Part shown: positions 1 through 64,000 of the stretch, piece after piece
How the letters are laid out: each line of letters opens with the position of its first letter
Position numbering within the stretch: the first letter of the stretch is position 1
Assembly (NCBI RefSeq): GCF_027213645.1
Contig: NZ_JAPWGL010000001.1
Span: forward strand, 1,178,001-1,242,000
Origin: Pedobacter rhodius
GTDB taxonomy: Bacteria > Bacteroidota > Bacteroidia > Sphingobacteriales > Sphingobacteriaceae
Direction: 5' to 3'
Length of the DNA stretch: 64,000 bases
Translations under genes and position numbers: made by a program
Notes under the pieces: model-generated
Databases searched by the model: none
What the model was told of the DNA's origin: nothing
What the model saw: the letters and a program-made list of their open reading frames with translations, nothing else

Positions 1-3000
1 ATGCTGCTACAGGAGGTAACCTGCTTGCAAGCGGTGCAACATTTACAACACCGGCATTAACCGCAACAACAACTTACTACATAGAAGTTGCTAACGGAAC
101 CTGCGCGAACACAAACAGGGTACCGGTTACCGTAACCGTTACACCAGTTGTAACACTACCTGTTTTAGCACCTGTTGCCAATGTCTGTTCAGGTTCAACT
201 GCGACCTTATCTGTAAGTAATCCTGATCCGGCACTCACTTACAACTGGTATACCGCATCTACCGGTGGTACTGCAGTATTTACAGGAAGTACTTTTGTAA
301 CACCAGCTTTAACTGCTAATACAACTTATTATTTAGAAGCTGCAAATGGAAATTGTGTAAGCAGCAGTAGAGTTGCAGCATCAATAACGGTAAATCCAAG
401 ACCATTGATTCCGACTGTAGCCCCTTCTTCTTTAACTGTTAATTCAGGACAAACTGTTACCTTAACTGCGAGTTCATCAGAAACCGGCGTTACATTTAAA
501 TGGTACGATTCGGCCGCATCAACAACACCTATATATACAGGTGCAACGTTTGTAACGCCTCCTATAACGACAACGACCAGTTATTATGTTGAATCCGTTT
601 CCGCTTCAGGATGTGCATCAGCAAACAGGGTACAAATTACCATAACCGTAAATGGTACCGGTACACCGGTTACAGTGCCTTGTGAAGCTGCAGCGACACA
701 AATAAATGGCGTAACCGGGGTTGCTTTACTTGCCGGTGTGTTTAATCCGGGTTTGGCTATAGATAATGATGCACAAACAGCGTCTTCATTGGTTATGCCG
801 GTTGGCGCCTTAAACGCATCCGTATACCAACGATTATATTTTGGAAGTTTATCAAATGTTGGTGATACCCTAAAGGTTTTAATTTCATTTCCTCAAAGTC
901 TGGCTTCTGTCGGCGTTTTAAATAATATTGCTGTTACATCTTATAACGGCGCAAATTCGAATAACGATGCGGTCTTTTTGAATAACAATTTACTTAACAT
1001 AACACTTTTAAACGGCAATACTCAGGCCCTGATAACTTTAATTCCGACTGTTCCTTTTGATGGGGCGCAATTAACATTAAATTCCGGGGTATTAGGTGCC
1101 TTAACCTCCGTTAATTTAAACTACATGCAACGTGCGTTGCTTGCACCTCAGGTTGTATCCTCAAATGTTTCGGGTTGTGCCGGCTTAACAGCGGTTTTAC
1201 AAGTTCAGAATCCTGTTACAGGCGTTACATACAGATGGTTTGATGCATCGCAAAATGCACTAACCGACGGACCGACTTTCACAACACCGGCATTAACAAC
1301 TGATACAAAATTCTATGTTGCAGTGGTTTCGGCATCAGGATGTGTAAGCGCGAAAACGGTTGTTAACGTAACCGTTCAACCTGTACCTGGTTTGCCGGAA
1401 TTATTATCGCCAACAGTAAGTGCATGTGCCGGAAGTGCCATTGTTTTACAGGTGAAAAATCCGGTAAATGGTATAACCTATAAATGGTACGATGCAAATG
1501 GAATTAGTGCCGGTCCGGATGGAACGACTTTAACAGTAACACCGATAGCGAGCACGACTTACACCGTAGAAGCCGTAAACAGTTGTGGAACAGCCTCTGC
1601 AAGAGCTACTGCAACGGTAAATATCGGCGCTACACCTCAGGCACCGGTGATAACACCATCTTCAGCAACTATTGTATCTGGTACAAGTGCTAGATTAATT
1701 GCAACAACATCAAATGTTGGTGCGACAATTAACTGGTACAGCGATGCTGGTACGACAAATCTTGTATACACCGGTACATCATTTACCACACCTGTATTAA
1801 CCGCAACCACAACATACTATGTAAACACGACGGTTACCGGTTGTGGTGTAAGTGCCCCTGTACCTGTTACGGTTACGGTAATACCTCCAACTCCGGGTAC
1901 TGCGCCTTGTGGTATTGCAACAACTACACTTACAGTCGGAGTTAACGGTATAAATATTGGTGCCGGCGTATTTAATCAAGTCGCTGCTGTTGATAATGAT
2001 GTTAACACCGGATCCACTTTATTTATCCCGGCAGGAATAGCGGGTACCTCTGTTTATCACCGTTTAGGTTTTTCTGGCGGTTTATCGAACGTTGGCGATA
2101 CTTTAAGGGTTAAAATTTCATCTCCCGGCAGTTTATTGTCTGCTGCAGTATTACCAAATTTAACTTTAACAACCTATAACGGCGGTGTAAGCAACGCTGA
2201 TGCGGTAACGTTAAACAGCCAATTAATTCAACTTGATTTAGCGACCAACGGTAGTGAAGCAACATTCACATTCATTCCTACAAAACAATTCGATGGTGTA
2301 GAATTGGGTTTAAGTTCTGGTTTGGTTGGCGCATTAACATATATTGATTTTAATTACGCACAAAGATCGATAGCCAAGCCTGAAGTAAGTGCAACTACTG
2401 CAACGGCCTGTCAGGGTTCAACTGCTTTATTAAGTGTTAATAATCCTAAACCAAATACGACTTATAAGTGGTATCAGGGTGCTGTTTACCAGGCAGGAAA
2501 AGATGGTGTTACTTTTTTAACCGATCCGACTTTGGCGGTTGGCAGTTACGACTTTTTTGTAACGGCAACAGGCGGTAACGGATGCGAGAGTACCCCTGTA
2601 AAAGTTGTGGTTACCATCTCCGCGCCACCGGCAGGACCTACACCATCTCCAGGTAATCCGGCTTCTACTTGTTTGAATACTCCTGCTACGCTAAGCATTC
2701 AGCCGGTTTCAGGCATCATATACAATTGGTATGATGCAGCGGTTTCAGGAAACTTACTGGTTAGTAACAGCAGCAGTTTTACAACGCCTGCTAATCTGAC
2801 CGCCGGTACCTATACCTACTATGTAGAGGCTGCTTCAATTTCAGGATGTACAAATGCGACCAGAACACCGATTACCCTTAAAATAAATCAAGATGCTGTT
2901 CCGTCTGATATTTTAATATCAGGAAACACATCATTGTGTAATTCTGGTACAACTGTTTTAACAGCAAGCAGTACAACAGTTACCAGCCCGGTATTTACCT

Positions 3001-5561
3001 GGTTTAGCGATGCCGCACTAACGAATCAGGTTTTTGTTGGCGCAACTTTTACAACACCGCAAATTACTTCAGCTACAACCTATTATGTAACGGTTAGCGG
3101 AACCAATCGTTGTGTAAACAAGCCTGGAAATGCAGCAACTGCTACAATTACGATTAACCCGGTAGCCGTGGCTTCTGATATTAACGTTTCAGGAATAAGT
3201 ACGATTTGCGCAGGTTCGGCCGCTACGCTTACTGCGAGCTCTGTAATACCTAATGCGATATTCACCTGGTACAGCGATGCTAACTTAGCAACAGTTGTAT
3301 TTACAGGGCCGTCGTTTACAACACCGGCTTTATCAGCAGATGTTACTTATTATGTAACAGTTAAAGGCGACGGTAAATGTGAGAACACACCTTCAACAGC
3401 TAAAGCTGTTTTAATTAACATTAATCCTTTATCAACTGCAGGAGATATAAATGTTACCGGGCTAAATGTAATTTGTAAAAACTCAGCAGCCGTTTTATCT
3501 GCTTCGTCAGCTACGGTAACCAATCCGGTATTTACCTGGTATAATGATGCCGCATTAACAAGTATTGCATATGTAGGTTCATCGTTTACAACCCCTTCTT
3601 TAAGTGCAACGACAACCTATTATGTTACTGTTAAAGGAGATAATAATTGTGCGAATGCTGCGGCTAATGCTAAAATTGTGACTGTAACCGTTAAAGATTA
3701 TGCTACTGCAGCAGATATAACCCTAAACAATGTAAATATCTGTTCCGGTAATTCGGCTACTTTAATGGCTTCCAGCTTAACGGTAACACAACCGGTATTT
3801 ACCTGGTACAGCGATGCCTCATTAACAGTTCCGGTGTATACGGGGCCAACATATAATGTTTCTGTAACCAGCACCACTAATTTTTATGTAACCGTTAAAG
3901 GAACAAATAAATGTGAAAACGCAGCTGCTGATGCTAAAGTTGTTACGGTTAATGTAAATCCTCTAGCAACAGCTACAGATATTATTGTTGCCGGAAATAC
4001 AGCTGTTTGTACTGGTTCTTCAACCACATTTACGGCAAGTTCAACAACTGTTGTTAATCCTGTATTTACCTGGTATAGCGATGCTGCGCTAACTAATATT
4101 TCCTTTGTCGGCGCTGTATATACTACACCAGCCCTCAGTTCAAATACTACCTATTATGTTACGGTAAAAGGGGATAATAAATGTGAAAATGCGCCGTCTA
4201 CAGCAAGAGTGGTTCAGGTAACCATTAATGCCACACCTGCCAGTCCGGTTATCTCATCGACTGGAACAACAATTTGTTCAGGCAACGCGACAACACTTAA
4301 TATTCAAAATCCTCAGGCAGGCGTAACTTATGAGTGGTACAATTCGGCGAGCGGAGGCAGCCTGTTAACAACAGGAACTTCATTTACAACACCGGTATTA
4401 ACAGCAAGTACCAATTATTATGTTCAGGTCATTGGTGCAGGCGGCTGTACCAGTTCAGCGGGTAGAACAATGGTTACGGTAACCGTAAACCCTCAGCCTG
4501 TGGTCCCTACAGTTGCAAGTAATAACTTAAATGCATGTTTAGGTAGTGCTGCATCTTTAACTGTTACCAATGTTCAGCCAAACTTAACATATAACTGGTA
4601 TACGACGGCCACCGGCGGAACAATTGCAGGTACCGGCGCAACATTTACAACACCGTCATTAACAAACAATATAACTTTTTATGTAGAGGCTGTATCCGGT
4701 TCGTGTATTTCGAATAACCGAACTCCGGTAAACATTACTGTTTTACCATTACCTGATGCACCAGGCCTGGTAAGTGCCGTAAATGGCCTAATCTGTTCAA
4801 GTAGTACAGCTGTACTGAATGTTACTTCACCGGATGCGAGTTTAACCTACAGGTGGTACAATACAAGTTCGGGTGGTACGGTATTGGGTCAGGGTACCAG
4901 CTTTACAACACCATCGCTAACCGCGACAACTATATTTTATGTAGAAAGCGTAAGTGCATCAGGTTGTAGCAGTGCAACGAGAACGCCGGTGACAATTACG
5001 GTTGCACCTGTATTGACGGCTCCTGTTGTCAGGGTACAAAGCACAACGCCTAACAGTGTAACATTTACATGGAATGCTGTTTCAGGCGCAAGTGGTTATG
5101 AGGTATCAACAGATAACGGATTAAGCTGGCAAGCCCCATCCAACGGCTCTGCATCAACCAGTCATTTGATAACCGGTCTGAAACCGGGTCAGGCGGTGGT
5201 GATTCTTGTTAGGGCTACCGGACAAATTGGTTGTCAAACCAGTGCAAATTCTACAGCAATAACCGGAAACGCAGAGAATCCGATAGGAAATGAAATCTTT
5301 ATTCCGAATGTGTTTAGTCCTAATAACGATGGTAAGAATGATATCTTCCTGGTTTACGGAACAGCCATTGCCTCGGTTAATATGAATATTTATACCCAAT
5401 GGGGGCAGTTAATTTATCAGGTGAACTCAACCACGACCGGTTGGGATGGAACTTATAAAGGTATTGCACAACCAAACGGCGTTTACGTATACGTAATTGA
5501 GGTTGGATTAACAGATGGCACTAAGGTTATGAAAAAAGGAACCATAACCCTAATCAGATAA
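1..5561 (+). CDS. Giant Ig-like repeat surface adhesin with T9SS type B (CHU_C) sorting domain, 5' partial
   Basis: The frame is open from base 3 with no upstream stop, so the N-terminus lies outside the window. At least 16 Ig-like repeats of about 80-90 residues are visible, each with a W-Y core and a TxYYV strand followed by a Cys near the end; two lie upstream of base 405. Two copies of a separate module of about 153 residues interrupt them (about 681-1133 and 1908-2368). A fibronectin-III-like domain follows (about 5020-5260), then a gliding-motility-associated C-terminal domain with FSPNNDGKND, WDGTYKG and a NGVYVYVI strand ending at the stop. That last domain is the known export signal for type IX secretion. 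The protein should be secreted and cell-surface bound, like SprB. The PorP/SprF gene starts 36 bp downstream. A specific ligand cannot be inferred. Confidence 0.9.
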   Translation, partial: AATGGNLLASGATFTTPALTATTTYYIEVANGTCANTNRVPVTVTVTPVVTLPVLAPVANVCSGSTATLSVSNPDPALTYNWYTASTGGTAVFTGSTFVTPALTANTTYYLEAANGNCVSSSRVAASITVNPRPLIPTVAPSSLTVNSGQTVTLTASSSETGVTFKWYDSAASTTPIYTGATFVTPPITTTTSYYVESVSASGCASANRVQITITVNGTGTPVTVPCEAAATQINGVTGVALLAGVFNPGLAIDNDAQTASSLVMPVGALNASVYQRLYFGSLSNVGDTLKVLISFPQSLASVGVLNNIAVTSYNGANSNNDAVFLNNNLLNITLLNGNTQALITLIPTVPFDGAQLTLNSGVLGALTSVNLNYMQRALLAPQVVSSNVSGCAGLTAVLQVQNPVTGVTYRWFDASQNALTDGPTFTTPALTTDTKFYVAVVSASGCVSAKTVVNVTVQPVPGLPELLSPTVSACAGSAIVLQVKNPVNGITYKWYDANGISAGPDGTTLTVTPIASTTYTVEAVNSCGTASARATATVNIGATPQAPVITPSSATIVSGTSARLIATTSNVGATINWYSDAGTTNLVYTGTSFTTPVLTATTTYYVNTTVTGCGVSAPVPVTVTVIPPTPGTAPCGIATTTLTVGVNGINIGAGVFNQVAAVDNDVNTGSTLFIPAGIAGTSVYHRLGFSGGLSNVGDTLRVKISSPGSLLSAAVLPNLTLTTYNGGVSNADAVTLNSQLIQLDLATNGSEATFTFIPTKQFDGVELGLSSGLVGALTYIDFNYAQRSIAKPEVSATTATACQGSTALLSVNNPKPNTTYKWYQGAVYQAGKDGVTFLTDPTLAVGSYDFFVTATGGNGCESTPVKVVVTISAPPAGPTPSPGNPASTCLNTPATLSIQPVSGIIYNWYDAAVSGNLLVSNSSSFTTPANLTAGTYTYYVEAASISGCTNATRTPITLKINQDAVPSDILISGNTSLCNSGTTVLTASSTTVTSPVFTWFSDAALTNQVFVGATFTTPQITSATTYYVTVSGTNRCVNKPGNAATATITINPVAVASDINVSGISTICAGSAATLTASSVIPNAIFTWYSDANLATVVFTGPSFTTPALSADVTYYVTVKGDGKCENTPSTAKAVLININPLSTAGDINVTGLNVICKNSAAVLSASSATVTNPVFTWYNDAALTSIAYVGSSFTTPSLSATTTYYVTVKGDNNCANAAANAKIVTVTVKDYATAADITLNNVNICSGNSATLMASSLTVTQPVFTWYSDASLTVPVYTGPTYNVSVTSTTNFYVTVKGTNKCENAAADAKVVTVNVNPLATATDIIVAGNTAVCTGSSTTFTASSTTVVNPVFTWYSDAALTNISFVGAVYTTPALSSNTTYYVTVKGDNKCENAPSTARVVQVTINATPASPVISSTGTTICSGNATTLNIQNPQAGVTYEWYNSASGGSLLTTGTSFTTPVLTASTNYYVQVIGAGGCTSSAGRTMVTVTVNPQPVVPTVASNNLNACLGSAASLTVTNVQPNLTYNWYTTATGGTIAGTGATFTTPSLTNNITFYVEAVSGSCISNNRTPVNITVLPLPDAPGLVSAVNGLICSSSTAVLNVTSPDASLTYRWYNTSSGGTVLGQGTSFTTPSLTATTIFYVESVSASGCSSATRTPVTITVAPVLTAPVVRVQSTTPNSVTFTWNAVSGASGYEVSTDNGLSWQAPSNGSASTSHLITGLKPGQAVVILVRATGQIGCQTSANSTAITGNAENPIGNEIFIPNVFSPNNDGKNDIFLVYGTAIASVNMNIYTQWGQLIYQVNSTTTGWDGTYKGIAQPNGVYVYVIEVGLTDGTKVMKKGTITLIR

Positions 5562-5597
5562 TTAACAGATAAAATTTATAGCTATAAACTACATCCC

Positions 5598-6596
5598 ATG
5601 AACATTCTATCACCTCTTAAAATATATGTTGCAATGCTTTTAAGCATTGCAACATTGAATCTGAAAGCGCAAACAGACCCTCATTTCTCTCAATATTATG
5701 CTTATCCCTTATGGTTAAATCCGGCATTAACAGGCGTTATTGATGGCGATTACCGGGCTTCAGTTAATTTTAAGCAACAATGGGGTGCAATTTCGAATGC
5801 TTATTTAACCGGTGGTGCCTCTTTCGATGTGGCACCCACTAAGAACTTTGCTTTCGGGGCTACAATTTTAAACCAGAATGCCGGAGAACTTAATTTCAAT
5901 TACCTGACGGCTTTGGTTTCTGGTTCTTACCGGTTAAGGTTTGGTGCGACAGGATTGCAGATGGTCAGTTTTGGTTTGCAGGCCGGGTTTGTAAACCGAA
6001 GTTTCGATTTATCGCAGGGCAGGTTTGGCAACCAGTTTAACCCGGTTGAAGGTTATAATGGTGGTACTTCGAGCGGCGAAAGTTTTTCATCAACTTCCTC
6101 GTTTGTGCCTGATATTAATGCCGGGATAATGTATTTTGATGGTAATCCTAATCAAAATGTAAATGTATTTCTTGGTGCAAGTGCTGCACATTTAAACAGG
6201 CCTATAGAACGTTTCACTGACAACAGTACACGTACGCCGATTCGTTTTACCGCACACGGCGGTGCCAGAATAAGGGCTTCGGAAATGGTCGATATTGTAC
6301 CAAATGCCCTGGTTATGTATCAGGGAAATACTGACGAGATTTCGGTTGGCGCTTACGCACAGCTAATGGTTAATAACCAATCTAATATTTTATTTGGTGG
6401 TAATTACCGCGTTAAAGATGCCTCTATTGCTTTTGTCGGTTTGCAATTTAAAAACATGGTTTTCGGTTTAAGCTATGATGTAAATACCTCCACATTGAGG
6501 AGGGCATCAAATAGCGGTGGTGGTTTAGAACTATCCATCTCGCTTATTGGCCGGAACGGCATAATCGGTCCTAACTTTTTCTGTCCACGTTTATAA
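5598..6596 (+). CDS. PorP/SprF family type IX secretion system outer membrane protein
   Basis: A 332-residue protein with a signal peptide ending near LNLKAQ, followed at once by the family's hallmark DPHFSQYYAYPLWLNPALTG and then alternating beta strands typical of a 14-strand outer membrane barrel. PorP/SprF proteins are needed for secretion or surface anchoring of cognate type B CTD substrates; in Flavobacterium SprF serves SprB. The gene sits between the giant CTD adhesin (36 bp upstream) and the OmpA-like protein (9 bp downstream), so it is very likely the dedicated partner of the adhesin in one operon. Assignment to the family is firm; the pairing is inferred from order. Confidence 0.93.
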   Translation: MNILSPLKIYVAMLLSIATLNLKAQTDPHFSQYYAYPLWLNPALTGVIDGDYRASVNFKQQWGAISNAYLTGGASFDVAPTKNFAFGATILNQNAGELNFNYLTALVSGSYRLRFGATGLQMVSFGLQAGFVNRSFDLSQGRFGNQFNPVEGYNGGTSSGESFSSTSSFVPDINAGIMYFDGNPNQNVNVFLGASAAHLNRPIERFTDNSTRTPIRFTAHGGARIRASEMVDIVPNALVMYQGNTDEISVGAYAQLMVNNQSNILFGGNYRVKDASIAFVGLQFKNMVFGLSYDVNTSTLRRASNSGGGLELSISLIGRNGIIGPNFFCPRL

Positions 6597-6605
6597 TTAT
6601 TTTTT

Positions 6606-8597
6606 ATGAAAAAATTAATCCTCTTTCTGATTGTTGCTTCCGTTACAACAGCAAAAGCGCAGTATGTTGTTAATTATAAGAAGGTTGCTGATGCGTATTT
6701 TCAAAGTAAAGATTATTATGCAGCCTCAACATTTTATAAAAAGGCCTTAAAAATTACCTCTGATAGCACACAGGTGGTTTTGCCTTATGGAAAAGATAAA
6801 AAACAAAACAGCGATGAAAAGCTAATAGAAGATTATGAAGGTTCGCTGTATAACCTTGCAGAATCGAGCAGGATGTACCGCGATTTTTCTGAAGCCGAGA
6901 AATATTATGAAGTAGCAAGTACCTTCGGTAATCCAAAATACAGAAAAGCATTGTTTTACTATGCAGAAAGCTTAAGGGCAAATAAAAAGTTTCCCCAGGC
7001 CATTAATGCATTCGAACAGTTTATTGCTAAAAATAAAACTGATGAGCTGGTTAAAGCCGCAAACCTGGAAATCCTGTCATGCAAATTTGCGATTAAGGAA
7101 ATGCGTTTTCCAAAATTGGTACAAATTAAAAAAATGCCGGGAGGCATAAATGGTTTAGGATCGAACTATGCACCTGTAGAAGAAGGTGGTGATTTTTACT
7201 TTACTTCTTCGAGACCTGTTTCAGTTACCGGAAAACCGGAAATAATAAAGGAAGTAAAAGGCGAAACGCCAATTGCTACAAAGGCAAATCCATTTATCAA
7301 TAGCTTGTATAAAGCAAAATCCGGTTTGCAGGAAGCCGAAGTGAGCATAAAAAAAGTAGATATCAACCTGCCGAAAGATATGGAGTTTGCTGCGGCCAGC
7401 TTTAACCCGGAGGGCACGGTTGTTTATTTTACCGCTTGGAAGGAAAATGAAAAATATGCAATATACACTTCAACCAAAACCGGCGATAAGTGGTCAGTTC
7501 CGCAATCAGTAGGCCTGCAAATTAACAGCAGGGATTTTAATTCCGCTCAGCCGTTTGTTACCGATGATGGAAAATTCCTCATATTTTCGTCAGATCGCGT
7601 GGGTGGTTATGGTAAATACGACTTGTGGTTTGCGCCCATCAGAAATGATGGTTCTATCGGGCAGGTTGTAAATCTTGGTCCGGAAATTAATACAGAAGCC
7701 GATGAAAAGGCACCCTATTATAATACGGTTACAAAAAAACTGATATTTAGTACAGATGGCAGGATTGGTTTTGGGGGCATGGATTTTTTTGAATCGGAAG
7801 GAGATTTAATTAATTGGACTGCACCAAAAAATATGGGCTATCCGTTTAACTCATCAAAAGATGATATTTATTTTACAGCAATAAACAGTGATGGGAGCAA
7901 AGGCTATATCAGTTCGGACAGAGAATCTTCTTGCTGCCTTGAAATTTTTGAAATAAAAAGGGAATACATTTCTGTTTCAGGAATCATTACCGATTGTAAA
8001 ACTAAGAAACCATTGGATGGTGTTTTAGTGAAAATGGCTGATCCGGAAATGGAACATACATTCGTTACTACTGCTACAGGTAAGTATGAATTTAAAATGG
8101 ATAGCAGAAAGCCGGTAAAATTAAATATGACGAAAGATAATTATTTCGCTTTAAATAAAAATTACAGTTATGAAGAAATTGCCAAAGCAGATACCTTAAT
8201 GTATGCTGATTATTGCATCAATTCTTTCAAAATAAACGTGCCAATTGTTTTGGATAATATTTATTATGAATTTAACAGTGCAGAACTAACTGAACCGTCC
8301 AAAAAAGTACTCGATGCCCTTGTTGTTATTATGGACGATAATCCGGAAATGGAAATAGAGCTCGGTTCACATACCGATAATATCGGAACAGATGCTTATA
8401 ATCAGGAATTATCTGAAAGAAGGGCTAAATCTTGTGTAGATTACCTGGTCAGTAAAAATATTGCACAAAACAGAATGACGTTTAAAGGTTATGGCGAAAG
8501 TACTCCGGTAGCGCCTAATAAGTTTAAAAATGGAAAAGATAACCCTGATGGAAGGGCAAAGAACAGACGAACAGAGTTTAAGGTAACTAAAAAATAA
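6606..8597 (+). CDS. PorE-like TPR / PD40 propeller / regulatory-like / OmpA C-terminal protein
   Basis: 663 residues with a signal peptide (cleavage near TAKAQ, residue 18). The order of parts is TPR-like helices (about 20-155), PD40 beta-propeller blades (about 180-445, with FSSDRVGGYGKYDLW and GYISSDRES), a carboxypeptidase-regulatory-like beta sandwich (about 452-520), and an OmpA C-terminal peptidoglycan-binding domain (about 545-660, with HTDNIGTDAYNQELSERRA and the NRRTEF end). This is the architecture described for PorE of Porphyromonas, which links the T9SS to peptidoglycan. Related proteins commonly lie beside PorP/SprF and SprB-like adhesins. It is the last gene of the operon; a hairpin terminator follows. 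Whether it is PorE itself or a locus-specific paralogue cannot be settled here. Confidence 0.88.
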   Translation: MKKLILFLIVASVTTAKAQYVVNYKKVADAYFQSKDYYAASTFYKKALKITSDSTQVVLPYGKDKKQNSDEKLIEDYEGSLYNLAESSRMYRDFSEAEKYYEVASTFGNPKYRKALFYYAESLRANKKFPQAINAFEQFIAKNKTDELVKAANLEILSCKFAIKEMRFPKLVQIKKMPGGINGLGSNYAPVEEGGDFYFTSSRPVSVTGKPEIIKEVKGETPIATKANPFINSLYKAKSGLQEAEVSIKKVDINLPKDMEFAAASFNPEGTVVYFTAWKENEKYAIYTSTKTGDKWSVPQSVGLQINSRDFNSAQPFVTDDGKFLIFSSDRVGGYGKYDLWFAPIRNDGSIGQVVNLGPEINTEADEKAPYYNTVTKKLIFSTDGRIGFGGMDFFESEGDLINWTAPKNMGYPFNSSKDDIYFTAINSDGSKGYISSDRESSCCLEIFEIKREYISVSGIITDCKTKKPLDGVLVKMADPEMEHTFVTTATGKYEFKMDSRKPVKLNMTKDNYFALNKNYSYEEIAKADTLMYADYCINSFKINVPIVLDNIYYEFNSAELTEPSKKVLDALVVIMDDNPEMEIELGSHTDNIGTDAYNQELSERRAKSCVDYLVSKNIAQNRMTFKGYGESTPVAPNKFKNGKDNPDGRAKNRRTEFKVTKK

Positions 8598-8621
8598 AGT
8601 AGTTGTTACATTAGTTTATTG

Positions 8622-8652
8622 AAGGCGGGAGATTAATGCTCCTGCCTTTTTT
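8622..8652 (+). terminator. Rho-independent terminator after the T9SS operon
   Basis: Inverted repeat AAGGCGGGAG / CTCCTGCCTT with a 7-nt loop (one G-U pair), followed by a T run. It lies between convergent genes and overlaps the last codons of the response regulator on the other strand. Confidence 0.8.
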
Positions 8653-9013
8653 AGTTATGGATATATCGGGCTACCCGGTAAGCAAAATCATTTAAATCAA
8701 ATGGTTTGTTTATGAAATCTTCTGCAGTACATTTCGATTTAACATGGTTTAAGTGGTTATTGGCCGACATCATCATAACCGGGATATCGTAGGTTTTGGC
8801 GTTTTGTTTTAACGCTGTGCAGATATCAATTCCATTTCCATCTGGTAACATAATATCTAAAATAATCATATCTGGTTTATGATTACTCATCTGTAACCAA
8901 AAATCTTTAGTGTTTGGACACGCTTTAACCTCATAAAGTTCTTCAGTTAATAAAAATTCGATAACATCTCTGATTGCAGGATTATCTTCAAGGATATAAA
9001 TGCACTTTTTCAT
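8651..9013 (-). CDS. Stand-alone response regulator receiver protein
   Basis: A single CheY-like receiver domain of 120 residues with no output domain. Acidic pocket E9/D10, phospho-acceptor D53 in ILDIMLPDGNG, switch S83 and the conserved lysine K103 in INKPFD are all present, so it should be phosphorylatable. The start at MKKCIYILEDN is chosen because the longer frame from 9034 adds seven unconserved residues ahead of the first beta strand. It closely resembles the receiver at 39.6-40.0 kb in length and motifs. No kinase is adjacent; its partner is unknown. Confidence 0.88.
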   Translation of the reverse strand: MKKCIYILEDNPAIRDVIEFLLTEELYEVKACPNTKDFWLQMSNHKPDMIILDIMLPDGNGIDICTALKQNAKTYDIPVMMMSANNHLNHVKSKCTAEDFINKPFDLNDFAYRVARYIHN

Positions 9014-9362
9014 AAGCTTTATTTTATATACCATTACATAACCCTATTGAAGATGAGATGTTTAAAGGAGTTGTCCACAATGTAAAAGTTGTTAACTTCT
9101 GCGTTATAATTTACCCGGAATTTTACCATGAACATCATGATAATTACAGGTGTATGTTAATATTCCTTAATAACTAGATAATCCCCTTAAATTTTAAACC
9201 TGTAAAAATTATTTCTTTGTTATAATTACTAACCAGATACTTAACACATTACATTCGAGGTCAAATCTCTTACTGTATCAATTGCCGGAGCTTTTCCGGT
9301 ATAACTATAATTAATATATCCGGTAGGTTAAAAATAGCAACTAAGCTAAGCAAGAATTGGAT
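9014..9362. other. Divergent intergenic region between response regulator and ECF sigma
   Basis: AT-rich region holding the promoters of two divergent genes. A small hairpin CCGGA/TCCGG lies near 9285-9299. No coding potential and no clear operator were seen. Confidence 0.4.
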
Positions 9363-9953
9363 ATGAAATTTGAAAAGGAAGTAGCCAATGAAATCCTGAT
9401 AAGGGTTAGGGAAGGAGATAGTACAGCGTTTCAAATCGTTTATAACCATTACAGTTTAAGGTTATACAATTTTGCCTATCGTTTTCTTAAAAGCAAAGAA
9501 TTGAGCGAAGAAATTGTACAGGAAACGTTTATAACTTTATGGACAACGCGTGAGCGGCTTGATGAAAAGTACAAAATGGGTTCTTACCTGATTACAGTTG
9601 CAAAACGGCTTGCATTAAACGTGCTCAGGCACCAATACATTTCTGATAATGCTTTTGAGAAAATTAGTAAAGTTGCTGTAAAGTCTAATAACGATACAGA
9701 AAATTATGTTTTCTATAATGACCTTTCAAACTATGCGGAGCTTATGGTGAAAAAGCTGCCGGATAAACAACAGGAAGCGTTCCGGTTAAGCAGGTTTCAC
9801 GGGCTTTCGCATGAGCAGATAGCCAAAAAAATGCAGGTTTCTGAAAACACCATTAAAAATCATATAGCTGCTGCCCTGAAAACCCTCAGACTCCGTTTGA
9901 AGGATGCAAACATCTTTTTGTTAATAGTATACCACTTCATCTGCCAGTTTTAA
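9363..9953 (+). CDS. RNA polymerase ECF-type sigma factor (FecI-like)
   Basis: About 196 residues from the ATG at 9363; an upstream TTG two codons earlier is also in frame but less likely. Region 2 covers about residues 20-90 (with FKNF-type core YNFAYRFLKSKELSEEIVQE) and region 4 about 125-180 with the helix-turn-helix LSHEQIAKKMQVSENTIKNH. Group of ECF sigma factors that are paired with FecR anti-sigma factors and control SusC/SusD loci in Bacteroidota. The expected partner FecR lies downstream, but 850 bp away across a tandem repeat array instead of directly adjacent. It probably drives transcription of the susC-susD operon. Confidence 0.92.
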   Translation: MKFEKEVANEILIRVREGDSTAFQIVYNHYSLRLYNFAYRFLKSKELSEEIVQETFITLWTTRERLDEKYKMGSYLITVAKRLALNVLRHQYISDNAFEKISKVAVKSNNDTENYVFYNDLSNYAELMVKKLPDKQQEAFRLSRFHGLSHEQIAKKMQVSENTIKNHIAAALKTLRLRLKDANIFLLIVYHFICQF

Positions 9954-10803
9954 TGTAAGGGCGGGGTTTCCGGAGGTCGTTATTATCTTGCTTAATAGTG
10001 AATCTTAAAGTAATAGATTTTACTGGGTTTTATGCATCAGGATTTCCGCCTGCGCGGAAAAGACGGCCTGATGGAAAGGCGTGGTAATTGGGAACTTTAT
10101 CATCCCTCAAATCGTCATTCTCGCGCATGCGGGAATCTTATTTGTAATATAAGTTTTCATGTTATGGTCTGTAAGCCAAAGACCATGGAGCGGGTTTTAC
10201 CCGATATTTTGCATTAGGATTTCCGCCGGCGCAGAAAAGACGGCTTGACGGAAAAGCGTAGTAATTGGGGACTTTATCATCCCTCAAATCGTCATTCTCG
10301 CGCATGCGGGAATCTTATTTGAAATATAAGTTTCCATGTTATGGTGTGTAAGCCAAAAACCATGGAGTGGGTTTTACCTGCTATTTTGGATTAGGATTTC
10401 CGCCTGCGCGGAAAAGACGGCTTGCTGGAAAGGCGTGGTAATCGGGGACTTTATCATCCCTCAAATCGTCATTCTCGCGCATGCAGGAATCTTATTTGTA
10501 ATATAAATTTTTCCTGTTATGGTGTGTAAGCCAAAGACCATGGAGTTGGGTTTACCCGGTATTTTGCATTAAGATTTCCGCTTTGGTGGAAAAGACGGCT
10601 TGCTGGAAAAGCGTGATAATCGGGGACTTCGTCGTATTGTATTTCCCATGCAGATAGGAACTTTAACACCATTAAAAATAAATTTTAGAACGCACTAGTA
10701 CCTGAGCCTTTCTGAAGTGTATTCAATATATAAACTAACCAAATTAACCATGCCAGACGATTTCTGAAATCCGGAAAAATAACCTGGCCATTATCTATTT
10801 CTT
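9954..10803. other. Long intergenic region between sigma and anti-sigma genes
   Basis: 850 bp without a convincing gene. Most of it is the 177-bp tandem array (listed separately). The final 120 bp before fecR contain the stretch aaactaaccaaattaacc followed by ATG and a four-codon reading frame (ATG at 10750). A 61-codon frame inside the array is a repeat artefact. Confidence 0.6.
10025..10630. repeat. 177-bp tandem repeat array, about 3.4 copies, built from palindromic sub-repeats
   Basis: Equivalent points recur at 10034, 10211, 10388 and 10566, giving periods of 177, 177 and 178 bp; the fourth copy is cut short. Each unit contains two hairpin-forming segments: TTTCCGCCTGCGCGGAAA and ATTCTCGCGCATGCGGGAAT. 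Copies differ by scattered substitutions. A related segment in reverse orientation occurs at about 20125-20150, so the palindromic part is a dispersed family that has been amplified here. Confidence 0.9.
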
Positions 10804-11805
10804 GTGAACAAAGCCTACATATATAAACTTTTAAGAAAGTTTGTTGAAAAAGATCTGAGCGACGAAGAGTTTCTTGAATTAAAAGAAATTCTGGCAGACC
10901 ATAAATTCGAGCCATTAATACTTGAGCTGATGGAAAGTGAATGGGAAACCTTTACGCCGGTCATTAATTTATCGCCAGCCCGTTCGGAATATCTATATAA
11001 TCAAATTATTACCGATAAGCGTTTCACCCAATTGCAAAATGATAAAAAGAGTCGGTTCCGTATGCTGACCAAAAGAATCGCTGTTGCAGCCTGTACGGTT
11101 TTGGCTGTCTTTGCTTTATCGATAGTAGCCTATAAATACAATCAAATAAATACACCCACTTATGTATTATATAAGGCCCCTTTAGGCGAGCGCATTTTAA
11201 GGCTATTACCTGATGGTTCAAAAGTATGGCTGAATGCCGGTACAACGATTCGCATTATTAAAGATTTTAAAGGAAAAACCCGGGAAGTTTTTTTAGAAGG
11301 TGAGGCTTTCTTTGATGTAATACATGATCAAAAACCATTTGTTATCCATACCGGAACCTTAACCACGCAGGTTTTAGGCACGGCGTTCAATGTATCTGCC
11401 TATCCGGAAAAAAACATCAGCGTTGTTGTGTTACGCGGGAAAGTCGGCGTAAAAGATACCCGCCATTTAATTGGTTTTGTTAAACCCAATGAGGAACTGG
11501 AATATGATGTGCTCACAAAAGCTTCAAAATCGCTCCAGGTAAATGCTGCATTGTATTCTTCCTGGACTAAAGGCGAGCTCGAATTCAATGATGTCAATAT
11601 GGAAGAAGCCGCCGAAATCCTTTCCAGGTGGTATAATGTAAAAATTGCTTTTAAAGATGAAGGTATAAAAACAAGCCGTTTTGTAGCATCATTTCCGGCA
11701 AACACCTCTTTAACACAGGTGATAAACATTATCAGTAAACTAAACAAATTCAAGTACGAAGTTAATAAGAACATCATCTACCTATCCAGACAAGGAAATA
11801 ATTAA
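10804..11805 (+). CDS. FecR family anti-sigma factor
   Basis: 333 residues from a GTG start; no nearer ATG precedes the conserved N-terminal helices. The cytoplasmic N-terminus (1-90) should bind the sigma factor, a single membrane segment covers about 91-110, the FecR domain about 125-220 (LPDGSKVWLNAGT, VLGTAFNVSAY), and a C-terminal DUF4974-like domain about 262-330 (GELEFNDVNMEEAAEILSRW). FecR proteins relay ligand occupancy from the STN domain of the TonB-dependent receptor to the ECF sigma. The susC with an STN domain follows 184 bp downstream. Confidence 0.92.
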   Translation: MNKAYIYKLLRKFVEKDLSDEEFLELKEILADHKFEPLILELMESEWETFTPVINLSPARSEYLYNQIITDKRFTQLQNDKKSRFRMLTKRIAVAACTVLAVFALSIVAYKYNQINTPTYVLYKAPLGERILRLLPDGSKVWLNAGTTIRIIKDFKGKTREVFLEGEAFFDVIHDQKPFVIHTGTLTTQVLGTAFNVSAYPEKNISVVVLRGKVGVKDTRHLIGFVKPNEELEYDVLTKASKSLQVNAALYSSWTKGELEFNDVNMEEAAEILSRWYNVKIAFKDEGIKTSRFVASFPANTSLTQVINIISKLNKFKYEVNKNIIYLSRQGNN

Positions 11806-11874
11806 TAGTCTAACCAAACTAACCAAACAAAACCATGAGCTATATCTACGCAAAACCAAAATAGGCCAAAAAGA

Positions 11875-11904
11875 AAGCCACCATGATTGCATTCATGATG
11901 GCTT
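11875..11904 (+). promoter_or_regulatory. Hairpin in the fecR-susC leader
   Basis: Imperfect inverted repeat AAGCCACCATGA / TCATGATGGCTT (one G-U pair), loop about 6 nt, without a strong T run. Together with the next hairpin it could modulate read-through from fecR into susC. Function is inference. Confidence 0.5.
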
Positions 11905-11912
11905 CAAATTTA

Positions 11913-11941
11913 GAATCTGAAGCTTCGTAACCATCAGATTC
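11913..11941 (+). promoter_or_regulatory. Second hairpin in the susC leader
   Basis: Perfect 8-bp inverted repeat GAATCTGA / TCAGATTC with a 13-nt loop, 48 bp upstream of the susC ATG. Possible attenuator or RNA-processing signal; no T run follows. Confidence 0.45.
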
Positions 11942-11989
11942 AATGAATCTTAAAAAACAGTTCAGCTTATTAAAAATCAAGGTAAATAT

Positions 11990-14900
11990 ATGATAATTTT
12001 TACTAGAAGTCCCTTTATGCCCCTACGGGTATTAACCAGATATGTTTTATATTTTATGAGATGCACCGCTTTAATTACAGCCGCTATATTAGTAAGCATT
12101 AGTCTTATAATGGCTAATCCGATTAATGCACAGGGAATTAACGACGTGCAGGTTAAGATTACTAATTTTAAAGGTAATTTAGAATCTGCTATAAAAATAA
12201 TTGAAAACCAGACAAAGTTTCGTTTTGCCTATAAAGCAGAAGAAACCGGCGTTTACCAATCCGTAAATATACAGGCAGGTGCCCGATCGCTCGCTAAAAC
12301 ACTTGATATTTTACTCCTTAAAACAAAACTTAAATACACAGTTGAAGGAAATTATATCCTCATTTCACCAAAGGATGAGCCGCCCAAAGCGGTAAAAAAA
12401 GTATCGGAAGATATTACCGTAACAGGTATAGTTAAAGACCAGACCGGCATTCTGATTGGTGTAACGGTTTATTTAAAAGGTGATACCAAACGTGCGGTAC
12501 AAACAAACGAAACCGGCCGCTACACAATAAAAGTCCCTGCAAATGGAATATTGGTTTTTAGCATGGTTGGATTCGAAAGCCGCGAAATACAAATTAACGG
12601 TGAGGGTGTTATTAATATAGAACTTACACCTATAGATAACAAGCTCAATGAGATAACGGTAGTTGCCTACGGAACGCAAAAAAAATCGAGTATGGTAAGT
12701 TCCATTACAACGATTAGTCCGAAAGAGCTTAAGGTACCATCCAGTAATTTAACAACAGCCCTGGCCGGAAGGCTGGCGGGCGTTATTGCTTATCAGCGGT
12801 CGGGAGAGCCCGGACAAGATAATGCCGCTTTCTTTATTCGTGGCGTAACTACCTTCGGCTATAAGAAAGATCCTTTGATTATGATCGATGGGATAGAAGT
12901 AAGTGCGACTGATTTGGCCCGTTTACAGCCCGATGATATCTCCAGCTTTTCCATTATGAAAGATGCAACAGCGACCTCGCTTTATGGCGCCAGGGGTGCC
13001 AATGGTGTAATACTGGTTACCACCAAATCCGGAAAAGAAGGTCCGGCCAGGATAGCCGTTCGTTTCGAAAACTCCATTTCATCCAATACCCAAAAAGTAG
13101 ATTTAGCCAACCCGATAACCTATATGCAGCTGGAAAATGAAGCTGTATTGACCAGAAATCCACTTGGTATACTGCCTTATTCTCAAAATAAGATAGATAA
13201 TACTATAGCAGGCTTAAATCCTTATGTATATCCGGCCAATAACTGGACCGACCAGCTGATTAAAAACACAACCAATAACCAGCGCCTGAATTTTAATGCG
13301 AATGGCGGAGGAACGGTAGCCCGGTATTACATTGCAGGTACAGTTAATCAGGATAATGGTATATTAAAAGTTGACCAAAGAAACAATTTCAACAGTAATA
13401 TTAACCTTAAATCTTACCAGTTACGTTCAAATGTGAACATCAACATGACCAAAACCAGTGAGGTTATTGTTCGCTTATCAGGTAGTTTTGATGATTATAA
13501 AGGTCCGATAGATGGCGGAAGCGGTGTATACTCAAAGATTTTAAGAGCCAACCCGGTTTTATTTCCGGCCTATTATCCTTCAGAAATGATGCCTAAAACC
13601 AATCATATTCTTTTCGGAAATGAGCGAATCAACGGTACAAACTACATTAATCCTTATGCAGATATGGTTAAAGGTTATAAAGACTACTCCAGATCTACCT
13701 TAAATGCACAATTCGAGTTTAAGCAGGATTTTAAATTTATCACGCCGGGACTTAGTGCCAGGGGAATGTTCAACACTTCACGGTATTCATTCTTTGATAT
13801 TTTACGCAACTACAACCCTTATTTTTATAGCGCTTCCGGATACAACAGGCTAACCAATAACTATGGCTTAACCAGTTTAAATGAAACAACAGCAACCGAA
13901 TACCTTAATTATAGTGAAGGACTAAAAGATATCAACAGTTCAACATACATCGAAGCTGCTGTTAATTATAATAAAACCATTGCCGAGAAAAATGAAATAG
14001 CAGGGTTGCTTGTTTATCAGCGAAGGAATCAGATTTTTGCTAACCAGGGTTCGCTTCAAAAATCTTTACCTTACCGTAATCAGGGTGTATCGGGCAGGTT
14101 CACTTATGGCTATGATAACCGTTACCTCGCTGAATTAAGTTTTGGTTACAATGGCTCGGAAAGGTTTTATAAAACGGAGCGTTACGGACTTTTTCCTGCC
14201 GCAGGTATCGGCTGGTTTGTTTCCAATGAAAAATTCTGGAAACCCTATGAAAAGATTATAAACAAACTTAAGCTAAAAGGAACCTACGGAATTGTTGGAA
14301 ATGACGCAATTGGTAGTGCCGATGATCGTTTTTTCTACCTTTCTGAAGTTAATATTAACGATCCGAATAAAGGATTTAATTTTGGTGAAAACTTTAACAC
14401 CTATCGCCCGGGCGTAACCGTTACCCGTTACGATAACCGCGACATCACATGGGAAACTGCCCGCAAATTAAATTTAGGCTTTGAATTAGGTTTATTCAAC
14501 AGCCTGGAAATTCAGGCGGATTATTTTACCGAAAACCGGAATAATATCTTAATGGACAGGGCATCGATCCCTACAACCATGGGTTTATCAGCAATTCCCC
14601 GTGCAAATGTAGGTAAGGCAAAAGCAGGCGGTTTTGATGTATCCGCAGATTATAACAAGACTTTTAACAGCGGGTATTGGTTGCAGTTACGTGGTAATTT
14701 TACCTATGCACACAGTGAATTTACCGCTTATGAAGAACCACAATACAATGAAACTTATAAAAGCAGGGTTGGTAAATCACTTAATCAGCGGTTTGGCCTC
14801 ATTGCCGAACGTTTATTTGTAGACCAGGCCGAAGTTAACAATTCACCCGTGCAAACTTACGGCGATTATGGTGCAGGCGATATTAAATTTCGTGACGTAA

Positions 14901-15484
14901 ATGGGGATGGCCGGATTACAGATCTCGATCAGGTAGCCTTAGGTAATCCTGAAGTTCCTGAAATTATTTATGGTATGGGTTTCTCTACCGGTTACAAAGG
15001 CTTTGATGTTTCTGCCTTTCTGCAAGGCTCGGCCCGCTCTTCTTTCTGGATTGATGCACAGGCAACCGCCCCGTTTGTAAATTATTACACGGCTGATGAA
15101 GTTGCCGGAAGGTCGCCGATAACCGGTGTGCCACAAAATGCACTTCTTCAGGCTTATGCAGATAGCCATTGGTCTGACGACAATAAAGACCTGTATGCTT
15201 TATGGCCGCGTTTAAGTACGACTGTAAACCGCAACAACGCCCAAACCAGCAGCTGGTTTATGAGAAATGGTGCTTTCCTCAGGTTAAAGTCAGTTGAAAT
15301 CGGTTATTCATTACCCAAGCAATTAAGCTCAAAACTGCACATTGCCAGCGCAAGGATTTACGTGAGCGGTACCAACCTGGCCACTTTAAGCGGCTTTAAA
15401 TTATGGGATATTGAAATGGGTGGAAATGGCTTGGGCTATCCCATCCAACGGGTGTATAATATGGGAATACAAGTTGGCTTATAA
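11990..15484 (+). CDS. SusC/RagA-type TonB-linked outer membrane receptor with STN signalling domain
   Basis: 1164 residues. A long N-terminal signal region (about 1-47) is followed by a secretin/TonB N-terminal (STN) domain (about 50-125), a carboxypeptidase-regulatory-like domain (about 143-215), the SusC-type TonB region NEITVVAYGTQKK, a plug (about 240-345, DPLIMIDGIEV and SLYGARGANGVILV are typical) and a large barrel ending in a C-terminal strand GIQVGL. SusC proteins import oligomers across the outer membrane with SusD as lid. The STN domain is the version that signals to FecR, matching the fecR gene just upstream. susD follows 10 bp downstream. The substrate cannot be named: no glycosidase or peptidase is in the cluster. 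Confidence 0.95.
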   Translation: MIIFTRSPFMPLRVLTRYVLYFMRCTALITAAILVSISLIMANPINAQGINDVQVKITNFKGNLESAIKIIENQTKFRFAYKAEETGVYQSVNIQAGARSLAKTLDILLLKTKLKYTVEGNYILISPKDEPPKAVKKVSEDITVTGIVKDQTGILIGVTVYLKGDTKRAVQTNETGRYTIKVPANGILVFSMVGFESREIQINGEGVINIELTPIDNKLNEITVVAYGTQKKSSMVSSITTISPKELKVPSSNLTTALAGRLAGVIAYQRSGEPGQDNAAFFIRGVTTFGYKKDPLIMIDGIEVSATDLARLQPDDISSFSIMKDATATSLYGARGANGVILVTTKSGKEGPARIAVRFENSISSNTQKVDLANPITYMQLENEAVLTRNPLGILPYSQNKIDNTIAGLNPYVYPANNWTDQLIKNTTNNQRLNFNANGGGTVARYYIAGTVNQDNGILKVDQRNNFNSNINLKSYQLRSNVNINMTKTSEVIVRLSGSFDDYKGPIDGGSGVYSKILRANPVLFPAYYPSEMMPKTNHILFGNERINGTNYINPYADMVKGYKDYSRSTLNAQFEFKQDFKFITPGLSARGMFNTSRYSFFDILRNYNPYFYSASGYNRLTNNYGLTSLNETTATEYLNYSEGLKDINSSTYIEAAVNYNKTIAEKNEIAGLLVYQRRNQIFANQGSLQKSLPYRNQGVSGRFTYGYDNRYLAELSFGYNGSERFYKTERYGLFPAAGIGWFVSNEKFWKPYEKIINKLKLKGTYGIVGNDAIGSADDRFFYLSEVNINDPNKGFNFGENFNTYRPGVTVTRYDNRDITWETARKLNLGFELGLFNSLEIQADYFTENRNNILMDRASIPTTMGLSAIPRANVGKAKAGGFDVSADYNKTFNSGYWLQLRGNFTYAHSEFTAYEEPQYNETYKSRVGKSLNQRFGLIAERLFVDQAEVNNSPVQTYGDYGAGDIKFRDVNGDGRITDLDQVALGNPEVPEIIYGMGFSTGYKGFDVSAFLQGSARSSFWIDAQATAPFVNYYTADEVAGRSPITGVPQNALLQAYADSHWSDDNKDLYALWPRLSTTVNRNNAQTSSWFMRNGAFLRLKSVEIGYSLPKQLSSKLHIASARIYVSGTNLATLSGFKLWDIEMGGNGLGYPIQRVYNMGIQVGL

Positions 15485-15494
15485 TTATAAAACG

Positions 15495-17387
15495 ATGAGA
15501 AATTTAAAAATATATTATATCATAACCTTTTGCATCCTCTTAACAGGCTGTAAAAAAGATTACCTGGATGTAGTTCCGGATAATGTTGCCACGATCGAAA
15601 ATTCATTTACGAGTAGAAATGAGGCAGAAAAGTATCTGTATACCTGTTATTCATACTTGCCGCAGGAGAGCGACATCAATGCCAATCCGGCGTTTTTGGC
15701 CGGAGATGAGTTTTGGACCTATTGGCCCATCCCTTCCGGAAATCCGCTGCCAAGCAATCCACAACAAATTGCCCGTGGTAACCAGAACATCAGTAGTCCT
15801 TATTTAAACTTCTGGGATGGGTCCGCTGGCGGGAAACCTTTATGGAGGGCCATAAGGGATTGCAATATCTTCCTCGAAAATATCGCCAAAGTACCGGATT
15901 TAGACCCCTCTTTAAAAGACAGGTGGATAGGTGAAGTAAAGTTTCTAAAAGCTTATTATCATTTTTATTTATTGAGGGCCTATGGTCCGATACCTATTGT
16001 GGAAAAGAATCTTCCGATTTCGGCTTCAATAGATGAAGTAAAAGTGATGCGGCAGCCGGTTGATAAGGTGGTCAACTTTATAGTCGGTTTACTGGATTCT
16101 GCAGCCTTGAATTTACCGCCAAGCATTCAGAACAGGGCGTCAGAACTGGGAAGAATTACTAAACCTGCTGCATTAGCCATTAAAGCCAAGGTATTGGTTA
16201 CCGCTGCCAGTCCGCTTTTCAACGGTAATTCTGATTTCGCACAACTTAGAAACGGCGATGGCACAACATTATTCAACGCCACAAAAGATGTAGAAAAATG
16301 GAAAAGGGCTGCTGCAGCGTGTAAAGAGGCAATTGCGGCATCAGAGAGTGCCGGCGTTGCTTTATATGAATTTAATGAACTGGTAAATGTTTCGCCCCGT
16401 ATCAAATTAGAAATGAACATCAGAAACAGTATGGCTGATCAGTGGAGCAATGAACTGATTTGGGGTTTTTCTAACGGCGCAGGTTCGTTCATACAAGGTT
16501 GGGCCATGCCAAAACTCGATCCGAACAAGCTGGCCAACGATTCATTTAAAGGCGAACTCGCCCCGACAATCCGCACAGCTGAACTTTTTTATACCGATAA
16601 GGGCGTTCCAATTACAGAAGATAAAACATGGGATTATGTCAACCGGAATAACCTTCGCACCGCAACAACTGCCGATCAGGATTATCTTCAGAACGGATAT
16701 ACAACAGTAGGCCTTCATTTTAACCGGGAACCGCGTTTCTATGCCGATATGGGCTTTGATGGTTCCATCTGGTACATGCAGAACGGTACCTGGAAAGTTC
16801 AGGCCAAATCCGGGCAGGCTCAATCCAGGAAAGGCGCCAATGGGTATTCGATAACGGGTTATTTCGCCAAAAAACTGGTTAACTGGAAATTTGTAATCCA
16901 GCAGGATTATGGATTTACACAACAGGTTTATGCCTGGCCAATGATTCGTTTAGCAGATGTTTATTTAATGTATGCGGAAGCTTTAAACGAGGCAAATGGC
17001 CCGTCAAGTGAAGCTTATACCTATATCAACAAAGTTCGTAAAAGAGCAGGACTTGCTTCTGTTGAAGAATCCTGGACAAACTATTCCAACAATCCCGGTA
17101 AATACCTCACACAGGATGGGCTTAGGGAAATCATCCAGCAGGAGACATCAATAGAGTTTGCTTTCGAAGGCCATAATTTCTGGGATCTCCGAAGGTGGAA
17201 GAAAGCATCGGAGGTGCTCAACAACCAGGTATACGGATGGGATATCGATCAGGCAGATGCCATTAACTACTATCGGAGAAAACCGCTTTTTAGTCAGAAA
17301 TTTGTAGCCCCAAGGGATTATTTCTGGCCAATCAGCGAGGGAAGTCTTATCGTAAACAGAAACCTGGTTCAAAATATCGGTTGGTAA
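15495..17387 (+). CDS. SusD/RagB family nutrient-binding outer membrane lipoprotein
   Basis: 630 residues from the ATG at 15495, chosen because it gives a lipoprotein signal (CILLTGC, lipidated Cys19); a longer frame starting inside susC adds 28 residues ahead of the signal. The sequence has the N-terminal SusD-like half (KKDYLDVVPD, YLYTCYSYLP), TPR-like helices and the C-terminal SusD signature with RLADVYLMYAEALNEANG, INKVRKRAGL and FEGHNFWDLRRWK. SusD lies on the cell surface over SusC and captures substrate. Co-transcribed with susC (10-bp gap) and the next lipoprotein (14-bp gap). Confidence 0.95.
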   Translation: MRNLKIYYIITFCILLTGCKKDYLDVVPDNVATIENSFTSRNEAEKYLYTCYSYLPQESDINANPAFLAGDEFWTYWPIPSGNPLPSNPQQIARGNQNISSPYLNFWDGSAGGKPLWRAIRDCNIFLENIAKVPDLDPSLKDRWIGEVKFLKAYYHFYLLRAYGPIPIVEKNLPISASIDEVKVMRQPVDKVVNFIVGLLDSAALNLPPSIQNRASELGRITKPAALAIKAKVLVTAASPLFNGNSDFAQLRNGDGTTLFNATKDVEKWKRAAAACKEAIAASESAGVALYEFNELVNVSPRIKLEMNIRNSMADQWSNELIWGFSNGAGSFIQGWAMPKLDPNKLANDSFKGELAPTIRTAELFYTDKGVPITEDKTWDYVNRNNLRTATTADQDYLQNGYTTVGLHFNREPRFYADMGFDGSIWYMQNGTWKVQAKSGQAQSRKGANGYSITGYFAKKLVNWKFVIQQDYGFTQQVYAWPMIRLADVYLMYAEALNEANGPSSEAYTYINKVRKRAGLASVEESWTNYSNNPGKYLTQDGLREIIQQETSIEFAFEGHNFWDLRRWKKASEVLNNQVYGWDIDQADAINYYRRKPLFSQKFVAPRDYFWPISEGSLIVNRNLVQNIGW

Positions 17388-17401
17388 TTTAAAATAGAAA
17401 T

Positions 17402-18580
17402 ATGAAAACGTTTAAAATATTTTTCAGTATATGCTTATTAAGCATTGTTTTATTGAGCTGCAAAGAAGATGTGTTAAAGCCGGTTGAAAAAGATTCGGAT
17501 AGCCCTGCTCCGGTTACAAATGTGAAAGTAGAAAGCCGCCCGGGTATTGTAAAGCTTACTTATGCCTTACCTAAAGATCCCGATTTGTTATATGTTCAGG
17601 CAGAATACACCAATAAATATGGGGAAGTTATTAAAAATAAAGCTTCTTATTATTCAGATTCTCTTGTTATTGATGGGTTTGCAGATTCAGCAATTCATAA
17701 AATGAATGTATATGCAGTAGACCGAAGCGAGAACAAATCTACCCCGGTTACCATTGATGTAAAAGCCATGTCGCCTCCGATTTTTGGCATAAAAACCAGC
17801 CTCGTGTTGCAGGAGGATTTTGGCGGTATAAATGTAAGTTATTCAAATCCGGCTGAAGCCAATATTGCGATTGTGGTTACTTATAAGGATTCATTAGGAT
17901 TTTTCGTGCCAAACGAAACCATTTATACCAAGCTGAAACAAGGAACTTTTACTTCAAGAGGTTTGCCGCCTAAGTCAACCATTTTCGGTGTGTACATCCG
18001 TGACCGTTGGAACAATCGTTCGGATACGGTATTTAAAACACTGACGCCGATTTTTGAGCGGGAACTGGATAAATCAAAATTTAAAACGGTAACCTTTCCA
18101 ACTGATATTGGCGGTTATGGCAATGGATTGGTGGTTTCCAATATGTGGGATAAAATTATTTCACCGGATTATGCCATGTGGCACTCCAGGGGAGATGCAG
18201 GCATGCCGATGCATGTCAGTTTTGATTTGGGGGTTGTAGCCAAACTCAGCCGCTTTGTTTTGTGGCAAAGAAACGGAAATTACATATTTAATCATGGTAA
18301 TCCGAAACGCTACGAGGTATGGGGTTCTGAAAACCCGCCTGCAGACGGAAGTTACAATAACTGGGTTTTATTAAAATCCTGTATTTCTGTAAAACCATCC
18401 GGACAGCCGGCCGGCATAAATAGTAATGATGATGTGGTTGCGGCAGCCCGAGGAGAAGAGTTTAACGTTCCGCTTAATGCACCAAAGGTAAGGTACATCA
18501 GGATAAAAATACTGGAAAACTGGGTTGGTGGTTTGCAGGCGCATATCGCTGAAATGAGTTTCTTCGGAAACGACAAATAG
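17402..18580 (+). CDS. DUF4959/DUF5000-type surface lipoprotein of the Sus locus
   Basis: 392 residues with a lipobox ending at Cys20 (IVLLSC). After it come two fibronectin-like beta domains (about 35-125 and 130-215, DUF4959/DUF5126-like) and a C-terminal discoidin-like domain (about 225-390, with FDLGVVAKLSRFVLWQRNG, RYEVWGSENP and VRYIRIKI) of the DUF5000 kind. Such lipoproteins frequently follow susD in Pedobacter and Bacteroides and are thought to bind glycans at the surface. Binding is inferred from the discoidin-like fold, not shown. Confidence 0.82.
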   Translation: MKTFKIFFSICLLSIVLLSCKEDVLKPVEKDSDSPAPVTNVKVESRPGIVKLTYALPKDPDLLYVQAEYTNKYGEVIKNKASYYSDSLVIDGFADSAIHKMNVYAVDRSENKSTPVTIDVKAMSPPIFGIKTSLVLQEDFGGINVSYSNPAEANIAIVVTYKDSLGFFVPNETIYTKLKQGTFTSRGLPPKSTIFGVYIRDRWNNRSDTVFKTLTPIFERELDKSKFKTVTFPTDIGGYGNGLVVSNMWDKIISPDYAMWHSRGDAGMPMHVSFDLGVVAKLSRFVLWQRNGNYIFNHGNPKRYEVWGSENPPADGSYNNWVLLKSCISVKPSGQPAGINSNDDVVAAARGEEFNVPLNAPKVRYIRIKILENWVGGLQAHIAEMSFFGNDK

Positions 18581-18623
18581 ATTTATTTAAAAATCCCGGC
18601 TTAAACCGGATAATTTAATAAAA

Positions 18624-19835
18624 ATGAAAATAGAGATAAAAAATACCCAATGGCTTATTTTAGGTATATGCAGTATGGTAATGTCGGCCTGTACCAAAAT
18701 GGATGCTTATAAAGACTTTGGGGGCGGAAAAGAAATCCTGTATGCCGGCAAACCTGATTCGGCTATTGCTTTTTCCGGTAAAAACAGGTTAAAGTTATCA
18801 TGGCTGCGTGCCTCTGATCCGAAAGTGGTTAAAACCCGTATTTTCTGGAATAATCATAAAGATTCTGTAGAAGTTGCTTGGTCTGCTACAACATCCAAAA
18901 GAATAAGCACAATCATTAATTTGGCTGAAGGTAATTATAACTTCGAATTGTATAACTACGATGCTGCAGGCAATCATTCTGTAGTCAGCAGGTGTTCCGG
19001 ATCGGTTTATGGAGAGGTTTTTCAAAAATCTTTATTTAACCGGAACCTCGATAATTTTTATGCAAAACAGTTTAACCTGCCCTATAATGCTGCACTGAGC
19101 TGGAGCAGTTCTGACGCAAAATCAGTTGGGGTAGAGGTCACCTATAAAACCAGCTCAGGTGCTGATAAACGGGTAATTAGTGAGGCAAAATCAAATGTTA
19201 CTTATCTGCCCGATTACGATTTAACGAGTCCGGTAAGTTACAGAACGATGTTTTTACCCGATTCTGCTGCGATAGATACTTTTTTTACCGCTGCCGTAAT
19301 AAAATCGCCCGCTACACTTCTTCCAGGGCAGATTCACCTTAAAAATGCAGGATATCCATTTAAGGCTGCTAAAACGGTTGGTCGTTGGGGAACACTTGCA
19401 GACTGGACCACGAATGATGCCGCAAAAAACCACGATGGGCCAGTTGGCGGACTTGATAATTTAAATACCAGCGTAGAGAATTTTATATCTTTTGAGTTTT
19501 GGGGAACACCGGCAATCAATAATGGTAAAATATCGCAGACCGGTTCATTGCCGGCCGGCGCTTACCGCTTGGTGGTCACCATATCCAACATCAACAATAA
19601 CCTGGAAGATGCTTATATCAGCATTGCAAAAGGAACAGAACTGCCGGATGTAGCGAATGTAAGCAGTTCACTTGCTAGGCTTAAGTTAACCAATAACCAA
19701 ATGAATAATAAAGATTTTACTTTATCCTTTACTTTGACACAGCAGGAAACCTTAACCTTGGGTATGGTTTGCACAATGAAAAATGTTAACGAGAGCAGTT
19801 TAAGAATAAGAAAGTTTGTGTTATATAAAGATTAA
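18624..19835 (+). CDS. DUF4998 (and probably DUF5013) lipoprotein, last gene of the Sus locus
   Basis: 403 residues, lipobox ending at Cys23 (MVMSAC). The N-terminal half (about 25-220) matches the DUF4998 pattern seen in Sus loci (YAGKPDSA, GRLKLSW-like GKNRLKLSW, RIFWNN). The C-terminal half (about 240-403) looks like DUF5013, with RWGTLADWTTNDAAKNHDG and a closing RIRKFVLYK strand. It probably is a second surface glycan-binding or scaffold lipoprotein. It lies 43 bp after the preceding lipoprotein and ends the cluster; no enzyme gene follows. Confidence 0.75.
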   Translation: MKIEIKNTQWLILGICSMVMSACTKMDAYKDFGGGKEILYAGKPDSAIAFSGKNRLKLSWLRASDPKVVKTRIFWNNHKDSVEVAWSATTSKRISTIINLAEGNYNFELYNYDAAGNHSVVSRCSGSVYGEVFQKSLFNRNLDNFYAKQFNLPYNAALSWSSSDAKSVGVEVTYKTSSGADKRVISEAKSNVTYLPDYDLTSPVSYRTMFLPDSAAIDTFFTAAVIKSPATLLPGQIHLKNAGYPFKAAKTVGRWGTLADWTTNDAAKNHDGPVGGLDNLNTSVENFISFEFWGTPAINNGKISQTGSLPAGAYRLVVTISNINNNLEDAYISIAKGTELPDVANVSSSLARLKLTNNQMNNKDFTLSFTLTQQETLTLGMVCTMKNVNESSLRIRKFVLYKD

Positions 19836-20461
19836 CGCCATTAAAACAGGTTCAAAATATTGAAGTTAATGGTTAGAGTTAGTGCTCGTGGGTGGTGGAA
19901 ACATCACCCATTTTTTATTATATAGATAGGTATTGTCCGGATTTGTCTGGAATTGTCCTGATTTGTCTGGTAAAACATAGGATTGTTCGGGTGTTGTTCG
20001 GGGTTTGTTGCTCTAGTAGTGCTTTAAAGGCCATTTTCCCGAAGGAGACTCGAAGCAAAGTAGAAGAAGATGGCTGCGAATCCGCAGGCCAAATCATTTA
20101 AATATTGAATAACGCATGTTTTAAGATTCCTGCCTGCGCGAGAATGACAACTTATGCTTTAGCTCATTTTCGGAAATCTTCAAAATTAGCGGGAGCATAA
20201 AATAATTATCTGAAAATATAGTTCCCGCTGATTTTCGCAAATGCCGCAGATATTATAAGTTTATTAAGTTGAAGTCAGACCTTCTGTGCACTGATATGCT
20301 TTAGTTGTTGTTTCATAAATACTTAAAAGTTAGTATTTTATCAATAAAATTAATTGTGTTAATTAGTTTTTAATCCAATCTGATAATATTCTTTTACTGT
20401 TCTCGTGAATAACCAAAGCGAACAGGCAAGATAAATTTATTATCTAATTAATCACCTTTTT
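19836..20461. other. Repeat-bearing intergenic region after the Sus locus
   Basis: 626 bp with no supported gene. It holds a short tandem motif near 19935-19975 (two copies of a 20-bp unit resembling TTGTCYGGATTTGTCTGG, then TTGTTCGGG repeats), a reverse-orientation copy of the palindrome found in the 177-bp array (about 20125-20150), and TTCCCGCTGATTTTCGC-type sequence (about 20222-20250) related to 28503-28530. A 69-codon frame from 19892 crosses these repeats and is not a gene. Confidence 0.6.
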
Positions 20462-21481
20462 ATGGCACGTTTTAATTTAGAAGATCTAATACAGCGAGAA
20501 AAAGCAGATTTAGACAAACTCAAAGTCGCAATTGAAATATATCAATCTGAAGATAAATATGAATTTGAACGAAGAAAATTTAAAACCGAGAATCTTCGTT
20601 TTTTTGCCATTGCTTTTTTAACTGCTGTAATTTCTTTAGGCTCTTCATATTTTATCGAATCGTTTAAGCAGCGTAATACAATCAGCCAGGATATAAAAAA
20701 AGAATTTGTAGAATTAAAAAAGAATTACTTAACAGAAAAAGATAGAAATAAGCAAAATGAACTCGCATGTGCCTTAGCTAATTTTGAAAATGTTTTGCAG
20801 GATAAGACAATCGAAAAAGCGCAACTGAATTTTAAAAAAATATGTTCCAATATTTCGGATATTCAGCAACAAACTGAAACCATAGCTAATACGGATACTT
20901 CCTCTGCGGCAGTTAAAACAGCACTTTCAAAACTTAGTGATTATGATAGTGAATTACAATCATTGAAGCAAAAAACCAGAATAGCATCTGTAGCTGACAA
21001 ATCCAAAATTTTAAATGAAATAGCAAAAGTAAATAGCAATATAAACGCTGTTGTAAATTCGGTACCTGAATTGGAAAAAGCCGTAAAATCGTCAGAAAAT
21101 ATAGAAAAGAATGTAAAGCAAATTGAAACTATTACAACGGATATCAAGGATAAACAAATTCAAAATGAAGCAACTTCTGAAAAAAGTTCTGTTTTATGGT
21201 TTAAAGAAGGTTATTTTTTACAGTTTAAGGAATTTCGCATTCTTTTACAATATTTAGATAAGGATCTTGGTATACAGGTTCAAATATGTAAAACTAAATC
21301 CACAAGAGCTTGTGAAAATCCGCTCCTAACTAAAGCCTGGGTTAAATTTGGGTCACCATTACAATTCTCTGATGGAGATCAATCTTACCGTATAAATCTG
21401 GAAGCAATTGCGCATGCGGGTAAAAATCCATTTAATCTGGCAGCTTATGTTACATTTGAAACTTTAAAACAAAAAGATTAG
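20462..21481 (+). CDS. Unknown membrane-anchored coiled-coil protein
   Basis: 339 residues; family not recognised. The charged N-terminus is followed by one membrane segment at about 48-66 (FFAIAFLTAVISLGSSYFI), then a long Lys/Glu-rich, probably coiled-coil stretch (about 70-245), and a compact C-terminal beta-rich region (about 250-335). The topology suggests a short cytoplasmic or periplasmic tail, one membrane anchor and a large soluble domain. It begins the accessory region between the Sus locus and tRNA-Arg and is followed 25 bp later by a REP-like hairpin. Function unknown. Confidence 0.7.
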   Translation: MARFNLEDLIQREKADLDKLKVAIEIYQSEDKYEFERRKFKTENLRFFAIAFLTAVISLGSSYFIESFKQRNTISQDIKKEFVELKKNYLTEKDRNKQNELACALANFENVLQDKTIEKAQLNFKKICSNISDIQQQTETIANTDTSSAAVKTALSKLSDYDSELQSLKQKTRIASVADKSKILNEIAKVNSNINAVVNSVPELEKAVKSSENIEKNVKQIETITTDIKDKQIQNEATSEKSSVLWFKEGYFLQFKEFRILLQYLDKDLGIQVQICKTKSTRACENPLLTKAWVKFGSPLQFSDGDQSYRINLEAIAHAGKNPFNLAAYVTFETLKQKD

Positions 21482-21506
21482 AGAACATTTAAATATCCTC
21501 TAGCTC

Positions 21507-21590
21507 CTCTAGCGCAAGCGTCTCGCTTGTGCTGTTAGCGGATATTTTTTTGAATATTAGTCACAAGCGGGACGCTTGCGCCAGACTTGG
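21507..21590. repeat. REP-like hairpin element, copy 1
   Basis: Inverted arms GCGCAAGCGTCTCGCTTGTG (21512-21531) and CACAAGCGGGACGCTTGCGC (21562-21581) around a spacer of about 30 bp, bounded by ctcta and ccagacttgg. The same element recurs at 23206-23285 and 24321-24404. No RAYT transposase is in the window, so it would be mobilised in trans. Confidence 0.9.
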
Positions 21591-21828
21591 GGTAAATACG
21601 AATTCTCTTTTTGAACTAAGCGGAATTGGCGTAGGTTTAGTCGGTAATGGTGATGTGTGGTATGATTTTTTAAACGGGCAGGTTTACTATACGGTTCAGG
21701 GAAAATTGAGATTCTATCTGACTCAAAATAAAGACAAATTTTTTGAATTTAAATATCAAAAAGGTTCAGGTGCGCCAAACTTTAACCAGGGAGATCAATA
21801 TGGATTGGCATTAACGATAACATTTTGA
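21591..21828 (+). pseudogene. Decapitated gene fragment (3' end of a possible barrel or beta-rich protein)
   Basis: About 75 codons from just after the hairpin element to a stop, ending in YGLALTITF, a terminal-Phe strand typical of outer membrane barrels. The frame runs back through the hairpin element to a GTG at 21529 and has no ATG, so translation as a real protein is unlikely. Best read as the 3' remnant of a gene whose beginning was lost where the element sits. Low certainty on its original identity. Confidence 0.5.
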
Positions 21829-22017
21829 TTAGGAAAACCCTCACTGACACATGAGTGTCAGGTGTGAATAATTAAGCAATGAATATATGTCTCATCCTGA
21901 AATGAGTTTACAGATAGTCTTATACGTCTATAACTTTACCGTTTTGGATAAGACCCTAGTTTAGGAATGATAGATGACAATCAATTTAAATTTTCCTAGC
22001 TTGACCCTTTTACCTGT

Positions 22018-22056
22018 AAAAATGCCCCATAAGTATCTACACTTTGGAGCATTTTT
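22018..22056 (-). terminator. Terminator of the TSP3 lipoprotein gene
   Basis: Inverted repeat AAAAATGCCCCA / TGGAGCATTTTT with one mismatch, T run on the minus-strand side, 22 bp after the stop. Confidence 0.75.
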
Positions 22057-22077
22057 ATAATTAAGGTCCTTATTTAT

Positions 22078-22800
22078 TTATGGTAATATAAAAATAGGAA
22101 GGCTATCATTTGAAAACCAGAATGCTTGAGTGCATCCAGATTTATAAGCATTGTAGTGTTCTGTATAATTAGGATATTGCGATATTAAGCCATCAATATA
22201 TGCTAGTTTTTCATTCAAATAACTGACATTTGCCTGCCTTATCTGGAAGCTGCTGCCGCTAGTTGATTTTACTGTTATATAGCATTTACTATTTGGGCAA
22301 GTCGCTGCAGTACTTTCTGTTAAATCAGTTCCTCCATATTCATCTATTTTATAATATGCTATGACTGGGTTGTAAATTATTGTATTCTTAAAAAGATCTT
22401 TCGTTTCAAGAAGGACTTCTTTTATTCCTTTCGCCAAACCGCATCCGGTTGACATCGGATCGTTCGCTAAACAATAGTTATCATAATAATATTCTGCCGT
22501 TACTGCATCACCAGAAACAGGTTTAGGAGGTGGAGGTGTGCCTGATGACTCACAAACATCACCAATTCCATTGCCGTTTACATCTTCTTGTCCAGGATTA
22601 TAATTGTTAGGGCAATTATCTGACGCATCTGAAAAGCCGTCACAATCTGCGTCGTCTATATATGGACATGGGGTACCATCTGCGCGAAGATTTTTCGAGC
22701 CTTTAAAAGTTTGAATGTCTGGTTCAATTGTTTGTCGGTCACAGCTTAGAATGACAATCATTGTTAGGGCAATCAAGCCAAAAAGTTTAGTTCTTTTCAT
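22078..22800 (-). CDS. Lipoprotein with thrombospondin type 3 calcium-binding repeats
   Basis: 240 residues with a lipobox ending at Cys20 (IVILSC). Residues about 48-85 carry DADCDGFSDASDNCPNNYNP and QEDVNGNGIGDVCE, the aspartate-rich calcium-binding TSP3 repeat pattern; a proline-rich linker (GTPPPPKPV) follows. The C-terminal 150 residues hold several Cys residues but match nothing I recognise. A surface or periplasmic calcium-binding lipoprotein is a fair guess; the role is unknown. It is a single-gene transcription unit with its own terminator. Confidence 0.75.
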   Translation of the reverse strand: MKRTKLFGLIALTMIVILSCDRQTIEPDIQTFKGSKNLRADGTPCPYIDDADCDGFSDASDNCPNNYNPGQEDVNGNGIGDVCESSGTPPPPKPVSGDAVTAEYYYDNYCLANDPMSTGCGLAKGIKEVLLETKDLFKNTIIYNPVIAYYKIDEYGGTDLTESTAATCPNSKCYITVKSTSGSSFQIRQANVSYLNEKLAYIDGLISQYPNYTEHYNAYKSGCTQAFWFSNDSLPIFILP

Positions 22801-23370
22801 AGTTAGTAATTTATTGGTTCTTATCTATTTGTAAGTTATTCAAATAATTGATAAAAACATAATAATTCTTTGTGAGGCCATTATATAATGATGTTTCGGT
22901 AGACAGTTTGAATTACGGTAAAAGAAATCTGAGTTTGCAATTATTCTACTGGTGAATTATGCAAAGCCATGTACATTTGATTTTTTAAAGCAAATGATAA
23001 TAATCCTGATAAAATACAGTAAATAATCAAAGAACATAACTCTAAAGCATTGGGAAAAGCAATTAGTTGAAGTAAATGCATACGCGATACGCGTGTGCCA
23101 GTGAGGCGTTAGCGAGGGGCAGACATACTCAAAAAATTCCTAAAGGTTAATTATTAACCAGGTTACCAGCCTGGTTCTTTGTTTTTAAATTATTGCCATT
23201 TCCTCCTCTAGCGCAAGCGTCTCGCTTGTGCTGTTAGCGGTTTTTTGAATATTAGTCACAAGCGAGACGCTTGCGCCAGACTTGGGTTGCAATATTATAA
23301 ATATAATGATATGTTGCCAGTGATTAAGCGACTATGTTTTAGCCAATATTTGAATCTTTTAACGTATAGA
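22801..23370. other. Intergenic region with hairpins
   Basis: 570 bp without a supported gene. It contains a perfect 7-bp stem AACCAGG/CCTGGTT near 23158-23178 followed by a T-rich tract (possible terminator), an ACGCGATACGCGT palindrome near 23083-23095, and REP-like element copy 2. Confidence 0.55.
23206..23285. repeat. REP-like hairpin element, copy 2
   Basis: Arms 23211-23230 and 23257-23276; identical left arm to copy 1 and a spacer 4 bp shorter. Confidence 0.9.
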
Positions 23371-24162
23371 TCACCAATACGTAATCATTCTTTTTTCTAC
23401 GCTGATGTAGCCATTATTTAGCGTTATGGTTTCAACAATACAATTGTTTTTTGAGTCAAGAATTCTTTTAACATGACTGGCTTGGATCGTTGGCTTTGGG
23501 TATAATCTTTCTTCACCATCCTTTCGCCCATATCTATCAAATTTATTACTGTATATACTGGTGGTGTCACCCTTTCCATTTTGCAAGATGACAGTTTCTA
23601 TATTATTTGATATTGCTATTTTAGTTCTGCTATTTGTTTTATTGTTTTTACTATCGAATGAAGTTGATACAACCGTATTACCATTTCTATATTGATAGGT
23701 TTCTTTATGTAATAAAGTTCCGTTTTCAGTGGCTTCTGCTTCAGATAGCTTTCCCTTTTTGTTATAACTATAAATTATTGATCGTTTTTTTTCTTGATTG
23801 TGCCTCCAGCTTTCCTCGTAAATCAATTTACTTTTTTTATTGTATTTTTTATAGGTTTCACCAATAATGGTACCCTTATCGTCCAGAAAACTTAACTTAA
23901 TCATATTTCCGTGTTTGTCATAATCATATTTAAAACACATAAAGTTTATTCCAACCGATTTTAGCGTTACTAATCGACCCTTTTTATCATATTGTTCAAT
24001 CGTCTGATAGTTTGATTTTTTCAATTCTCCAATACCAGAGTAAGAATCGATCAGAATTTCTTTTGGTCTACCAAAGTATTTTTCATGCCCTTTCAAAGGT
24101 TCAACTGATTTGCATGACAAGAAAATTAGCGTAATAAAGGTAACGTAGAGCGTATTTTTCAT
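23371..24162 (-). CDS. Unknown lipoprotein with YD/RHS-like repeat pattern
   Basis: 263 residues from the ATG at 24162, chosen because it gives a lipobox ending at Cys17 (TLIFLSC); a longer frame adds six residues. The mature part has recurring Y-D-x-x-G-R/N motifs about 20-25 residues apart (YDKKGRLVTL, YDKHGNMIKL, YNKKSKLIYE, YNKKGKLSEA, FDRYGRKDGE), the strand-turn pattern of YD-repeat proteins. The protein is far too short to be a polymorphic toxin shell, and no toxin domain or immunity gene is adjacent. Function unknown. Confidence 0.65.
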   Translation of the reverse strand: MKNTLYVTFITLIFLSCKSVEPLKGHEKYFGRPKEILIDSYSGIGELKKSNYQTIEQYDKKGRLVTLKSVGINFMCFKYDYDKHGNMIKLSFLDDKGTIIGETYKKYNKKSKLIYEESWRHNQEKKRSIIYSYNKKGKLSEAEATENGTLLHKETYQYRNGNTVVSTSFDSKNNKTNSRTKIAISNNIETVILQNGKGDTTSIYSNKFDRYGRKDGEERLYPKPTIQASHVKRILDSKNNCIVETITLNNGYISVEKRMITYW

Positions 24163-24274
24163 AAAAATGTTGGTTAACAACCAAGATAATGCCTTGATTT
24201 TACATTATCAAATGCAATAGTTATCAAAATACAGCAGGTCTTTTGTAGATAATACAATGGATTAAAAAGTCATT

Positions 24275-24318
24275 AACCAAAAAAGGCTCCTAGTATTACT
24301 GAAAGCCTTTAAAGTACC
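24275..24318. repeat. Duplicate of the tRNA-Arg terminator and tRNA 3' end
   Basis: 44 bp nearly identical to 24409-24454: the same AAGGCT.../...AAGCCTTT hairpin and the final GTACC that matches the 3' end of the tRNA gene. The two copies flank REP-like element copy 3. Confidence 0.85.
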
Positions 24319-24320
24319 TA

Positions 24321-24404
24321 CTCTAGCGCAAGCGTCCCGCTTGTGCTGTTATCGGATAGTTTTTTGGATATTAGTCACAAGCGCGACGCTTGCGCCAGAC
24401 TTGG
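24321..24404. repeat. REP-like hairpin element, copy 3
   Basis: Arms 24326-24345 and 24376-24395, same family as copies 1 and 2 with a few substitutions; sits exactly between the two copies of the tRNA terminator. Confidence 0.9.
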
Positions 24405-24410
24405 ATAAAA

Positions 24411-24446
24411 CCAAAAAAGGCTTCCAGTATAACTGAAAGCCTTTAA
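24411..24446 (-). terminator. Terminator of tRNA-Arg
   Basis: On the minus strand AAAGGCTTTCAG, a 4-nt loop and CTGGAAGCCTTTTTT form a strong hairpin with T run directly after the tRNA. Confidence 0.85.
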
Positions 24447-24450
24447 AAAG

Positions 24451-24524
24451 TACCCCGGAAGGGACTCGAACCCCTGACCCTCGGTTTAGAAAACCGACGC
24501 TCTATCCAGCTGAGCTACCGAGGC
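24451..24524 (-). tRNA. tRNA-Arg (anticodon UCU)
   Basis: 74 nt. The acceptor GCCTCGG pairs with CCGGGGT, the D arm has GCTCAGCTGGATAGAGC, the anticodon arm is TCGGT-TTTCTAA-ACCGA giving TCT at positions 34-36, and the T arm has GGGTTCGAGTCCC. Discriminator A73; CCA is not encoded. It reads AGA codons. It is a single tRNA gene transcribed toward the repeat-rich accessory region. Confidence 0.96.
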
Positions 24525-24884
24525 CCATTTTTTTAATGTCTGCAAATATAGAAGTTCTAATCAATAAGGAGAAATAAATTTTAAATATTTATGCCTCTAT
24601 TGCAGTATAAATAGACTTTATCCCTTAACTGTTTATAAACGAATTAATTACTTAAATACTTTCTGAACTTTATCCTCAACTTAAGTCGCATTAAAATTTC
24701 ATTTTAAGCTTTCCTATAAAAATCAACTTGTTAGTTGGACGATTGGATTTGTTTATCCGGTTGGTTAACTGGCCTTCAATTAATCCAGATTAACATTTAT
24801 AAATAATTTAGATGGTTATTTGTTTTATTATTTGATTTATATAAAAATAAATTTAGATTTGTCTAAAAATAAGTTTAGATAAAT
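24525..24884. other. Divergent intergenic region, tRNA-Arg / TonB receptor
   Basis: 360 bp of AT-rich DNA that must hold the promoters of tRNA-Arg (minus) and the TonB receptor (plus). The only structured site I see is the inverted-repeat operator next to the receptor start. Confidence 0.5.
24852..24880 (+). promoter_or_regulatory. Candidate metal-repressor operator (TTTAGA-N4-TCTAAA plus half-site)
   Basis: Perfect inverted repeat TTTAGATTTGTCTAAA at 24852-24867, followed by a further TTTAGAT half-site at 24874-24880, ending 4 bp before the receptor ATG. Palindromes of the TTTAG/CTAAA type are typical of DtxR/MntR-family metalloregulators. The position would block initiation. The regulator identity is inferred. 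Confidence 0.6.
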
Positions 24885-27350
24885 ATGAATAATTATAAGC
24901 GGCTAATTTTTACGGTTATATTTTTGGCAATTTCAAACCTCGTTTTGGCGCAGCAGATCTCGCTTAAGGGCAAAGTCACTTCCGGTGGGGTATCTAAGGA
25001 GAATATTAACATTAAGGTATTAAGGTTAAATAAATCAGTTAAAACCAATTCAACCGGTGATTATGCTTTTGAGCAATTGCCTGCCGGCGATTATGAAATT
25101 GTTTTCTCCGCGGTTGGTTACCTCGCTAAAAAGCAAAAAATATCCATTAAAGATACCGTGCAAAATTTAGATATAGATATAGAACAGCTGGCTTCAAATT
25201 TAAACGACGTGGTCATTACGGGCGTAAACCGGGCAACTGCATTAAGAAAAAGTCCGGTGCCTATAGCGGTACTCACCAAAAAAACAATGGATCAAAACGT
25301 AAATACCAATTTAATAGAGGCCATAGTTAAAGGCGTTCCCGGGGTTTCGGCAGTAACCACAGGACCGAATGTATCGAAACCGTTTATCCGGGGACTGGGT
25401 TACAACCGGGTATTAACTTTATATGATGGTTTACGGCAGGAAGGGCAGCAGTGGGGCGATGAACATGGAATTGAAGTGGATGAATACGGCATCAGCAGGG
25501 CAGAAGTGGTTAAAGGTCCGGCAAGTTTAACTTACGGTTCTGATGCGCTGGCCGGGGTAATCAATATGATTCCTTACAGTCCTAATTTTGAAAATGGTCG
25601 ACTGAAAGGTGATTTCACCTCAAACTACCAGAGCAATAATGGCATGATAGGTTCTTCTATAGGCCTTGCGTACATCAAAAACGACTGGAAATATAGTTTC
25701 AGGGCAACCGGAAAAACTGCTCATAATTATTACAATCCGGTAGATGCTTATGTATTTGGTACCGCCTTCAGGGAATATAATTTCTCTGCCAGTGCAAGGG
25801 TAGATAAAAAATGGGGCTATTCCAAAACCGCTTTAACCTATTATGATAACTTGATGGAAATTCCGGACGGTAGCCGCGATTCATTAAGCAGAAGGTTTAC
25901 GAGGCAGGTATTAGACGCAGGCGATGACATCAAAAACAGGCCGATCGTACCGGAAAATGAATTAACAAGTTATTCAATAAATCCTTTACACCAGCACATC
26001 CAGCATTATCGTTTTTATAACACGAGTCAGTTTAAGTTTGGAAGCAGCGATTTGAACTTCCTCATTGGTGCACAGCAAAGTGTGCGGCGGGAGTTTAACC
26101 ACCCAACGGTTCCTGAACAGGCCGGACTTTACGTGGTTTTGAATACCCTGAATTACGATTTAAAATACAATTTGCCTGATTTTGCAGGTATTGAAAGTAC
26201 GCTGGGTATCAATGGGATGTTCCAGGGAAACCGAAGCAAGTCCGCAACAGATTTCCCGATTCCTGATTACAACCTTTTTGATGTAGGTGCCTTCTATTTT
26301 GCGAAGAAGTCTTTTGGAAAAGTAGATATCTCGGGAGGTATCCGATTGGATAGGCGACACATCAGCTGGAAAAATTTCTATGTTGGTACCGATGCGCAAA
26401 CGGGTTTTGGTAAACAGGTTGATTCAAATTCCCCGGATGCCGAGCTCCAGTTTCCGGCATTTAATAAAAACTATTATGGCTTATCGGGCAGCTTAGGTTT
26501 AACATATAACTTATCAGAAAAGCTCTTGGTTAAGGCCAATATTGCCCGGGGTTACCGGGCGCCAAACATTACCGAAATTGGTTCAAACGGATTAGATCCC
26601 GGTGCGCATATTGTTTATTTGGGCAACAGATCCTTTAAACCGGAATTTAACTTGCAGCAGGACATCGGTATTATTGCCTACCTGAAAGATGCAGAGCTCA
26701 GTCTGGAAGTCTTTAACAATAACATTCAAAACTACATTTATCAATCGAGGTTAACCGATGCAAATGGGGATCCGGTCGTTATTGTTCCCGGGAATTTAAC
26801 CTACCAGTACCAGCAATCAAAAGCTAGGTTGTATGGTGCAGAACTGAGTGTAAATGTACATCCCGCACAGTTGAAATGGTTAAGCTTTAACAATAGCCTG
26901 GCTTACGTAGTAGGTTTAAATAAAAATCAGGCTTTGCTGCAACAACACGGCAGGGCAGCAAAATATTTACCATTCATTCCACCGCTACAGGTGCGTTCGG
27001 AAATCAAACTGACGGCTCAAAAAACAAACGGAATTTTTGATAAACCTTATATCAAATTTGATGGCGTTTTTGTGGCGAACCAGAATCGTTTTTACGCTTT
27101 AGATGACACAGAAAGTTTTACCGCAGGTTATGCTTTATTTAATGCGGGTTTAGGCTCGGGAATTAAATCGAAATCGGGTAAAACGGTAATGGATATTTTT
27201 ATACAGTGCGATAATATTTTTAACAAAGCTTACCAGTCTCACCTTAACCGCTTAAAGTATTTTGAATATTATACGGCATCGCCAAATGGCAGATCAGGCA
27301 TTTATAATATGGGTAGAAATTTAAGTTTTAAAGTTATTGTACCAATCTAG
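24885..27350 (+). CDS. TonB-dependent receptor, probably for a metal ion or metal complex
   Basis: 821 residues with a signal peptide (cleavage near LVLAQQ, residue 22), an N-terminal carboxypeptidase-regulatory-like domain (about 25-100), a plug (about 115-230, with FIRGLGYNRVLTLYDGLRQ, and EVVKGPASLTYGSDALAGVI) and a 22-strand type barrel ending in FKVIVPI. The plug segment GQQWGDEHGIEVDEY resembles the D/E/H-containing loop of zinc or manganese receptors such as ZnuD. This and the metalloregulator-like operator suggest divalent metal uptake; the specific metal is a guess. No SusD or transport partner is adjacent. Confidence 0.88.
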   Translation: MNNYKRLIFTVIFLAISNLVLAQQISLKGKVTSGGVSKENINIKVLRLNKSVKTNSTGDYAFEQLPAGDYEIVFSAVGYLAKKQKISIKDTVQNLDIDIEQLASNLNDVVITGVNRATALRKSPVPIAVLTKKTMDQNVNTNLIEAIVKGVPGVSAVTTGPNVSKPFIRGLGYNRVLTLYDGLRQEGQQWGDEHGIEVDEYGISRAEVVKGPASLTYGSDALAGVINMIPYSPNFENGRLKGDFTSNYQSNNGMIGSSIGLAYIKNDWKYSFRATGKTAHNYYNPVDAYVFGTAFREYNFSASARVDKKWGYSKTALTYYDNLMEIPDGSRDSLSRRFTRQVLDAGDDIKNRPIVPENELTSYSINPLHQHIQHYRFYNTSQFKFGSSDLNFLIGAQQSVRREFNHPTVPEQAGLYVVLNTLNYDLKYNLPDFAGIESTLGINGMFQGNRSKSATDFPIPDYNLFDVGAFYFAKKSFGKVDISGGIRLDRRHISWKNFYVGTDAQTGFGKQVDSNSPDAELQFPAFNKNYYGLSGSLGLTYNLSEKLLVKANIARGYRAPNITEIGSNGLDPGAHIVYLGNRSFKPEFNLQQDIGIIAYLKDAELSLEVFNNNIQNYIYQSRLTDANGDPVVIVPGNLTYQYQQSKARLYGAELSVNVHPAQLKWLSFNNSLAYVVGLNKNQALLQQHGRAAKYLPFIPPLQVRSEIKLTAQKTNGIFDKPYIKFDGVFVANQNRFYALDDTESFTAGYALFNAGLGSGIKSKSGKTVMDIFIQCDNIFNKAYQSHLNRLKYFEYYTASPNGRSGIYNMGRNLSFKVIVPI

Positions 27351-27555
27351 TTGGATGTGGAAGATGGATAATGTGAGATGTTGGACGGGTGATGGATACT
27401 AGCGCTAATGGATTTGTGGGATGGATGGTGTAGGGTAAAGGAAAGTTTAGGGATATATGTGATTTAATTTCGGTTTTGCATATGATTTATTGTTTTTCTC
27501 CTTTACTTTTACATCATCCATCTTACATCATCCATCTTACATTATCCACCCACTT
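27351..27555. repeat. GATG/CATC-rich long inverted repeat, locus 1
   Basis: Left arm about 27353-27380 and right arm about 27512-27548 pair (TGGATAATGTGAGATG against the complement of CATCTTACATTATCCA, one mismatch), with an inner pair GTAAAGGA/TCCTTTAC. Similar inverted repeats lie at 59040-59140 and 61675-61797. Confidence 0.75.
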
Positions 27556-27993
27556 ATGGCTTCAGTTAGCGAACAACGTTTAAAAATTTTAAGGCAATCG
27601 ATAGGAAAAGTGATCGATTCTTCACCCTCAAATTATATGAACTGGCTTGCTCCGGTATTGATTAAGGCCGAAAATGGCCTGCTGGTTTGCAGTTATATCA
27701 TTCGTAAAGAAATGACCAATCCCTATCAAATTTTGCATGGTGGCGTTACCGCCGGAATTATCGACGATTTAATCGGAGCGACCGTTTACACCATGGGACT
27801 CGAAAGCCGTTTTACAACCGTAAGTAACTACATAGATTATTTTGTACCTGCAAAAGAGGGAGATGAAATCATCGCTGAAACAGCGGTGGTTAAACAGGGG
27901 AGAACCATAATAAATTTGCAGTGTGAAGTATTTTTACCGGCAAAAAAACGTTTAATAGCAAAAGGCTATTCCAATATGTTAAGCATAGGTTAA
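27556..27993 (+). CDS. PaaI-type hotdog-fold thioesterase
   Basis: 145 residues from the ATG at 27556. A longer frame starts inside the CATC repeat and adds 22 residues of translated repeat, so it is rejected. The HotDog core is clear: ILHGGVTAGIIDDLIGAT, with HGG and the catalytic acidic residue, and the following strand TTVSNYIDYFVPAKEGDEI. The family hydrolyses acyl-CoA thioesters, often of aromatic or medium-chain acids. It is a single gene; the acyl substrate cannot be inferred from neighbours. Confidence 0.88.
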   Translation: MASVSEQRLKILRQSIGKVIDSSPSNYMNWLAPVLIKAENGLLVCSYIIRKEMTNPYQILHGGVTAGIIDDLIGATVYTMGLESRFTTVSNYIDYFVPAKEGDEIIAETAVVKQGRTIINLQCEVFLPAKKRLIAKGYSNMLSIG

Positions 27994-28093
27994 GTCTTTT
28001 AGATGGACTATCGGAAAATTTGTTGATTTAATTAAATTAAAAAAACATTCTCGTTATCCTGGTGTTTTAACTTTACCAAAAATATAATGAGCC

Positions 28094-28327
28094 ATGTTAG
28101 AAAATTATTCCACCCTGCAGTTTATTGTTAGAGGCAAAATTTTTAATGGATTTTGTATGAAAATACAAGATGATTTTCATGAAACTTATGCTGTTGTTTT
28201 AGATGGTTACCATTCATTTTGCATCTGGATGGATAACAAAACTGAAAAATGGTGTGCTTCTAAAAATGTAGCCATTGATCCGGATGCTATTGATGAAATT
28301 ATCAACAGAATCGCTTTACCAGCCTGA
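28094..28327 (+). CDS. Hypothetical 77-residue protein
   Basis: A short acidic soluble protein with ATG start at 28094 and no signal or membrane segment. It carries several aromatic residues (FCIWMDN, EKWCASK) and a C-terminal helix (DPDAIDEIINRIALP). The codon use resembles that of its neighbours and the frame ends cleanly. I do not recognise the family. Confidence 0.55.
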   Translation: MLENYSTLQFIVRGKIFNGFCMKIQDDFHETYAVVLDGYHSFCIWMDNKTEKWCASKNVAIDPDAIDEIINRIALPA

Positions 28328-28598
28328 TTTAAAGTTTTTTATTCAATTTGTTTGTCTTTGCGAGAAGTAATGACGAAATAATCTTTTATATTTAAAACCC
28401 AACACCCCTGGTTTGAAGTCCACAGACCGGAACCGAAGATTCCCGTCTGTCTGCCTGCGGTAGTTAGGCGTGAGAAATCAAGATTTTTGTAAACAAACCA
28501 TCAGCGGGAATTATCGAAATCTGCGGAAAAATTTTCAACATAACAATAGACATAAGATTCCCGCCTGGAAACAACGAAAATTTTGCCCTGAAATAAAA

Positions 28599-29870
28599 TT
28601 AACCAAAAAACATATAGCACAATGCGATTGACGTAATAATGCCAACCAAATCTGCTAACAACATTGCGCCCACCGCATACCTGGTATTTTTAACACTTAC
28701 CGCACCAAAATAAACGGCAATTACATAAAAAGTAGTGTCTGATGAGCCTTGAAGTATGCTCGATAATCTTCCGGCAAAAGAATCTGCGCCGTAGGTTGTC
28801 ATGGTGTCAATCATCATTCCCCGGGCGCCACTGCCGCTCAAGGGTTTAATTAAAGCCGTTGGTATTCCGTCAATAAATCTCGAATCTAAATTGAAATACG
28901 TGCAGACGCTTTTCATGGCATCAATGATAATGGTGAACGTTCCGCTGGTACGCAACAGACTGATGGCAATTAACATCCCAACCAGATAGGGAATAATCCG
29001 GATTGCGGTGTCAAATCCACCCTTGGCACCTTCTACAAAGCCTTCAAAAACATTTATCTTTTTATATAAGCCGCCAAGAACAATCAGGAAGAAAATCAGC
29101 AGCAACAATCCATTACTTAAAACACCCGAAAAGGATTGAAGACCCGTAAGGCTCAAGGTGTTTAAATATAACACCAGGCTGGCAATTACTGCCGATAAGC
29201 CTAAAACCCATGCTAAAATTACAGGCTGGAAAATATTGATCTTCTGCTTAAAAGAAACAATAAACATGGCAGCCATGGTGGCCACAAAAGTCGCAATCAT
29301 GCAAGGAATAAAAATATCAGTAGGGTTGGCTGAATGTAATGATGCCCTTACCGCAATAATACTCACCGGAATTAAGGTTAAACCGGAGGCATGTAAGCAA
29401 AGAAACATAATTTGTGCATTCGAGGCAGTTTCTTTATTTGGGTTAAGTTCCTGTAAACTTTCCATTGCTTTCAGACCAAATGGGGTCGCCGCATTATCCA
29501 GCCCTAATAAATTAGCAGAAAAATTCATAACCATATGTCCTGTTGCAGGATGGCCTTTCGGGATATCGGGGAATAATTTAGAGAAAAAAGGACCGATAAT
29601 TCTTGATAATAAACGAATGCCGCCTGCTTTTTCCGCAATGCTCATAAAGCCCATAAATAATGCCATTACACCGATTAGTTTTAAACAGATGTTTACGGCC
29701 GTCCAGCAGGTTTCGATAACACCATCAATTTTTAAAGGATTTGCAGCATCATCAGCCTTGCCAATAATCATCCAGTTAAAAATATCCGTTTGCCCGAAAA
29801 AGAAACATTTAATACTGGCCACAACAATTGCCACAATAATAAATGCCGACCAGATTCTACTTAATGCCAT
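28599..29870 (-). CDS. SpmA/SpmB-type nucleoside-recognition (Gate) membrane protein
   Basis: 423 residues with about ten membrane segments. The N-terminal half looks like spore maturation protein A (MVMNFSANLLGLDNAATPFG with the conserved N and D) and the C-terminal half like SpmB (IPTALIKPLSGSGARGMM, QGSSDTTFYVIAVYFG). In sporulating Firmicutes these are two genes; here they form one protein, as is common in Bacteroidota. The Gate-domain family is thought to move small solutes; the substrate is not known. It appears to be a single-gene unit. Confidence 0.88.
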   Translation of the reverse strand: MALSRIWSAFIIVAIVVASIKCFFFGQTDIFNWMIIGKADDAANPLKIDGVIETCWTAVNICLKLIGVMALFMGFMSIAEKAGGIRLLSRIIGPFFSKLFPDIPKGHPATGHMVMNFSANLLGLDNAATPFGLKAMESLQELNPNKETASNAQIMFLCLHASGLTLIPVSIIAVRASLHSANPTDIFIPCMIATFVATMAAMFIVSFKQKINIFQPVILAWVLGLSAVIASLVLYLNTLSLTGLQSFSGVLSNGLLLLIFFLIVLGGLYKKINVFEGFVEGAKGGFDTAIRIIPYLVGMLIAISLLRTSGTFTIIIDAMKSVCTYFNLDSRFIDGIPTALIKPLSGSGARGMMIDTMTTYGADSFAGRLSSILQGSSDTTFYVIAVYFGAVSVKNTRYAVGAMLLADLVGIITSIALCYMFFG

Positions 29871-30115
29871 TTAGGTTTTTCGTTTAGTTTTCAGGGTGTA
29901 AAATAGCTTTTTTGCTTCAGAAATAAAAGAAGTCGGAAGTTCGTAATCCGAAGCCTAAAGTTTGCATGGAGAACCAAGTTAACGAAGCATTGATTGATGG
30001 TCAATAGCTGATGGTTAATAGTTTGGGTTATTACAGTGTTCGTTATCCGATAGTTGTCGGATGTGAACTGAAGCGGTGGATAGTATGCTAGTGTGAAGCA
30101 AACTTTTTTCAAAGG

Positions 30116-30155
30116 AAAAAGCCTACAGCTTTCATAATTTTGCTATGTACTTTGT
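30116..30155. repeat. Degenerate duplicate of the 30397-30438 terminator
   Basis: Same order of elements (AAAAAGCC, a stem, TAATTT loop, GCTATG, ACTTT) with scattered substitutions compared with the intact hairpin 280 bp away. Confidence 0.6.
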
Positions 30156-30396
30156 GACCTCTGACTATTAGAAGCATGGCGGTAAAGATTGCCACGTCGT
30201 TACTCCTTGCATCCGATAACTGTCGGATGACAAGTGATCGTATCCAACGCCTCGGTCTGTATCCTCACAGAATGAAATAAAGTAAAGTAACAAAGATTAT
30301 TTCATTGGCAGGAAAGCCGCCTTGTAATGACGACTTTTAGGGACTGGATTTACAAATATTACAGGTCGGCAATCATGGCTATTAACCATCAGCTAT

Positions 30397-30438
30397 AAAA
30401 AAAGCCCATAGCTATCTTAATTTCGCTATGGACTTTTT
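30397..30438 (-). terminator. Terminator of the S9 peptidase gene
   Basis: AAAAAGCCCATAGC / GCTATGGACTTTTT stem with one mismatch, A and T tracts on both sides, 21 bp past the stop on the minus strand. Probably bidirectional. Confidence 0.75.
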
Positions 30439-30458
30439 ATTTCTTGTCTCCGGACTAT

Positions 30459-33317
30459 CTAGGGTTTATCATCAGTCAATTCAAAGCCCCATGTTTTTCC
30501 TTTTTCAGTTGCCGGTACACCGCTGGTCATCCAGGCCGGTGCTTTAGCGCCTTTTAAGTAATAGTCAAAAAACTGTTGTTCACGAATTTGAATATCCTTA
30601 CGGTTCTGGCGCTGAACTAAATTATGTGCTTCACCATTGTAGTTTAACAGCCAAACCGGCTTGCCTAAACGGCGTAAACCGGTAAACATCTCAATACCCT
30701 GGTACCATGGCACGGCACCATCCGCATCATTTGCCATAACTACAACCGGTGTATTTACCTTAGGAAACATAAAAAGAGGAGAGTTCTCAATATACAATTC
30801 TGGTTTTTCCCATAGCGTAGCACCAATACGACTTTGTGTTTTTTCATATTGAAACTGGCGATTCATACCACTTTCCCAGCGAATACCGCCGTAAGCTGAA
30901 GTCATGTTGGCAACGGGTGCACCAGCCCATGCAGCGGCATACATATTGTTTTGGGTAATCAGATACGCCACCTGGTAACCGCCCCAACTTTGGCCCTGAA
31001 TACCAATTTTGCTGCCATCAACCCAGCTGTTTTTCTTTAAACTTTCTACACCTGAATTAATAAATTCAACAGCTGATTGGCCCGGGTAACCTGTTGTATA
31101 AGTAATATCCGGTGCGAAAACCAAATAGCCGTTACTTACGAAGAACGAAATATTTAAACGTGATGGCGTAGGTGCAGGGGCCTGGTAGGTATACAAGCCA
31201 TCAGATAATTTTTCGTAGAAATAAACAATCATTGGATATTTCTTATTAGGGTCGAAGTTTTCAGGTTTATATAAAATACCTTCCGACTGGTAACCTTTTG
31301 GTGTTGTCCATTTCACCAGTTCTGCAGTTCCCCAGTTGTAACTTGCCTGCTGTGGATTTGTACTGGTTAATTTATTTTCTGTTTTGAAATCGGTTGTTAC
31401 ATAAACATCAGGTGAAGCGACATAATTTCCTTTGTCGAAAATGTAAACATCAGCATCTTTTGCTTTCAGTAAATTTGAATATTTGGTTTTACCCATCACC
31501 ACTAAATCAGGGTTTTTAACTGTTCCTGCATTCTTACGATAGAAACCATTTTCTTTAGTAATGTTATTAAATCCATCTAACCAAACCAATTCATTTGCTT
31601 TAACAAATTTAGTATCGGCACCACGCTCGAAACGGTTATCTTGCTGGGTCCTTTCGTAACGGAGTGTAATTTTATTATCACGACCGAAATTATTGGTAAT
31701 GTTTTTTGCAGGTGATTTTCCATCTGGTGAAAACGACCAGATATCGTACCTGTCGTAAATTAATACAGCTTTATCGTCTTCCGTCCATGTTGCTATACCA
31801 TAAGCCTTTGGTGTATCCGGAACATCATTTTCCTCATCGGCAAACTTAACGTTCATGCCGTTGTTCAGTTGGGTCACCTTACCATTAGCCACATTATAAG
31901 TGAACCAGTTTGATGTATTCTCATCAAAATAAATTACATAATTTCCGGCAGGAGAGGCAGAAGCGTTCCCGTTTAATTTTTCAATAATTTTTTTGCGCTG
32001 ACCGGTTTTTGTATCAACCAGGTAATAATCTTTTAAGGTAGAACCACTCCATTGAGATTCAATCCTGCGGCCAAAGTCGGTTGATGCCAAAACAAAGTTT
32101 GCATCGCCATCGCTAACCATATTTGCATCAGGAAGACTTAAATCGGTTAACGGAATTACCTTGGGATCGCTGCTGTAAACGTCGATTACGGAAAGGAAAC
32201 TTTTTTTGCTGTCTCTTTCTGCATTTTTAAGCTGCATAGGTTGCAGGTAGTCATCTTTATAGTTCCAAACATCAACTTTGGCCACTTCAAAATCTACAAT
32301 TGTAGTGTCTTTTGGTTTTTTGACAGGCGCAATGCCGAAGAATAATTTCTTACCATCTTTACTAAAAGAAACCCTGCCATCGCCGCTTACCGACCATTTT
32401 GAAGGTAAACCAGGCATATCATAATCTACAATGATTTGAGCAGTATCTAAGGTTAAAGAGTTATAGTAAACATTGTAGTTTTTGATTTCTTTCTTTTCAG
32501 GATCCTGTTCGCCCACAAAAGCTAAATGTTCGCTTTCCTCATCAAAAGTAAAACCTTTGAAACTTCCTTTTCCGTTTATCAAGGTTTTCAATGTACCTTT
32601 TTCTGTATTTAAAAGATAAACGCCCTGAGGTGCTGTTTTGTCTTTTTTTGTACCGCTGCATGCAAAAACCAATTGTTTACCATCTTTACTGAAAGCATAA
32701 TCAGTAACATATTTATAGGTTTTATCAATACCTGTTAAAAGGTTTTTAACAATAAGATCAGTTCCTTCTTCTTTTTTTGGACTGCCGGCAGGTTCATCAT
32801 CTGCAAAGTCTGTTTCACTATCTTTTTTTGGAGCGGTTACCGACGCTTTTTTAGCAGTATCTAATTTATCCAGTTGATATGCCAGATAACCAAAGCCTGT
32901 TTCAGGCATTTTAAACGATTTTACCCGGGCTACTTTAGCAATAGTATTGCTTGTTAAATTGGCGATGCCCAAAGTATCTTTCGGCATTGCATCTGGCTTT
33001 GTTTTTTTAATTTTTGCCTGACGTAAATCCTTATAAAAAGGCTTTATAAGAAATGCAGCAAATTTAGAATCGTTGCTGAACTGACCTGATGAAGCCCGTG
33101 GTATGCTAATCTTTGAATTTGTTTTCAGGTTTGTGATGAATAATGTTGCATCACCTTCCTGCTGAAGTACACTATATAAAGCCAACTGACCGTTATTTGA
33201 TAGTTGTTTGGTACCTATTGCTTCCCAGGAATCATAAACTTTATGATCTAAGGGTTTCTTCTGTGCATAGGCAACGCTGGCTATGAAAAACAGTAAAAAT
33301 GTTAATCTTTTTTGCAT
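30459..33317 (-). CDS. Secreted S9-family prolyl oligopeptidase-like serine peptidase
   Basis: 952 residues with a signal peptide (FFIASVAYAQ, about 19). The N-terminal two thirds form a beta-propeller-like region; the C-terminal alpha/beta hydrolase domain carries the triad Ser777 in GIQGQSWGGYQ, Asp866 in NDADGAVPWYQG and His898 in NGEAHNLVQ. Family members cleave short peptides after proline or act as dipeptidyl or acylaminoacyl peptidases in the periplasm. The gene is monocistronic with its own terminator. The exact bond specificity cannot be read from sequence. Confidence 0.93.
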   Translation of the reverse strand: MQKRLTFLLFFIASVAYAQKKPLDHKVYDSWEAIGTKQLSNNGQLALYSVLQQEGDATLFITNLKTNSKISIPRASSGQFSNDSKFAAFLIKPFYKDLRQAKIKKTKPDAMPKDTLGIANLTSNTIAKVARVKSFKMPETGFGYLAYQLDKLDTAKKASVTAPKKDSETDFADDEPAGSPKKEEGTDLIVKNLLTGIDKTYKYVTDYAFSKDGKQLVFACSGTKKDKTAPQGVYLLNTEKGTLKTLINGKGSFKGFTFDEESEHLAFVGEQDPEKKEIKNYNVYYNSLTLDTAQIIVDYDMPGLPSKWSVSGDGRVSFSKDGKKLFFGIAPVKKPKDTTIVDFEVAKVDVWNYKDDYLQPMQLKNAERDSKKSFLSVIDVYSSDPKVIPLTDLSLPDANMVSDGDANFVLASTDFGRRIESQWSGSTLKDYYLVDTKTGQRKKIIEKLNGNASASPAGNYVIYFDENTSNWFTYNVANGKVTQLNNGMNVKFADEENDVPDTPKAYGIATWTEDDKAVLIYDRYDIWSFSPDGKSPAKNITNNFGRDNKITLRYERTQQDNRFERGADTKFVKANELVWLDGFNNITKENGFYRKNAGTVKNPDLVVMGKTKYSNLLKAKDADVYIFDKGNYVASPDVYVTTDFKTENKLTSTNPQQASYNWGTAELVKWTTPKGYQSEGILYKPENFDPNKKYPMIVYFYEKLSDGLYTYQAPAPTPSRLNISFFVSNGYLVFAPDITYTTGYPGQSAVEFINSGVESLKKNSWVDGSKIGIQGQSWGGYQVAYLITQNNMYAAAWAGAPVANMTSAYGGIRWESGMNRQFQYEKTQSRIGATLWEKPELYIENSPLFMFPKVNTPVVVMANDADGAVPWYQGIEMFTGLRRLGKPVWLLNYNGEAHNLVQRQNRKDIQIREQQFFDYYLKGAKAPAWMTSGVPATEKGKTWGFELTDDKP

Positions 33318-33441
33318 TTTAGGAATGAATTAATTTGTTGGTTGAGATTCAATCCTTAAAAATTGTAAATTTTTAGCTGAATAGAAAGAATGTATGTCAA
33401 ATATTACAGAATAATAACCTATTCGTTTAGTCTATAAAAAA

Positions 33442-33476
33442 AAAGGCCCGATTTCAAAAAATCGGGCCTTTAATAT
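33442..33476 (-). terminator. Terminator of the glycosyltransferase gene
   Basis: Perfect 12-bp stem AAGGCCCGATTT / AAATCGGGCCTT with a 4-nt loop and a ten-T run on the minus strand, 14 bp after the stop. Confidence 0.93.
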
Positions 33477-33489
33477 CAAAAATTAAAAT

Positions 33490-35760
33490 TTAAGCAAATT
33501 TATCTTCCTGTACTAAGGGGGATGAAAGGGATTCGAATTCAATTTCTGCTGTATTTAAAACCGTTAGATGCGATATAAAATAGGCCAGCGTACTTTCAGC
33601 GCCCTGATTTCGGTTCACACTGTTAAACTGTAATCCATCTGCACAACCATGGGTTTCAAAATCGTAAAGTGGAATATGCAAACTGTTTTTTCCTAAAAAC
33701 CATTCATAACTTATTTGCATCAGACTTAAGTACTTATCATCTTTAGTAATTTCAAATGTTTTGGAATATAATAAAACCATGGCCATAGTTTCTAAAGCCT
33801 GCTGATCGTAAATCGGGTTTTTACCGTGTTTTTTCATCCAGCCTGCATTTCCAACAGGGTTCAAATAACCATTTTCAAAAGAAAAACTATTTAAAAACTC
33901 GATGCTTTCCATTGCAATTCTATAAGATTCTTTATTACCGGTTACCTCATAATGGCATAAAAGGGCTAGCGGAAGAAGTGCATTATCATAAGTTAAAATA
34001 TCCTCATACCAATGCCAATTGCCATCTTTATTAACCTTGTAAGCATCAGTTAATGATTTTGCAAGCTGATTTATTTCTTTAATTAAAAGTTCATCACCGT
34101 GATGCGCACGTAGGTAATGCGCTATACCAATAATTGTGTTAGCCATTGCCCGCAGGTATTTTAACGTTTTAAAATGCGGAACAGCGTTTGAGAAAAGTTC
34201 GCGGCCAAATTCCCGATAGGAATTGTTTGGTCCGGTATTAATCAGATAGCCGAGCGACCATATCGTCCTTCCGAAAGAATCTTCAGAACCAACCTCATCC
34301 AGATAGTTTCTGTTGAAACTTAAAAAGTTTCTGAAATTTCCGTCCTCGCGTTGCATGTATTGAATAAAACTCAGGTACACCGGCATCAACTTTAAAGCTT
34401 TCTGATTTTTATTCTGGTCGTAGGCCATTAAGGACAGAATTAACGCCCTGGCATTATCATCAATACAATAACCTTCTTTTAAATTGGGAATTCCAAATTT
34501 TGCATGCTGGATAATTCCGGTATCATCGGTTAAAAGGGCGATATGATTTAGGTTCAGTGCAGGCATGCTGTCTACATCGATAATTGGCGGAATCGTTCTG
34601 GCAGGTTTTTTTCCTTTAGCCAGGGCTTCCTGCAACGTAGCCATATAAATGTTGCCAATGGCCGGCCATCTTAAATTTAACCCGTATTGGTATGCATTAT
34701 TTTTAAGTAGCTGGTATTTAACCTCATCATCAATTAATGTATTGATAATTTGAGCTAATTGTACATCATTCTTAAAATCGAACAATTTACCACGGTTATC
34801 TGCTAACAATTCCTGTGCATGCCAATATGGTGTAGATACAACTGCTGCACCGGCACCTACGGCGTAAGATAACGTACCACTCGTAATTTGTGCTTCATTA
34901 AGGTATGGTGTAATGTATAAATAACAGGCCGTTAAATATTGATGAAGTTCTTCTTCCGAGACAAATTTATTAACGAATGCAATATTTTGCTCTACGCCTA
35001 AATCTTTAGCCAGGGCTTTAAGGCTGTCGCGGTACTCTTCACCATTATGTTTTACAACGCCGGGGTGTGTATTGCCTAGAATAACATAAAGTACTTCAGG
35101 ATGCTTTTCGACAACATCAGGTAAAGCCTTTATAACAGTTTCAAGCCCTTTATTACGGCTTATAAGCCCAAAGGTGAATAAAACTTTTCTGTTTTTAAAT
35201 AAATCACTTTTCGAAACCGCATTATTGCTGATGGGTTCTAAATCCGGAACACCATGCTCAATTAGTTTAATCTGAACTGATGGAATCTGATAAATACTCG
35301 TTAAAAATAAAACTGCTTTTTTACTCATAACCACTATTTTGGAGGATTTTAAAGCAATTTCCTTAATAATGGTTTGCTGCATAAAATTTGGTTCTTTTAA
35401 AACCGTGTGCAATACGGTAATAAAAGGTTTCTGTAACCTGTTCAAAAGTGATAATAAAAAAATACCGCTATTACCACCATAAATGCCAAATTCATGTTCT
35501 ATAATACAGGTATCTATGTTGCTTTTATTTATAAAGTCTGCGGCATCAATATAATCCTGTTGATTTTGCTGGCGTATAATAAACTTAACATCTTCTGGAT
35601 AAGCGTGTTCATTCAAATCATCTGATTCGTTCATAGCAACAATAAAACTCTGCTCAGCATCATAAGATGAATTTAAGCTTAAAGCATTAACTAAATTCTG
35701 ATTAAATGTAGCTAAACCGCATTCACGTGGAGGATAAGTTGATATATAAGCAATTTTCAT
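33490..35760 (-). CDS. Two-domain protein: GT4-like glycosyltransferase fused to an alpha/alpha-toroid domain
   Basis: 756 residues. Residues 1 to about 385 are a GT-B, family-4-like glycosyltransferase (start MKIAYISTYPPRECGLATF, a nucleotide-sugar region GLISRNKGLETVIKALPDV, and TPYLNEAQITSGTLSYAVGA before the usual acidic motif region). Residues about 400-745 are helical, with EGYCIDDNARALIL, QREDGNFRNFL, YDQQALETMAMVLLYS and recurring helix pairs, resembling an (alpha/alpha)6 toroid of glycoside hydrolases or phosphorylases. It has no signal peptide, so it is cytoplasmic. It may make and process a mannose-type oligosaccharide, but the sugar is not determined. Transcribed alone with a strong terminator. 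Confidence 0.8.
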   Translation of the reverse strand: MKIAYISTYPPRECGLATFNQNLVNALSLNSSYDAEQSFIVAMNESDDLNEHAYPEDVKFIIRQQNQQDYIDAADFINKSNIDTCIIEHEFGIYGGNSGIFLLSLLNRLQKPFITVLHTVLKEPNFMQQTIIKEIALKSSKIVVMSKKAVLFLTSIYQIPSVQIKLIEHGVPDLEPISNNAVSKSDLFKNRKVLFTFGLISRNKGLETVIKALPDVVEKHPEVLYVILGNTHPGVVKHNGEEYRDSLKALAKDLGVEQNIAFVNKFVSEEELHQYLTACYLYITPYLNEAQITSGTLSYAVGAGAAVVSTPYWHAQELLADNRGKLFDFKNDVQLAQIINTLIDDEVKYQLLKNNAYQYGLNLRWPAIGNIYMATLQEALAKGKKPARTIPPIIDVDSMPALNLNHIALLTDDTGIIQHAKFGIPNLKEGYCIDDNARALILSLMAYDQNKNQKALKLMPVYLSFIQYMQREDGNFRNFLSFNRNYLDEVGSEDSFGRTIWSLGYLINTGPNNSYREFGRELFSNAVPHFKTLKYLRAMANTIIGIAHYLRAHHGDELLIKEINQLAKSLTDAYKVNKDGNWHWYEDILTYDNALLPLALLCHYEVTGNKESYRIAMESIEFLNSFSFENGYLNPVGNAGWMKKHGKNPIYDQQALETMAMVLLYSKTFEITKDDKYLSLMQISYEWFLGKNSLHIPLYDFETHGCADGLQFNSVNRNQGAESTLAYFISHLTVLNTAEIEFESLSSPLVQEDKFA

Positions 35761-35888
35761 ATGTATTTCTGGAATTTATATAAAGAACAATGCAAAATTT
35801 AAATAGTTTGGTATTTGCAGCTGATTTACGGGAATAAAAACAATATGAAACCGGATATGTTAGCATCAATATAACTAAGATGTAGATT

Positions 35889-36659
35889 ATGAGATCAATT
35901 TGGAAGGGCGCTATTGGCTTTGGTTTGGTAAATATTCCGGTAAAATTATTTTCAGGTGTACAAAACAGTACGCTCGATCTGGATATGCTTGATGAACGCG
36001 ATCATGCTAAAATTAAGTTTTTGAGGGTAAATGAAAATACCCACAAAGAGGTACCCTATGAAAAAATTGTAAAAGGTTATTTATTGAAAGATAAATACAT
36101 CATTCTGGACAAACACGATTTCGAAGAAGCAGCGCCCGAAAAAACAAAGATAATTGAACTCGAAAATTTTGTTAACCTTAAAGATATTAATCCGGTTTAT
36201 TATGAAACTTCTTATTATACCGAACCCGAAAAGCAGGGTAGAAAAGCATATGCGCTGTTACTAAAAGCCTTGGAGAAATCGGGTAAGGCTGGTATAGGCA
36301 GATTTGTACTCAGAAATACAGAAAACCTATGTGTAATTCATCCAATGGATAATGTAATTGTGATTACGAAAATCAGGTTTCAACAGGAAATCAGAAGTCT
36401 TTCAGATATTACAAAGGTTGAAGGCATATCCATAACTAAAAAAGAAATGGACGTTGGCTTAGCTTTAATTAAACAATACAGTTCTGAATTTGATTTGAGC
36501 GCATTTAAAGATGATTATAGTAATGAGTTGCTTAAAATTATTAAAGCCAAATCGAAAGGAAAGCGGGCAACTGTTAAGAAGATGAAACCTCAAAAGGCAA
36601 GCAGTGATGATTTATATGACCAGTTAATGCAGAGTTTGGGTTCGAAAAAAGGTGCGTAG
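35889..36659 (+). CDS. ku: Ku family DNA end-binding protein
   Basis: 256 residues with the bacterial Ku core: MRSIWKGAIGFGLVNIPVKL at the start, RDHAKIKFLRV, a YETSYYTEPEKQG strand, KAGIGRFVLRNTENL and the bridge region VIHPMDNVIVI. The last 45 residues are Lys-rich and disordered with a terminal helix (DDLYDQLMQSLG), as in the Ku tails that recruit LigD. Ku forms a ring on double-strand ends for non-homologous end joining. The ligase LigD is not in the window. Divergent from the glycosyltransferase gene. Confidence 0.93.
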   Translation: MRSIWKGAIGFGLVNIPVKLFSGVQNSTLDLDMLDERDHAKIKFLRVNENTHKEVPYEKIVKGYLLKDKYIILDKHDFEEAAPEKTKIIELENFVNLKDINPVYYETSYYTEPEKQGRKAYALLLKALEKSGKAGIGRFVLRNTENLCVIHPMDNVIVITKIRFQQEIRSLSDITKVEGISITKKEMDVGLALIKQYSSEFDLSAFKDDYSNELLKIIKAKSKGKRATVKKMKPQKASSDDLYDQLMQSLGSKKGA

Positions 36660-37021
36660 AGGTTTGCGGTTAAAGTTTAGGGCTTAGCGTTTAACGTTTA
36701 GCAAAACGAACAGGTAAGGAATAAGTTTGGAGTAAATTTTAATCACTCCAAACTTATCAAAATAAATCAATTTACTTTAAACATTGTGATGTAGGGCCTG
36801 TTGAAATGCTTAAAATTCATTTTTATACGTCCTTCAACTTTCCGACCGTTAACCGATCAAATCAAAGAAAAATCTTCATCTAGACAGATTTCTCGACTTC
36901 GTTGCACTTCGCTCGAAAGGAAGATACAATGGGTTTTATCTCCCTAACATTTTATCATTTATTGATATTGATTTAAAAAATAAATTAGGCCTAAGGATAA
37001 CTTTTAGCTCGCTATATGATA
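36660..37021. other. Intergenic region between ku and the esterase gene
   Basis: 362 bp with a perfect 13-bp stem at 36721-36757 (ATAAGTTTGGAGT / ACTCCAAACTTAT) without a T run, probably marking the end of ku, and a dispersed-type segment near 36888-36925 (GATTTCTCGACTTCGTTGCA). No gene. Confidence 0.55.
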
Positions 37022-38140
37022 CTATTTAAAAGCTGCTTTTAACTGTTCAGCGGCATATGCCTGTGCTGCTTTAGCTTCCGGAACAACAATGGCCATTCCG
37101 AAAAATTCGTGCGTAACACCTTCATAATTTCTGCTGCTTACTTTTACACCTGCATCAGATAATTTATTGGCGAGCATTACACCATCATCGTGCAAAGGAT
37201 CAATTTCGGCCGTAATTATCGTTGTAGCCGGCAAGCCTTTTAAATTTGCATTCACTAAAGATATTTTTGGGTTTTGGGCCTCAATCATAGTGGTCAGATA
37301 TTTTTCTGTAAACCAGCCCATCATGGCCTTATTTAATGGCTTTGCATCCGCATACATTTTATAAGAATCAGTTTCCATATTTGCCTGCGCTATCGGATAA
37401 ACCAATACTTGGTGAACCGGAATCATAATGTGCTTATCTCTTGCAGCAATCGAAACATTAGCAGCTAAATTACCGCCGGCACTTTCACCCACAACAGCAA
37501 TTTTAGCCGGGTCTGCTTTTAAATCCGAAGCGTTTTTAATGGCCCATTCATACGCGGCAAATGCGTCGTTATGTGCGGTTGGAAATTTGTTTTCAGGTGC
37601 TAAGCGATAAGCTACAGAAATAACTACAGCGCCAACCTGCTCTGCCAGTCCCTGTGCAGAAGCGTTATAAACGTCTAAATTTGCAATAACAAAACCGCCT
37701 CCGTGGTAGTATACAATTAATGGAAACGGACCTTTTCCTTCTTTTGGGGTATATATACGTAAATGAATTTTTCCACCGGTAACATCAATATCTTTTCCCG
37801 TGGTATCAACCTTTGGCTGTGGGATGGTCATGTTATTTTCTTTAACCAAATCCATTACGGCATCTGTTGGTGTATGATTTTTACGTGCATCAACGGCACT
37901 CAAAGTCTCTAATGGTTTGTCTCCGTAGCTAACCAATTTTTCAATTACGGTCTGCATTTCAGGTTTAATGGTTTTCCCCCATTCCGGTGCAGGACCGGCA
38001 GGTTTTAATGCTGCTGTCGCTGTAGAGTCAGTAGTTGAAGAATCGTTATCAGTTGTTGTTTTTGTGCCGCTGTTACAGGCGGTAAAGCCCACCGCCAATA
38101 GGCAAAAAGTAATAGACAGTTTATAAAATTTGTTTTTCAT
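37022..38140 (-). CDS. Alpha/beta hydrolase esterase lipoprotein (HSL type)
   Basis: 372 residues with a lipobox ending at Cys22 (VGFTAC) and a Ser/Thr/Asp-rich linker (about 24-45). The hormone-sensitive-lipase signature is complete: HGGG at 146-149, Ser220 in VVGESAGGN, Asp314 in AEIDPLHDDG and His344 in GVTHEFFG. The family hydrolyses short acyl esters. It should be exported and lipid-anchored. The gene stands alone, divergent from the STAS-like gene at 38280. Confidence 0.92.
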   Translation of the reverse strand: MKNKFYKLSITFCLLAVGFTACNSGTKTTTDNDSSTTDSTATAALKPAGPAPEWGKTIKPEMQTVIEKLVSYGDKPLETLSAVDARKNHTPTDAVMDLVKENNMTIPQPKVDTTGKDIDVTGGKIHLRIYTPKEGKGPFPLIVYYHGGGFVIANLDVYNASAQGLAEQVGAVVISVAYRLAPENKFPTAHNDAFAAYEWAIKNASDLKADPAKIAVVGESAGGNLAANVSIAARDKHIMIPVHQVLVYPIAQANMETDSYKMYADAKPLNKAMMGWFTEKYLTTMIEAQNPKISLVNANLKGLPATTIITAEIDPLHDDGVMLANKLSDAGVKVSSRNYEGVTHEFFGMAIVVPEAKAAQAYAAEQLKAAFK

Positions 38141-38279
38141 AGGTTAATTTTTGTTCATGAAATAATGCTAGCATAACATTATCAATGAGATAACTGTTTT
38201 TATTGGTTTACAACTTTTTAGAATTCATTTAATTTTCAAACATCTTTAAGGATTACGTTGTTCTTATTTAAAAATAAAT

Positions 38280-38645
38280 ATGTTAACAGAAATAACAGGA
38301 TTACCCGATTACGTATTTGGCGTTAGAGCTACAGGTGAAGTGGATAGCAATGATCTTAAAAATGTTTTGCTACCGGGGCTTAAAAGAACGGCAGATACAT
38401 TTGGTGAAATCAGATATCTGTTGATTCTGGATACTGATGTTAAGAATTTCACCGCAGGTGCCTGGGTTCAGGATGCAAAAGCCGGGTTACAGAATTTTAC
38501 CAAATGGAAAAAAATTGCAATTGTAACTTCAGAAAAAGGAGTAGAGTGGTTCACAGATATCTTTACAATAGCTACTCCGGGAAGTTCCAAAGGATTTAAG
38601 CCTGATGAAGTTGAACAAGCCAAAGCCTGGTTAATTGAAGAATAA
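38280..38645 (+). CDS. SpoIIAA/STAS-SEC14-like protein
   Basis: 121 residues matching the small SpoIIAA-like (STAS/SEC14) fold: LPDYVFGVRATGEVDSNDL, then alternating strands and helices, KWKKIAIVTSEKGVEWFTDI and a C-terminal helix DEVEQAKAWLIEE. Proteins of this fold bind lipids or anti-sigma partners, but most of this DUF3478-like group have no assigned role. It lies 7 bp upstream of a tiny Lys-rich gene and may share its transcript. Confidence 0.8.
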   Translation: MLTEITGLPDYVFGVRATGEVDSNDLKNVLLPGLKRTADTFGEIRYLLILDTDVKNFTAGAWVQDAKAGLQNFTKWKKIAIVTSEKGVEWFTDIFTIATPGSSKGFKPDEVEQAKAWLIEE

Positions 38646-38652
38646 TTTAACA

Positions 38653-38805
38653 ATGAAAGATTCTAAAACATCGGCAGAAAGTAGCAAGGCTACAGCTCCG
38701 AAAACTTCAAAAGCAAAAGGTGCTAATGAAAAAACAACATCAGCAAAAGATGCAAAAAAAGTCAATGTGAAAAAAGATGCCTCTGTAAAGCACAAAAAAC
38801 CTTAA
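38653..38805 (+). CDS. Small Lys/Ala/Ser-rich basic protein (50 aa)
   Basis: ATG at 38653 begins 5 bp after the STAS-like stop codon. The 50-residue product is roughly one third lysine, with AKDAKKVNVKK and SVKHKKP and no hydrophobic core, so it should be disordered and could bind nucleic acid, like other Lys-rich histone-like tails. The composition rather than a family match supports it. It lies between two same-strand genes, with 21 bp to mscS. Confidence 0.6.
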   Translation: MKDSKTSAESSKATAPKTSKAKGANEKTTSAKDAKKVNVKKDASVKHKKP

Positions 38806-38826
38806 TAAAGCGCTGTCATCCCGTTT

Positions 38827-39633
38827 ATGAAATTTGATGCTACTAAAATTAACAGCTTTTATGATAAAATATATGATTGGATAATCGCGAAGGGCCCGTC
38901 TGTAATATTAGGCATTATTTTACTTTTTGCAGGCTTATGGCTGATAAAGCTGTTGTCGAAATGGCTTTCCAGCAGTATGCATAAAAGAAATGTCAATCCA
39001 TCCCTAAGGCCATTTCTGACAAGCTTAATTGTAATTACGCTTAGGGTCTTGCTGGTATTAACTGTAATGCAGATTCTGGGTATAGAGTTAACATTTTTAA
39101 CTGTTCTTATCGGCGGTATCGGTGTTGCAGCAGGTTTGGCTTTGTCTGGCACCTTGCAGAACTTTGCAAGCGGTGCATTAATTTTAATACTGAAGCCATT
39201 TGTTGTTGGCGATAACATCGTTGCGCAGGGCCAGGAAGGTACAGTGAGTTCTATTCAGATATTTTATACAATTGTTACCACCTTTGATAACAGAACGGTT
39301 GTTATTCCAAATAGCAAGTTATCGAATGAAGTTATTATTAACATAAGCAGACAGGGAAGCAGGCGTTTAGATGTGGAAATTAAGTTCAGTTATGGTATTG
39401 ATTACGACAGGATTTCCGAAATTTTTAATAAAACAGTGGATGAATTTAAACATTGCCTGAAAACGCCGGAACGGAGAATAGGCGTTTCTGTATTAGAAGA
39501 TAACGGATTTAAAGTGGTTTTGAATGTTTGGGTTAAAGCACATGGCTTTACGGATACAAAACTTTCCTTTCAAAAAGAATTGATGAAAAATTTAAAACAA
39601 GGAGGTATAAAGTTGCCTGGTATGGCAGATTAG
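38827..39633 (+). CDS. Small-conductance mechanosensitive channel (MscS family)
   Basis: 268 residues. Three membrane helices lie at about 20-42, 62-84 and 90-112; the pore helix has the Gly/Ala pattern GGIGVAAGLALSGTLQNFASG. It is followed by the beta domain (VVGDNIVAQGQEGTVSSIQI, NRTVVIPNSKL) and the alpha/beta C-terminal cage. The family opens on hypo-osmotic shock in the inner membrane. The stop codon overlaps by 4 bp the stop of the convergent response regulator gene. Confidence 0.94.
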   Translation: MKFDATKINSFYDKIYDWIIAKGPSVILGIILLFAGLWLIKLLSKWLSSSMHKRNVNPSLRPFLTSLIVITLRVLLVLTVMQILGIELTFLTVLIGGIGVAAGLALSGTLQNFASGALILILKPFVVGDNIVAQGQEGTVSSIQIFYTIVTTFDNRTVVIPNSKLSNEVIINISRQGSRRLDVEIKFSYGIDYDRISEIFNKTVDEFKHCLKTPERRIGVSVLEDNGFKVVLNVWVKAHGFTDTKLSFQKELMKNLKQGGIKLPGMAD

Positions 39634-40007
39634 TTTGATGAGTTTTTCAACAATGCATAAATTTTATCCATTAATTCATCAATATTAAATGGTTTGGCCA
39701 TAAAATCGTCTGCAGCAATACCATCCATCATATAATTGGATGAATTATACCTTGCTGAAATCATTAATACAGGGATATGCGCGGTAAGGTTATTTTCTTT
39801 TAACTCTTTTAATAAAATTCTTCCATCAACATCAGGAAGCATGATATCCATTATAATAACATTGGGTTGAAAATCCTTAACGTGATTAATGAATTCGGCA
39901 CCTTTGTTTAATCCGGCAACATTAAAAGCTTCGCTTTCTAGAATAAGTGTTATAACATCTAAAATTGCATGGTTATCCTCTATAACCAGAATATTTTTTT
40001 TTGCCAA
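39630..40007 (-). CDS. Stand-alone response regulator receiver protein near the phytochrome gene
   Basis: About 125 residues, with acidic pair E10/D11, phospho-acceptor D54 in IIMDIMLPDVDG, a SARY switch and the lysine in DDFMAKPFN. The frame extends to 40058 but both candidate starts are TTG; the inner one at 40007 (AKKNILVIEDN) is preferred because receiver domains begin there. It is divergent from the bacteriophytochrome gene and very like the receiver at 8.7-9.0 kb. It is a candidate second output of the phytochrome kinase, inferred from position only. Confidence 0.83.
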   Translation of the reverse strand: MAKKNILVIEDNHAILDVITLILESEAFNVAGLNKGAEFINHVKDFQPNVIIMDIMLPDVDGRILLKELKENNLTAHIPVLMISARYNSSNYMMDGIAADDFMAKPFNIDELMDKIYALLKNSSN

Positions 40008-40100
40008 CTGACTGTTCTTTAAAATTTGAACAAATATATAATAAAAAATAAATCCCAAAACTAATTGCCAGTTAAAAAATACTCCTAAAAATTATTACAC

Positions 40101-40130
40101 TTTGAGAATTGAAAAAATCTGATATTTTTG
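40101..40130 (+). promoter_or_regulatory. Bacteroidota-type promoter of the bacteriophytochrome gene
   Basis: TTTG at 40101-40104 and TATTTTTG at 40123-40130, 18 bp apart, matching the -33/-7 consensus (TTTG, about 19 bp, TAnnTTTG). The -7 box ends 10 bp before the ATG, which predicts a leader of only a few nucleotides. Confidence 0.7.
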
Positions 40131-40140
40131 TAATAATTAT

Positions 40141-42354
40141 ATGAATAAATTTTCTGTTGACCTGACAAATTGTGATAAAGAACCTATTCATATTCCGGGC
40201 AAAATACAATCACACGGGTTTTTAATCGCAGTCGATATATCGACTTATAACATATCTTATATCAGTGAGAATGCGTTACATTTTTTAAATTTTTCTTCCA
40301 AAGATTTACTGGATAAGCCTTTAGCTGTCGTAAACAATTTAATAAAAACGCAAGCTGTAGAATTTGATATTGAGGACTTATTGAAACTCGGGATTATCAG
40401 AAGAAGTTTTGATGCCATTTCGCCTTATCCCATCGAAATCAATGAACGCCCGTTTTACCTGATAATTTCACGATCGCAAAATGAATGGCTTCTTGAATTT
40501 GAACCGGTTACCTTGCAATACGATATTCAGAGTTCAATAGGACGATCGGCATCGGCCATGTTACAAGGCAGGACTGTTGCTACACTATTAAAGGGTGCTG
40601 CCGCTGAAGTTAAAAAACTTATAAATTATGATAGAATTATGATTTATAAATTTTTAGATGACGGGCACGGCGAAGTGGTTGCGGAAGAAAAAGAAGCTGA
40701 TTTAGAGCCTTTTTTTGGTTTGCATTATCCCGCATCAGATATTCCAAAGCAGGCAAGAGAACTATATAAATTAAATTTAAACAGATTAATAGCAGATGTA
40801 AATACGGAAGATTCGCCGATAATTACATTTAAAGAAAACCAACCTTTAGATTTAACGAACGCGGGTTTGAGGGCAGTGTCGCCAATACACATCCAGTACT
40901 TGAAAAATATGGGCGTTCACTCCAGTTTTAGTATTTCATTAATTTCGCGCGGTGAGTTATGGGGATTAATTGCCTGCCATAACTATAGCCCGAAATTTAT
41001 TGATTATAAAGCACGTGAAGGTTCTAAATTAATCGGACAAATTCTTTCATCAGCATTAGAATACCGCCAGAACGAAGAAGATTCTGAAATCGTAAAGCAA
41101 TTTAAAGATACAGCCGGCATTCTGGCTGAACATTTAAGTCGCGATAAATATTTAGTTGATGCATTAACCGGCCATAAAAAAAATATTCTGGACGTAACTA
41201 AGGCAACTGGTGTAGCTTTAATATTTGAAAATGAATTACATACAATTGGCAGTGTTCCTTCAAATGATGAAATAAATGCTTTGGCAGAATGGCTGGGATC
41301 GTCAAATGATGAATCTGTTTATTATACGCATAGATTATCAGAGATATTTCATCCCGCGAAAAAATATAAAGACATTGCTTCTGGTATTTTATCATGCTCG
41401 TTAAGCAAAGAGCTGAATGAAATGATAATCTGGTTTAAGCCAGAACAAATCTCAACAGTAAAGTGGGCCGGTAATCCGGATAAGCCGGTAACACCATCAG
41501 AGAATGGCCTGTTGAGTTTATCACCAAGAAAATCATTCGAAATCTGGTCGCAGGTTGTAAGTAATACTTCTGAAAAATGGTTGCCCGAGGAAATAACTTC
41601 GGTGTTACGCATTCGTGAAATTATTATTACTGATGTTAACAAAAAAGCAAACGAAATCAGGTTGCTGAATGAGAAATTACAGGCAGCTTACGAAGAGCTT
41701 GATACGTTTAGCTACACCATTTCCCATGATTTAAGAACGCCACTAACATCTATAAAAACCTACGCGGAGCTAATGCTAAAAAATAAAAGCATTGATGAGC
41801 ATGGTAAAAAGATGTTGGGTAGGATTTTAACAGGCGCGGATAAAATGAATTTTCTGATCAAAGAAATTCTCAATTTAGCAAGGGTTGGTCGTTCTGAGAT
41901 AAATCTTGAAACAGTTGATATGCAATCTTTATTAAAAGAAATAATTGCAGAAGTATGGACCGCTTATAAAGCAGACAAGGTCGAGCTGGTTTTAGGACGA
42001 TTGCCAGATTTAAAGGGAGATAAAACACTGATAGGACAGGTGTTTACGAACTTGTTAACCAATAGTGTAAAGTACTCTTCAATGGTTGATAAACCCAAAA
42101 TTGAAGTTTCTGCGTATATAGATGCAGGAGAAATTATATACTATGTTAAAGATAATGGTATAGGAATTGATAACCGTTATTATGACAGGGTTTTTGAGCT
42201 TTTTAAGCGCATGGACAATGTTAAAGACATTGATGGAACAGGAGTAGGGTTGGCTATTGTAAAACGTGTAGTTGAAAAACACCATGGAAGGGTTTGGTTT
42301 GAAAGCAAATTAAATGCAGGCTCTACTTTTTACCTAGCCTTTAAAAACAAATAA
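40141..42354 (+). CDS. bphP: Bacteriophytochrome sensor histidine kinase
   Basis: 737 residues: PAS (about 1-115), GAF (about 130-300), PHY (about 310-490), dimerisation/phosphoacceptor domain (about 515-585) and ATPase domain (about 625-735). Cys11 in TNCDKEPIHIPGKIQSHGF is the conserved biliverdin attachment site. The GAF domain has HYPASDIPKQAREL and SPIHIQYLKNMGVHSS with the chromophore-pocket histidine. The phosphoacceptor is His529 in TISHDLRTPLTS; the ATP lid has NGIGIDNRYYDRVFELF and GTGVGLAIV. It should sense red/far-red light and phosphorylate the receiver encoded next door. A gene for its response regulator begins 1 bp after the stop. Confidence 0.96.
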   Translation: MNKFSVDLTNCDKEPIHIPGKIQSHGFLIAVDISTYNISYISENALHFLNFSSKDLLDKPLAVVNNLIKTQAVEFDIEDLLKLGIIRRSFDAISPYPIEINERPFYLIISRSQNEWLLEFEPVTLQYDIQSSIGRSASAMLQGRTVATLLKGAAAEVKKLINYDRIMIYKFLDDGHGEVVAEEKEADLEPFFGLHYPASDIPKQARELYKLNLNRLIADVNTEDSPIITFKENQPLDLTNAGLRAVSPIHIQYLKNMGVHSSFSISLISRGELWGLIACHNYSPKFIDYKAREGSKLIGQILSSALEYRQNEEDSEIVKQFKDTAGILAEHLSRDKYLVDALTGHKKNILDVTKATGVALIFENELHTIGSVPSNDEINALAEWLGSSNDESVYYTHRLSEIFHPAKKYKDIASGILSCSLSKELNEMIIWFKPEQISTVKWAGNPDKPVTPSENGLLSLSPRKSFEIWSQVVSNTSEKWLPEEITSVLRIREIIITDVNKKANEIRLLNEKLQAAYEELDTFSYTISHDLRTPLTSIKTYAELMLKNKSIDEHGKKMLGRILTGADKMNFLIKEILNLARVGRSEINLETVDMQSLLKEIIAEVWTAYKADKVELVLGRLPDLKGDKTLIGQVFTNLLTNSVKYSSMVDKPKIEVSAYIDAGEIIYYVKDNGIGIDNRYYDRVFELFKRMDNVKDIDGTGVGLAIVKRVVEKHHGRVWFESKLNAGSTFYLAFKNK

Positions 42355-42355
42355 A

Positions 42356-42775
42356 ATGAAAACGCCGGATATATTTTACGTTGAGGATGATATAGACTAT
42401 GCATTTTTTATGCAAAGTGCCGTACAGGAAGTTAAAGATACTTTAAATTTAACAATTGTTGAAGATGGAACTGAGGCTTTAGTAAGGTTACAAAACTTTG
42501 CGGAAAGCAAAACCAAGCCTAAACTAATTTTGTTAGATTTAAATTTACCAGGTTTATCTGGTTTAGATTTACTGAAATTTATAAAAGAAATTCCTTACCT
42601 GAAAACCATTCCTGTTATTTTGTTTTCGACTTCTGATAATCCGGACGACGTAAAAGCAGCTATCGAATTTGGCGCAAATGCTTATTTAACGAAACCGAAT
42701 GGTTATGATAACCTGGTAAAATGTGTGCATTCGGTACACGATTTTTGGTTTAACCACCACCTTCGGTTAAATTAA
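42356..42775 (+). CDS. Rcp1-type response regulator of the phytochrome
   Basis: 139 residues, one receiver domain with E10/D11/D12, phospho-acceptor D61 in LILLDLNLPGLSG, a STSD switch and K113 in YLTKPNG. The length and the C-terminal extension DFWFNHHLRLN match the small Rcp1-like regulators that follow phytochrome kinase genes. It starts 1 bp after the bphP stop, so the two are co-transcribed. There is no output domain; the downstream target is unknown. Confidence 0.93.
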   Translation: MKTPDIFYVEDDIDYAFFMQSAVQEVKDTLNLTIVEDGTEALVRLQNFAESKTKPKLILLDLNLPGLSGLDLLKFIKEIPYLKTIPVILFSTSDNPDDVKAAIEFGANAYLTKPNGYDNLVKCVHSVHDFWFNHHLRLN

Positions 42776-42793
42776 CTTTAAATATAGTACATG

Positions 42794-42828
42794 AGATTCG
42801 GGTTGAAAAATCCGAATCTTTTGTTTTT
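42794..42828 (+). terminator. Hairpin terminator between the response regulator and heme oxygenase genes
   Basis: AGATTCGG / CCGAATCT perfect 8-bp stem with a 10-nt loop followed by TTTTGTTTTT. It could end the bphP transcript or attenuate it, leaving bphO with partial read-through or its own promoter. Confidence 0.75.
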
Positions 42829-42850
42829 AACAACTTTTTAGATAAAAATA

Positions 42851-43435
42851 ATGATTGCCAATTTATTGAGAACCGAAACTGCCGATAAACATAAAGAATT
42901 AGAGACTTTAATGTTTGTAAATGAAATTATGAACAATTCTCTGCGCATTACCGAATATAAAAAACTACTTACGGTTAACTACCTTATTCATCAAAAACTA
43001 GAAAACAAATTAGCCAATATGCTGGATACCGATGTTGCAGAAAAGTTGCAAATGAACACCAGATTTAAACTGGCTGCTTTGGAAAAAGATTTGGATTACT
43101 GGAAAATAGATCCATTTACATTACCAGGCTTAGACTTTGAATTATTTTTACCCGAAAAAAATAATGCTGCAGTTTTGGGCGCTTTATATGTATTAGAAGG
43201 GGCTACACTAGGTGGAAATGTAATTAAAAAACATATTCTGGCAAATCCTGATTTCATTAATCATCAGGATGGTTTAAATTATTATGGGGTTTATGGAACA
43301 GAATTAGGTGCTAAATGGAAAACTTTTGTTGCGGTATTAAATGAAAGCGTTACAGAAGCAGATTACGGGCTTTGTATTAATAGCGCGAATCAAACCTTTA
43401 ATAACTTAATAAACTTGTCTAAACAGTATTGTTAA
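42851..43435 (+). CDS. bphO: Biliverdin-producing heme oxygenase (BphO-like)
   Basis: 194 residues of the bacterial heme oxygenase fold: the N-terminal helix LRTETADKHKELETL with proximal ligand His14, and the distal helix GALYVLEGATLGGNVIKKHI with the Gly-rich kink. The enzyme opens heme to biliverdin IX, CO and iron; biliverdin is the chromophore of the phytochrome whose gene lies 0.5 kb upstream. Presence here makes the light-sensing unit self-sufficient. Located in the cytoplasm. Confidence 0.9.
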   Translation: MIANLLRTETADKHKELETLMFVNEIMNNSLRITEYKKLLTVNYLIHQKLENKLANMLDTDVAEKLQMNTRFKLAALEKDLDYWKIDPFTLPGLDFELFLPEKNNAAVLGALYVLEGATLGGNVIKKHILANPDFINHQDGLNYYGVYGTELGAKWKTFVAVLNESVTEADYGLCINSANQTFNNLINLSKQYC

Positions 43436-43616
43436 ACAGCGACTATAAAATATAAAAATGAAAAAAAATACTTCTGTAATGGTGCGAAGGCATTTTTTAC
43501 ATCATAAAATGTGCAAAACTTCTTTCAAATTAATATTTGCTTTCTCTTGTTAATTCAAGGTAAATACGTATAATTGAAAAAATAAATTTTTTAAACCTTA
43601 AAAACATCAATTAGCG

Positions 43617-43796
43617 ATGGAAAAATTCTCAAAAGTTAAAGCTGCTGTTGCTGCTATTGAAGCAGATGTAGAAAAATTTTATAATGCTGGCAATGCAGCT
43701 GCTGGTACTCGTGTGCGTAAAGCTATGCAAGATCTTAAAGTTTTGGCACAAGAAATCCGTGCAGAAGTAACTGACAAGAAAAACTCTGGAAAATAA
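43617..43796 (+). CDS. Histone H1-like small DNA-binding protein
   Basis: 59 residues from the ATG at 43617 to the stop at 43794. The sequence EADVEKFYNAGNAAAGTRVR and KAMQDLKVLAQEIRAEV matches the short histone-H1-like (Hc1-type) protein conserved in Bacteroidota, thought to compact DNA. Small, basic and helical. A strong terminator follows 18 bp later. Independent of the phytochrome genes. Confidence 0.88.
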   Translation: MEKFSKVKAAVAAIEADVEKFYNAGNAAAGTRVRKAMQDLKVLAQEIRAEVTDKKNSGK

Positions 43797-44134
43797 TATT
43801 TCGCGAGTAAGAACAAAAAGGGTTTCGGTATGCCGGAGCCCTTTTTGCGTTTTTAGCTTTGAAGTTTTAAAGGCGTGTTTGAGGAAAATTCCGAAAGCTT
43901 AATCGATAAGGTTCAATAGTCTTAGTTTTTTAAATTTAGGAAGCTTAAGCCCGTTAGAACCTCATAAGCCGAAACAAATCTACTTTGCTAAGTTAATTAT
44001 TTTTGAAAAATCATGTTTTACAGGCGCCCAGCACAGACCCGTCGTAACGAGACCGTATCCCGGATCAATTTACTTTGAACACCCGGAAGTTTAATCGAAG
44101 AAAAATTATTTATGCAAAGGCCTGAATAAACCAT
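43797..44134. other. Intergenic region after the histone-like gene
   Basis: 338 bp between convergent genes. Apart from the terminator at its left end I see no coding potential or repeat. Confidence 0.5.
43815..43846 (+). terminator. Terminator of the histone-like gene
   Basis: AAAAAGGGTTTCGG / CCGGAGCCCTTTTT stem with a 4-nt loop TATG and a T run. Confidence 0.88.
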
Positions 44135-45145
44135 TTACTTTTCATTAATAATCAGATCAGATTCAACTATCGTATTGTAAAAAGCCTGATTTTCAGGATT
44201 TGGGCTATTTATCAAATCCAGGAGGATATTTGCTGCTTTTTGTCCCTGCAGATATGGATTTTGTTCAACAGATGCAATTGGTGAATAATCCAGGTGTTCC
44301 ATTATGGGTAAGTTGGCATAGCTCACAATGTCAATTGATTCTGCCAGATTCGTCTTTTTTAAATACCTGATTAAAAATAACGCTACATAATCATTAAAAG
44401 TTACGATAGCCGTTGGTTTTCTTTTATGATTTATCAATTGTTTTGCGGCATCGATAGTGCCTTCTTCAGTTAAATCACAATTTATAACCAGGGACGGATC
44501 GAATTTTAACCTGTTAAAGTTGATCGCCTGCATATAGCCATCTTTTCTTTCACCACTGGCAAATAACGTTGTAGGGCCGTTAATTAATCCAATTGTCCGA
44601 TGGCCTTTTTTTAGTAGAAAGTTTACCGCTTTAATGGTTGCGTTTTCAAGAGAACATGCAACATAATGTACATTTTTAAAAGGCGGAATCCGGTCAAAAA
44701 ACACGACAGGGATGTTAAATGCCCTTAATTTTTCAAAATGGTCAAAATTGGATGTGTCTTTGGTAATTGAAACCAACAATCCATCGACCCGTTGATTTTT
44801 CATTTTATCAACCAAACGAACTTCCTTATCAAATTCATCATGAGACTGGGCAAAAATTACCGTATAATTTTTCTTTAGTGCTTCATCTTCTATTGCAGAA
44901 ATAGCAATGGAAAAAAAATGTTCTGATAATTCAGGCAAAATCACGCCTATGGTGTAAGTCTTGCCTTTTTGAAACAGGATCGCAGCGTTATTAGGTTCGT
45001 AGTTTAAAGATTTGGCAAGCTGTTTAATTTTTTCACGCGTAACAGCACCAATGCTCGGATGGTCATGCAAACCTCGTGATACGCTTGACGGCGAAAGGTT
45101 TAAAATTTTAGCGATTTCTTTAATAGTTGTAGGCTTCGATTGCAT
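44135..45145 (-). CDS. LacI-family transcriptional regulator
   Basis: 336 residues. The N-terminal helix-turn-helix TIKEIAKILNLSPSSVSRGL with hinge NYEPNNAA, then a periplasmic-binding-protein-like sensor domain (about 60-330, with RVDGLLVSITKDTS, GLINGPTTLFASGERKDGY and PTAIVTFNDYVALFLI). It should repress or activate sugar genes on binding a sugar. No sugar transporter or hydrolase is within 10 kb on either side, so the regulon is elsewhere in the genome. Monocistronic and divergent from the MBL-fold gene. Confidence 0.92.
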   Translation of the reverse strand: MQSKPTTIKEIAKILNLSPSSVSRGLHDHPSIGAVTREKIKQLAKSLNYEPNNAAILFQKGKTYTIGVILPELSEHFFSIAISAIEDEALKKNYTVIFAQSHDEFDKEVRLVDKMKNQRVDGLLVSITKDTSNFDHFEKLRAFNIPVVFFDRIPPFKNVHYVACSLENATIKAVNFLLKKGHRTIGLINGPTTLFASGERKDGYMQAINFNRLKFDPSLVINCDLTEEGTIDAAKQLINHKRKPTAIVTFNDYVALFLIRYLKKTNLAESIDIVSYANLPIMEHLDYSPIASVEQNPYLQGQKAANILLDLINSPNPENQAFYNTIVESDLIINEK

Positions 45146-45443
45146 TGGTTTGCTAAACGATATATTTTGTTGTAATAATACAAAAAAACAAGAATTGTTC
45201 GCAGCACTTTCTATTAAAGTTTTGGATGAAGGGCCTGTCTGTCAAAAATAATTTTCTGCAAAATAAGGTTATCTAAATAAGATGTTTGTCAGCAACAACT
45301 GCAAATCAGCGTAGTAATGATGTAAACCAAAATACAGGCGACTTTAAAAAAATCAGCTTTTAAAACAAATTACTTTCATATCAGATTTGCTTTTAGAAAA
45401 GCTTTTTCTTAAAAATTCGTCTTACATTAGCATCAAAAAAGTG

Positions 45444-46538
45444 ATGATTCCTATCTACATATTTCTGCTTCTATTTATATTGTTTTTTATCATTATAAAC
45501 CTGCCGGTTTTTGGGAGGCTGCCAAAGGGTAAAAGATTAAATTTAATCCGTCATTTATCAAACTATCGGGATGGCGCATTGCAAAACTTATCTGTAACCC
45601 CGATGCAGCCGGAGGGTGTCAGCTTCTTCGATATTTTTAAAGCTTATTTTTTTGGAAAACATCCGAATAAAATGCCGCTTAAACCTTTAAGTTTTCTGAA
45701 ACCCGATTTAAATGATAAACCTCAAAGCGATTTACCTGAAATAATATGGTTTGGGCATTCGTCTTATCTGATAAAAATCGATGATAAGCGTATTTTGGTT
45801 GATCCGGTTTTTAGTAAAAGACCATCACCATTTTCTTTTATAGGCAGTAAAGCTTTTCCGGGAACAGATTTTGTTAAAGCTGAAGAATTTTTAAATATTG
45901 ATGTATTGGTAATCACGCATGACCATTATGATCATTTAGATTACCAGAGTATTTTAAAAATCGCTCCTCATACCAAAAAAATTGTTACCTCGATAGGGGT
46001 TGGGGCACACTTAGAAAGATGGGGTGTTGCAATAGAAAAGGTAAATGAACTTTGCTGGAATGCAACAGCAGAACTTTTTAATGCTGTAAAATTTACTGCC
46101 GTGCCTGCCCGGCATTTTACAGGTCGAAAATTTAAAAGAAATCAAACCCTTTGGTCGGCCTTTGTATTGGAAACCGCTGATTACAAAATATTTTTAGGAG
46201 GTGATTCCGGTTATGATGCGCATTTTGAAAAGATAGGAAATGACCACGGACCTTTTGATATTGCTTTATTAGAATGTGGACAGTATAATGAGTTTTGGCC
46301 TTACATTCATATGTTTCCTGAACAAACTGTTCAGGCTGCACTCGATTTAAAAACTAAAATTTTAATGCCCGTACACTGGGGAAAGTTTAGCCTGGCCATG
46401 CACCCATGGAACGAACCGATAGAAAGAATAACTGCTGAAGCTGCAAAAAAGAATGTACAGGTTATCACACCAAGACTCGGTGAAACGGTTATTTTAAATA
46501 AAGATTTCCCCAGTCGAAAATGGTGGCTTGATGAATAA
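45444..46538 (+). CDS. Membrane-anchored MBL-fold metal-dependent hydrolase
   Basis: 364 residues from the ATG at 45444 (a GTG is directly upstream and a TTG 19 codons further up). One N-terminal membrane segment (about 1-22, IPIYIFLLLFILFFIIINLP) precedes a metallo-beta-lactamase fold. Metal ligands are visible in THDHYDHLD (H159, H161, D163, H164), with further ligands in VPARHFTGR and GGDSGYDAHF and the final PVHWGKFSLAMHPW. The UlaG/NAPE-PLD-like subgroup hydrolyses phosphodiester or lactone bonds; the substrate is not assigned. Confidence 0.86.
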   Translation: MIPIYIFLLLFILFFIIINLPVFGRLPKGKRLNLIRHLSNYRDGALQNLSVTPMQPEGVSFFDIFKAYFFGKHPNKMPLKPLSFLKPDLNDKPQSDLPEIIWFGHSSYLIKIDDKRILVDPVFSKRPSPFSFIGSKAFPGTDFVKAEEFLNIDVLVITHDHYDHLDYQSILKIAPHTKKIVTSIGVGAHLERWGVAIEKVNELCWNATAELFNAVKFTAVPARHFTGRKFKRNQTLWSAFVLETADYKIFLGGDSGYDAHFEKIGNDHGPFDIALLECGQYNEFWPYIHMFPEQTVQAALDLKTKILMPVHWGKFSLAMHPWNEPIERITAEAAKKNVQVITPRLGETVILNKDFPSRKWWLDE

Positions 46539-46590
46539 ACCTAAACAATAAATCGCCACCTGTGTTTAGTCTTTATACTTAATAATAATT

Positions 46591-46953
46591 ATGAAAACTG
46601 ACCTAGTAGAAATTTTTCAAACCATTAGAGCTAGCTTGCAGCCTTATGCAACCCGGGGATATACTGTTCATGAAAATTCTGAAACAGGATATGATTTATA
46701 CAGCGAAAAAAATATAGAAGTTGATGGTAAAAATATAACCGAAAGATTTTTTGCCGGTATTTATATTAGTGGCAATGAAGTTGAAGTTAACCTTAATACA
46801 ACTGATATTGATACTGCTAATCAAAATCTAAGTGATTTAGGTAGCGATAAATCAGGCTTAAAAATTACCGAACTTGATCATAATAAGTTAAAGGAAGTTG
46901 AAACCCTAATAGAAATTATCCATACTAACTTTAAAGAAAAGGAATGGATTTAA
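46591..46953 (+). CDS. Hypothetical 120-residue protein
   Basis: A soluble acidic alpha/beta protein with no signal peptide. Visible features are a central beta sheet (RFFAGIYISGNEVEVNLNT) and a C-terminal helix (HNKLKEVETLIEIIHTNFKE). I do not recognise the family. It is followed 104 bp later by the Mom-like gene. Confidence 0.6.
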   Translation: MKTDLVEIFQTIRASLQPYATRGYTVHENSETGYDLYSEKNIEVDGKNITERFFAGIYISGNEVEVNLNTTDIDTANQNLSDLGSDKSGLKITELDHNKLKEVETLIEIIHTNFKEKEWI

Positions 46954-47057
46954 TCCAATATCATTTTGAAAAACTAACTTTGTAAAGTAGAATAACAAAT
47001 ATTCTTAACTAAAATTTGCAAACCAGGATTTCAAATTCCAGATCAACGGATAATAAG

Positions 47058-47819
47058 ATGTGGCAAAACCATTTTCTGACTGCGCTGGCAGAACAGGGAA
47101 TGGTTTTTGAATATAAAGCTGGTTTTTATCATACGGTGTCGTTTATTGCGTATAACCTAACCATCAATTTAGTTAGCCTGGACAATAATTTTTCACCCGA
47201 CGTATTGATTGAGCTTCAGGAAGCTTCAATAAATCAGGGTAAAAAACTTATTCATTTGTGGGAAGATGTCTGGATATCCAAATCGGAGCAGGTTTTGTTC
47301 AGGTTGAAATCCTTGCTGAATAAAAATGAAAGGATTCATGGAAGAAAAACTAAAATCAGAAAGATTACCAAACCTGAAGCTGATGTGTTTTTAAATGAAA
47401 ATCATTTGCAAGGTTCCGTTACAGCACGGTATAAATTTGGATTATTTATTTCAGAAGAATTAGTCGCAGTAGCTACTTTTTCAGCGCTTCGCAGAATGAA
47501 TTATACGGAAGACTATAAATCTATAGAATTAATACGTTTCGCGGTGAAAGGCGGCTTCTCTATAACAGGTGGTTTAAGTAAGTTAATTAACAATCTGAAA
47601 GAACAGTTAAGTCCAAACGACATGATGACTTATGCCGATAGGGATTGGTCGGGCGGTGAAGCTTATTTAAAACTTGGTTTTGATAAAGTTGACGTTTTAA
47701 ACCCACAATATTTTCTTTTAGATAATAATCTTAACAGAAAGATAGACAGGACTTGTTTAAAAAACAATGCTGTACACGTGTATAATACGGGAAGTTTAAA
47801 ATTTATTCTGAAGTTTTAA
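47058..47819 (+). CDS. Endonuclease-like / GNAT-like (phage Mom-related) fusion protein
   Basis: 253 residues from the ATG at 47058; a TTG start 14 codons upstream is possible. The N-terminal part (about 1-100) has a small nuclease-like pattern with strands and the motif KLIHLWEDVWISKSEQVLF, as in Vsr/homing-type endonucleases. The C-terminal part (about 100-240) matches phage proteins with a GNAT-like core: NENHLQGSVTARYKFGLF, LVAVATFSALRRM, ELIRFAVKGGFSITGG and MTYADRDWSGGEAYLKLGF, which recalls the Mom DNA-modification family. It lies 1 bp upstream of miaA and is probably co-transcribed. The role is inferred; alternatives are a domesticated phage gene or a solo nuclease. Confidence 0.6.
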   Translation: MWQNHFLTALAEQGMVFEYKAGFYHTVSFIAYNLTINLVSLDNNFSPDVLIELQEASINQGKKLIHLWEDVWISKSEQVLFRLKSLLNKNERIHGRKTKIRKITKPEADVFLNENHLQGSVTARYKFGLFISEELVAVATFSALRRMNYTEDYKSIELIRFAVKGGFSITGGLSKLINNLKEQLSPNDMMTYADRDWSGGEAYLKLGFDKVDVLNPQYFLLDNNLNRKIDRTCLKNNAVHVYNTGSLKFILKF

Positions 47820-47820
47820 T

Positions 47821-48738
47821 ATGTCCGATAAACCGCTTTTGATTATTTTAGGCGCAACGGCTTCCGGTAAAACGAAACTTGCCGTGCAAGTTGCTGATGC
47901 GCTTAATGCCGAAATTATCAGTGCGGATAGCCGACAGGTATTCAGAAAAATGGATATCGGTACAGGAAAAGATTTAGCAGAATACAATATAAACGGGAAA
48001 ACTATTCCCCATCATTTAATTAACATTCTCGAACCCGGCGAAAGGTATCATGTAGATGCATTTAAAAATGATTTTTATAATGCTTACCAGTCAATAACCG
48101 ATAAAGATAAATTTTCAATCCTCTGTGGCGGCACAGGAATGTACATACATAGCCTGTTACAAAATCAACGCTACACAGCTGTTCCTGTGCATTCCGGTTT
48201 GCGCACAGCCCTTGATTCTTTAACTAAAGAAGAATTGATAAACCGGTTGAAAGACTATCCGGAAGAATTGTCCAGACACGTGGATTTTAATGCAAAGAAA
48301 AGGTTAATCAGGGCGATAGAAATTGCAGAATACCTCAGCTGCAATGAGCTAGCAGACGTTGACAGACCAAAAATTAATTCCCTGGTTTTTGGTTTAAAAA
48401 ACAAAGTTGAACAAACAAGATATAATATCCTTAGCCGACTAGAATACAGATTGGGGGACGGTATGATTGAAGAAGTTGAGGATTTATTAAATAAAGGGGT
48501 AAGTAAGGAAATCTTAACTTTTTATGGGCTGGAATATAAATTTATCGTGGCTTATTTATCGGGCGATTTAAATTATGACGAGCTTAAATTAAAATTAGGC
48601 ATTGCCATCTGCCAGTACGCCAAACGACAAAATACATTTTTCAGAAAGATGGAAAAGGACGGTGTAATAATTAACTGGCTGGATGCTTCCGAACCACTTG
48701 ATAGTTTAAAGCAACAGATTTTAGAAAAAGTTTTTTAA
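47821..48738 (+). CDS. miaA: tRNA dimethylallyltransferase MiaA
   Basis: 305 residues. P-loop GATASGKT at 11-18, the catalytic-site motif SADSRQVFRKMDIGTGKD, and the GGTGMYIHSLL loop are all diagnostic. MiaA adds the dimethylallyl group to N6 of A37 in tRNAs reading UNN codons. The C-terminal RRNA-type zinc region of longer homologues is absent, as is common in Bacteroidota. It follows the Mom-like gene by 1 bp, an unusual partner for a housekeeping tRNA modification gene. Confidence 0.94.
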   Translation: MSDKPLLIILGATASGKTKLAVQVADALNAEIISADSRQVFRKMDIGTGKDLAEYNINGKTIPHHLINILEPGERYHVDAFKNDFYNAYQSITDKDKFSILCGGTGMYIHSLLQNQRYTAVPVHSGLRTALDSLTKEELINRLKDYPEELSRHVDFNAKKRLIRAIEIAEYLSCNELADVDRPKINSLVFGLKNKVEQTRYNILSRLEYRLGDGMIEEVEDLLNKGVSKEILTFYGLEYKFIVAYLSGDLNYDELKLKLGIAICQYAKRQNTFFRKMEKDGVIINWLDASEPLDSLKQQILEKVF

Positions 48739-48808
48739 TGGTAAAACCCGTTTTTGTTAGTTATCTATGACATAAATGTCTATTAAAAATACTCAAAAAA
48801 GCTCTTTT

Positions 48809-48824
48809 TGGCACAAGGTTTGTA
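48809..48824 (+). promoter_or_regulatory. Candidate sigma-54 promoter
   Basis: TGGCAC, 5 bp, TTGTA, close to the -24/-12 consensus TGGCAC-N5-TTGCA (the -12 GC is GT). It lies 44 bp upstream of the outer membrane barrel ATG. No other good housekeeping promoter was seen in this gap. Confidence 0.4.
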
Positions 48825-48867
48825 ATTGTGGAGGTATTAAAGTTTAACTCAAAAATAATATCTTAAA

Positions 48868-49365
48868 ATGAAAACAATTACTAAAATCATGGCTACCTCA
48901 GCAGCTGCAGTAGCTTTATTTTTTTCTACAAATGTACAAGCTCAAAAATTAGGTGTTGGTGTTACTGCTGGTATCCCAACAAGTGATGCCTACAGTGTTG
49001 CACTTGGTGCAGATTTACGTTATCAATTTGATATCGATAAACAATTATCAATTCCGGTAACAGCAGGGTACACCAATTTATCTGTGAAAGATGAATTTGG
49101 TGGTGGCAGTTTTGGTTATATTCCAGTTAAAGTTGGTGCCAAATATTTCTTCAATACATCAGGTTCGGGTGTTTATGGTTTAGCTGAACTTGGTGCAGGT
49201 TTCGGAACTAAAGACGGAAGCGGAACATCATTTGTATATTCTCCTGCCATCGGTTATGCCTGGAGTAACGGATTAGATTTAGGTGTTAAATACGAAGGCT
49301 TATCGCAAAATGGCGGAAGCACAGGTTTCTTTGGTTTGCGTTTAGCGTATGGTTTCTCTCTATAA
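48868..49365 (+). CDS. Small outer membrane beta-barrel protein, paralogue A
   Basis: 165 residues with signal peptide (AVALFFSTNVQAQ, about 25) and an eight-strand-type barrel ending in GFFGLRLAYGFSL with a C-terminal hydrophobic residue. It has the start MKTITKI in common with the next gene and the same overall plan (Y-rich strands, GYAWSNGLDLGVKYEG against GYEWNNGLEIGAKYEG). The two are tandem paralogues. Function of such OmpW/OprF-like small barrels is unknown; they may be stress-induced. Confidence 0.85.
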   Translation: MKTITKIMATSAAAVALFFSTNVQAQKLGVGVTAGIPTSDAYSVALGADLRYQFDIDKQLSIPVTAGYTNLSVKDEFGGGSFGYIPVKVGAKYFFNTSGSGVYGLAELGAGFGTKDGSGTSFVYSPAIGYAWSNGLDLGVKYEGLSQNGGSTGFFGLRLAYGFSL

Positions 49366-49384
49366 TTGAAATAGAAGATGATTT

Positions 49385-49413
49385 AAAGCCTCCGAAATTC
49401 GGGGGCTTTTTTT
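49385..49413 (+). terminator. Terminator of paralogue A
   Basis: AAAGCCTCCGAA / TTCGGGGGCTTT stem followed by seven T. Nearly the same hairpin ends paralogue B. Confidence 0.9.
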
Positions 49414-49515
49414 ATTTTCAGAAATTTCAAAAAAAATAATTTTTAGAAATCTGTTTTCTCTTAAAGTTCGTATGTATAATCAAACCTTAATTAAATAACT
49501 TAAATACATCCAAAA

Positions 49516-50061
49516 ATGAAAACAATTACTAAAATTTTTGCGGTCGCTTCAGCCTTAGCGATTTTTGCAACATCAAATCTTAAAGCGCAAACCATGAGTA
49601 CAACTACAATGTCTACCAATAGCGGTATGGCTTTTAAAGTAGGCATTGGTGCACAATACGGCTTTTTTCCGGAGAAATCTGAAATGGACTACGGTTATGG
49701 TGCTGATTTAAGATTACAATATGATTTAAGCCCGGCTGTAGCAATTACCGCATCTGGTGGTTACACTAAACTCAAATGGAAAGGAAGTCCTTTAAATTTT
49801 GAATTTATTCCATTAGTTGGTGGTGTTAAAGCATTTGTAATCGACAGAATGTTTTTAACAGGCGGCGCAGGTACAGGTTTAGCACTTAAAGATGGTGCCA
49901 ATATGAACTTTATTTACACAGGCGGATTAGGTTACGAATGGAACAATGGTCTTGAAATTGGTGCCAAATACGAAGGTTATGTAAACAATAGCTCATCTGA
50001 TTTATATTTTATGAAAACCGGTCAGTTTGCTTTGAGACTTGGCTATAATTTCAAATTATAA
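49516..50061 (+). CDS. Small outer membrane beta-barrel protein, paralogue B
   Basis: 181 residues with signal peptide (ATSNLKAQ, about 24), a short Thr/Ser/Met-rich linker and an eight-strand-type barrel ending in ALRLGYNFKL. It resembles paralogue A over the barrel with a 15-residue insertion at the N-terminus. The first 20 bases of the two coding regions are the same, and each is followed by a matching terminator, so gene and terminator were duplicated together. Confidence 0.85.
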   Translation: MKTITKIFAVASALAIFATSNLKAQTMSTTTMSTNSGMAFKVGIGAQYGFFPEKSEMDYGYGADLRLQYDLSPAVAITASGGYTKLKWKGSPLNFEFIPLVGGVKAFVIDRMFLTGGAGTGLALKDGANMNFIYTGGLGYEWNNGLEIGAKYEGYVNNSSSDLYFMKTGQFALRLGYNFKL

Positions 50062-50080
50062 TTAAAACATCATATAATGG

Positions 50081-50109
50081 AAGCCTCCGAAATTTTCGGG
50101 GGCTTTTTT
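50081..50109 (+). terminator. Terminator of paralogue B
   Basis: AAGCCTCCGAA / TTCGGGGGCTT hairpin with a seven-T run, 19 bp after the stop. A possible ATG at 50077 sits directly in front of the hairpin and is not a start. Confidence 0.9.
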
Positions 50110-50157
50110 TATTTATTTACTATTTTAATTGCTAATTTGAGCCCAAAACCAAATACA

Positions 50158-50685
50158 ATGAAACGAATATTCAGTATCGCCATATTAACAGCACTTATGT
50201 CATGTAATCAGGCGGAGCAAAAATCTGCTGAAACTAAAGATTCCATACCGGTAGATTCGGCCACGAAAAGCGCTGTTGTAATTAAAGATCAAAAGAAATC
50301 AGAAATTTTTAATCAATATGAAGATTTAAAGAATGCTTTAGTCATATCAGATGCTTCAAAAGCTCAAAAATCTGCCGTAAAATTGCAACATAGCCTGGCT
50401 GGTTTCGAGGGATGTGAAAGCACGGCCAGTATTGCGCAGAAGATAAGTGAAACCAGTAATATTGAAATTCAAAGAAAAGATTTCACTTCTTTAAGTATGG
50501 ATTTAATCGCTTTTATCAAATCAGGAGAAATAGAAAAGGGAACAATTTATGTTCAACATTGCCCGATGGCAAATAAAGGCGACGGAGGTGACTGGTTGTC
50601 GACCGAAAAGGATATTAAAAATCCATACTATGGAAAAGAAATGTTAACCTGCGGCCGGGTGGTAGAGGAGATTAAAGGAAAATAA
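50158..50685 (+). CDS. DUF3347 lipoprotein with a CPMA metal-binding-type motif
   Basis: 175 residues from the ATG at 50158, giving a lipobox ending at Cys16 (TALMSC); a longer frame begins in the preceding terminator and is rejected. The mature part is helical (about 60-130) and ends with the DUF3347 signature VQHCPMANKGDGGDWLS and KNPYYGKEMLTCGRV. This motif is shared with adaptor subunits of heavy-metal RND pumps and periplasmic copper proteins, and its Cys, Met and His residues could bind copper or another thiophilic metal. No efflux pump gene is nearby, so it is a solo carrier or sensor; metal binding is inferred. Confidence 0.82.
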   Translation: MKRIFSIAILTALMSCNQAEQKSAETKDSIPVDSATKSAVVIKDQKKSEIFNQYEDLKNALVISDASKAQKSAVKLQHSLAGFEGCESTASIAQKISETSNIEIQRKDFTSLSMDLIAFIKSGEIEKGTIYVQHCPMANKGDGGDWLSTEKDIKNPYYGKEMLTCGRVVEEIKGK

Positions 50686-50816
50686 GTTGCTTCAATGCTG
50701 TGTTAATCATGATTGTTACGTGGTACTGACTAATAATTCATATTAATTTAACAGATTTGCTATGCACGTATATTAATTTTACATAAATTAGAAAGCTATA
50801 AATACAACACAATAAT

Positions 50817-52106
50817 ATGTCAGATATTGCAGAGATTAAAGTTGATGGTAAGACAATAGAATTACCGGTAATTACAGGAACAGAAGAGGAAAAAGCTATT
50901 GATATTTCTAAATTAAGGGATTTAACCGGTTTTGTAACTTTAGATACAGGTTTTAAAAATACAGGCTCAACAAAAAGTAAAATCACATTTTTAGATGGTG
51001 AAAAAGGTATTTTAAAATACAGGGGTTATTCTATTGAAGAGCTCGCTGAAAAGTCTAGTTTCCTCGAAGTTTCCTATCTTATTGTTTATGGAGAATTACC
51101 AACAAAGGAACAACTTAATGATTTTCAGGCTGAAATCAGCAAGCACACGCTGATTCATGAAGATATGAAGAAATTCTTCGATGGTTACCCGTCAAGATCT
51201 CATCCTATGGGTCAGTTGGGTTCCTTAATTTTCTCTTTATCAACATTTTATCCGGAATGTTTAAAACCAAATCAAACGGCTGAAGAACAAAATTTAACCA
51301 TCATAAAATTGTTGGCTAAGCTACCAACGATTGTTTCTTTTATTTATAAAAAATCTCTTGGCCATCCGCTTATCTACCCGAAAAATAAATATGATTATGT
51401 AACCAATTTCCTTTGGATGACTTTTGGTCAGCGTACTGAAGATTATGATGTTAATCCGATTGTTGTTAGCGCAATGAATAAACTGCTTATTCTGCATGCA
51501 GATCACGAGCAGAATTGTTCAGCATCAACTGTTCGCATTGTTGGTTCTTCCGATTGTAATTTATATGCATCCATTGCCGCAGGTATTGCAGCACTTTGGG
51601 GGCCGCTTCATGGTGGTGCAAACCAAGCTGTTATCGACATGCTTGAATTAATTAAGGCTGATGGAGGTGATACCGAAAAATGGATAAACAAGGCGAAAGA
51701 TAAAAATGATTCGTTTCGCATGATGGGTTTTGGACACCGGGTTTATAAAAACTTTGATCCACGTGCTAAAATCATTAAAAAAGCTTGTGATGATATTTTA
51801 GAAAACTTAGGTATTGATGATCCGATTTTGGAAATTGCCAAGAAGCTTGAAGAGGCCGCTTTAACAGATCAATATTTCATTGACAGAAAATTATATCCAA
51901 ACGTAGATTTCTATTCCGGAATTATCTATCGTGCCTTAGGTTTCCCATCAGAAATGTTTACGGTATTATTCGCTTTAGGCCGTTTACCGGGATGGATTGC
52001 ACAATGGAAAGAAATGCACGAAAATAAAGAACCAATCGGACGTCCTCGTCAGATTTATGTAGGTGAAACAGATAGGGCCTTTGTTGAACTAAAAGACAGG
52101 AAATAG
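50817..52106 (+). CDS. gltA: Citrate synthase
   Basis: 429 residues, the usual length of bacterial type II citrate synthase. Catalytic residues match the E. coli enzyme: His265 in GPLHGGANQAVIDML, His307 in GFGHRVYKNFDPRA and Asp364 in NVDFYSG; LGRLPGWIAQWKE completes the CoA site. It joins oxaloacetate and acetyl-CoA in the first step of the TCA cycle. Monocistronic, with a terminator 22 bp after the stop. Confidence 0.97.
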   Translation: MSDIAEIKVDGKTIELPVITGTEEEKAIDISKLRDLTGFVTLDTGFKNTGSTKSKITFLDGEKGILKYRGYSIEELAEKSSFLEVSYLIVYGELPTKEQLNDFQAEISKHTLIHEDMKKFFDGYPSRSHPMGQLGSLIFSLSTFYPECLKPNQTAEEQNLTIIKLLAKLPTIVSFIYKKSLGHPLIYPKNKYDYVTNFLWMTFGQRTEDYDVNPIVVSAMNKLLILHADHEQNCSASTVRIVGSSDCNLYASIAAGIAALWGPLHGGANQAVIDMLELIKADGGDTEKWINKAKDKNDSFRMMGFGHRVYKNFDPRAKIIKKACDDILENLGIDDPILEIAKKLEEAALTDQYFIDRKLYPNVDFYSGIIYRALGFPSEMFTVLFALGRLPGWIAQWKEMHENKEPIGRPRQIYVGETDRAFVELKDRK

Positions 52107-52128
52107 TTCATTATCAAATAATTATACA

Positions 52129-52161
52129 AAAAAAGCTTCCGAATTTTCGGAAGCTTTTTTT
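52129..52161. terminator. Bidirectional terminator after gltA
   Basis: AAAAGCTTCCGAA / TTCGGAAGCTTTT near-perfect stem with A and T runs on both sides, between convergent gltA and the DUF3667 gene. Confidence 0.92.
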
Positions 52162-52174
52162 GTAACTGTATTTT

Positions 52175-53296
52175 TTAAGTAGCTACGTAATAAATTAGAT
52201 TTAACATCACCATTTCAGTTAACTTAAAAGCAATCGCGTAAAGGATGAAAATCATAATCATTTTACCGATTACTTTTTTACGCTGGTAGAATATTTTTAA
52301 TGCATTAAACATATACCAGCAAATCCATACGATAATAGCAAGTCCAATTATATCAGATATTATAGAATCTTCACCAAATATATACTTCATGAGTGGTTTT
52401 GTAAAGATAGATACAATAAAATAGGCGGTCATCCCATGTATGGTAAATATCAAATGGTCTAGATAATAGATGTGATTTCTGCGAAAGTTGAGCATAATAA
52501 ACCATGCAAGTAAAGGCATTAATAAAAAGAATTGTTTAGGGCGGTTATGCTCTAAGGTTTCCTGAATAACCTCAGATTTCTCCCCGATTGTTATGGAGCG
52601 TTTTTTTACCATTCGCTCAAACCAATTATCTCTTTGAATTACAGGCAACGTTTTCTGACGATGTAAATAAGCATCATAGGTAGAATCGTTCCGCTCATCG
52701 TGAATGACACTAAATTTCTTGATGACTTTGGTTAAAGAGTCCGATTTTTTTGACTGATTTTCTTTTTTCAAATTTGCCAAAACGATATCTTGTTCTTTAA
52801 AACTTAGTCGTTTAAATGTTGCTTTATCCAGATCTTCTATAATACCTTGTTTTACCTTATTAACGATGCCTGGCGCATTGCCTTTAATACCTGCTGATTC
52901 AAGCTTTTTATCTACACTATCTAATACGGCCTTTTGTTCAACCTGAGTTTTAGGGTTGGTCTGTTCGTCCTCTTTAGAAATGTGTTCGGGAGAATAAGCC
53001 ACTAAAAAGTAAACAATTGAAACGAAAATATACATGCTTACCGGGTTGATGTATCTTGCTCTTTTGCCTGCTAAATAATCAAGGGTGACCTGCCCGGGTT
53101 TAGTTAGGAGTGGCGTTAGGGTCTGAAAAAACTTATTGTCAAAATGAAAATAATGGGCGATACTATGACTGATAAAACCCCAGAAACTTTCTTTTAATTC
53201 TAAGTTAGGCTGACCACAATTACTGCAGTAATGGGTTTCCACATTAGCGCCGCAGTTTAAGCAATTATGTTCTTTTCTATATTTACCGGTAGACAT
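52175..53296 (-). CDS. DUF3667 membrane protein with zinc ribbon
   Basis: 373 residues. The N-terminal zinc ribbon has two Cys pairs at C12/C15 and C24/C27 (NCLNCG and YCSNCG). Then a helix (FWGFISHSIAHYFHFDNKF) and the hallmark LTKPGQVTLDYLAGKRARYI, a membrane segment, a hydrophilic stretch of about 130 residues and three or four C-terminal membrane segments. The DUF3667 family is Bacteroidota-typical and its function is unknown. It starts 6 bp after the nucleoside permease stop and is probably translationally coupled. Confidence 0.9.
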   Translation of the reverse strand: MSTGKYRKEHNCLNCGANVETHYCSNCGQPNLELKESFWGFISHSIAHYFHFDNKFFQTLTPLLTKPGQVTLDYLAGKRARYINPVSMYIFVSIVYFLVAYSPEHISKEDEQTNPKTQVEQKAVLDSVDKKLESAGIKGNAPGIVNKVKQGIIEDLDKATFKRLSFKEQDIVLANLKKENQSKKSDSLTKVIKKFSVIHDERNDSTYDAYLHRQKTLPVIQRDNWFERMVKKRSITIGEKSEVIQETLEHNRPKQFFLLMPLLAWFIMLNFRRNHIYYLDHLIFTIHGMTAYFIVSIFTKPLMKYIFGEDSIISDIIGLAIIVWICWYMFNALKIFYQRKKVIGKMIMIFILYAIAFKLTEMVMLNLIYYVAT

Positions 53297-53302
53297 GATT
53301 AA

Positions 53303-54682
53303 TTATAAATGTTTAATAGCTTCTACTTCTGCACGGGTATGTTTATGCTTGAAAGTAACAACAAAAATTATCGCAATAACCAAAACATAAATGGTAAACG
53401 AAAGCCATATGTTGTGCCAGTCTTTTACATCTAAAGACCTGCTTAAATCTCCGTTTTGCAGTACGCTAATGCCTTTGTCTTTTAAAAACTTGAGCAAATG
53501 AACATTGTCAGCATCACTTTTAACATATTTAGATAGTGCATTTACGTTGCTGTAATAAGTAGTAAAATATTTATTAATCATCCAGCCTGATATTAAACTT
53601 CCAAACACAGCTCCAAAGCCATTGGTCATCATCATAAACAGGCCCTGGGCAGATGAACGTATTTTTGGTGTAGTAGAAGTTTCTACGAATAAAGAGCCTG
53701 ATATGTTAAAGAAATCGAAAGCCATTCCATATACAATACAAGACATGATAATCATCCATAAATTTGCTGAGGGATCGCCAAAGGCAAACAAGCCAAAGCG
53801 TAATACCCACGCAAACATGGCAATTACGATTACCCATTTAATACCGAAACGCCTTAAAAAAAATGGAATTGCCAGTATAAATAGTGTTTCTGATATTTGA
53901 GATATCGATAATATTATTGTAGAATATCTGATTACGAATGAATCTGCAAAAACAGGGAAAAGCTTAAATTCATCTAAAAAAACATCTCCATAAGCATTTG
54001 TTAATTGTAAAGCGGCACCCAGGAACATCGAAAAAATAAAAAATAATGCCATTTTATAATCCGCAAAAAGTTTAAAAGATTCGAGGCCAAGCTTTTGTAT
54101 AAAAGTTTTTTTCTCACTTATTAAATTTAAAGGCTTGCATGCGGGAAGCGCAAAAGAATATATTCCTAAAAACAAAGCACTGATGCCTGCAATATAAAAT
54201 TGGTTGGCACTTGCTTTATTGCCGGTTAAATTGGTAATCCACATGGCGACGATAAAACCCACCGTACCCCAAACACGAATCGGAGGAAAACTTTTTACAA
54301 CATCAAAATTTCCGTTTTTTAAGGTCGTATAGCTTATTGAATTACTCAGTGCAATTGTGGGCATGTAAAAACACATAGCGACCAGCATAACCCAAAAGAA
54401 ACTATGTGGATTTTCAACCTGAGGAAGATAAAACATCGTTGCTGCGTAAAGGATATGTAAAATGGCATACAGCTTTTCTGCATTGATCCATTTATCAGCG
54501 AGTATACCTGTTATTGTAGGCATAAAAAGCGATGCAATGCCCATAGTAGAAAAAATTATTCCAAAATTTGCACCATCCCATTGTTTGGTTCCAAACCAAT
54601 AATTTGCAATAGTAATCAGCCATGCTGCCCATACAAAAAATTGCATAAAGCTCATCACAGTTAAGCGAAACTTAACATTCAT
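53303..54682 (-). CDS. Nucleoside:H+ symporter (NupG-like MFS transporter)
   Basis: 459 residues with twelve predicted membrane helices. The N-terminus MSFMQFFVWAAWLITIANYW and the motif GILADKWINAEKLYAILH are typical of the nucleoside permease branch of the MFS, together with the TM5 region PPIRVWGTVGFIVAMW and PxRSSAQGLFMMMTNGFG. It should take up purine and pyrimidine nucleosides with protons across the inner membrane. The DUF3667 gene follows within 6 bp. Confidence 0.88.
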   Translation of the reverse strand: MNVKFRLTVMSFMQFFVWAAWLITIANYWFGTKQWDGANFGIIFSTMGIASLFMPTITGILADKWINAEKLYAILHILYAATMFYLPQVENPHSFFWVMLVAMCFYMPTIALSNSISYTTLKNGNFDVVKSFPPIRVWGTVGFIVAMWITNLTGNKASANQFYIAGISALFLGIYSFALPACKPLNLISEKKTFIQKLGLESFKLFADYKMALFFIFSMFLGAALQLTNAYGDVFLDEFKLFPVFADSFVIRYSTIILSISQISETLFILAIPFFLRRFGIKWVIVIAMFAWVLRFGLFAFGDPSANLWMIIMSCIVYGMAFDFFNISGSLFVETSTTPKIRSSAQGLFMMMTNGFGAVFGSLISGWMINKYFTTYYSNVNALSKYVKSDADNVHLLKFLKDKGISVLQNGDLSRSLDVKDWHNIWLSFTIYVLVIAIIFVVTFKHKHTRAEVEAIKHL

Positions 54683-54859
54683 AATAATAGTTTAGTTTGA
54701 TTTTGAAAGTAAGAGTTGAATATAGAACTATTTAAAGCATAATTCAAAAAATGAATCCAAATTATTTAATCACAATTTGGATTATGGTAAATTTAATTTA
54801 TAACGGATTTTTTTTTCTAAAACCTTAACTGAGGTAGATTCGAAGAAAAAACACCGTTT

Positions 54860-55474
54860 TTAGGATTTACCTCTTTTATTAAGTTCATCTCTTAAGCGGG
54901 CGGCTTTTTCATAAGCTTCATCAGCAATGGCTTCCTGTAATTTTTGCTGAAGTTCTTCTAGTGTTAAATCTCCAAACCCTTGCTGGCCTGTTGCAATTGG
55001 AATGGTATCTGCGTCTGGTTCTTTTGTCAGACTGTCCATGTTTTCGAGAAACAGAAAATCATTTCCTTCAATTACAATACCTGCTGAGGCTAAAATAAAT
55101 TCGTAAGTGTAAATCAATGCATCAAACCGTACAGCCAAAGCAATCGCATCAGATGTTCTTGCATCTATTTCATGATTATTTTTACCATCGCTGCAAATTA
55201 ACTTTGCATAAAAAACACCATCTACAAGGTTATAAATAATAATTTCCTGAACATTAATATGAAATGTTTCGGCCATGGATTTGAATAAATCATGCGTTAA
55301 TGGCCTGCTGGGTGTCATTTTTTCTATTTCAATGGCAATTGCCTGCGCTTCAAAAGCACCTATAATAATCGGTAATCGCCTGCGTCCGTTTACTTCACCT
55401 AAAACCAGGGCATAAGCGCCGGATTGCGTTTGACTGTAAGATAAACCTACAATGTCTAATTTTACTTTTTTCAT
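54860..55474 (-). CDS. Bifunctional nuclease family protein (DUF151) with UVR motif
   Basis: 204 residues from the ATG at 55474 (MKKVKLDIVGLSYSQTQSGA); a longer frame to 55528 runs into a dispersed inverted repeat and is rejected. Residues about 1-130 form the BFN domain (LPIIIGAFEAQAIAIEIE, HEIDARTSDAIALAVRF) and the C-terminal region has a UVR motif (LQEAIADEAYEKAARLRDEL) as in UvrB/UvrC. Homologues have reported DNase and RNase activity; the cellular role is uncertain. Downstream of etfA on the same strand, 70 bp away. Confidence 0.88.
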   Translation of the reverse strand: MKKVKLDIVGLSYSQTQSGAYALVLGEVNGRRRLPIIIGAFEAQAIAIEIEKMTPSRPLTHDLFKSMAETFHINVQEIIIYNLVDGVFYAKLICSDGKNNHEIDARTSDAIALAVRFDALIYTYEFILASAGIVIEGNDFLFLENMDSLTKEPDADTIPIATGQQGFGDLTLEELQQKLQEAIADEAYEKAARLRDELNKRGKS

Positions 55475-55483
55475 ATTTGCAGA

Positions 55484-55541
55484 TGTCATATTGAGCTTGT
55501 CGAAACACTTAAATTTGTCTTTCGACAAGCTCAGGATGACA
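55484..55541. repeat. Dispersed inverted repeat of the TGAGCTTGTCGAAA family
   Basis: Arms 55484-55505 and 55520-55541 are complementary over 22 bp with two mismatched positions. Known type of highly repeated intergenic palindrome in many genomes. It lies between etfA and the BFN gene and may act as a processing or stop signal. Confidence 0.8.
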
Positions 55542-55544
55542 TAA

Positions 55545-56516
55545 TTATCCTTTATGTGCCTTTAAAGCTTCAATTAATTTTGGAACCACTTCAAATGCAT
55601 CACCAACAATTCCATAATCGGCAACTTTAAAGAAAGGTGCTTCAGGATCTTTGTTAATGACTACAATAACTTTAGATGAACTAACGCCTGCTAAATGTTG
55701 AATGGCACCGGAAATACCAATCGCGATATATAAATTCGGGCTAATGGCGATACCGGTTTGGCCAACGTGTTCTGAATGTGGTCTCCAATCGGCATCACTT
55801 ACCGGTTTTGAACAAGCAGTAGCCGCACCTAATAAACCAGCCAATTCTTCAATCATGCCCCAATTTTCAGGACCTTTTAAGCCTCTTCCTGCTGAAACAA
55901 CTAATTCTGCATCTGGTAAAGAAATTTTATCCGTAGCACGAACGATATCTTTAATTACGGTACCTAAATCTGATTGTTTAACGTCTGCCGAGAAATTCTC
56001 TATGGCTACATCAGTTGCATTTTCCTTAACGCCAAAAGCATTCGGATTTAAAGCAATAATCTTGTTGGGTGAGGTTAATTGTGTGATAGCAAATGCTTTA
56101 CCTGAAAATGCGGTTTTCTTAACTTCGAATTTACCACCATCAATTTTTGGTAATTCTACAGCACCATCTGCCAAACCGGCTTTTAATTTTACTGCAATAC
56201 GTGGCGCTAAACCTTTTCCGGAGAACGAATTTGAAAGCACCACAATATCTGCCGATTCCTTTTCAGCAGCTGATGCAATAACACTGGCATATGCCTGGTT
56301 AACAAATGTTTTAAGTTGATCTACACTAACATTTAACACTTTTGAAGCGCCGTATTTACCTAATTCCTTAAGCTCGCCGTCAGCTACATCACCAATTGAA
56401 ATAGCGGTTAAATTAGTTGATTGCTGGTCGGCAATCGCTTTGGCATAAGATACCGCTTCGAAAACCGATTTCTTAAATTTACCTTCAGCCTGTTCTACAT
56501 ATACTAATACTGACAT
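55545..56516 (-). CDS. etfA: Electron transfer flavoprotein alpha subunit
   Basis: 323 residues. The N-terminal alpha/beta domain begins MSVLVYVEQAEGKFKKSVFE; the C-terminal FAD-binding domain has AELVVSAGRGLKGPENWG, CSKPVSDADWRPHSEHVGQT, YIAIGISGAIQHLAG and INKDPEAPFFKVADYGIVGD. EtfAB carries electrons from acyl-CoA dehydrogenases to the quinone pool. It follows etfB by 68 bp in the same orientation. Confidence 0.97.
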   Translation of the reverse strand: MSVLVYVEQAEGKFKKSVFEAVSYAKAIADQQSTNLTAISIGDVADGELKELGKYGASKVLNVSVDQLKTFVNQAYASVIASAAEKESADIVVLSNSFSGKGLAPRIAVKLKAGLADGAVELPKIDGGKFEVKKTAFSGKAFAITQLTSPNKIIALNPNAFGVKENATDVAIENFSADVKQSDLGTVIKDIVRATDKISLPDAELVVSAGRGLKGPENWGMIEELAGLLGAATACSKPVSDADWRPHSEHVGQTGIAISPNLYIAIGISGAIQHLAGVSSSKVIVVINKDPEAPFFKVADYGIVGDAFEVVPKLIEALKAHKG

Positions 56517-56584
56517 ATATTTATTTCTTTATCCCTTACAGGATTTGTTATAACTGTTTAATGATTTGATAGATGAATTTCAGT

Positions 56585-57322
56585 TTATATTACTTTAGCT
56601 TCGCTATGTAAAAGATTAATCAACTCCTCAGTTTCCTCTGCCGGAACTAATTTAACCGCACCGCGAGGTGCAGGTGTTTCATATTTAGCAACTTTTGTTA
56701 CTTCTTCAATTGAAACGGCATCTACAACAGCTAAAGGTTTGGTTCGTGCAGACATAATGCCGCGCATATTAGGAATTTTTGGTTCTGCAACCCCTTCAGC
56801 GCAACTTGCTATAAATTTACCGGAAACCGTTACCACTTCTTTTCCGCCTTCAATTTCTCTTTCAATTGTTGCAGTTGCTCCATCAAAATCTAATTTCTTA
56901 ATGATTGAGATAGAAGGAATATCCAGAAACTCGCCAACCATTGCTGCAACCTGGTTACCATTATAGTCTATAGATTCGCGTCCGGTTAAGATAATGTCGA
57001 AATCTTTGTCTTTCGCATATTCAGCAATTTGTTTTGAAACAAAATAAGCATCTCTGGGTGCCGCATTTACCCTAACAGCATCGTCTGCACCAATAGCAAG
57101 GGCTTTTCTGATGGTTGGGTCGTTGCCCGCTTCGCCAACATTAATTACAGTTACAGTTCCTTTTCCGCCTTCTGTCAGTTCAATTGCCCTTGATAAAGCA
57201 ATTTCATCGTAAGGGTTAACAATATATTGTACACCTGCGGTATTGAATTCGGTATTATCGTTGGTAAAAGTTATTTTTGTCGTTGTGTCGGGCACGTTAC
57301 TGATACAAACTAATATTTTCAT
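56585..57322 (-). CDS. etfB: Electron transfer flavoprotein beta subunit
   Basis: 245 residues with the ETF beta fold: MKILVCISNVPDTTTKITF, NPYDEIALSRAIEL, DIILTGRESIDYNGNQVAAM and the nucleotide-binding loop VAEPKIPNMRGIMSARTKPL. It partners EtfA in the next gene. A -7-like box TAAATTTG on the minus strand (57354-57361) about 32 bp upstream is a likely promoter for the etfB-etfA unit. Confidence 0.97.
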   Translation of the reverse strand: MKILVCISNVPDTTTKITFTNDNTEFNTAGVQYIVNPYDEIALSRAIELTEGGKGTVTVINVGEAGNDPTIRKALAIGADDAVRVNAAPRDAYFVSKQIAEYAKDKDFDIILTGRESIDYNGNQVAAMVGEFLDIPSISIIKKLDFDGATATIEREIEGGKEVVTVSGKFIASCAEGVAEPKIPNMRGIMSARTKPLAVVDAVSIEEVTKVAKYETPAPRGAVKLVPAEETEELINLLHSEAKVI

Positions 57323-57383
57323 ATAATTACGTTTTATATATAAGGTCTTTCTGCAAATTTAATTAAAAAAGCAAGGAATTAAA

Positions 57384-57719
57384 ATGTCATCTACCCGTTT
57401 AAGTAAGTTATTAGAATTTTTAGAAAGTGATCCGAATGATCCCTTTATACTATATGCCTTAGCCACAGAGTATAACGCTCAAAATGATAAAGAAAAAGCT
57501 TATTCTTTTTACCTTCAGTTAACGGATAAACATCCGGATTATGTAGGCACTTATTATCATTTAGGGAAATTATATGAAAAAGACGAACAAAAAGAGAAAG
57601 CAATCGAAATTTATCAAAAGGGTATGGTGATGGCGAGAAACAAGCGGGATATGCATGCTTTGTCTGAACTTCAGGGTGCTTATAATTCTGCTGCCGGGTT
57701 AGATTATGAAGACGATTAA
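57384..57719 (+). CDS. Small tetratricopeptide-repeat protein
   Basis: 111 residues with two to three TPR units (DPFILYALATEYNAQNDKEK, VGTYYHLGKLYEKDEQKEKA) and no signal peptide. TPR proteins mediate protein-protein contacts; the partner is unknown. Divergent from etfB. Confidence 0.85.
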   Translation: MSSTRLSKLLEFLESDPNDPFILYALATEYNAQNDKEKAYSFYLQLTDKHPDYVGTYYHLGKLYEKDEQKEKAIEIYQKGMVMARNKRDMHALSELQGAYNSAAGLDYEDD

Positions 57720-57821
57720 ACCCCAAAACCCTTAAAGTAGTTTTCAGTCGGCAGTTTTCAGTTGACAATTTAGCAACTATACAATTTTATCAGTTAATCA
57801 ATAATAACAATCTACCTCTAA

Positions 57822-59039
57822 ATGCATACAAAACCGCTTTTGGTTAGAAAGCAATGGCTTTTTCTCAGAAATGTGATTTTTTTTACGTTTACTTCTTTTG
57901 GAGGTGCGCAAGCGCATTTAGCTTTGTTGTTGAAGTATTTTGTTCATAACACCAAATTTATTACAGAAGAAGAACTTTTAGAATTAAATGCCCTAGCACA
58001 GGTTTTACCCGGTCCGGCATCTACGCAAACCCTGGTTGGCATCGCCTGGAAAGTTGGTCGGCTCAGGCTGGCAATAATTACATTTTTAATCTGGATTTTA
58101 CCAACAGCCGCCGTCATGACTTTTGCTGCGATTAGTTATGCAATGTTGGATCAAAAACAAAAGTTTAATGACATCCTGGAATACATTCAGCCGATTACAC
58201 TGGGTATTGTTGCTTATGGTGCCTGGCAATTGGGGAAAAAAGTCTTGAAATCAGAGATATCATTTTTTTTAGCAATCGGTGCCGCTGTAGCTACATTCGT
58301 ATTAAGAAATGCTTATGTATTTCCTTTGGCCATTTTAATAGGCGGAATGATATCTTCTGCAATTGAAACGCCAAAGGAAGAAGCCGATTTACGGGTAAAA
58401 CTGTTTTCAAACATTAACCCAAGAAAAATGAGTTATTTTCTGGGTGCTCTACTATTGTTTGCCTTAGTAGGTACCATCATTAACAGAACTTCACCATTTA
58501 GTTTGCCAATTCGTTTACTGGAAAATTTTTATCGTAACGGAATTTTAGTTTTTGGTGGCGGCCAGGTTCTTGTCCCGTTAATGTTTACCGAATTTGTGCA
58601 AATGAAACACTACCTGCAGGTGCCGGAATTTTTATCTGGTTTTGCTATTCAACAAGCTTTACCTGGTCCTACATTCTCATTTACCAGTTTTCTTGGTGCC
58701 ATAAGTATGAAAAACTTTGGTTATGGTACATGGGGTCAAATATTTGGAGGCTTGATTGGTGTAATTGGGATTAATTTACCAGGATTAATTTTAGTGCTTT
58801 TTATTGTTCCCTTTTGGGACGATTTAAAGAAAATATCAAGAATACGACACAGCCTTTCAGGAATTAATGCGGTAAGCGTTGGCTTTATAATCGCAGCCTT
58901 TATCCTTTTAATTATCCCAATGGGTTTTAACTGGCTTTTTATCGGTATAATGATGGTTACATTTCTTTTGCTTAATTATACAAAATTAAGTCCACCGCTT
59001 ATCATTTTAGCGGGAATTTTAATCGGATACCTTTTTTGA
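57822..59039 (+). CDS. chrA: Chromate transporter (CHR family, two-domain)
   Basis: 405 residues with ten to twelve membrane helices in two homologous halves. Each half carries the CHR signature: FGGAQAHLALLLKYF with LAQVLPGPASTQTLVGIAW in the first, and FGGGQVLVPLMFTEF with FAIQQALPGPTFSFTSFLGA in the second. The family exports chromate or takes up sulphate-like anions. Name follows the family; the natural substrate in this strain is unproven. Confidence 0.9.
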   Translation: MHTKPLLVRKQWLFLRNVIFFTFTSFGGAQAHLALLLKYFVHNTKFITEEELLELNALAQVLPGPASTQTLVGIAWKVGRLRLAIITFLIWILPTAAVMTFAAISYAMLDQKQKFNDILEYIQPITLGIVAYGAWQLGKKVLKSEISFFLAIGAAVATFVLRNAYVFPLAILIGGMISSAIETPKEEADLRVKLFSNINPRKMSYFLGALLLFALVGTIINRTSPFSLPIRLLENFYRNGILVFGGGQVLVPLMFTEFVQMKHYLQVPEFLSGFAIQQALPGPTFSFTSFLGAISMKNFGYGTWGQIFGGLIGVIGINLPGLILVLFIVPFWDDLKKISRIRHSLSGINAVSVGFIIAAFILLIIPMGFNWLFIGIMMVTFLLLNYTKLSPPLIILAGILIGYLF

Positions 59040-59142
59040 TGGAAGATGTATGATGGGAAATGTGTGACGGGAAATGGAAAGGTATCAAAGTCGTAGTCAA
59101 TTCTAACTCTTGCACCATCCATATATCATTTCACATCTTACA
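59040..59142. repeat. GATG/CATC-rich inverted repeat, locus 2
   Basis: Left arm about 59040-59076 (GATGGAAGATGTATGATGGG), right arm about 59113-59140, complementary in part. Sits between convergent chrA and dnaB and may serve as terminator for both. Confidence 0.7.
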
Positions 59143-59145
59143 TAA

Positions 59146-60708
59146 TTAAAAAGGTGGGTCTTCATCATTGTAGTCATCCATTTTAGATGGACGGATAATC
59201 ACATTACTTTGTTTCTCAAAATCCTGAGATGGGTACATTCCGGCAGATGGATCAGCTGCAAATGAGGTAGGAGCGGTAAAATCTTCCTCCAAATCTGTAA
59301 ACTTAACAAATTTACCAACGAACCTGAGCGGAACAATCCCGGTTTCACCATTACGGTGTTTTGCAATAATTACCTCGCCAATACCGGCTTGTGAGCGGCC
59401 TTGCTCATCTTCGGTAATACCATAATATTCAGGACGATAAAGGAACAATACCATATCCGCATCCTGCTCAATCGAACCCGATTCACGCAAATCGGATAAC
59501 ATTGGCCGTTTACCTTGTAAACCAGGTCGGCTCTCCACCGCACGACTTAACTGCGACAGTGCCAGAACCGGAACATCTAGCTCTTTAGCAACCGATTTTA
59601 ATGCCCTTGAAATACTACCAATTTCCTGCTCACGGTTACCGCCACCTTTTCCATTTTCGCCTTTACCATGCATGAGCTGAAGGTAATCGACAATAACCAG
59701 TTGAATATCATATTGAGATTTAAGTCTTCTGCATTTTGCCCTGAATTCAAAAATATTCAGTGCCGGCGTATCATCAATCAGAAGCGGCGCTTCAGTTAAA
59801 CGGCCAATTTTACTGTGTAATTGCTGCCATTCCCATTCCTGTAAATTTCCTTTTCTGATTTTCTCCTGTTCAATTTCAGCTTCGCCGGATATTAAACGAT
59901 TCACCAGTTGGACAGAAGACATCTCTAAAGAGAAAACAACTGTAGGTTTCTGGAAATCTACTGTTGCATTTCTTGCACAGGTTAAAACGAATGCGGTTTT
60001 ACCCATTGCCGGACGAGCAGCAATAATAACCAAATCCTGTTTTTGCCAGCCGCCTGTAATCCGGTCTAAGCCGGTAAAACCCGTCGGAACACCAGTTAAA
60101 CCATCGGTTTTAGTTCTTAATTCTTCCAGCGTAGCTAAAGATTGTTTGATGATATCATCCATCTTCTGCGTATCCCTGCGAAGGTTATTTTGAGCAATAT
60201 CGAATAAACCTTTCTCTGCATGATCCAATAAATCGAAGATGTCAGTTGTATCTTCGTAAGCATTGGTAATAATGTCGGTAGAAATTCTGATTAATTCCCG
60301 TTGTATGTATTTTTGTGAGATGATACGGGCATGGTACTCAATATTGGCCGCAGAAGCTACACGATTTGTCAGGTTAGTAATGTAGTAAGCGCCGCCGACC
60401 ATTTCTAATGTGCCTTGCTGACGTAACTCAGAAGTTACCGTTAATATATCAACAGGTTTTGATTTTTCGAACAGCATATGAATGGCTGCAAAAATCTTCT
60501 GGTGTGACTCCTGATAGAAAATTTCGGGTTTTAATATATCGATAACAGCAGATAGGGCATCTTTTTCCAGCATCAGTGCACCTAAAACAGCTTCCTCCAG
60601 ATCTAATGCCTGAGGTGGCAACTTACCCATTGAACTTACAGTATTTGTCAATCTTGCTTTCCGGGATATAATGTTGCCTTTTCCGCCTTGTTCGTTTTCG
60701 ATACTCAT
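59146..60708 (-). CDS. dnaB: Replicative DNA helicase DnaB
   Basis: 520 residues. The N-terminal domain (about 30-135, PPQALDLEEAVLGALMLEKD) and the RecA-like helicase domain with Walker A IIAARPAMGKTAF at about 228-240, Walker B-like LVIVDYLQLM and ALSQLSRAVESRPGLQGKRP. It unwinds DNA ahead of the replication fork as a ring of six. A -7-type box TACTTTTG (minus strand, 60713-60720) lies 4 bp from the ATG. Divergent from rlmB. Confidence 0.97.
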   Translation of the reverse strand: MSIENEQGGKGNIISRKARLTNTVSSMGKLPPQALDLEEAVLGALMLEKDALSAVIDILKPEIFYQESHQKIFAAIHMLFEKSKPVDILTVTSELRQQGTLEMVGGAYYITNLTNRVASAANIEYHARIISQKYIQRELIRISTDIITNAYEDTTDIFDLLDHAEKGLFDIAQNNLRRDTQKMDDIIKQSLATLEELRTKTDGLTGVPTGFTGLDRITGGWQKQDLVIIAARPAMGKTAFVLTCARNATVDFQKPTVVFSLEMSSVQLVNRLISGEAEIEQEKIRKGNLQEWEWQQLHSKIGRLTEAPLLIDDTPALNIFEFRAKCRRLKSQYDIQLVIVDYLQLMHGKGENGKGGGNREQEIGSISRALKSVAKELDVPVLALSQLSRAVESRPGLQGKRPMLSDLRESGSIEQDADMVLFLYRPEYYGITEDEQGRSQAGIGEVIIAKHRNGETGIVPLRFVGKFVKFTDLEEDFTAPTSFAADPSAGMYPSQDFEKQSNVIIRPSKMDDYNDEDPPF

Positions 60709-60712
60709 AATA

Positions 60713-60720
60713 CAAAAGTA
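60713..60720 (-). promoter_or_regulatory. -7 promoter box of dnaB
   Basis: TACTTTTG on the minus strand matches TAnnTTTG exactly and ends 4 nt before the ATG, which would give a leaderless or near-leaderless mRNA. The -33 box is weak. Confidence 0.55.
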
Positions 60721-60881
60721 GTTAAAAGTTGGGCCGATTGTTTTAACAAGTTTTAAGTTGTTGTTAACAAATTGAACCAGAAATAATTTAAAATTTCAGG
60801 CTTTTAAGAAATCTTAAAAATTTTTAAACAATTAAATGTTAATAAGAGCAATATACATTAGCGGCTAAACATTTATTTGAA

Positions 60882-60889
60882 TACTTTTG
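60882..60889 (+). promoter_or_regulatory. -7 promoter box of rlmB
   Basis: TACTTTTG matches TAnnTTTG exactly, 16 bp before the ATG. No good TTTG -33 box is seen. It is the mirror of the dnaB box on the other strand of the same gap. Confidence 0.55.
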
Positions 60890-60905
60890 CCTTACAATTT
60901 TTGAC

Positions 60906-61673
60906 ATGGATAATTTTAGAAGACCACAACGCGTAAAAGAAAATAATGAATTTGTATTTGGCATCAGAGCGGTTATCGAAGCGATAAAAGCAGGAAGAGA
61001 TATCGAAACAATTTATGTGCAAAGAGGCTTGGGTGGCGATTTATTTCTGGAATTAAAAGCTTTACTGGCGGGTACGTTAATTCCTTTAAATTCAGTTCCG
61101 GTTGAGAAACTGAACCGAATGTCTCAAAAAAACCATCAGGGTGTTATCGCTGTAATTTCACCAATAACCTATCAAAATATTGAAGATATTATTCCTGCAG
61201 TTTTTGAAAAGGGAGAGGTGCCATTGATTTTAGTTTTAGACAGTGTTACGGACGTCCGGAATATGGGTGCAATTGCACGTACTGCTGCTTGTGTGGGTGT
61301 ACACGCGATTGTGGTTCCATTAAAAAATGCGGCACAGATTAACGCAGACGCGATAAAAACATCAGCAGGTGCGCTTTTTAACATTCCAATTTGCAGACAT
61401 TCAAACCTTAACAAAACTTGTCTTTTTCTTCAGGAAAGCGGCTTGCAAATCGTTGCCTGTACAGAAAAAACCAATGACTTTATTTATGCGCCGGATTATA
61501 CAATGCCAACTGCAATTGTTATGGGTTCAGAAGATGAAGGTATTTCAAATGAACTTTTAAGGGTTGCTGATCATCTGGCAAAAATCCCGATGGCCGGTAA
61601 AATTGAGTCGCTTAATGTATCGGTTGCCGCAGGTGTTATTTTGTATGAAGCCATCAGGCAGAGAGCAGTTTAA
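60906..61673 (+). CDS. rlmB: 23S rRNA (guanosine-2'-O-)-methyltransferase RlmB-like (TrmH family)
   Basis: 255 residues: a substrate-binding N-terminal domain (about 1-95, NEFVFGIRAVIEAIKAGRDI) and a SPOUT knot domain (about 100-255) with the motifs LDSVTDVRNMGAIARTAAC, VVPLKNAAQINADAIKTSAG, MGSEDEGISNELLRVADHL and IESLNVSVAAGVILYEA. RlmB methylates G2251 in the P loop of 23S rRNA; other TrmH-family targets are possible. Confidence 0.92.
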   Translation: MDNFRRPQRVKENNEFVFGIRAVIEAIKAGRDIETIYVQRGLGGDLFLELKALLAGTLIPLNSVPVEKLNRMSQKNHQGVIAVISPITYQNIEDIIPAVFEKGEVPLILVLDSVTDVRNMGAIARTAACVGVHAIVVPLKNAAQINADAIKTSAGALFNIPICRHSNLNKTCLFLQESGLQIVACTEKTNDFIYAPDYTMPTAIVMGSEDEGISNELLRVADHLAKIPMAGKIESLNVSVAAGVILYEAIRQRAV

Positions 61674-61674
61674 T

Positions 61675-61797
61675 GAGTAGGTAAGATGTAAAATGGGAGA
61701 TGGGTAATGTATGATGTAAAATGGAATATGGAAAATGTATGATGGGAGATGTCGAGAACTATGCTACATCATCCATCATACATCTCACATTATCCAT
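61675..61797. repeat. GATG/CATC-rich inverted repeat, locus 3
   Basis: Left arm about 61680-61752 (GTAAGATGTAAAATGGGAGATG and more), right arm about 61763-61797 (CATCATCCATCATACATCTC and more), partly complementary. Sits between convergent rlmB and the mannose-1-phosphate guanylyltransferase gene. Confidence 0.75.
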
Positions 61798-61799
61798 TA

Positions 61800-62891
61800 T
61801 TATATGAACTTGTTTCCAAATCTTGATTTTACCTCGGCAACAAATTCCTTAACCCTTTGTTCTTCGTCGCGGGGACAAATTAAAAGCATATTGTTATTTT
61901 CGACCACGATAAAATCATGTAAACCGTTTAAAATAACCAACTTATCTTTGGGTACATTAACCATACAATTAGATGAATCGAACATAATCACTTGTTCAGA
62001 TGGGATAACGGCATTACCAACGTAATCCTTTTCAGTCATTTCATAGATAGAAGCCCAGGTTCCTAAATCAGACCAACCAAAATCAGCAGGTAAAACATAT
62101 ACGTTATTTGCTTTCTCCATTATTCCGAAATCGATTGAAATATTCGTACATTGGAAATAGGCATTGTTTATAAAAGCCTTTTCACGATTGGTATTTAAAT
62201 CGTTTTTGCCGGAATTGAATATTTCATACATATCTGGCAAATGCTTCTGAAAAGCTTTCAAAATTGCCTTTGCCGACCAGATAAAAATACCTGCATTCCA
62301 CAAGAAGTCGCCACTTTGAATGAATGACTTTGCAAGCTCTAAATTTGGTTTTTCGGTGAATGTTTTAACCTTATGTAAATCTTTGTCGGTATTAAGTACA
62401 TGATCGGTGTGCTGGATATAGCCATAGCCGGTATCCGGACGATTAGGTTTAATACCCAGGGTTACCAGGCAATCATTTTCAGAAGCAGCTTTTAAAGCTT
62501 GCTCGATTGAAGTATTAAATCCTGGTAAATCTGCTATCGTATGGTCAGACGGTGCAACAACAATTGTAGCATCAGGATTTAGTTCAGTAATTTTCATGCA
62601 ACCATAAGCAATACAAGGAGCGGTGTTTCTTAAAAGCGGCTCTGCTAATATTTGATTATCTGTTATATCAGGAATTTGATTTTTAATCAAATCTGAATAA
62701 ATCTCATTTGTAACTATAAAAATATTCTCCGGCGGGCATATGGAAAGAAAACGTTCGTAAGTACTTTGTATTAATGTTTTACCAACGCCAAAGAAATCTA
62801 TAAATTGTTTAGGATGTTCTGTACGGCTAACCGGCCAAAAGCGGCTTCCAACGCCGCCGGCCATAATTAAAGCATAAAAGTCTTTATTCAT
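61800..62891 (-). CDS. manC: Mannose-1-phosphate guanylyltransferase
   Basis: 363 residues of the nucleotidyltransferase fold: ALIMAGGVGSRFWPVSRTEH, QSTYERFLSI, APSDHTIADL, GIKPNRPDTGYGYIQ and FTEKPNLELA. It makes GDP-mannose from mannose-1-phosphate and GTP for surface polysaccharide. The C-terminal phosphomannose-isomerase domain of bifunctional ManC is absent, the common situation in Bacteroidota. The KpsF/GutQ gene lies 14 bp upstream on the same strand, so both are in one transcript. Confidence 0.94.
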   Translation of the reverse strand: MNKDFYALIMAGGVGSRFWPVSRTEHPKQFIDFFGVGKTLIQSTYERFLSICPPENIFIVTNEIYSDLIKNQIPDITDNQILAEPLLRNTAPCIAYGCMKITELNPDATIVVAPSDHTIADLPGFNTSIEQALKAASENDCLVTLGIKPNRPDTGYGYIQHTDHVLNTDKDLHKVKTFTEKPNLELAKSFIQSGDFLWNAGIFIWSAKAILKAFQKHLPDMYEIFNSGKNDLNTNREKAFINNAYFQCTNISIDFGIMEKANNVYVLPADFGWSDLGTWASIYEMTEKDYVGNAVIPSEQVIMFDSSNCMVNVPKDKLVILNGLHDFIVVENNNMLLICPRDEEQRVKEFVAEVKSRFGNKFI

Positions 62892-62905
62892 TTTTAAATT
62901 TAAAT

Positions 62906-63874
62906 TTACACAATACCTTCATTTAAAAGATCGTGTAAGTGGATGATGCCAAAATAGGTATTTTTGTCTAAAACCAATAGTTGTGTTATGTTATTTTTTC
63001 TAATCAAGTCAAGTGCGTCAACAGCAAGCGCATTACGTTGAATACTTTTAGGCGATTTGCCCATAATATCTTCAGCCTTTAAAGCTGCAATGTTAGCATT
63101 ATTTTCCAACATCCTTCTAATGTCTCCGTCGGTAACTACACCTAAAACTTCATTTTTATTATCAATAACAGCAACGGCACCCAAACGGTTTTTACTGATT
63201 TCGATTAAGACTTCTTTTACAGAAGCAGATGGACTTATGGAAGGTTTTTCGTTGGATAAAGCCAGGTCGCCGGCTTTTAAATAAAGTTTTTTACCCAGGG
63301 AACCTCCCGGATGATATTTTGCGAAATCACGCTCATTAAATTCCCGGCTTTCCAGTAAGCATATGGCCAAAGCATCGCCCAGGGCAAGCTGAGCTGTTGT
63401 ACTGGTTGTAGGCGCCAGATTATGCGGGCAGGCTTCCTTCTCAACTGAAGTGTTTAATATTAAGTCTGCCTGCTGGCCCAAAAAGGAATTTGTTTCTCCG
63501 ACCATGGCGACCAATTTATTTCCTGCAGTTTTTAGTAATGGAATAAGCACTTTAATTTCCGGTGTATTACCGCTTTTTGACAGGCAGATGATAACATCAT
63601 TAACCTGTATCATACCCAAATCACCGTGAATGGCATCTGCTGCATGCATAAATATCGCAGGTGTGCCTGTTGAATTAAATGTTGCAACAATCTTTTGTGC
63701 AATGATAGCACTTTTCCCGATTCCTGTTACAATGACGCGACCATTGCACTGTAAAATGGTTGATACCGCGCTTTCAAAATCAGCATTAAGGTTTTTTGCA
63801 ACATTTAAAATTGCTGCTGCCTCAAGCTCTAATGTGCTTATAGCGGAATGAATAATTGATTTTTTACTTTTCAA
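62906..63874 (-). CDS. kdsD: KpsF/GutQ-type sugar-phosphate isomerase (arabinose-5-phosphate isomerase)
   Basis: 322 residues from a TTG start at 63874; no in-frame ATG precedes the first helix. The SIS domain (about 35-170, VTGIGKSAIIAQKIVATFNS, HAADAIHGDLGMIQ and CLSKSGNTPEI) is followed by two CBS domains (about 200-320, GVVTDGDIRRMLE and ITQLLVLDKNTYFGIIHLHD). Converts ribulose-5-phosphate to arabinose-5-phosphate for KDO in LPS; an alternative hexose-phosphate role is possible. Confidence 0.92.
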   Translation of the reverse strand: MKSKKSIIHSAISTLELEAAAILNVAKNLNADFESAVSTILQCNGRVIVTGIGKSAIIAQKIVATFNSTGTPAIFMHAADAIHGDLGMIQVNDVIICLSKSGNTPEIKVLIPLLKTAGNKLVAMVGETNSFLGQQADLILNTSVEKEACPHNLAPTTSTTAQLALGDALAICLLESREFNERDFAKYHPGGSLGKKLYLKAGDLALSNEKPSISPSASVKEVLIEISKNRLGAVAVIDNKNEVLGVVTDGDIRRMLENNANIAALKAEDIMGKSPKSIQRNALAVDALDLIRKNNITQLLVLDKNTYFGIIHLHDLLNEGIV

Positions 63875-63965
63875 AGAGAAAAAAATTGTTTGTTAATACT
63901 TGAATTTGTTGTAAAATTATGTTATTTTGGATAGAAAAATAGCATCGCATATTTTATTACACAAA

Positions 63966-64000
63966 ATGGACGTGAAAAAGTCGTTATTTGATAACCTGCA
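63966..64000 (+). CDS. Start of a divergent gene, possibly RecQ helicase, 3' partial
   Basis: Only the first 12 codons are present (ATG at 63966). The start MDVKKSLFDNL resembles the N-terminus of RecQ helicases in Bacteroidota, which often lie next to a kpsF gene. Too short to be certain. Confidence 0.35.
   Translation, partial: MDVKKSLFDNL

Follow-up and report, generated by a model that had tools for sequence, protein, structure and literature searches.

A Mom-related gene of probable phage descent is paired with a second, divergent miaA gene in Bacteroidota

In the 64,000-nucleotide stretch of the Pedobacter rhodius genome analysed here (hereafter called the window), a gene whose product is related to the phage DNA-modification protein Mom lies directly upstream of a miaA gene, and genomic comparison establishes that these two genes form a pair. 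The miaA gene of this pair is not the canonical miaA of the genome: sequence comparison identifies it, for the first time here, as a second and divergent paralog, which we call miaA2. The Mom-related gene is no stray phage gene; it is resident in many Bacteroidota and is probably a descendant of phage proteins in which a REase-type domain is fused to a Mom-like domain. The combination of a decayed nuclease half, a seemingly intact base-modifying half, and a second miaA hints at joint nucleic-acid modification. In several Bacteroidota families, a fold that protects phage DNA appears to have been turned into the resident companion of a second enzyme of the tRNA-modification type.

The open reading frame of the Mom-related gene extends from the ATG at 47058 to the TAA at 47817-47819, a single base follows, and miaA2 starts with the ATG at 47821. 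The two genes are a tightly packed pair on the same strand, with 1 bp between them. The product of the second frame scores 191 bits against the NCBIfam miaA model TIGR00174, above the cut-off of 148.65, and the preliminary description of the window, which had reported two frames 1 bp apart with miaA as the second, is confirmed in this respect. The features of the pair are listed in Table 1.

Table 1. Coordinates, within the window, of the Mom-related gene, miaA2 and associated features
Feature	Position	Strand	Description or basis
Mom-related gene, 253 aa	47058..47819	+	REase-like domain without the active-site motif, then Mom-like GNAT domain
N-terminal part, residues 1-93	47058..47336	+	Phage REase domain remnant; ExD..ExNG..WH-type motif lost
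Mom-like GNAT domain, residues 94-253	47337..47816	+	Alignment core and structure comparison
miaA2, divergent second MiaA paralog, 305 aa	47821..48738	+	TIGR00174, tree, signature
MiaA2 signature GKD, residues 49-51 (AKP in MiaA1)	47965..47973	+	
MiaA2 signature R210 (M in MiaA1)	48448..48450	+	
MiaA2 signature GLEY, residues 236-239 (GY in MiaA1)	48526..48537	+	
120-aa gene upstream of the pair	46591..46953	+	Neighbour conserved in the genus only; outside the pair proper

Relatives of the Mom-related protein occur in 388 phage records, and the plasmid records searched for such relatives gave no match. Two phage families that bear the names homing endonuclease and HNH endonuclease are matched over their C-terminal part, phrog_3339 by residues 56-231 (E 1.1e-47) and phrog_559 by residues 58-231 (E 3.3e-38), while residues 93-195 match the Mom-like phrog_1384 (2.8e-5). 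The window protein corresponds to the last 250 residues or so of five named phage proteins, found with this protein alone as the query and without any motif pattern, in which a REase-like part is followed by a Mom-like part; two of the five match Pfam Vsr and four match REase_MTES_1575, all weakly and below the cut-off. The AlphaFold model matches BFVD entries of such phage proteins over its whole length (best E 2.3e-25, TM 0.88 by query length). The re-alignment to PDB structures barely covers the N-terminal part, and the fold of this part therefore rests on the match to the phage models. REase-Mom fusions, combining a restriction part with a protecting part, are described for jumbo phages in PMC7824862.

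Does the N-terminal part retain the features of a nuclease? The E-x-N-G-x-x-W-H motif is present in all five named phage proteins and, as judged from the alignment, absent from the window protein. In the 102-row alignment, the nuclease columns carry E in 49, D in 50, E in 50, H in 49 and K in 50 of the 50 viral rows; the corresponding window residues are N33, T35, S46, L50 and L53, and these columns are variable in the 52 non-viral rows (the window protein, 50 proteins from named genome contigs and one IMG/VR row). A direct count found the active-site motif, which in its intact form is the hallmark of the Hef-type homing endonucleases, in none of the 68 bacterial rows and none of the 81 rows of the related-locus search, and in 78 of the 80 viral rows (69 by a stricter motif), the viral figure being biased upward by the two patterns used to fetch these rows, one of which contains part of the nuclease motif. 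The joint MAFFT alignment placed the nuclease columns poorly, and the nuclease counts were taken from the other alignments and from the direct motif count. A WEDxW segment persists throughout, or almost throughout, the 52 non-viral rows and is rarer in the wider set (W72 in 40/68). In a quick tree with SH-aLRT support only, rooted on the phage rows and computed without one broken gene (L217, see below), a single branch with support 100 separates the bacterial from the phage rows.

The window protein thus shares its domain order and its Mom-like core residues with the phage REase-Mom fusions (the Hef/homing endonucleases of phrog_3339 and phrog_559), which, however, keep the nuclease motif and a long N-terminal extension, neither of which it has. 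Also unlike these fusions, the gene is a single resident copy paired with miaA2: one match per genome was found in 241 of the 243 positive genomes of the order (the match is in two pieces in G375 and G420), which, together with the lack of a plasmid match, differs from the distribution of a mobile element. It seems that in a bacterial lineage the nuclease domain decayed while the Mom-like domain was retained, and the transfer would have run from phage to bacterium. The earlier wording “nuclease-like” is accordingly right for ancestry and fold, with the active-site motif missing, and the suggestion of a domesticated phage gene survives through the kinship of the protein with phage Mom and with phage homing endonucleases.

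Next, we examined the GNAT domain, which the preliminary description had related to Mom. The AlphaFold model of the Mom-related protein has a mean pLDDT of 96.7 and a pTM of 0.92. The closest solved structure by Foldseek is that of phage Mu Mom (8bv8, E 3.7e-7), with GNAT acetyltransferases next. VIA-align superposes the model on Mom with Z 13.1 and rmsd 3.6 over 158 aligned residues, and Naa50, RimI and other protein acetyltransferases reach Z values of up to 13.5, tied with Mom since differences below 1 are ties. These ties identify the fold as GNAT, and the Mom assignment therefore rests on Foldseek together with profile comparison, in which hhalign of our alignment A4 (51 of the 81 bacterial/IMG related-locus rows and 50 of the 80 viral rows) with a nine-member Mom alignment gave 97.2% and E 3.5e-11 over 173 columns. 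The Pfam Mom model PF25680 scores 15.1 bits with the window protein, below the cut-off of 27.1, and matches eight members of the 16-member alignment A1 at E up to 1 (best 2.5e-4). Against the solved structures, the window protein sequence alone gave no match, and the A4 profile matched glyphosate acetyltransferase only (E 0.027). In view of these mixed outcomes, we use the name Mom-related for the protein and refrain from classing it as a Mom.

The core of the domain—R96, H116, F141, R145, E157, R160, G171, G172, K175, Y192, D194, F208, G245 and K248—is kept in 62-68 of the 68 bacterial rows at each position (68 for H116, 67 for R96 and for E157, 66 for D194, 65 for R160), and Q118 (35/68) and Y203 (33/68) are poorly kept in this wider set. 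In the 102-row alignment, the same residues, with Y203 in the place of K248, are kept in at least 45 of the 50 viral rows and in all 52 others. Seventeen columns are invariant in the nine Mom proteins. Seven of these Mom residues (H58, E108, L109, R111, D149, G156 and Y159) align to identical residues in the window protein; G72 aligns to G128 and S146 to T191; Y59, G81, A161 and N163 differ; and M1, G168, H183 and Y217 fall outside the alignment or in uncertain stretches of it. Mom S124, which is mutated in a structure titled inactive, aligns in a gapped region to T170, a position that is variable in both groups. The window protein accordingly has the GNAT-type domain and the seven identical residues in common with Mu Mom, and differs from it in lacking S124, Y59, G81, A161 and N163, in its additional N-terminal domain, and in the pairing of its gene with miaA2. 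On this comparison, the Mom-like site is mostly conserved, while the nuclease site of the preliminary description is lost, and the GNAT domain is predicted to be active. In Microbacterium phage Appa (L348, 195-928), a Mom-like gene precedes a tRNA-Gly gene that is encoded on the opposite strand, which is of interest because a glycine-derived donor, glycyl-CoA, has been proposed for Mom in PMC7824862.

The window genome contains two miaA matches, one of 299 bits (G000:C1:392240-393085) and the 191-bit window gene, and their products, MiaA1 and MiaA2, are 28% identical. The partner first described as a tRNA dimethylallyltransferase thus does belong to the MiaA family, as its second, divergent paralog and not as the canonical enzyme of the genome. 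In a quick tree of 123 MiaA sequences (rows shorter than 200 aa or with stops were left out), 40 canonical copies are separated from 83 second-class copies with SH-aLRT 100. Among the 53 MiaA2 proteins from genomes with the Mom-related gene, 51 fall into one subclade (support 90), which has one member from a genome without the gene, and the remaining two are from genomes of family f34. The GKD/R/GLEY signature is found in 83/83 MiaA2, where it replaces the AKP, M and GY fixed in the canonical enzyme (39/40 MiaA1, with DKP in one). The catalytic core (GxTAxGKT, D36, R206 and KRQ) is common to both classes and kept in 94-100% of the 83 MiaA2 rows. Since the core is kept and the signature differences are fixed, MiaA2 would seem to be an active prenyltransferase whose recognition has changed. 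MiaA prenylates N6 of A37 in the tRNA anticodon loop, and two MiaA proteins are numbered in the protein databases for some Bacteroidota.

MiaA2 is also present in 31 sampled genomes that lack the Mom-related gene, from families that include f33, f34 and f57. It is therefore likely to serve an independent function, extended by a step that the Mom-related enzyme contributes. Where no Mom-related gene is linked to it, MiaA2 has no substitute partner in common: among 42 loci centred on MiaA2, of which some come from genomes that do carry the Mom-related gene, the largest neighbour cluster accounts for 11 (L407 has no indexed gene). Nine Mom-related queries gave no match in the miaA-centred loci L351-L433 (flanks of 1.5-4 kb; 34 of the loci are best-scoring copies). 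By eye, in six f34 loci without the Mom-related gene (L397, L405, L414, L419, L420 and L424), MiaA2 is followed by a helicase-like protein of the UvrD/AddA type, of about 1050 aa.

The Mom-related gene is present in 36/36 sampled genomes of the genus, the window genome included, and in 243/400 sampled genomes of the order, 44/395 of the class sample and 7/395 of the phylum sample (gene and miaA copies per genome were counted from the best five or six candidates, and scoring of all candidates gave the same counts in 40 genomes). The pair adjoins on one strand in 30/30 genus loci, including that of the window, within a kept order of a metallo-beta-lactamase gene (27 of the 30 loci), the 120-aa gene (30), the Mom-related gene (30) and miaA (30). 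In all 80 named loci, the best 80 of 152 found and 77 of them from Pedobacter, miaA is adjacent. Outside the genus, miaA lies downstream, on the same strand and within 1.5 kb, in 42 of 60 loci, and in none on the opposite strand (the set leaves out the positive genomes G420, G612 and G737). In these 42 linked loci, the gap is -25 to +30 bp in 23, as measured to the nearest in-frame ATG, and 106-352 bp in four, while in 15 miaA is about 1.2-1.45 kb away, mostly behind one inserted gene. The overlaps of 4, 8, 11, 14 and 17 bases seen in different families suggest translational coupling. The most frequent neighbour cluster is miaA, in 40 of the 58 loci with an indexed gene (L195 and L199 have none), and the next reaches 14/58. 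The partnership with miaA read from the window is thus upheld by a conserved neighbourhood, and it fits together with the domesticated-gene reading.

In the other 18 of the 60 loci, miaA is absent from the fetched flank, which in most cases spans about 6 kb and in G444 128 bases, and the unlinked Mom-related genes of 15 loci have no neighbour in common. By eye, in three g44 loci (L203, L205 and L208), the unlinked gene is directly downstream of MutS-like and RNA-methyltransferase-like genes; the genomes are about 2 Mb in size, with two miaA matches each. In locus L217 (G375, g25; 6001-6527), the Mom-related gene is broken in two, with an uninterrupted miaA2 frame of 310 aa downstream, perhaps a recent loss of the Mom-related gene that left MiaA2 in place.

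The association of the two genes extends beyond their linkage. In the class sample, at least two miaA matches were found in 41 of the 44 genomes with the Mom-related gene versus 40 of the 351 without it (Fisher p 2e-29). This p-value is not to be taken literally, as the genomes are related and the matches in some of these 40 are fragments of one miaA (G043, G048, G429 and G545). In the fuller sample of family f1, at least two miaA matches were found in 21/21 genomes with the gene, unlinked cases included, versus 0/20 without it, these 20 being the ones listed of 157 genomes without the gene. The association agrees within seven families: in f1, f12, f23, f28, f41 and f68, every genome that carries the gene shows two miaA matches and every genome that lacks it one or none, and in f11 the counts are 13/14 versus 0/1. 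Neither f34, with at least two matches in both groups but for one genome, nor f60, with one in both, is informative, and f39 runs against the association, as its sole genome with the gene (G481) has no miaA match while the others have one or more. The 3/44 genomes with the gene and fewer than two matches are G481 (none), G563 (one) and G760, whose sole match is MiaA2. Over 18 genomes, only a weak correlation links the distances of the Mom-related protein to those of MiaA2 (r 0.33); with MiaA1 controlled for, the partial r is 0.29 (permutation p 0.02). The Mom-related protein and MiaA1 give r 0.29.

How might the two proteins act together? We give an even chance to the reading, drawn from sequence and neighbourhood, that the phage REase-Mom descendant and MiaA2 work in one pathway for an extra adenosine modification in RNA, probably in the tRNA anticodon loop. 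The gene would derive from a phage REase-Mom protein that lost its nuclease motif and retained its GNAT transferase domain. MiaA2 would prenylate an RNA adenosine, probably one situated in the anticodon loop of certain tRNAs, and the Mom-related enzyme would then add or extend an acyl-type group on the prenylated base or on one next to it; RNA, and tRNA in particular, is the presumed substrate, and which step comes first and by what chemistry is likewise proposed. Ordinary i6A37 and ms2i6A37 can be accounted for by MiaA1 and MiaB. MiaA2 accompanies both of these proteins, and the simplest account is therefore a second RNA modification pathway. Replacement of MiaB by the pair was considered and rejected, as MiaB scores above the cut-off in 40/40 genomes (20 with and 20 without the Mom-related gene). 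That this amounts to an undescribed two-enzyme hypermodification pathway of Bacteroidota, placing a prenyl- and/or acyl-derived group on an adenosine of tRNA or another RNA, is a tentative proposal, to which we give somewhat less than an even chance.

Other readings of the pair were weighed against this RNA pathway. The domain might modify chromosomal adenines, as phage Mom does, with the miaA2 link reflecting shared regulation only; the first solved fold in Foldseek is a DNA modifier, and the phage relatives carry the REase-type fusion described for jumbo phages in PMC7824862. We regard this as unlikely, because the fused nuclease motif is gone from the bacterial proteins and in one family after another the gene accompanies a tRNA-type enzyme, even where unlinked. 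A non-catalytic role, in which the GNAT fold is a scaffold that binds nucleic acid and brings MiaA2 to RNA, would suit the variable counterpart of Mom S124, and a dead REase domain could conceivably bind nucleic acid; the polar core of H116, E157, R160 and D194, kept in 65-68 of 68 rows, exceeds what a scaffold would appear to need, which makes such a role quite unlikely. The alignment of Naa50, RimI and others as well as Mom by Z would also allow a GNAT-type protein acyltransferase acting on MiaA2 or on a translation protein. Mom is nonetheless close by both Foldseek and profile, and the relatives found by sequence are nucleic-acid proteins of phages, so that we hold this decidedly unlikely.

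A defensive function, with the pair modifying tRNA anticodon loops and thereby blocking their cleavage by phage or toxin nucleases, would accord with the phage relatives, with the protective role of Mom on DNA and the site of MiaA action in the anticodon loop, and with the patchy occurrence of the gene in the class. Within the genus, however, every sampled genome carries it, unlike a patchy defence gene, and the Mom-related protein matched none of the PADLOC families at E up to 0.01, by which a known defence system was rejected; we consider defence improbable. (MiaA2 gave weak matches to mad8, 0.0029, and PDC-S01, 0.0066, which extend no further than its first 59 residues.) Finally, the Mom-related gene could be an old neighbour of miaA2 without any functional tie, since vertical inheritance can preserve neighbours and 18 of the 60 loci are unlinked. 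This neutral explanation is most improbable, as other neighbours are not preserved over the same distances and the co-occurrence persists where the genes are unlinked.

If the RNA pathway proposed here is correct, a new modified nucleoside, for which a major phylum has yet to be searched, would be made by a domesticated phage DNA-modification fold; the unexplained second MiaA would gain a use, and phage DNA modification would be directly linked to tRNA modification. A literature search, which left most subscription journals beyond its reach, found, among the papers listed, none on the pairing, on Mom-like chromosomal genes or on a second MiaA in Bacteroidota, and the term Bacteroid is absent from the main text of PMC6071968, on the evolution of IPT.

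Elsewhere in the window, the ORF list shows by eye a phytochrome-like sensor kinase, a response regulator and a heme-oxygenase-like gene in a row at 40141-43435. At 48868-50061, two adjoining genes encode similar secreted proteins of 165 and 181 aa, which both start with MKTITKI and have similar ends.
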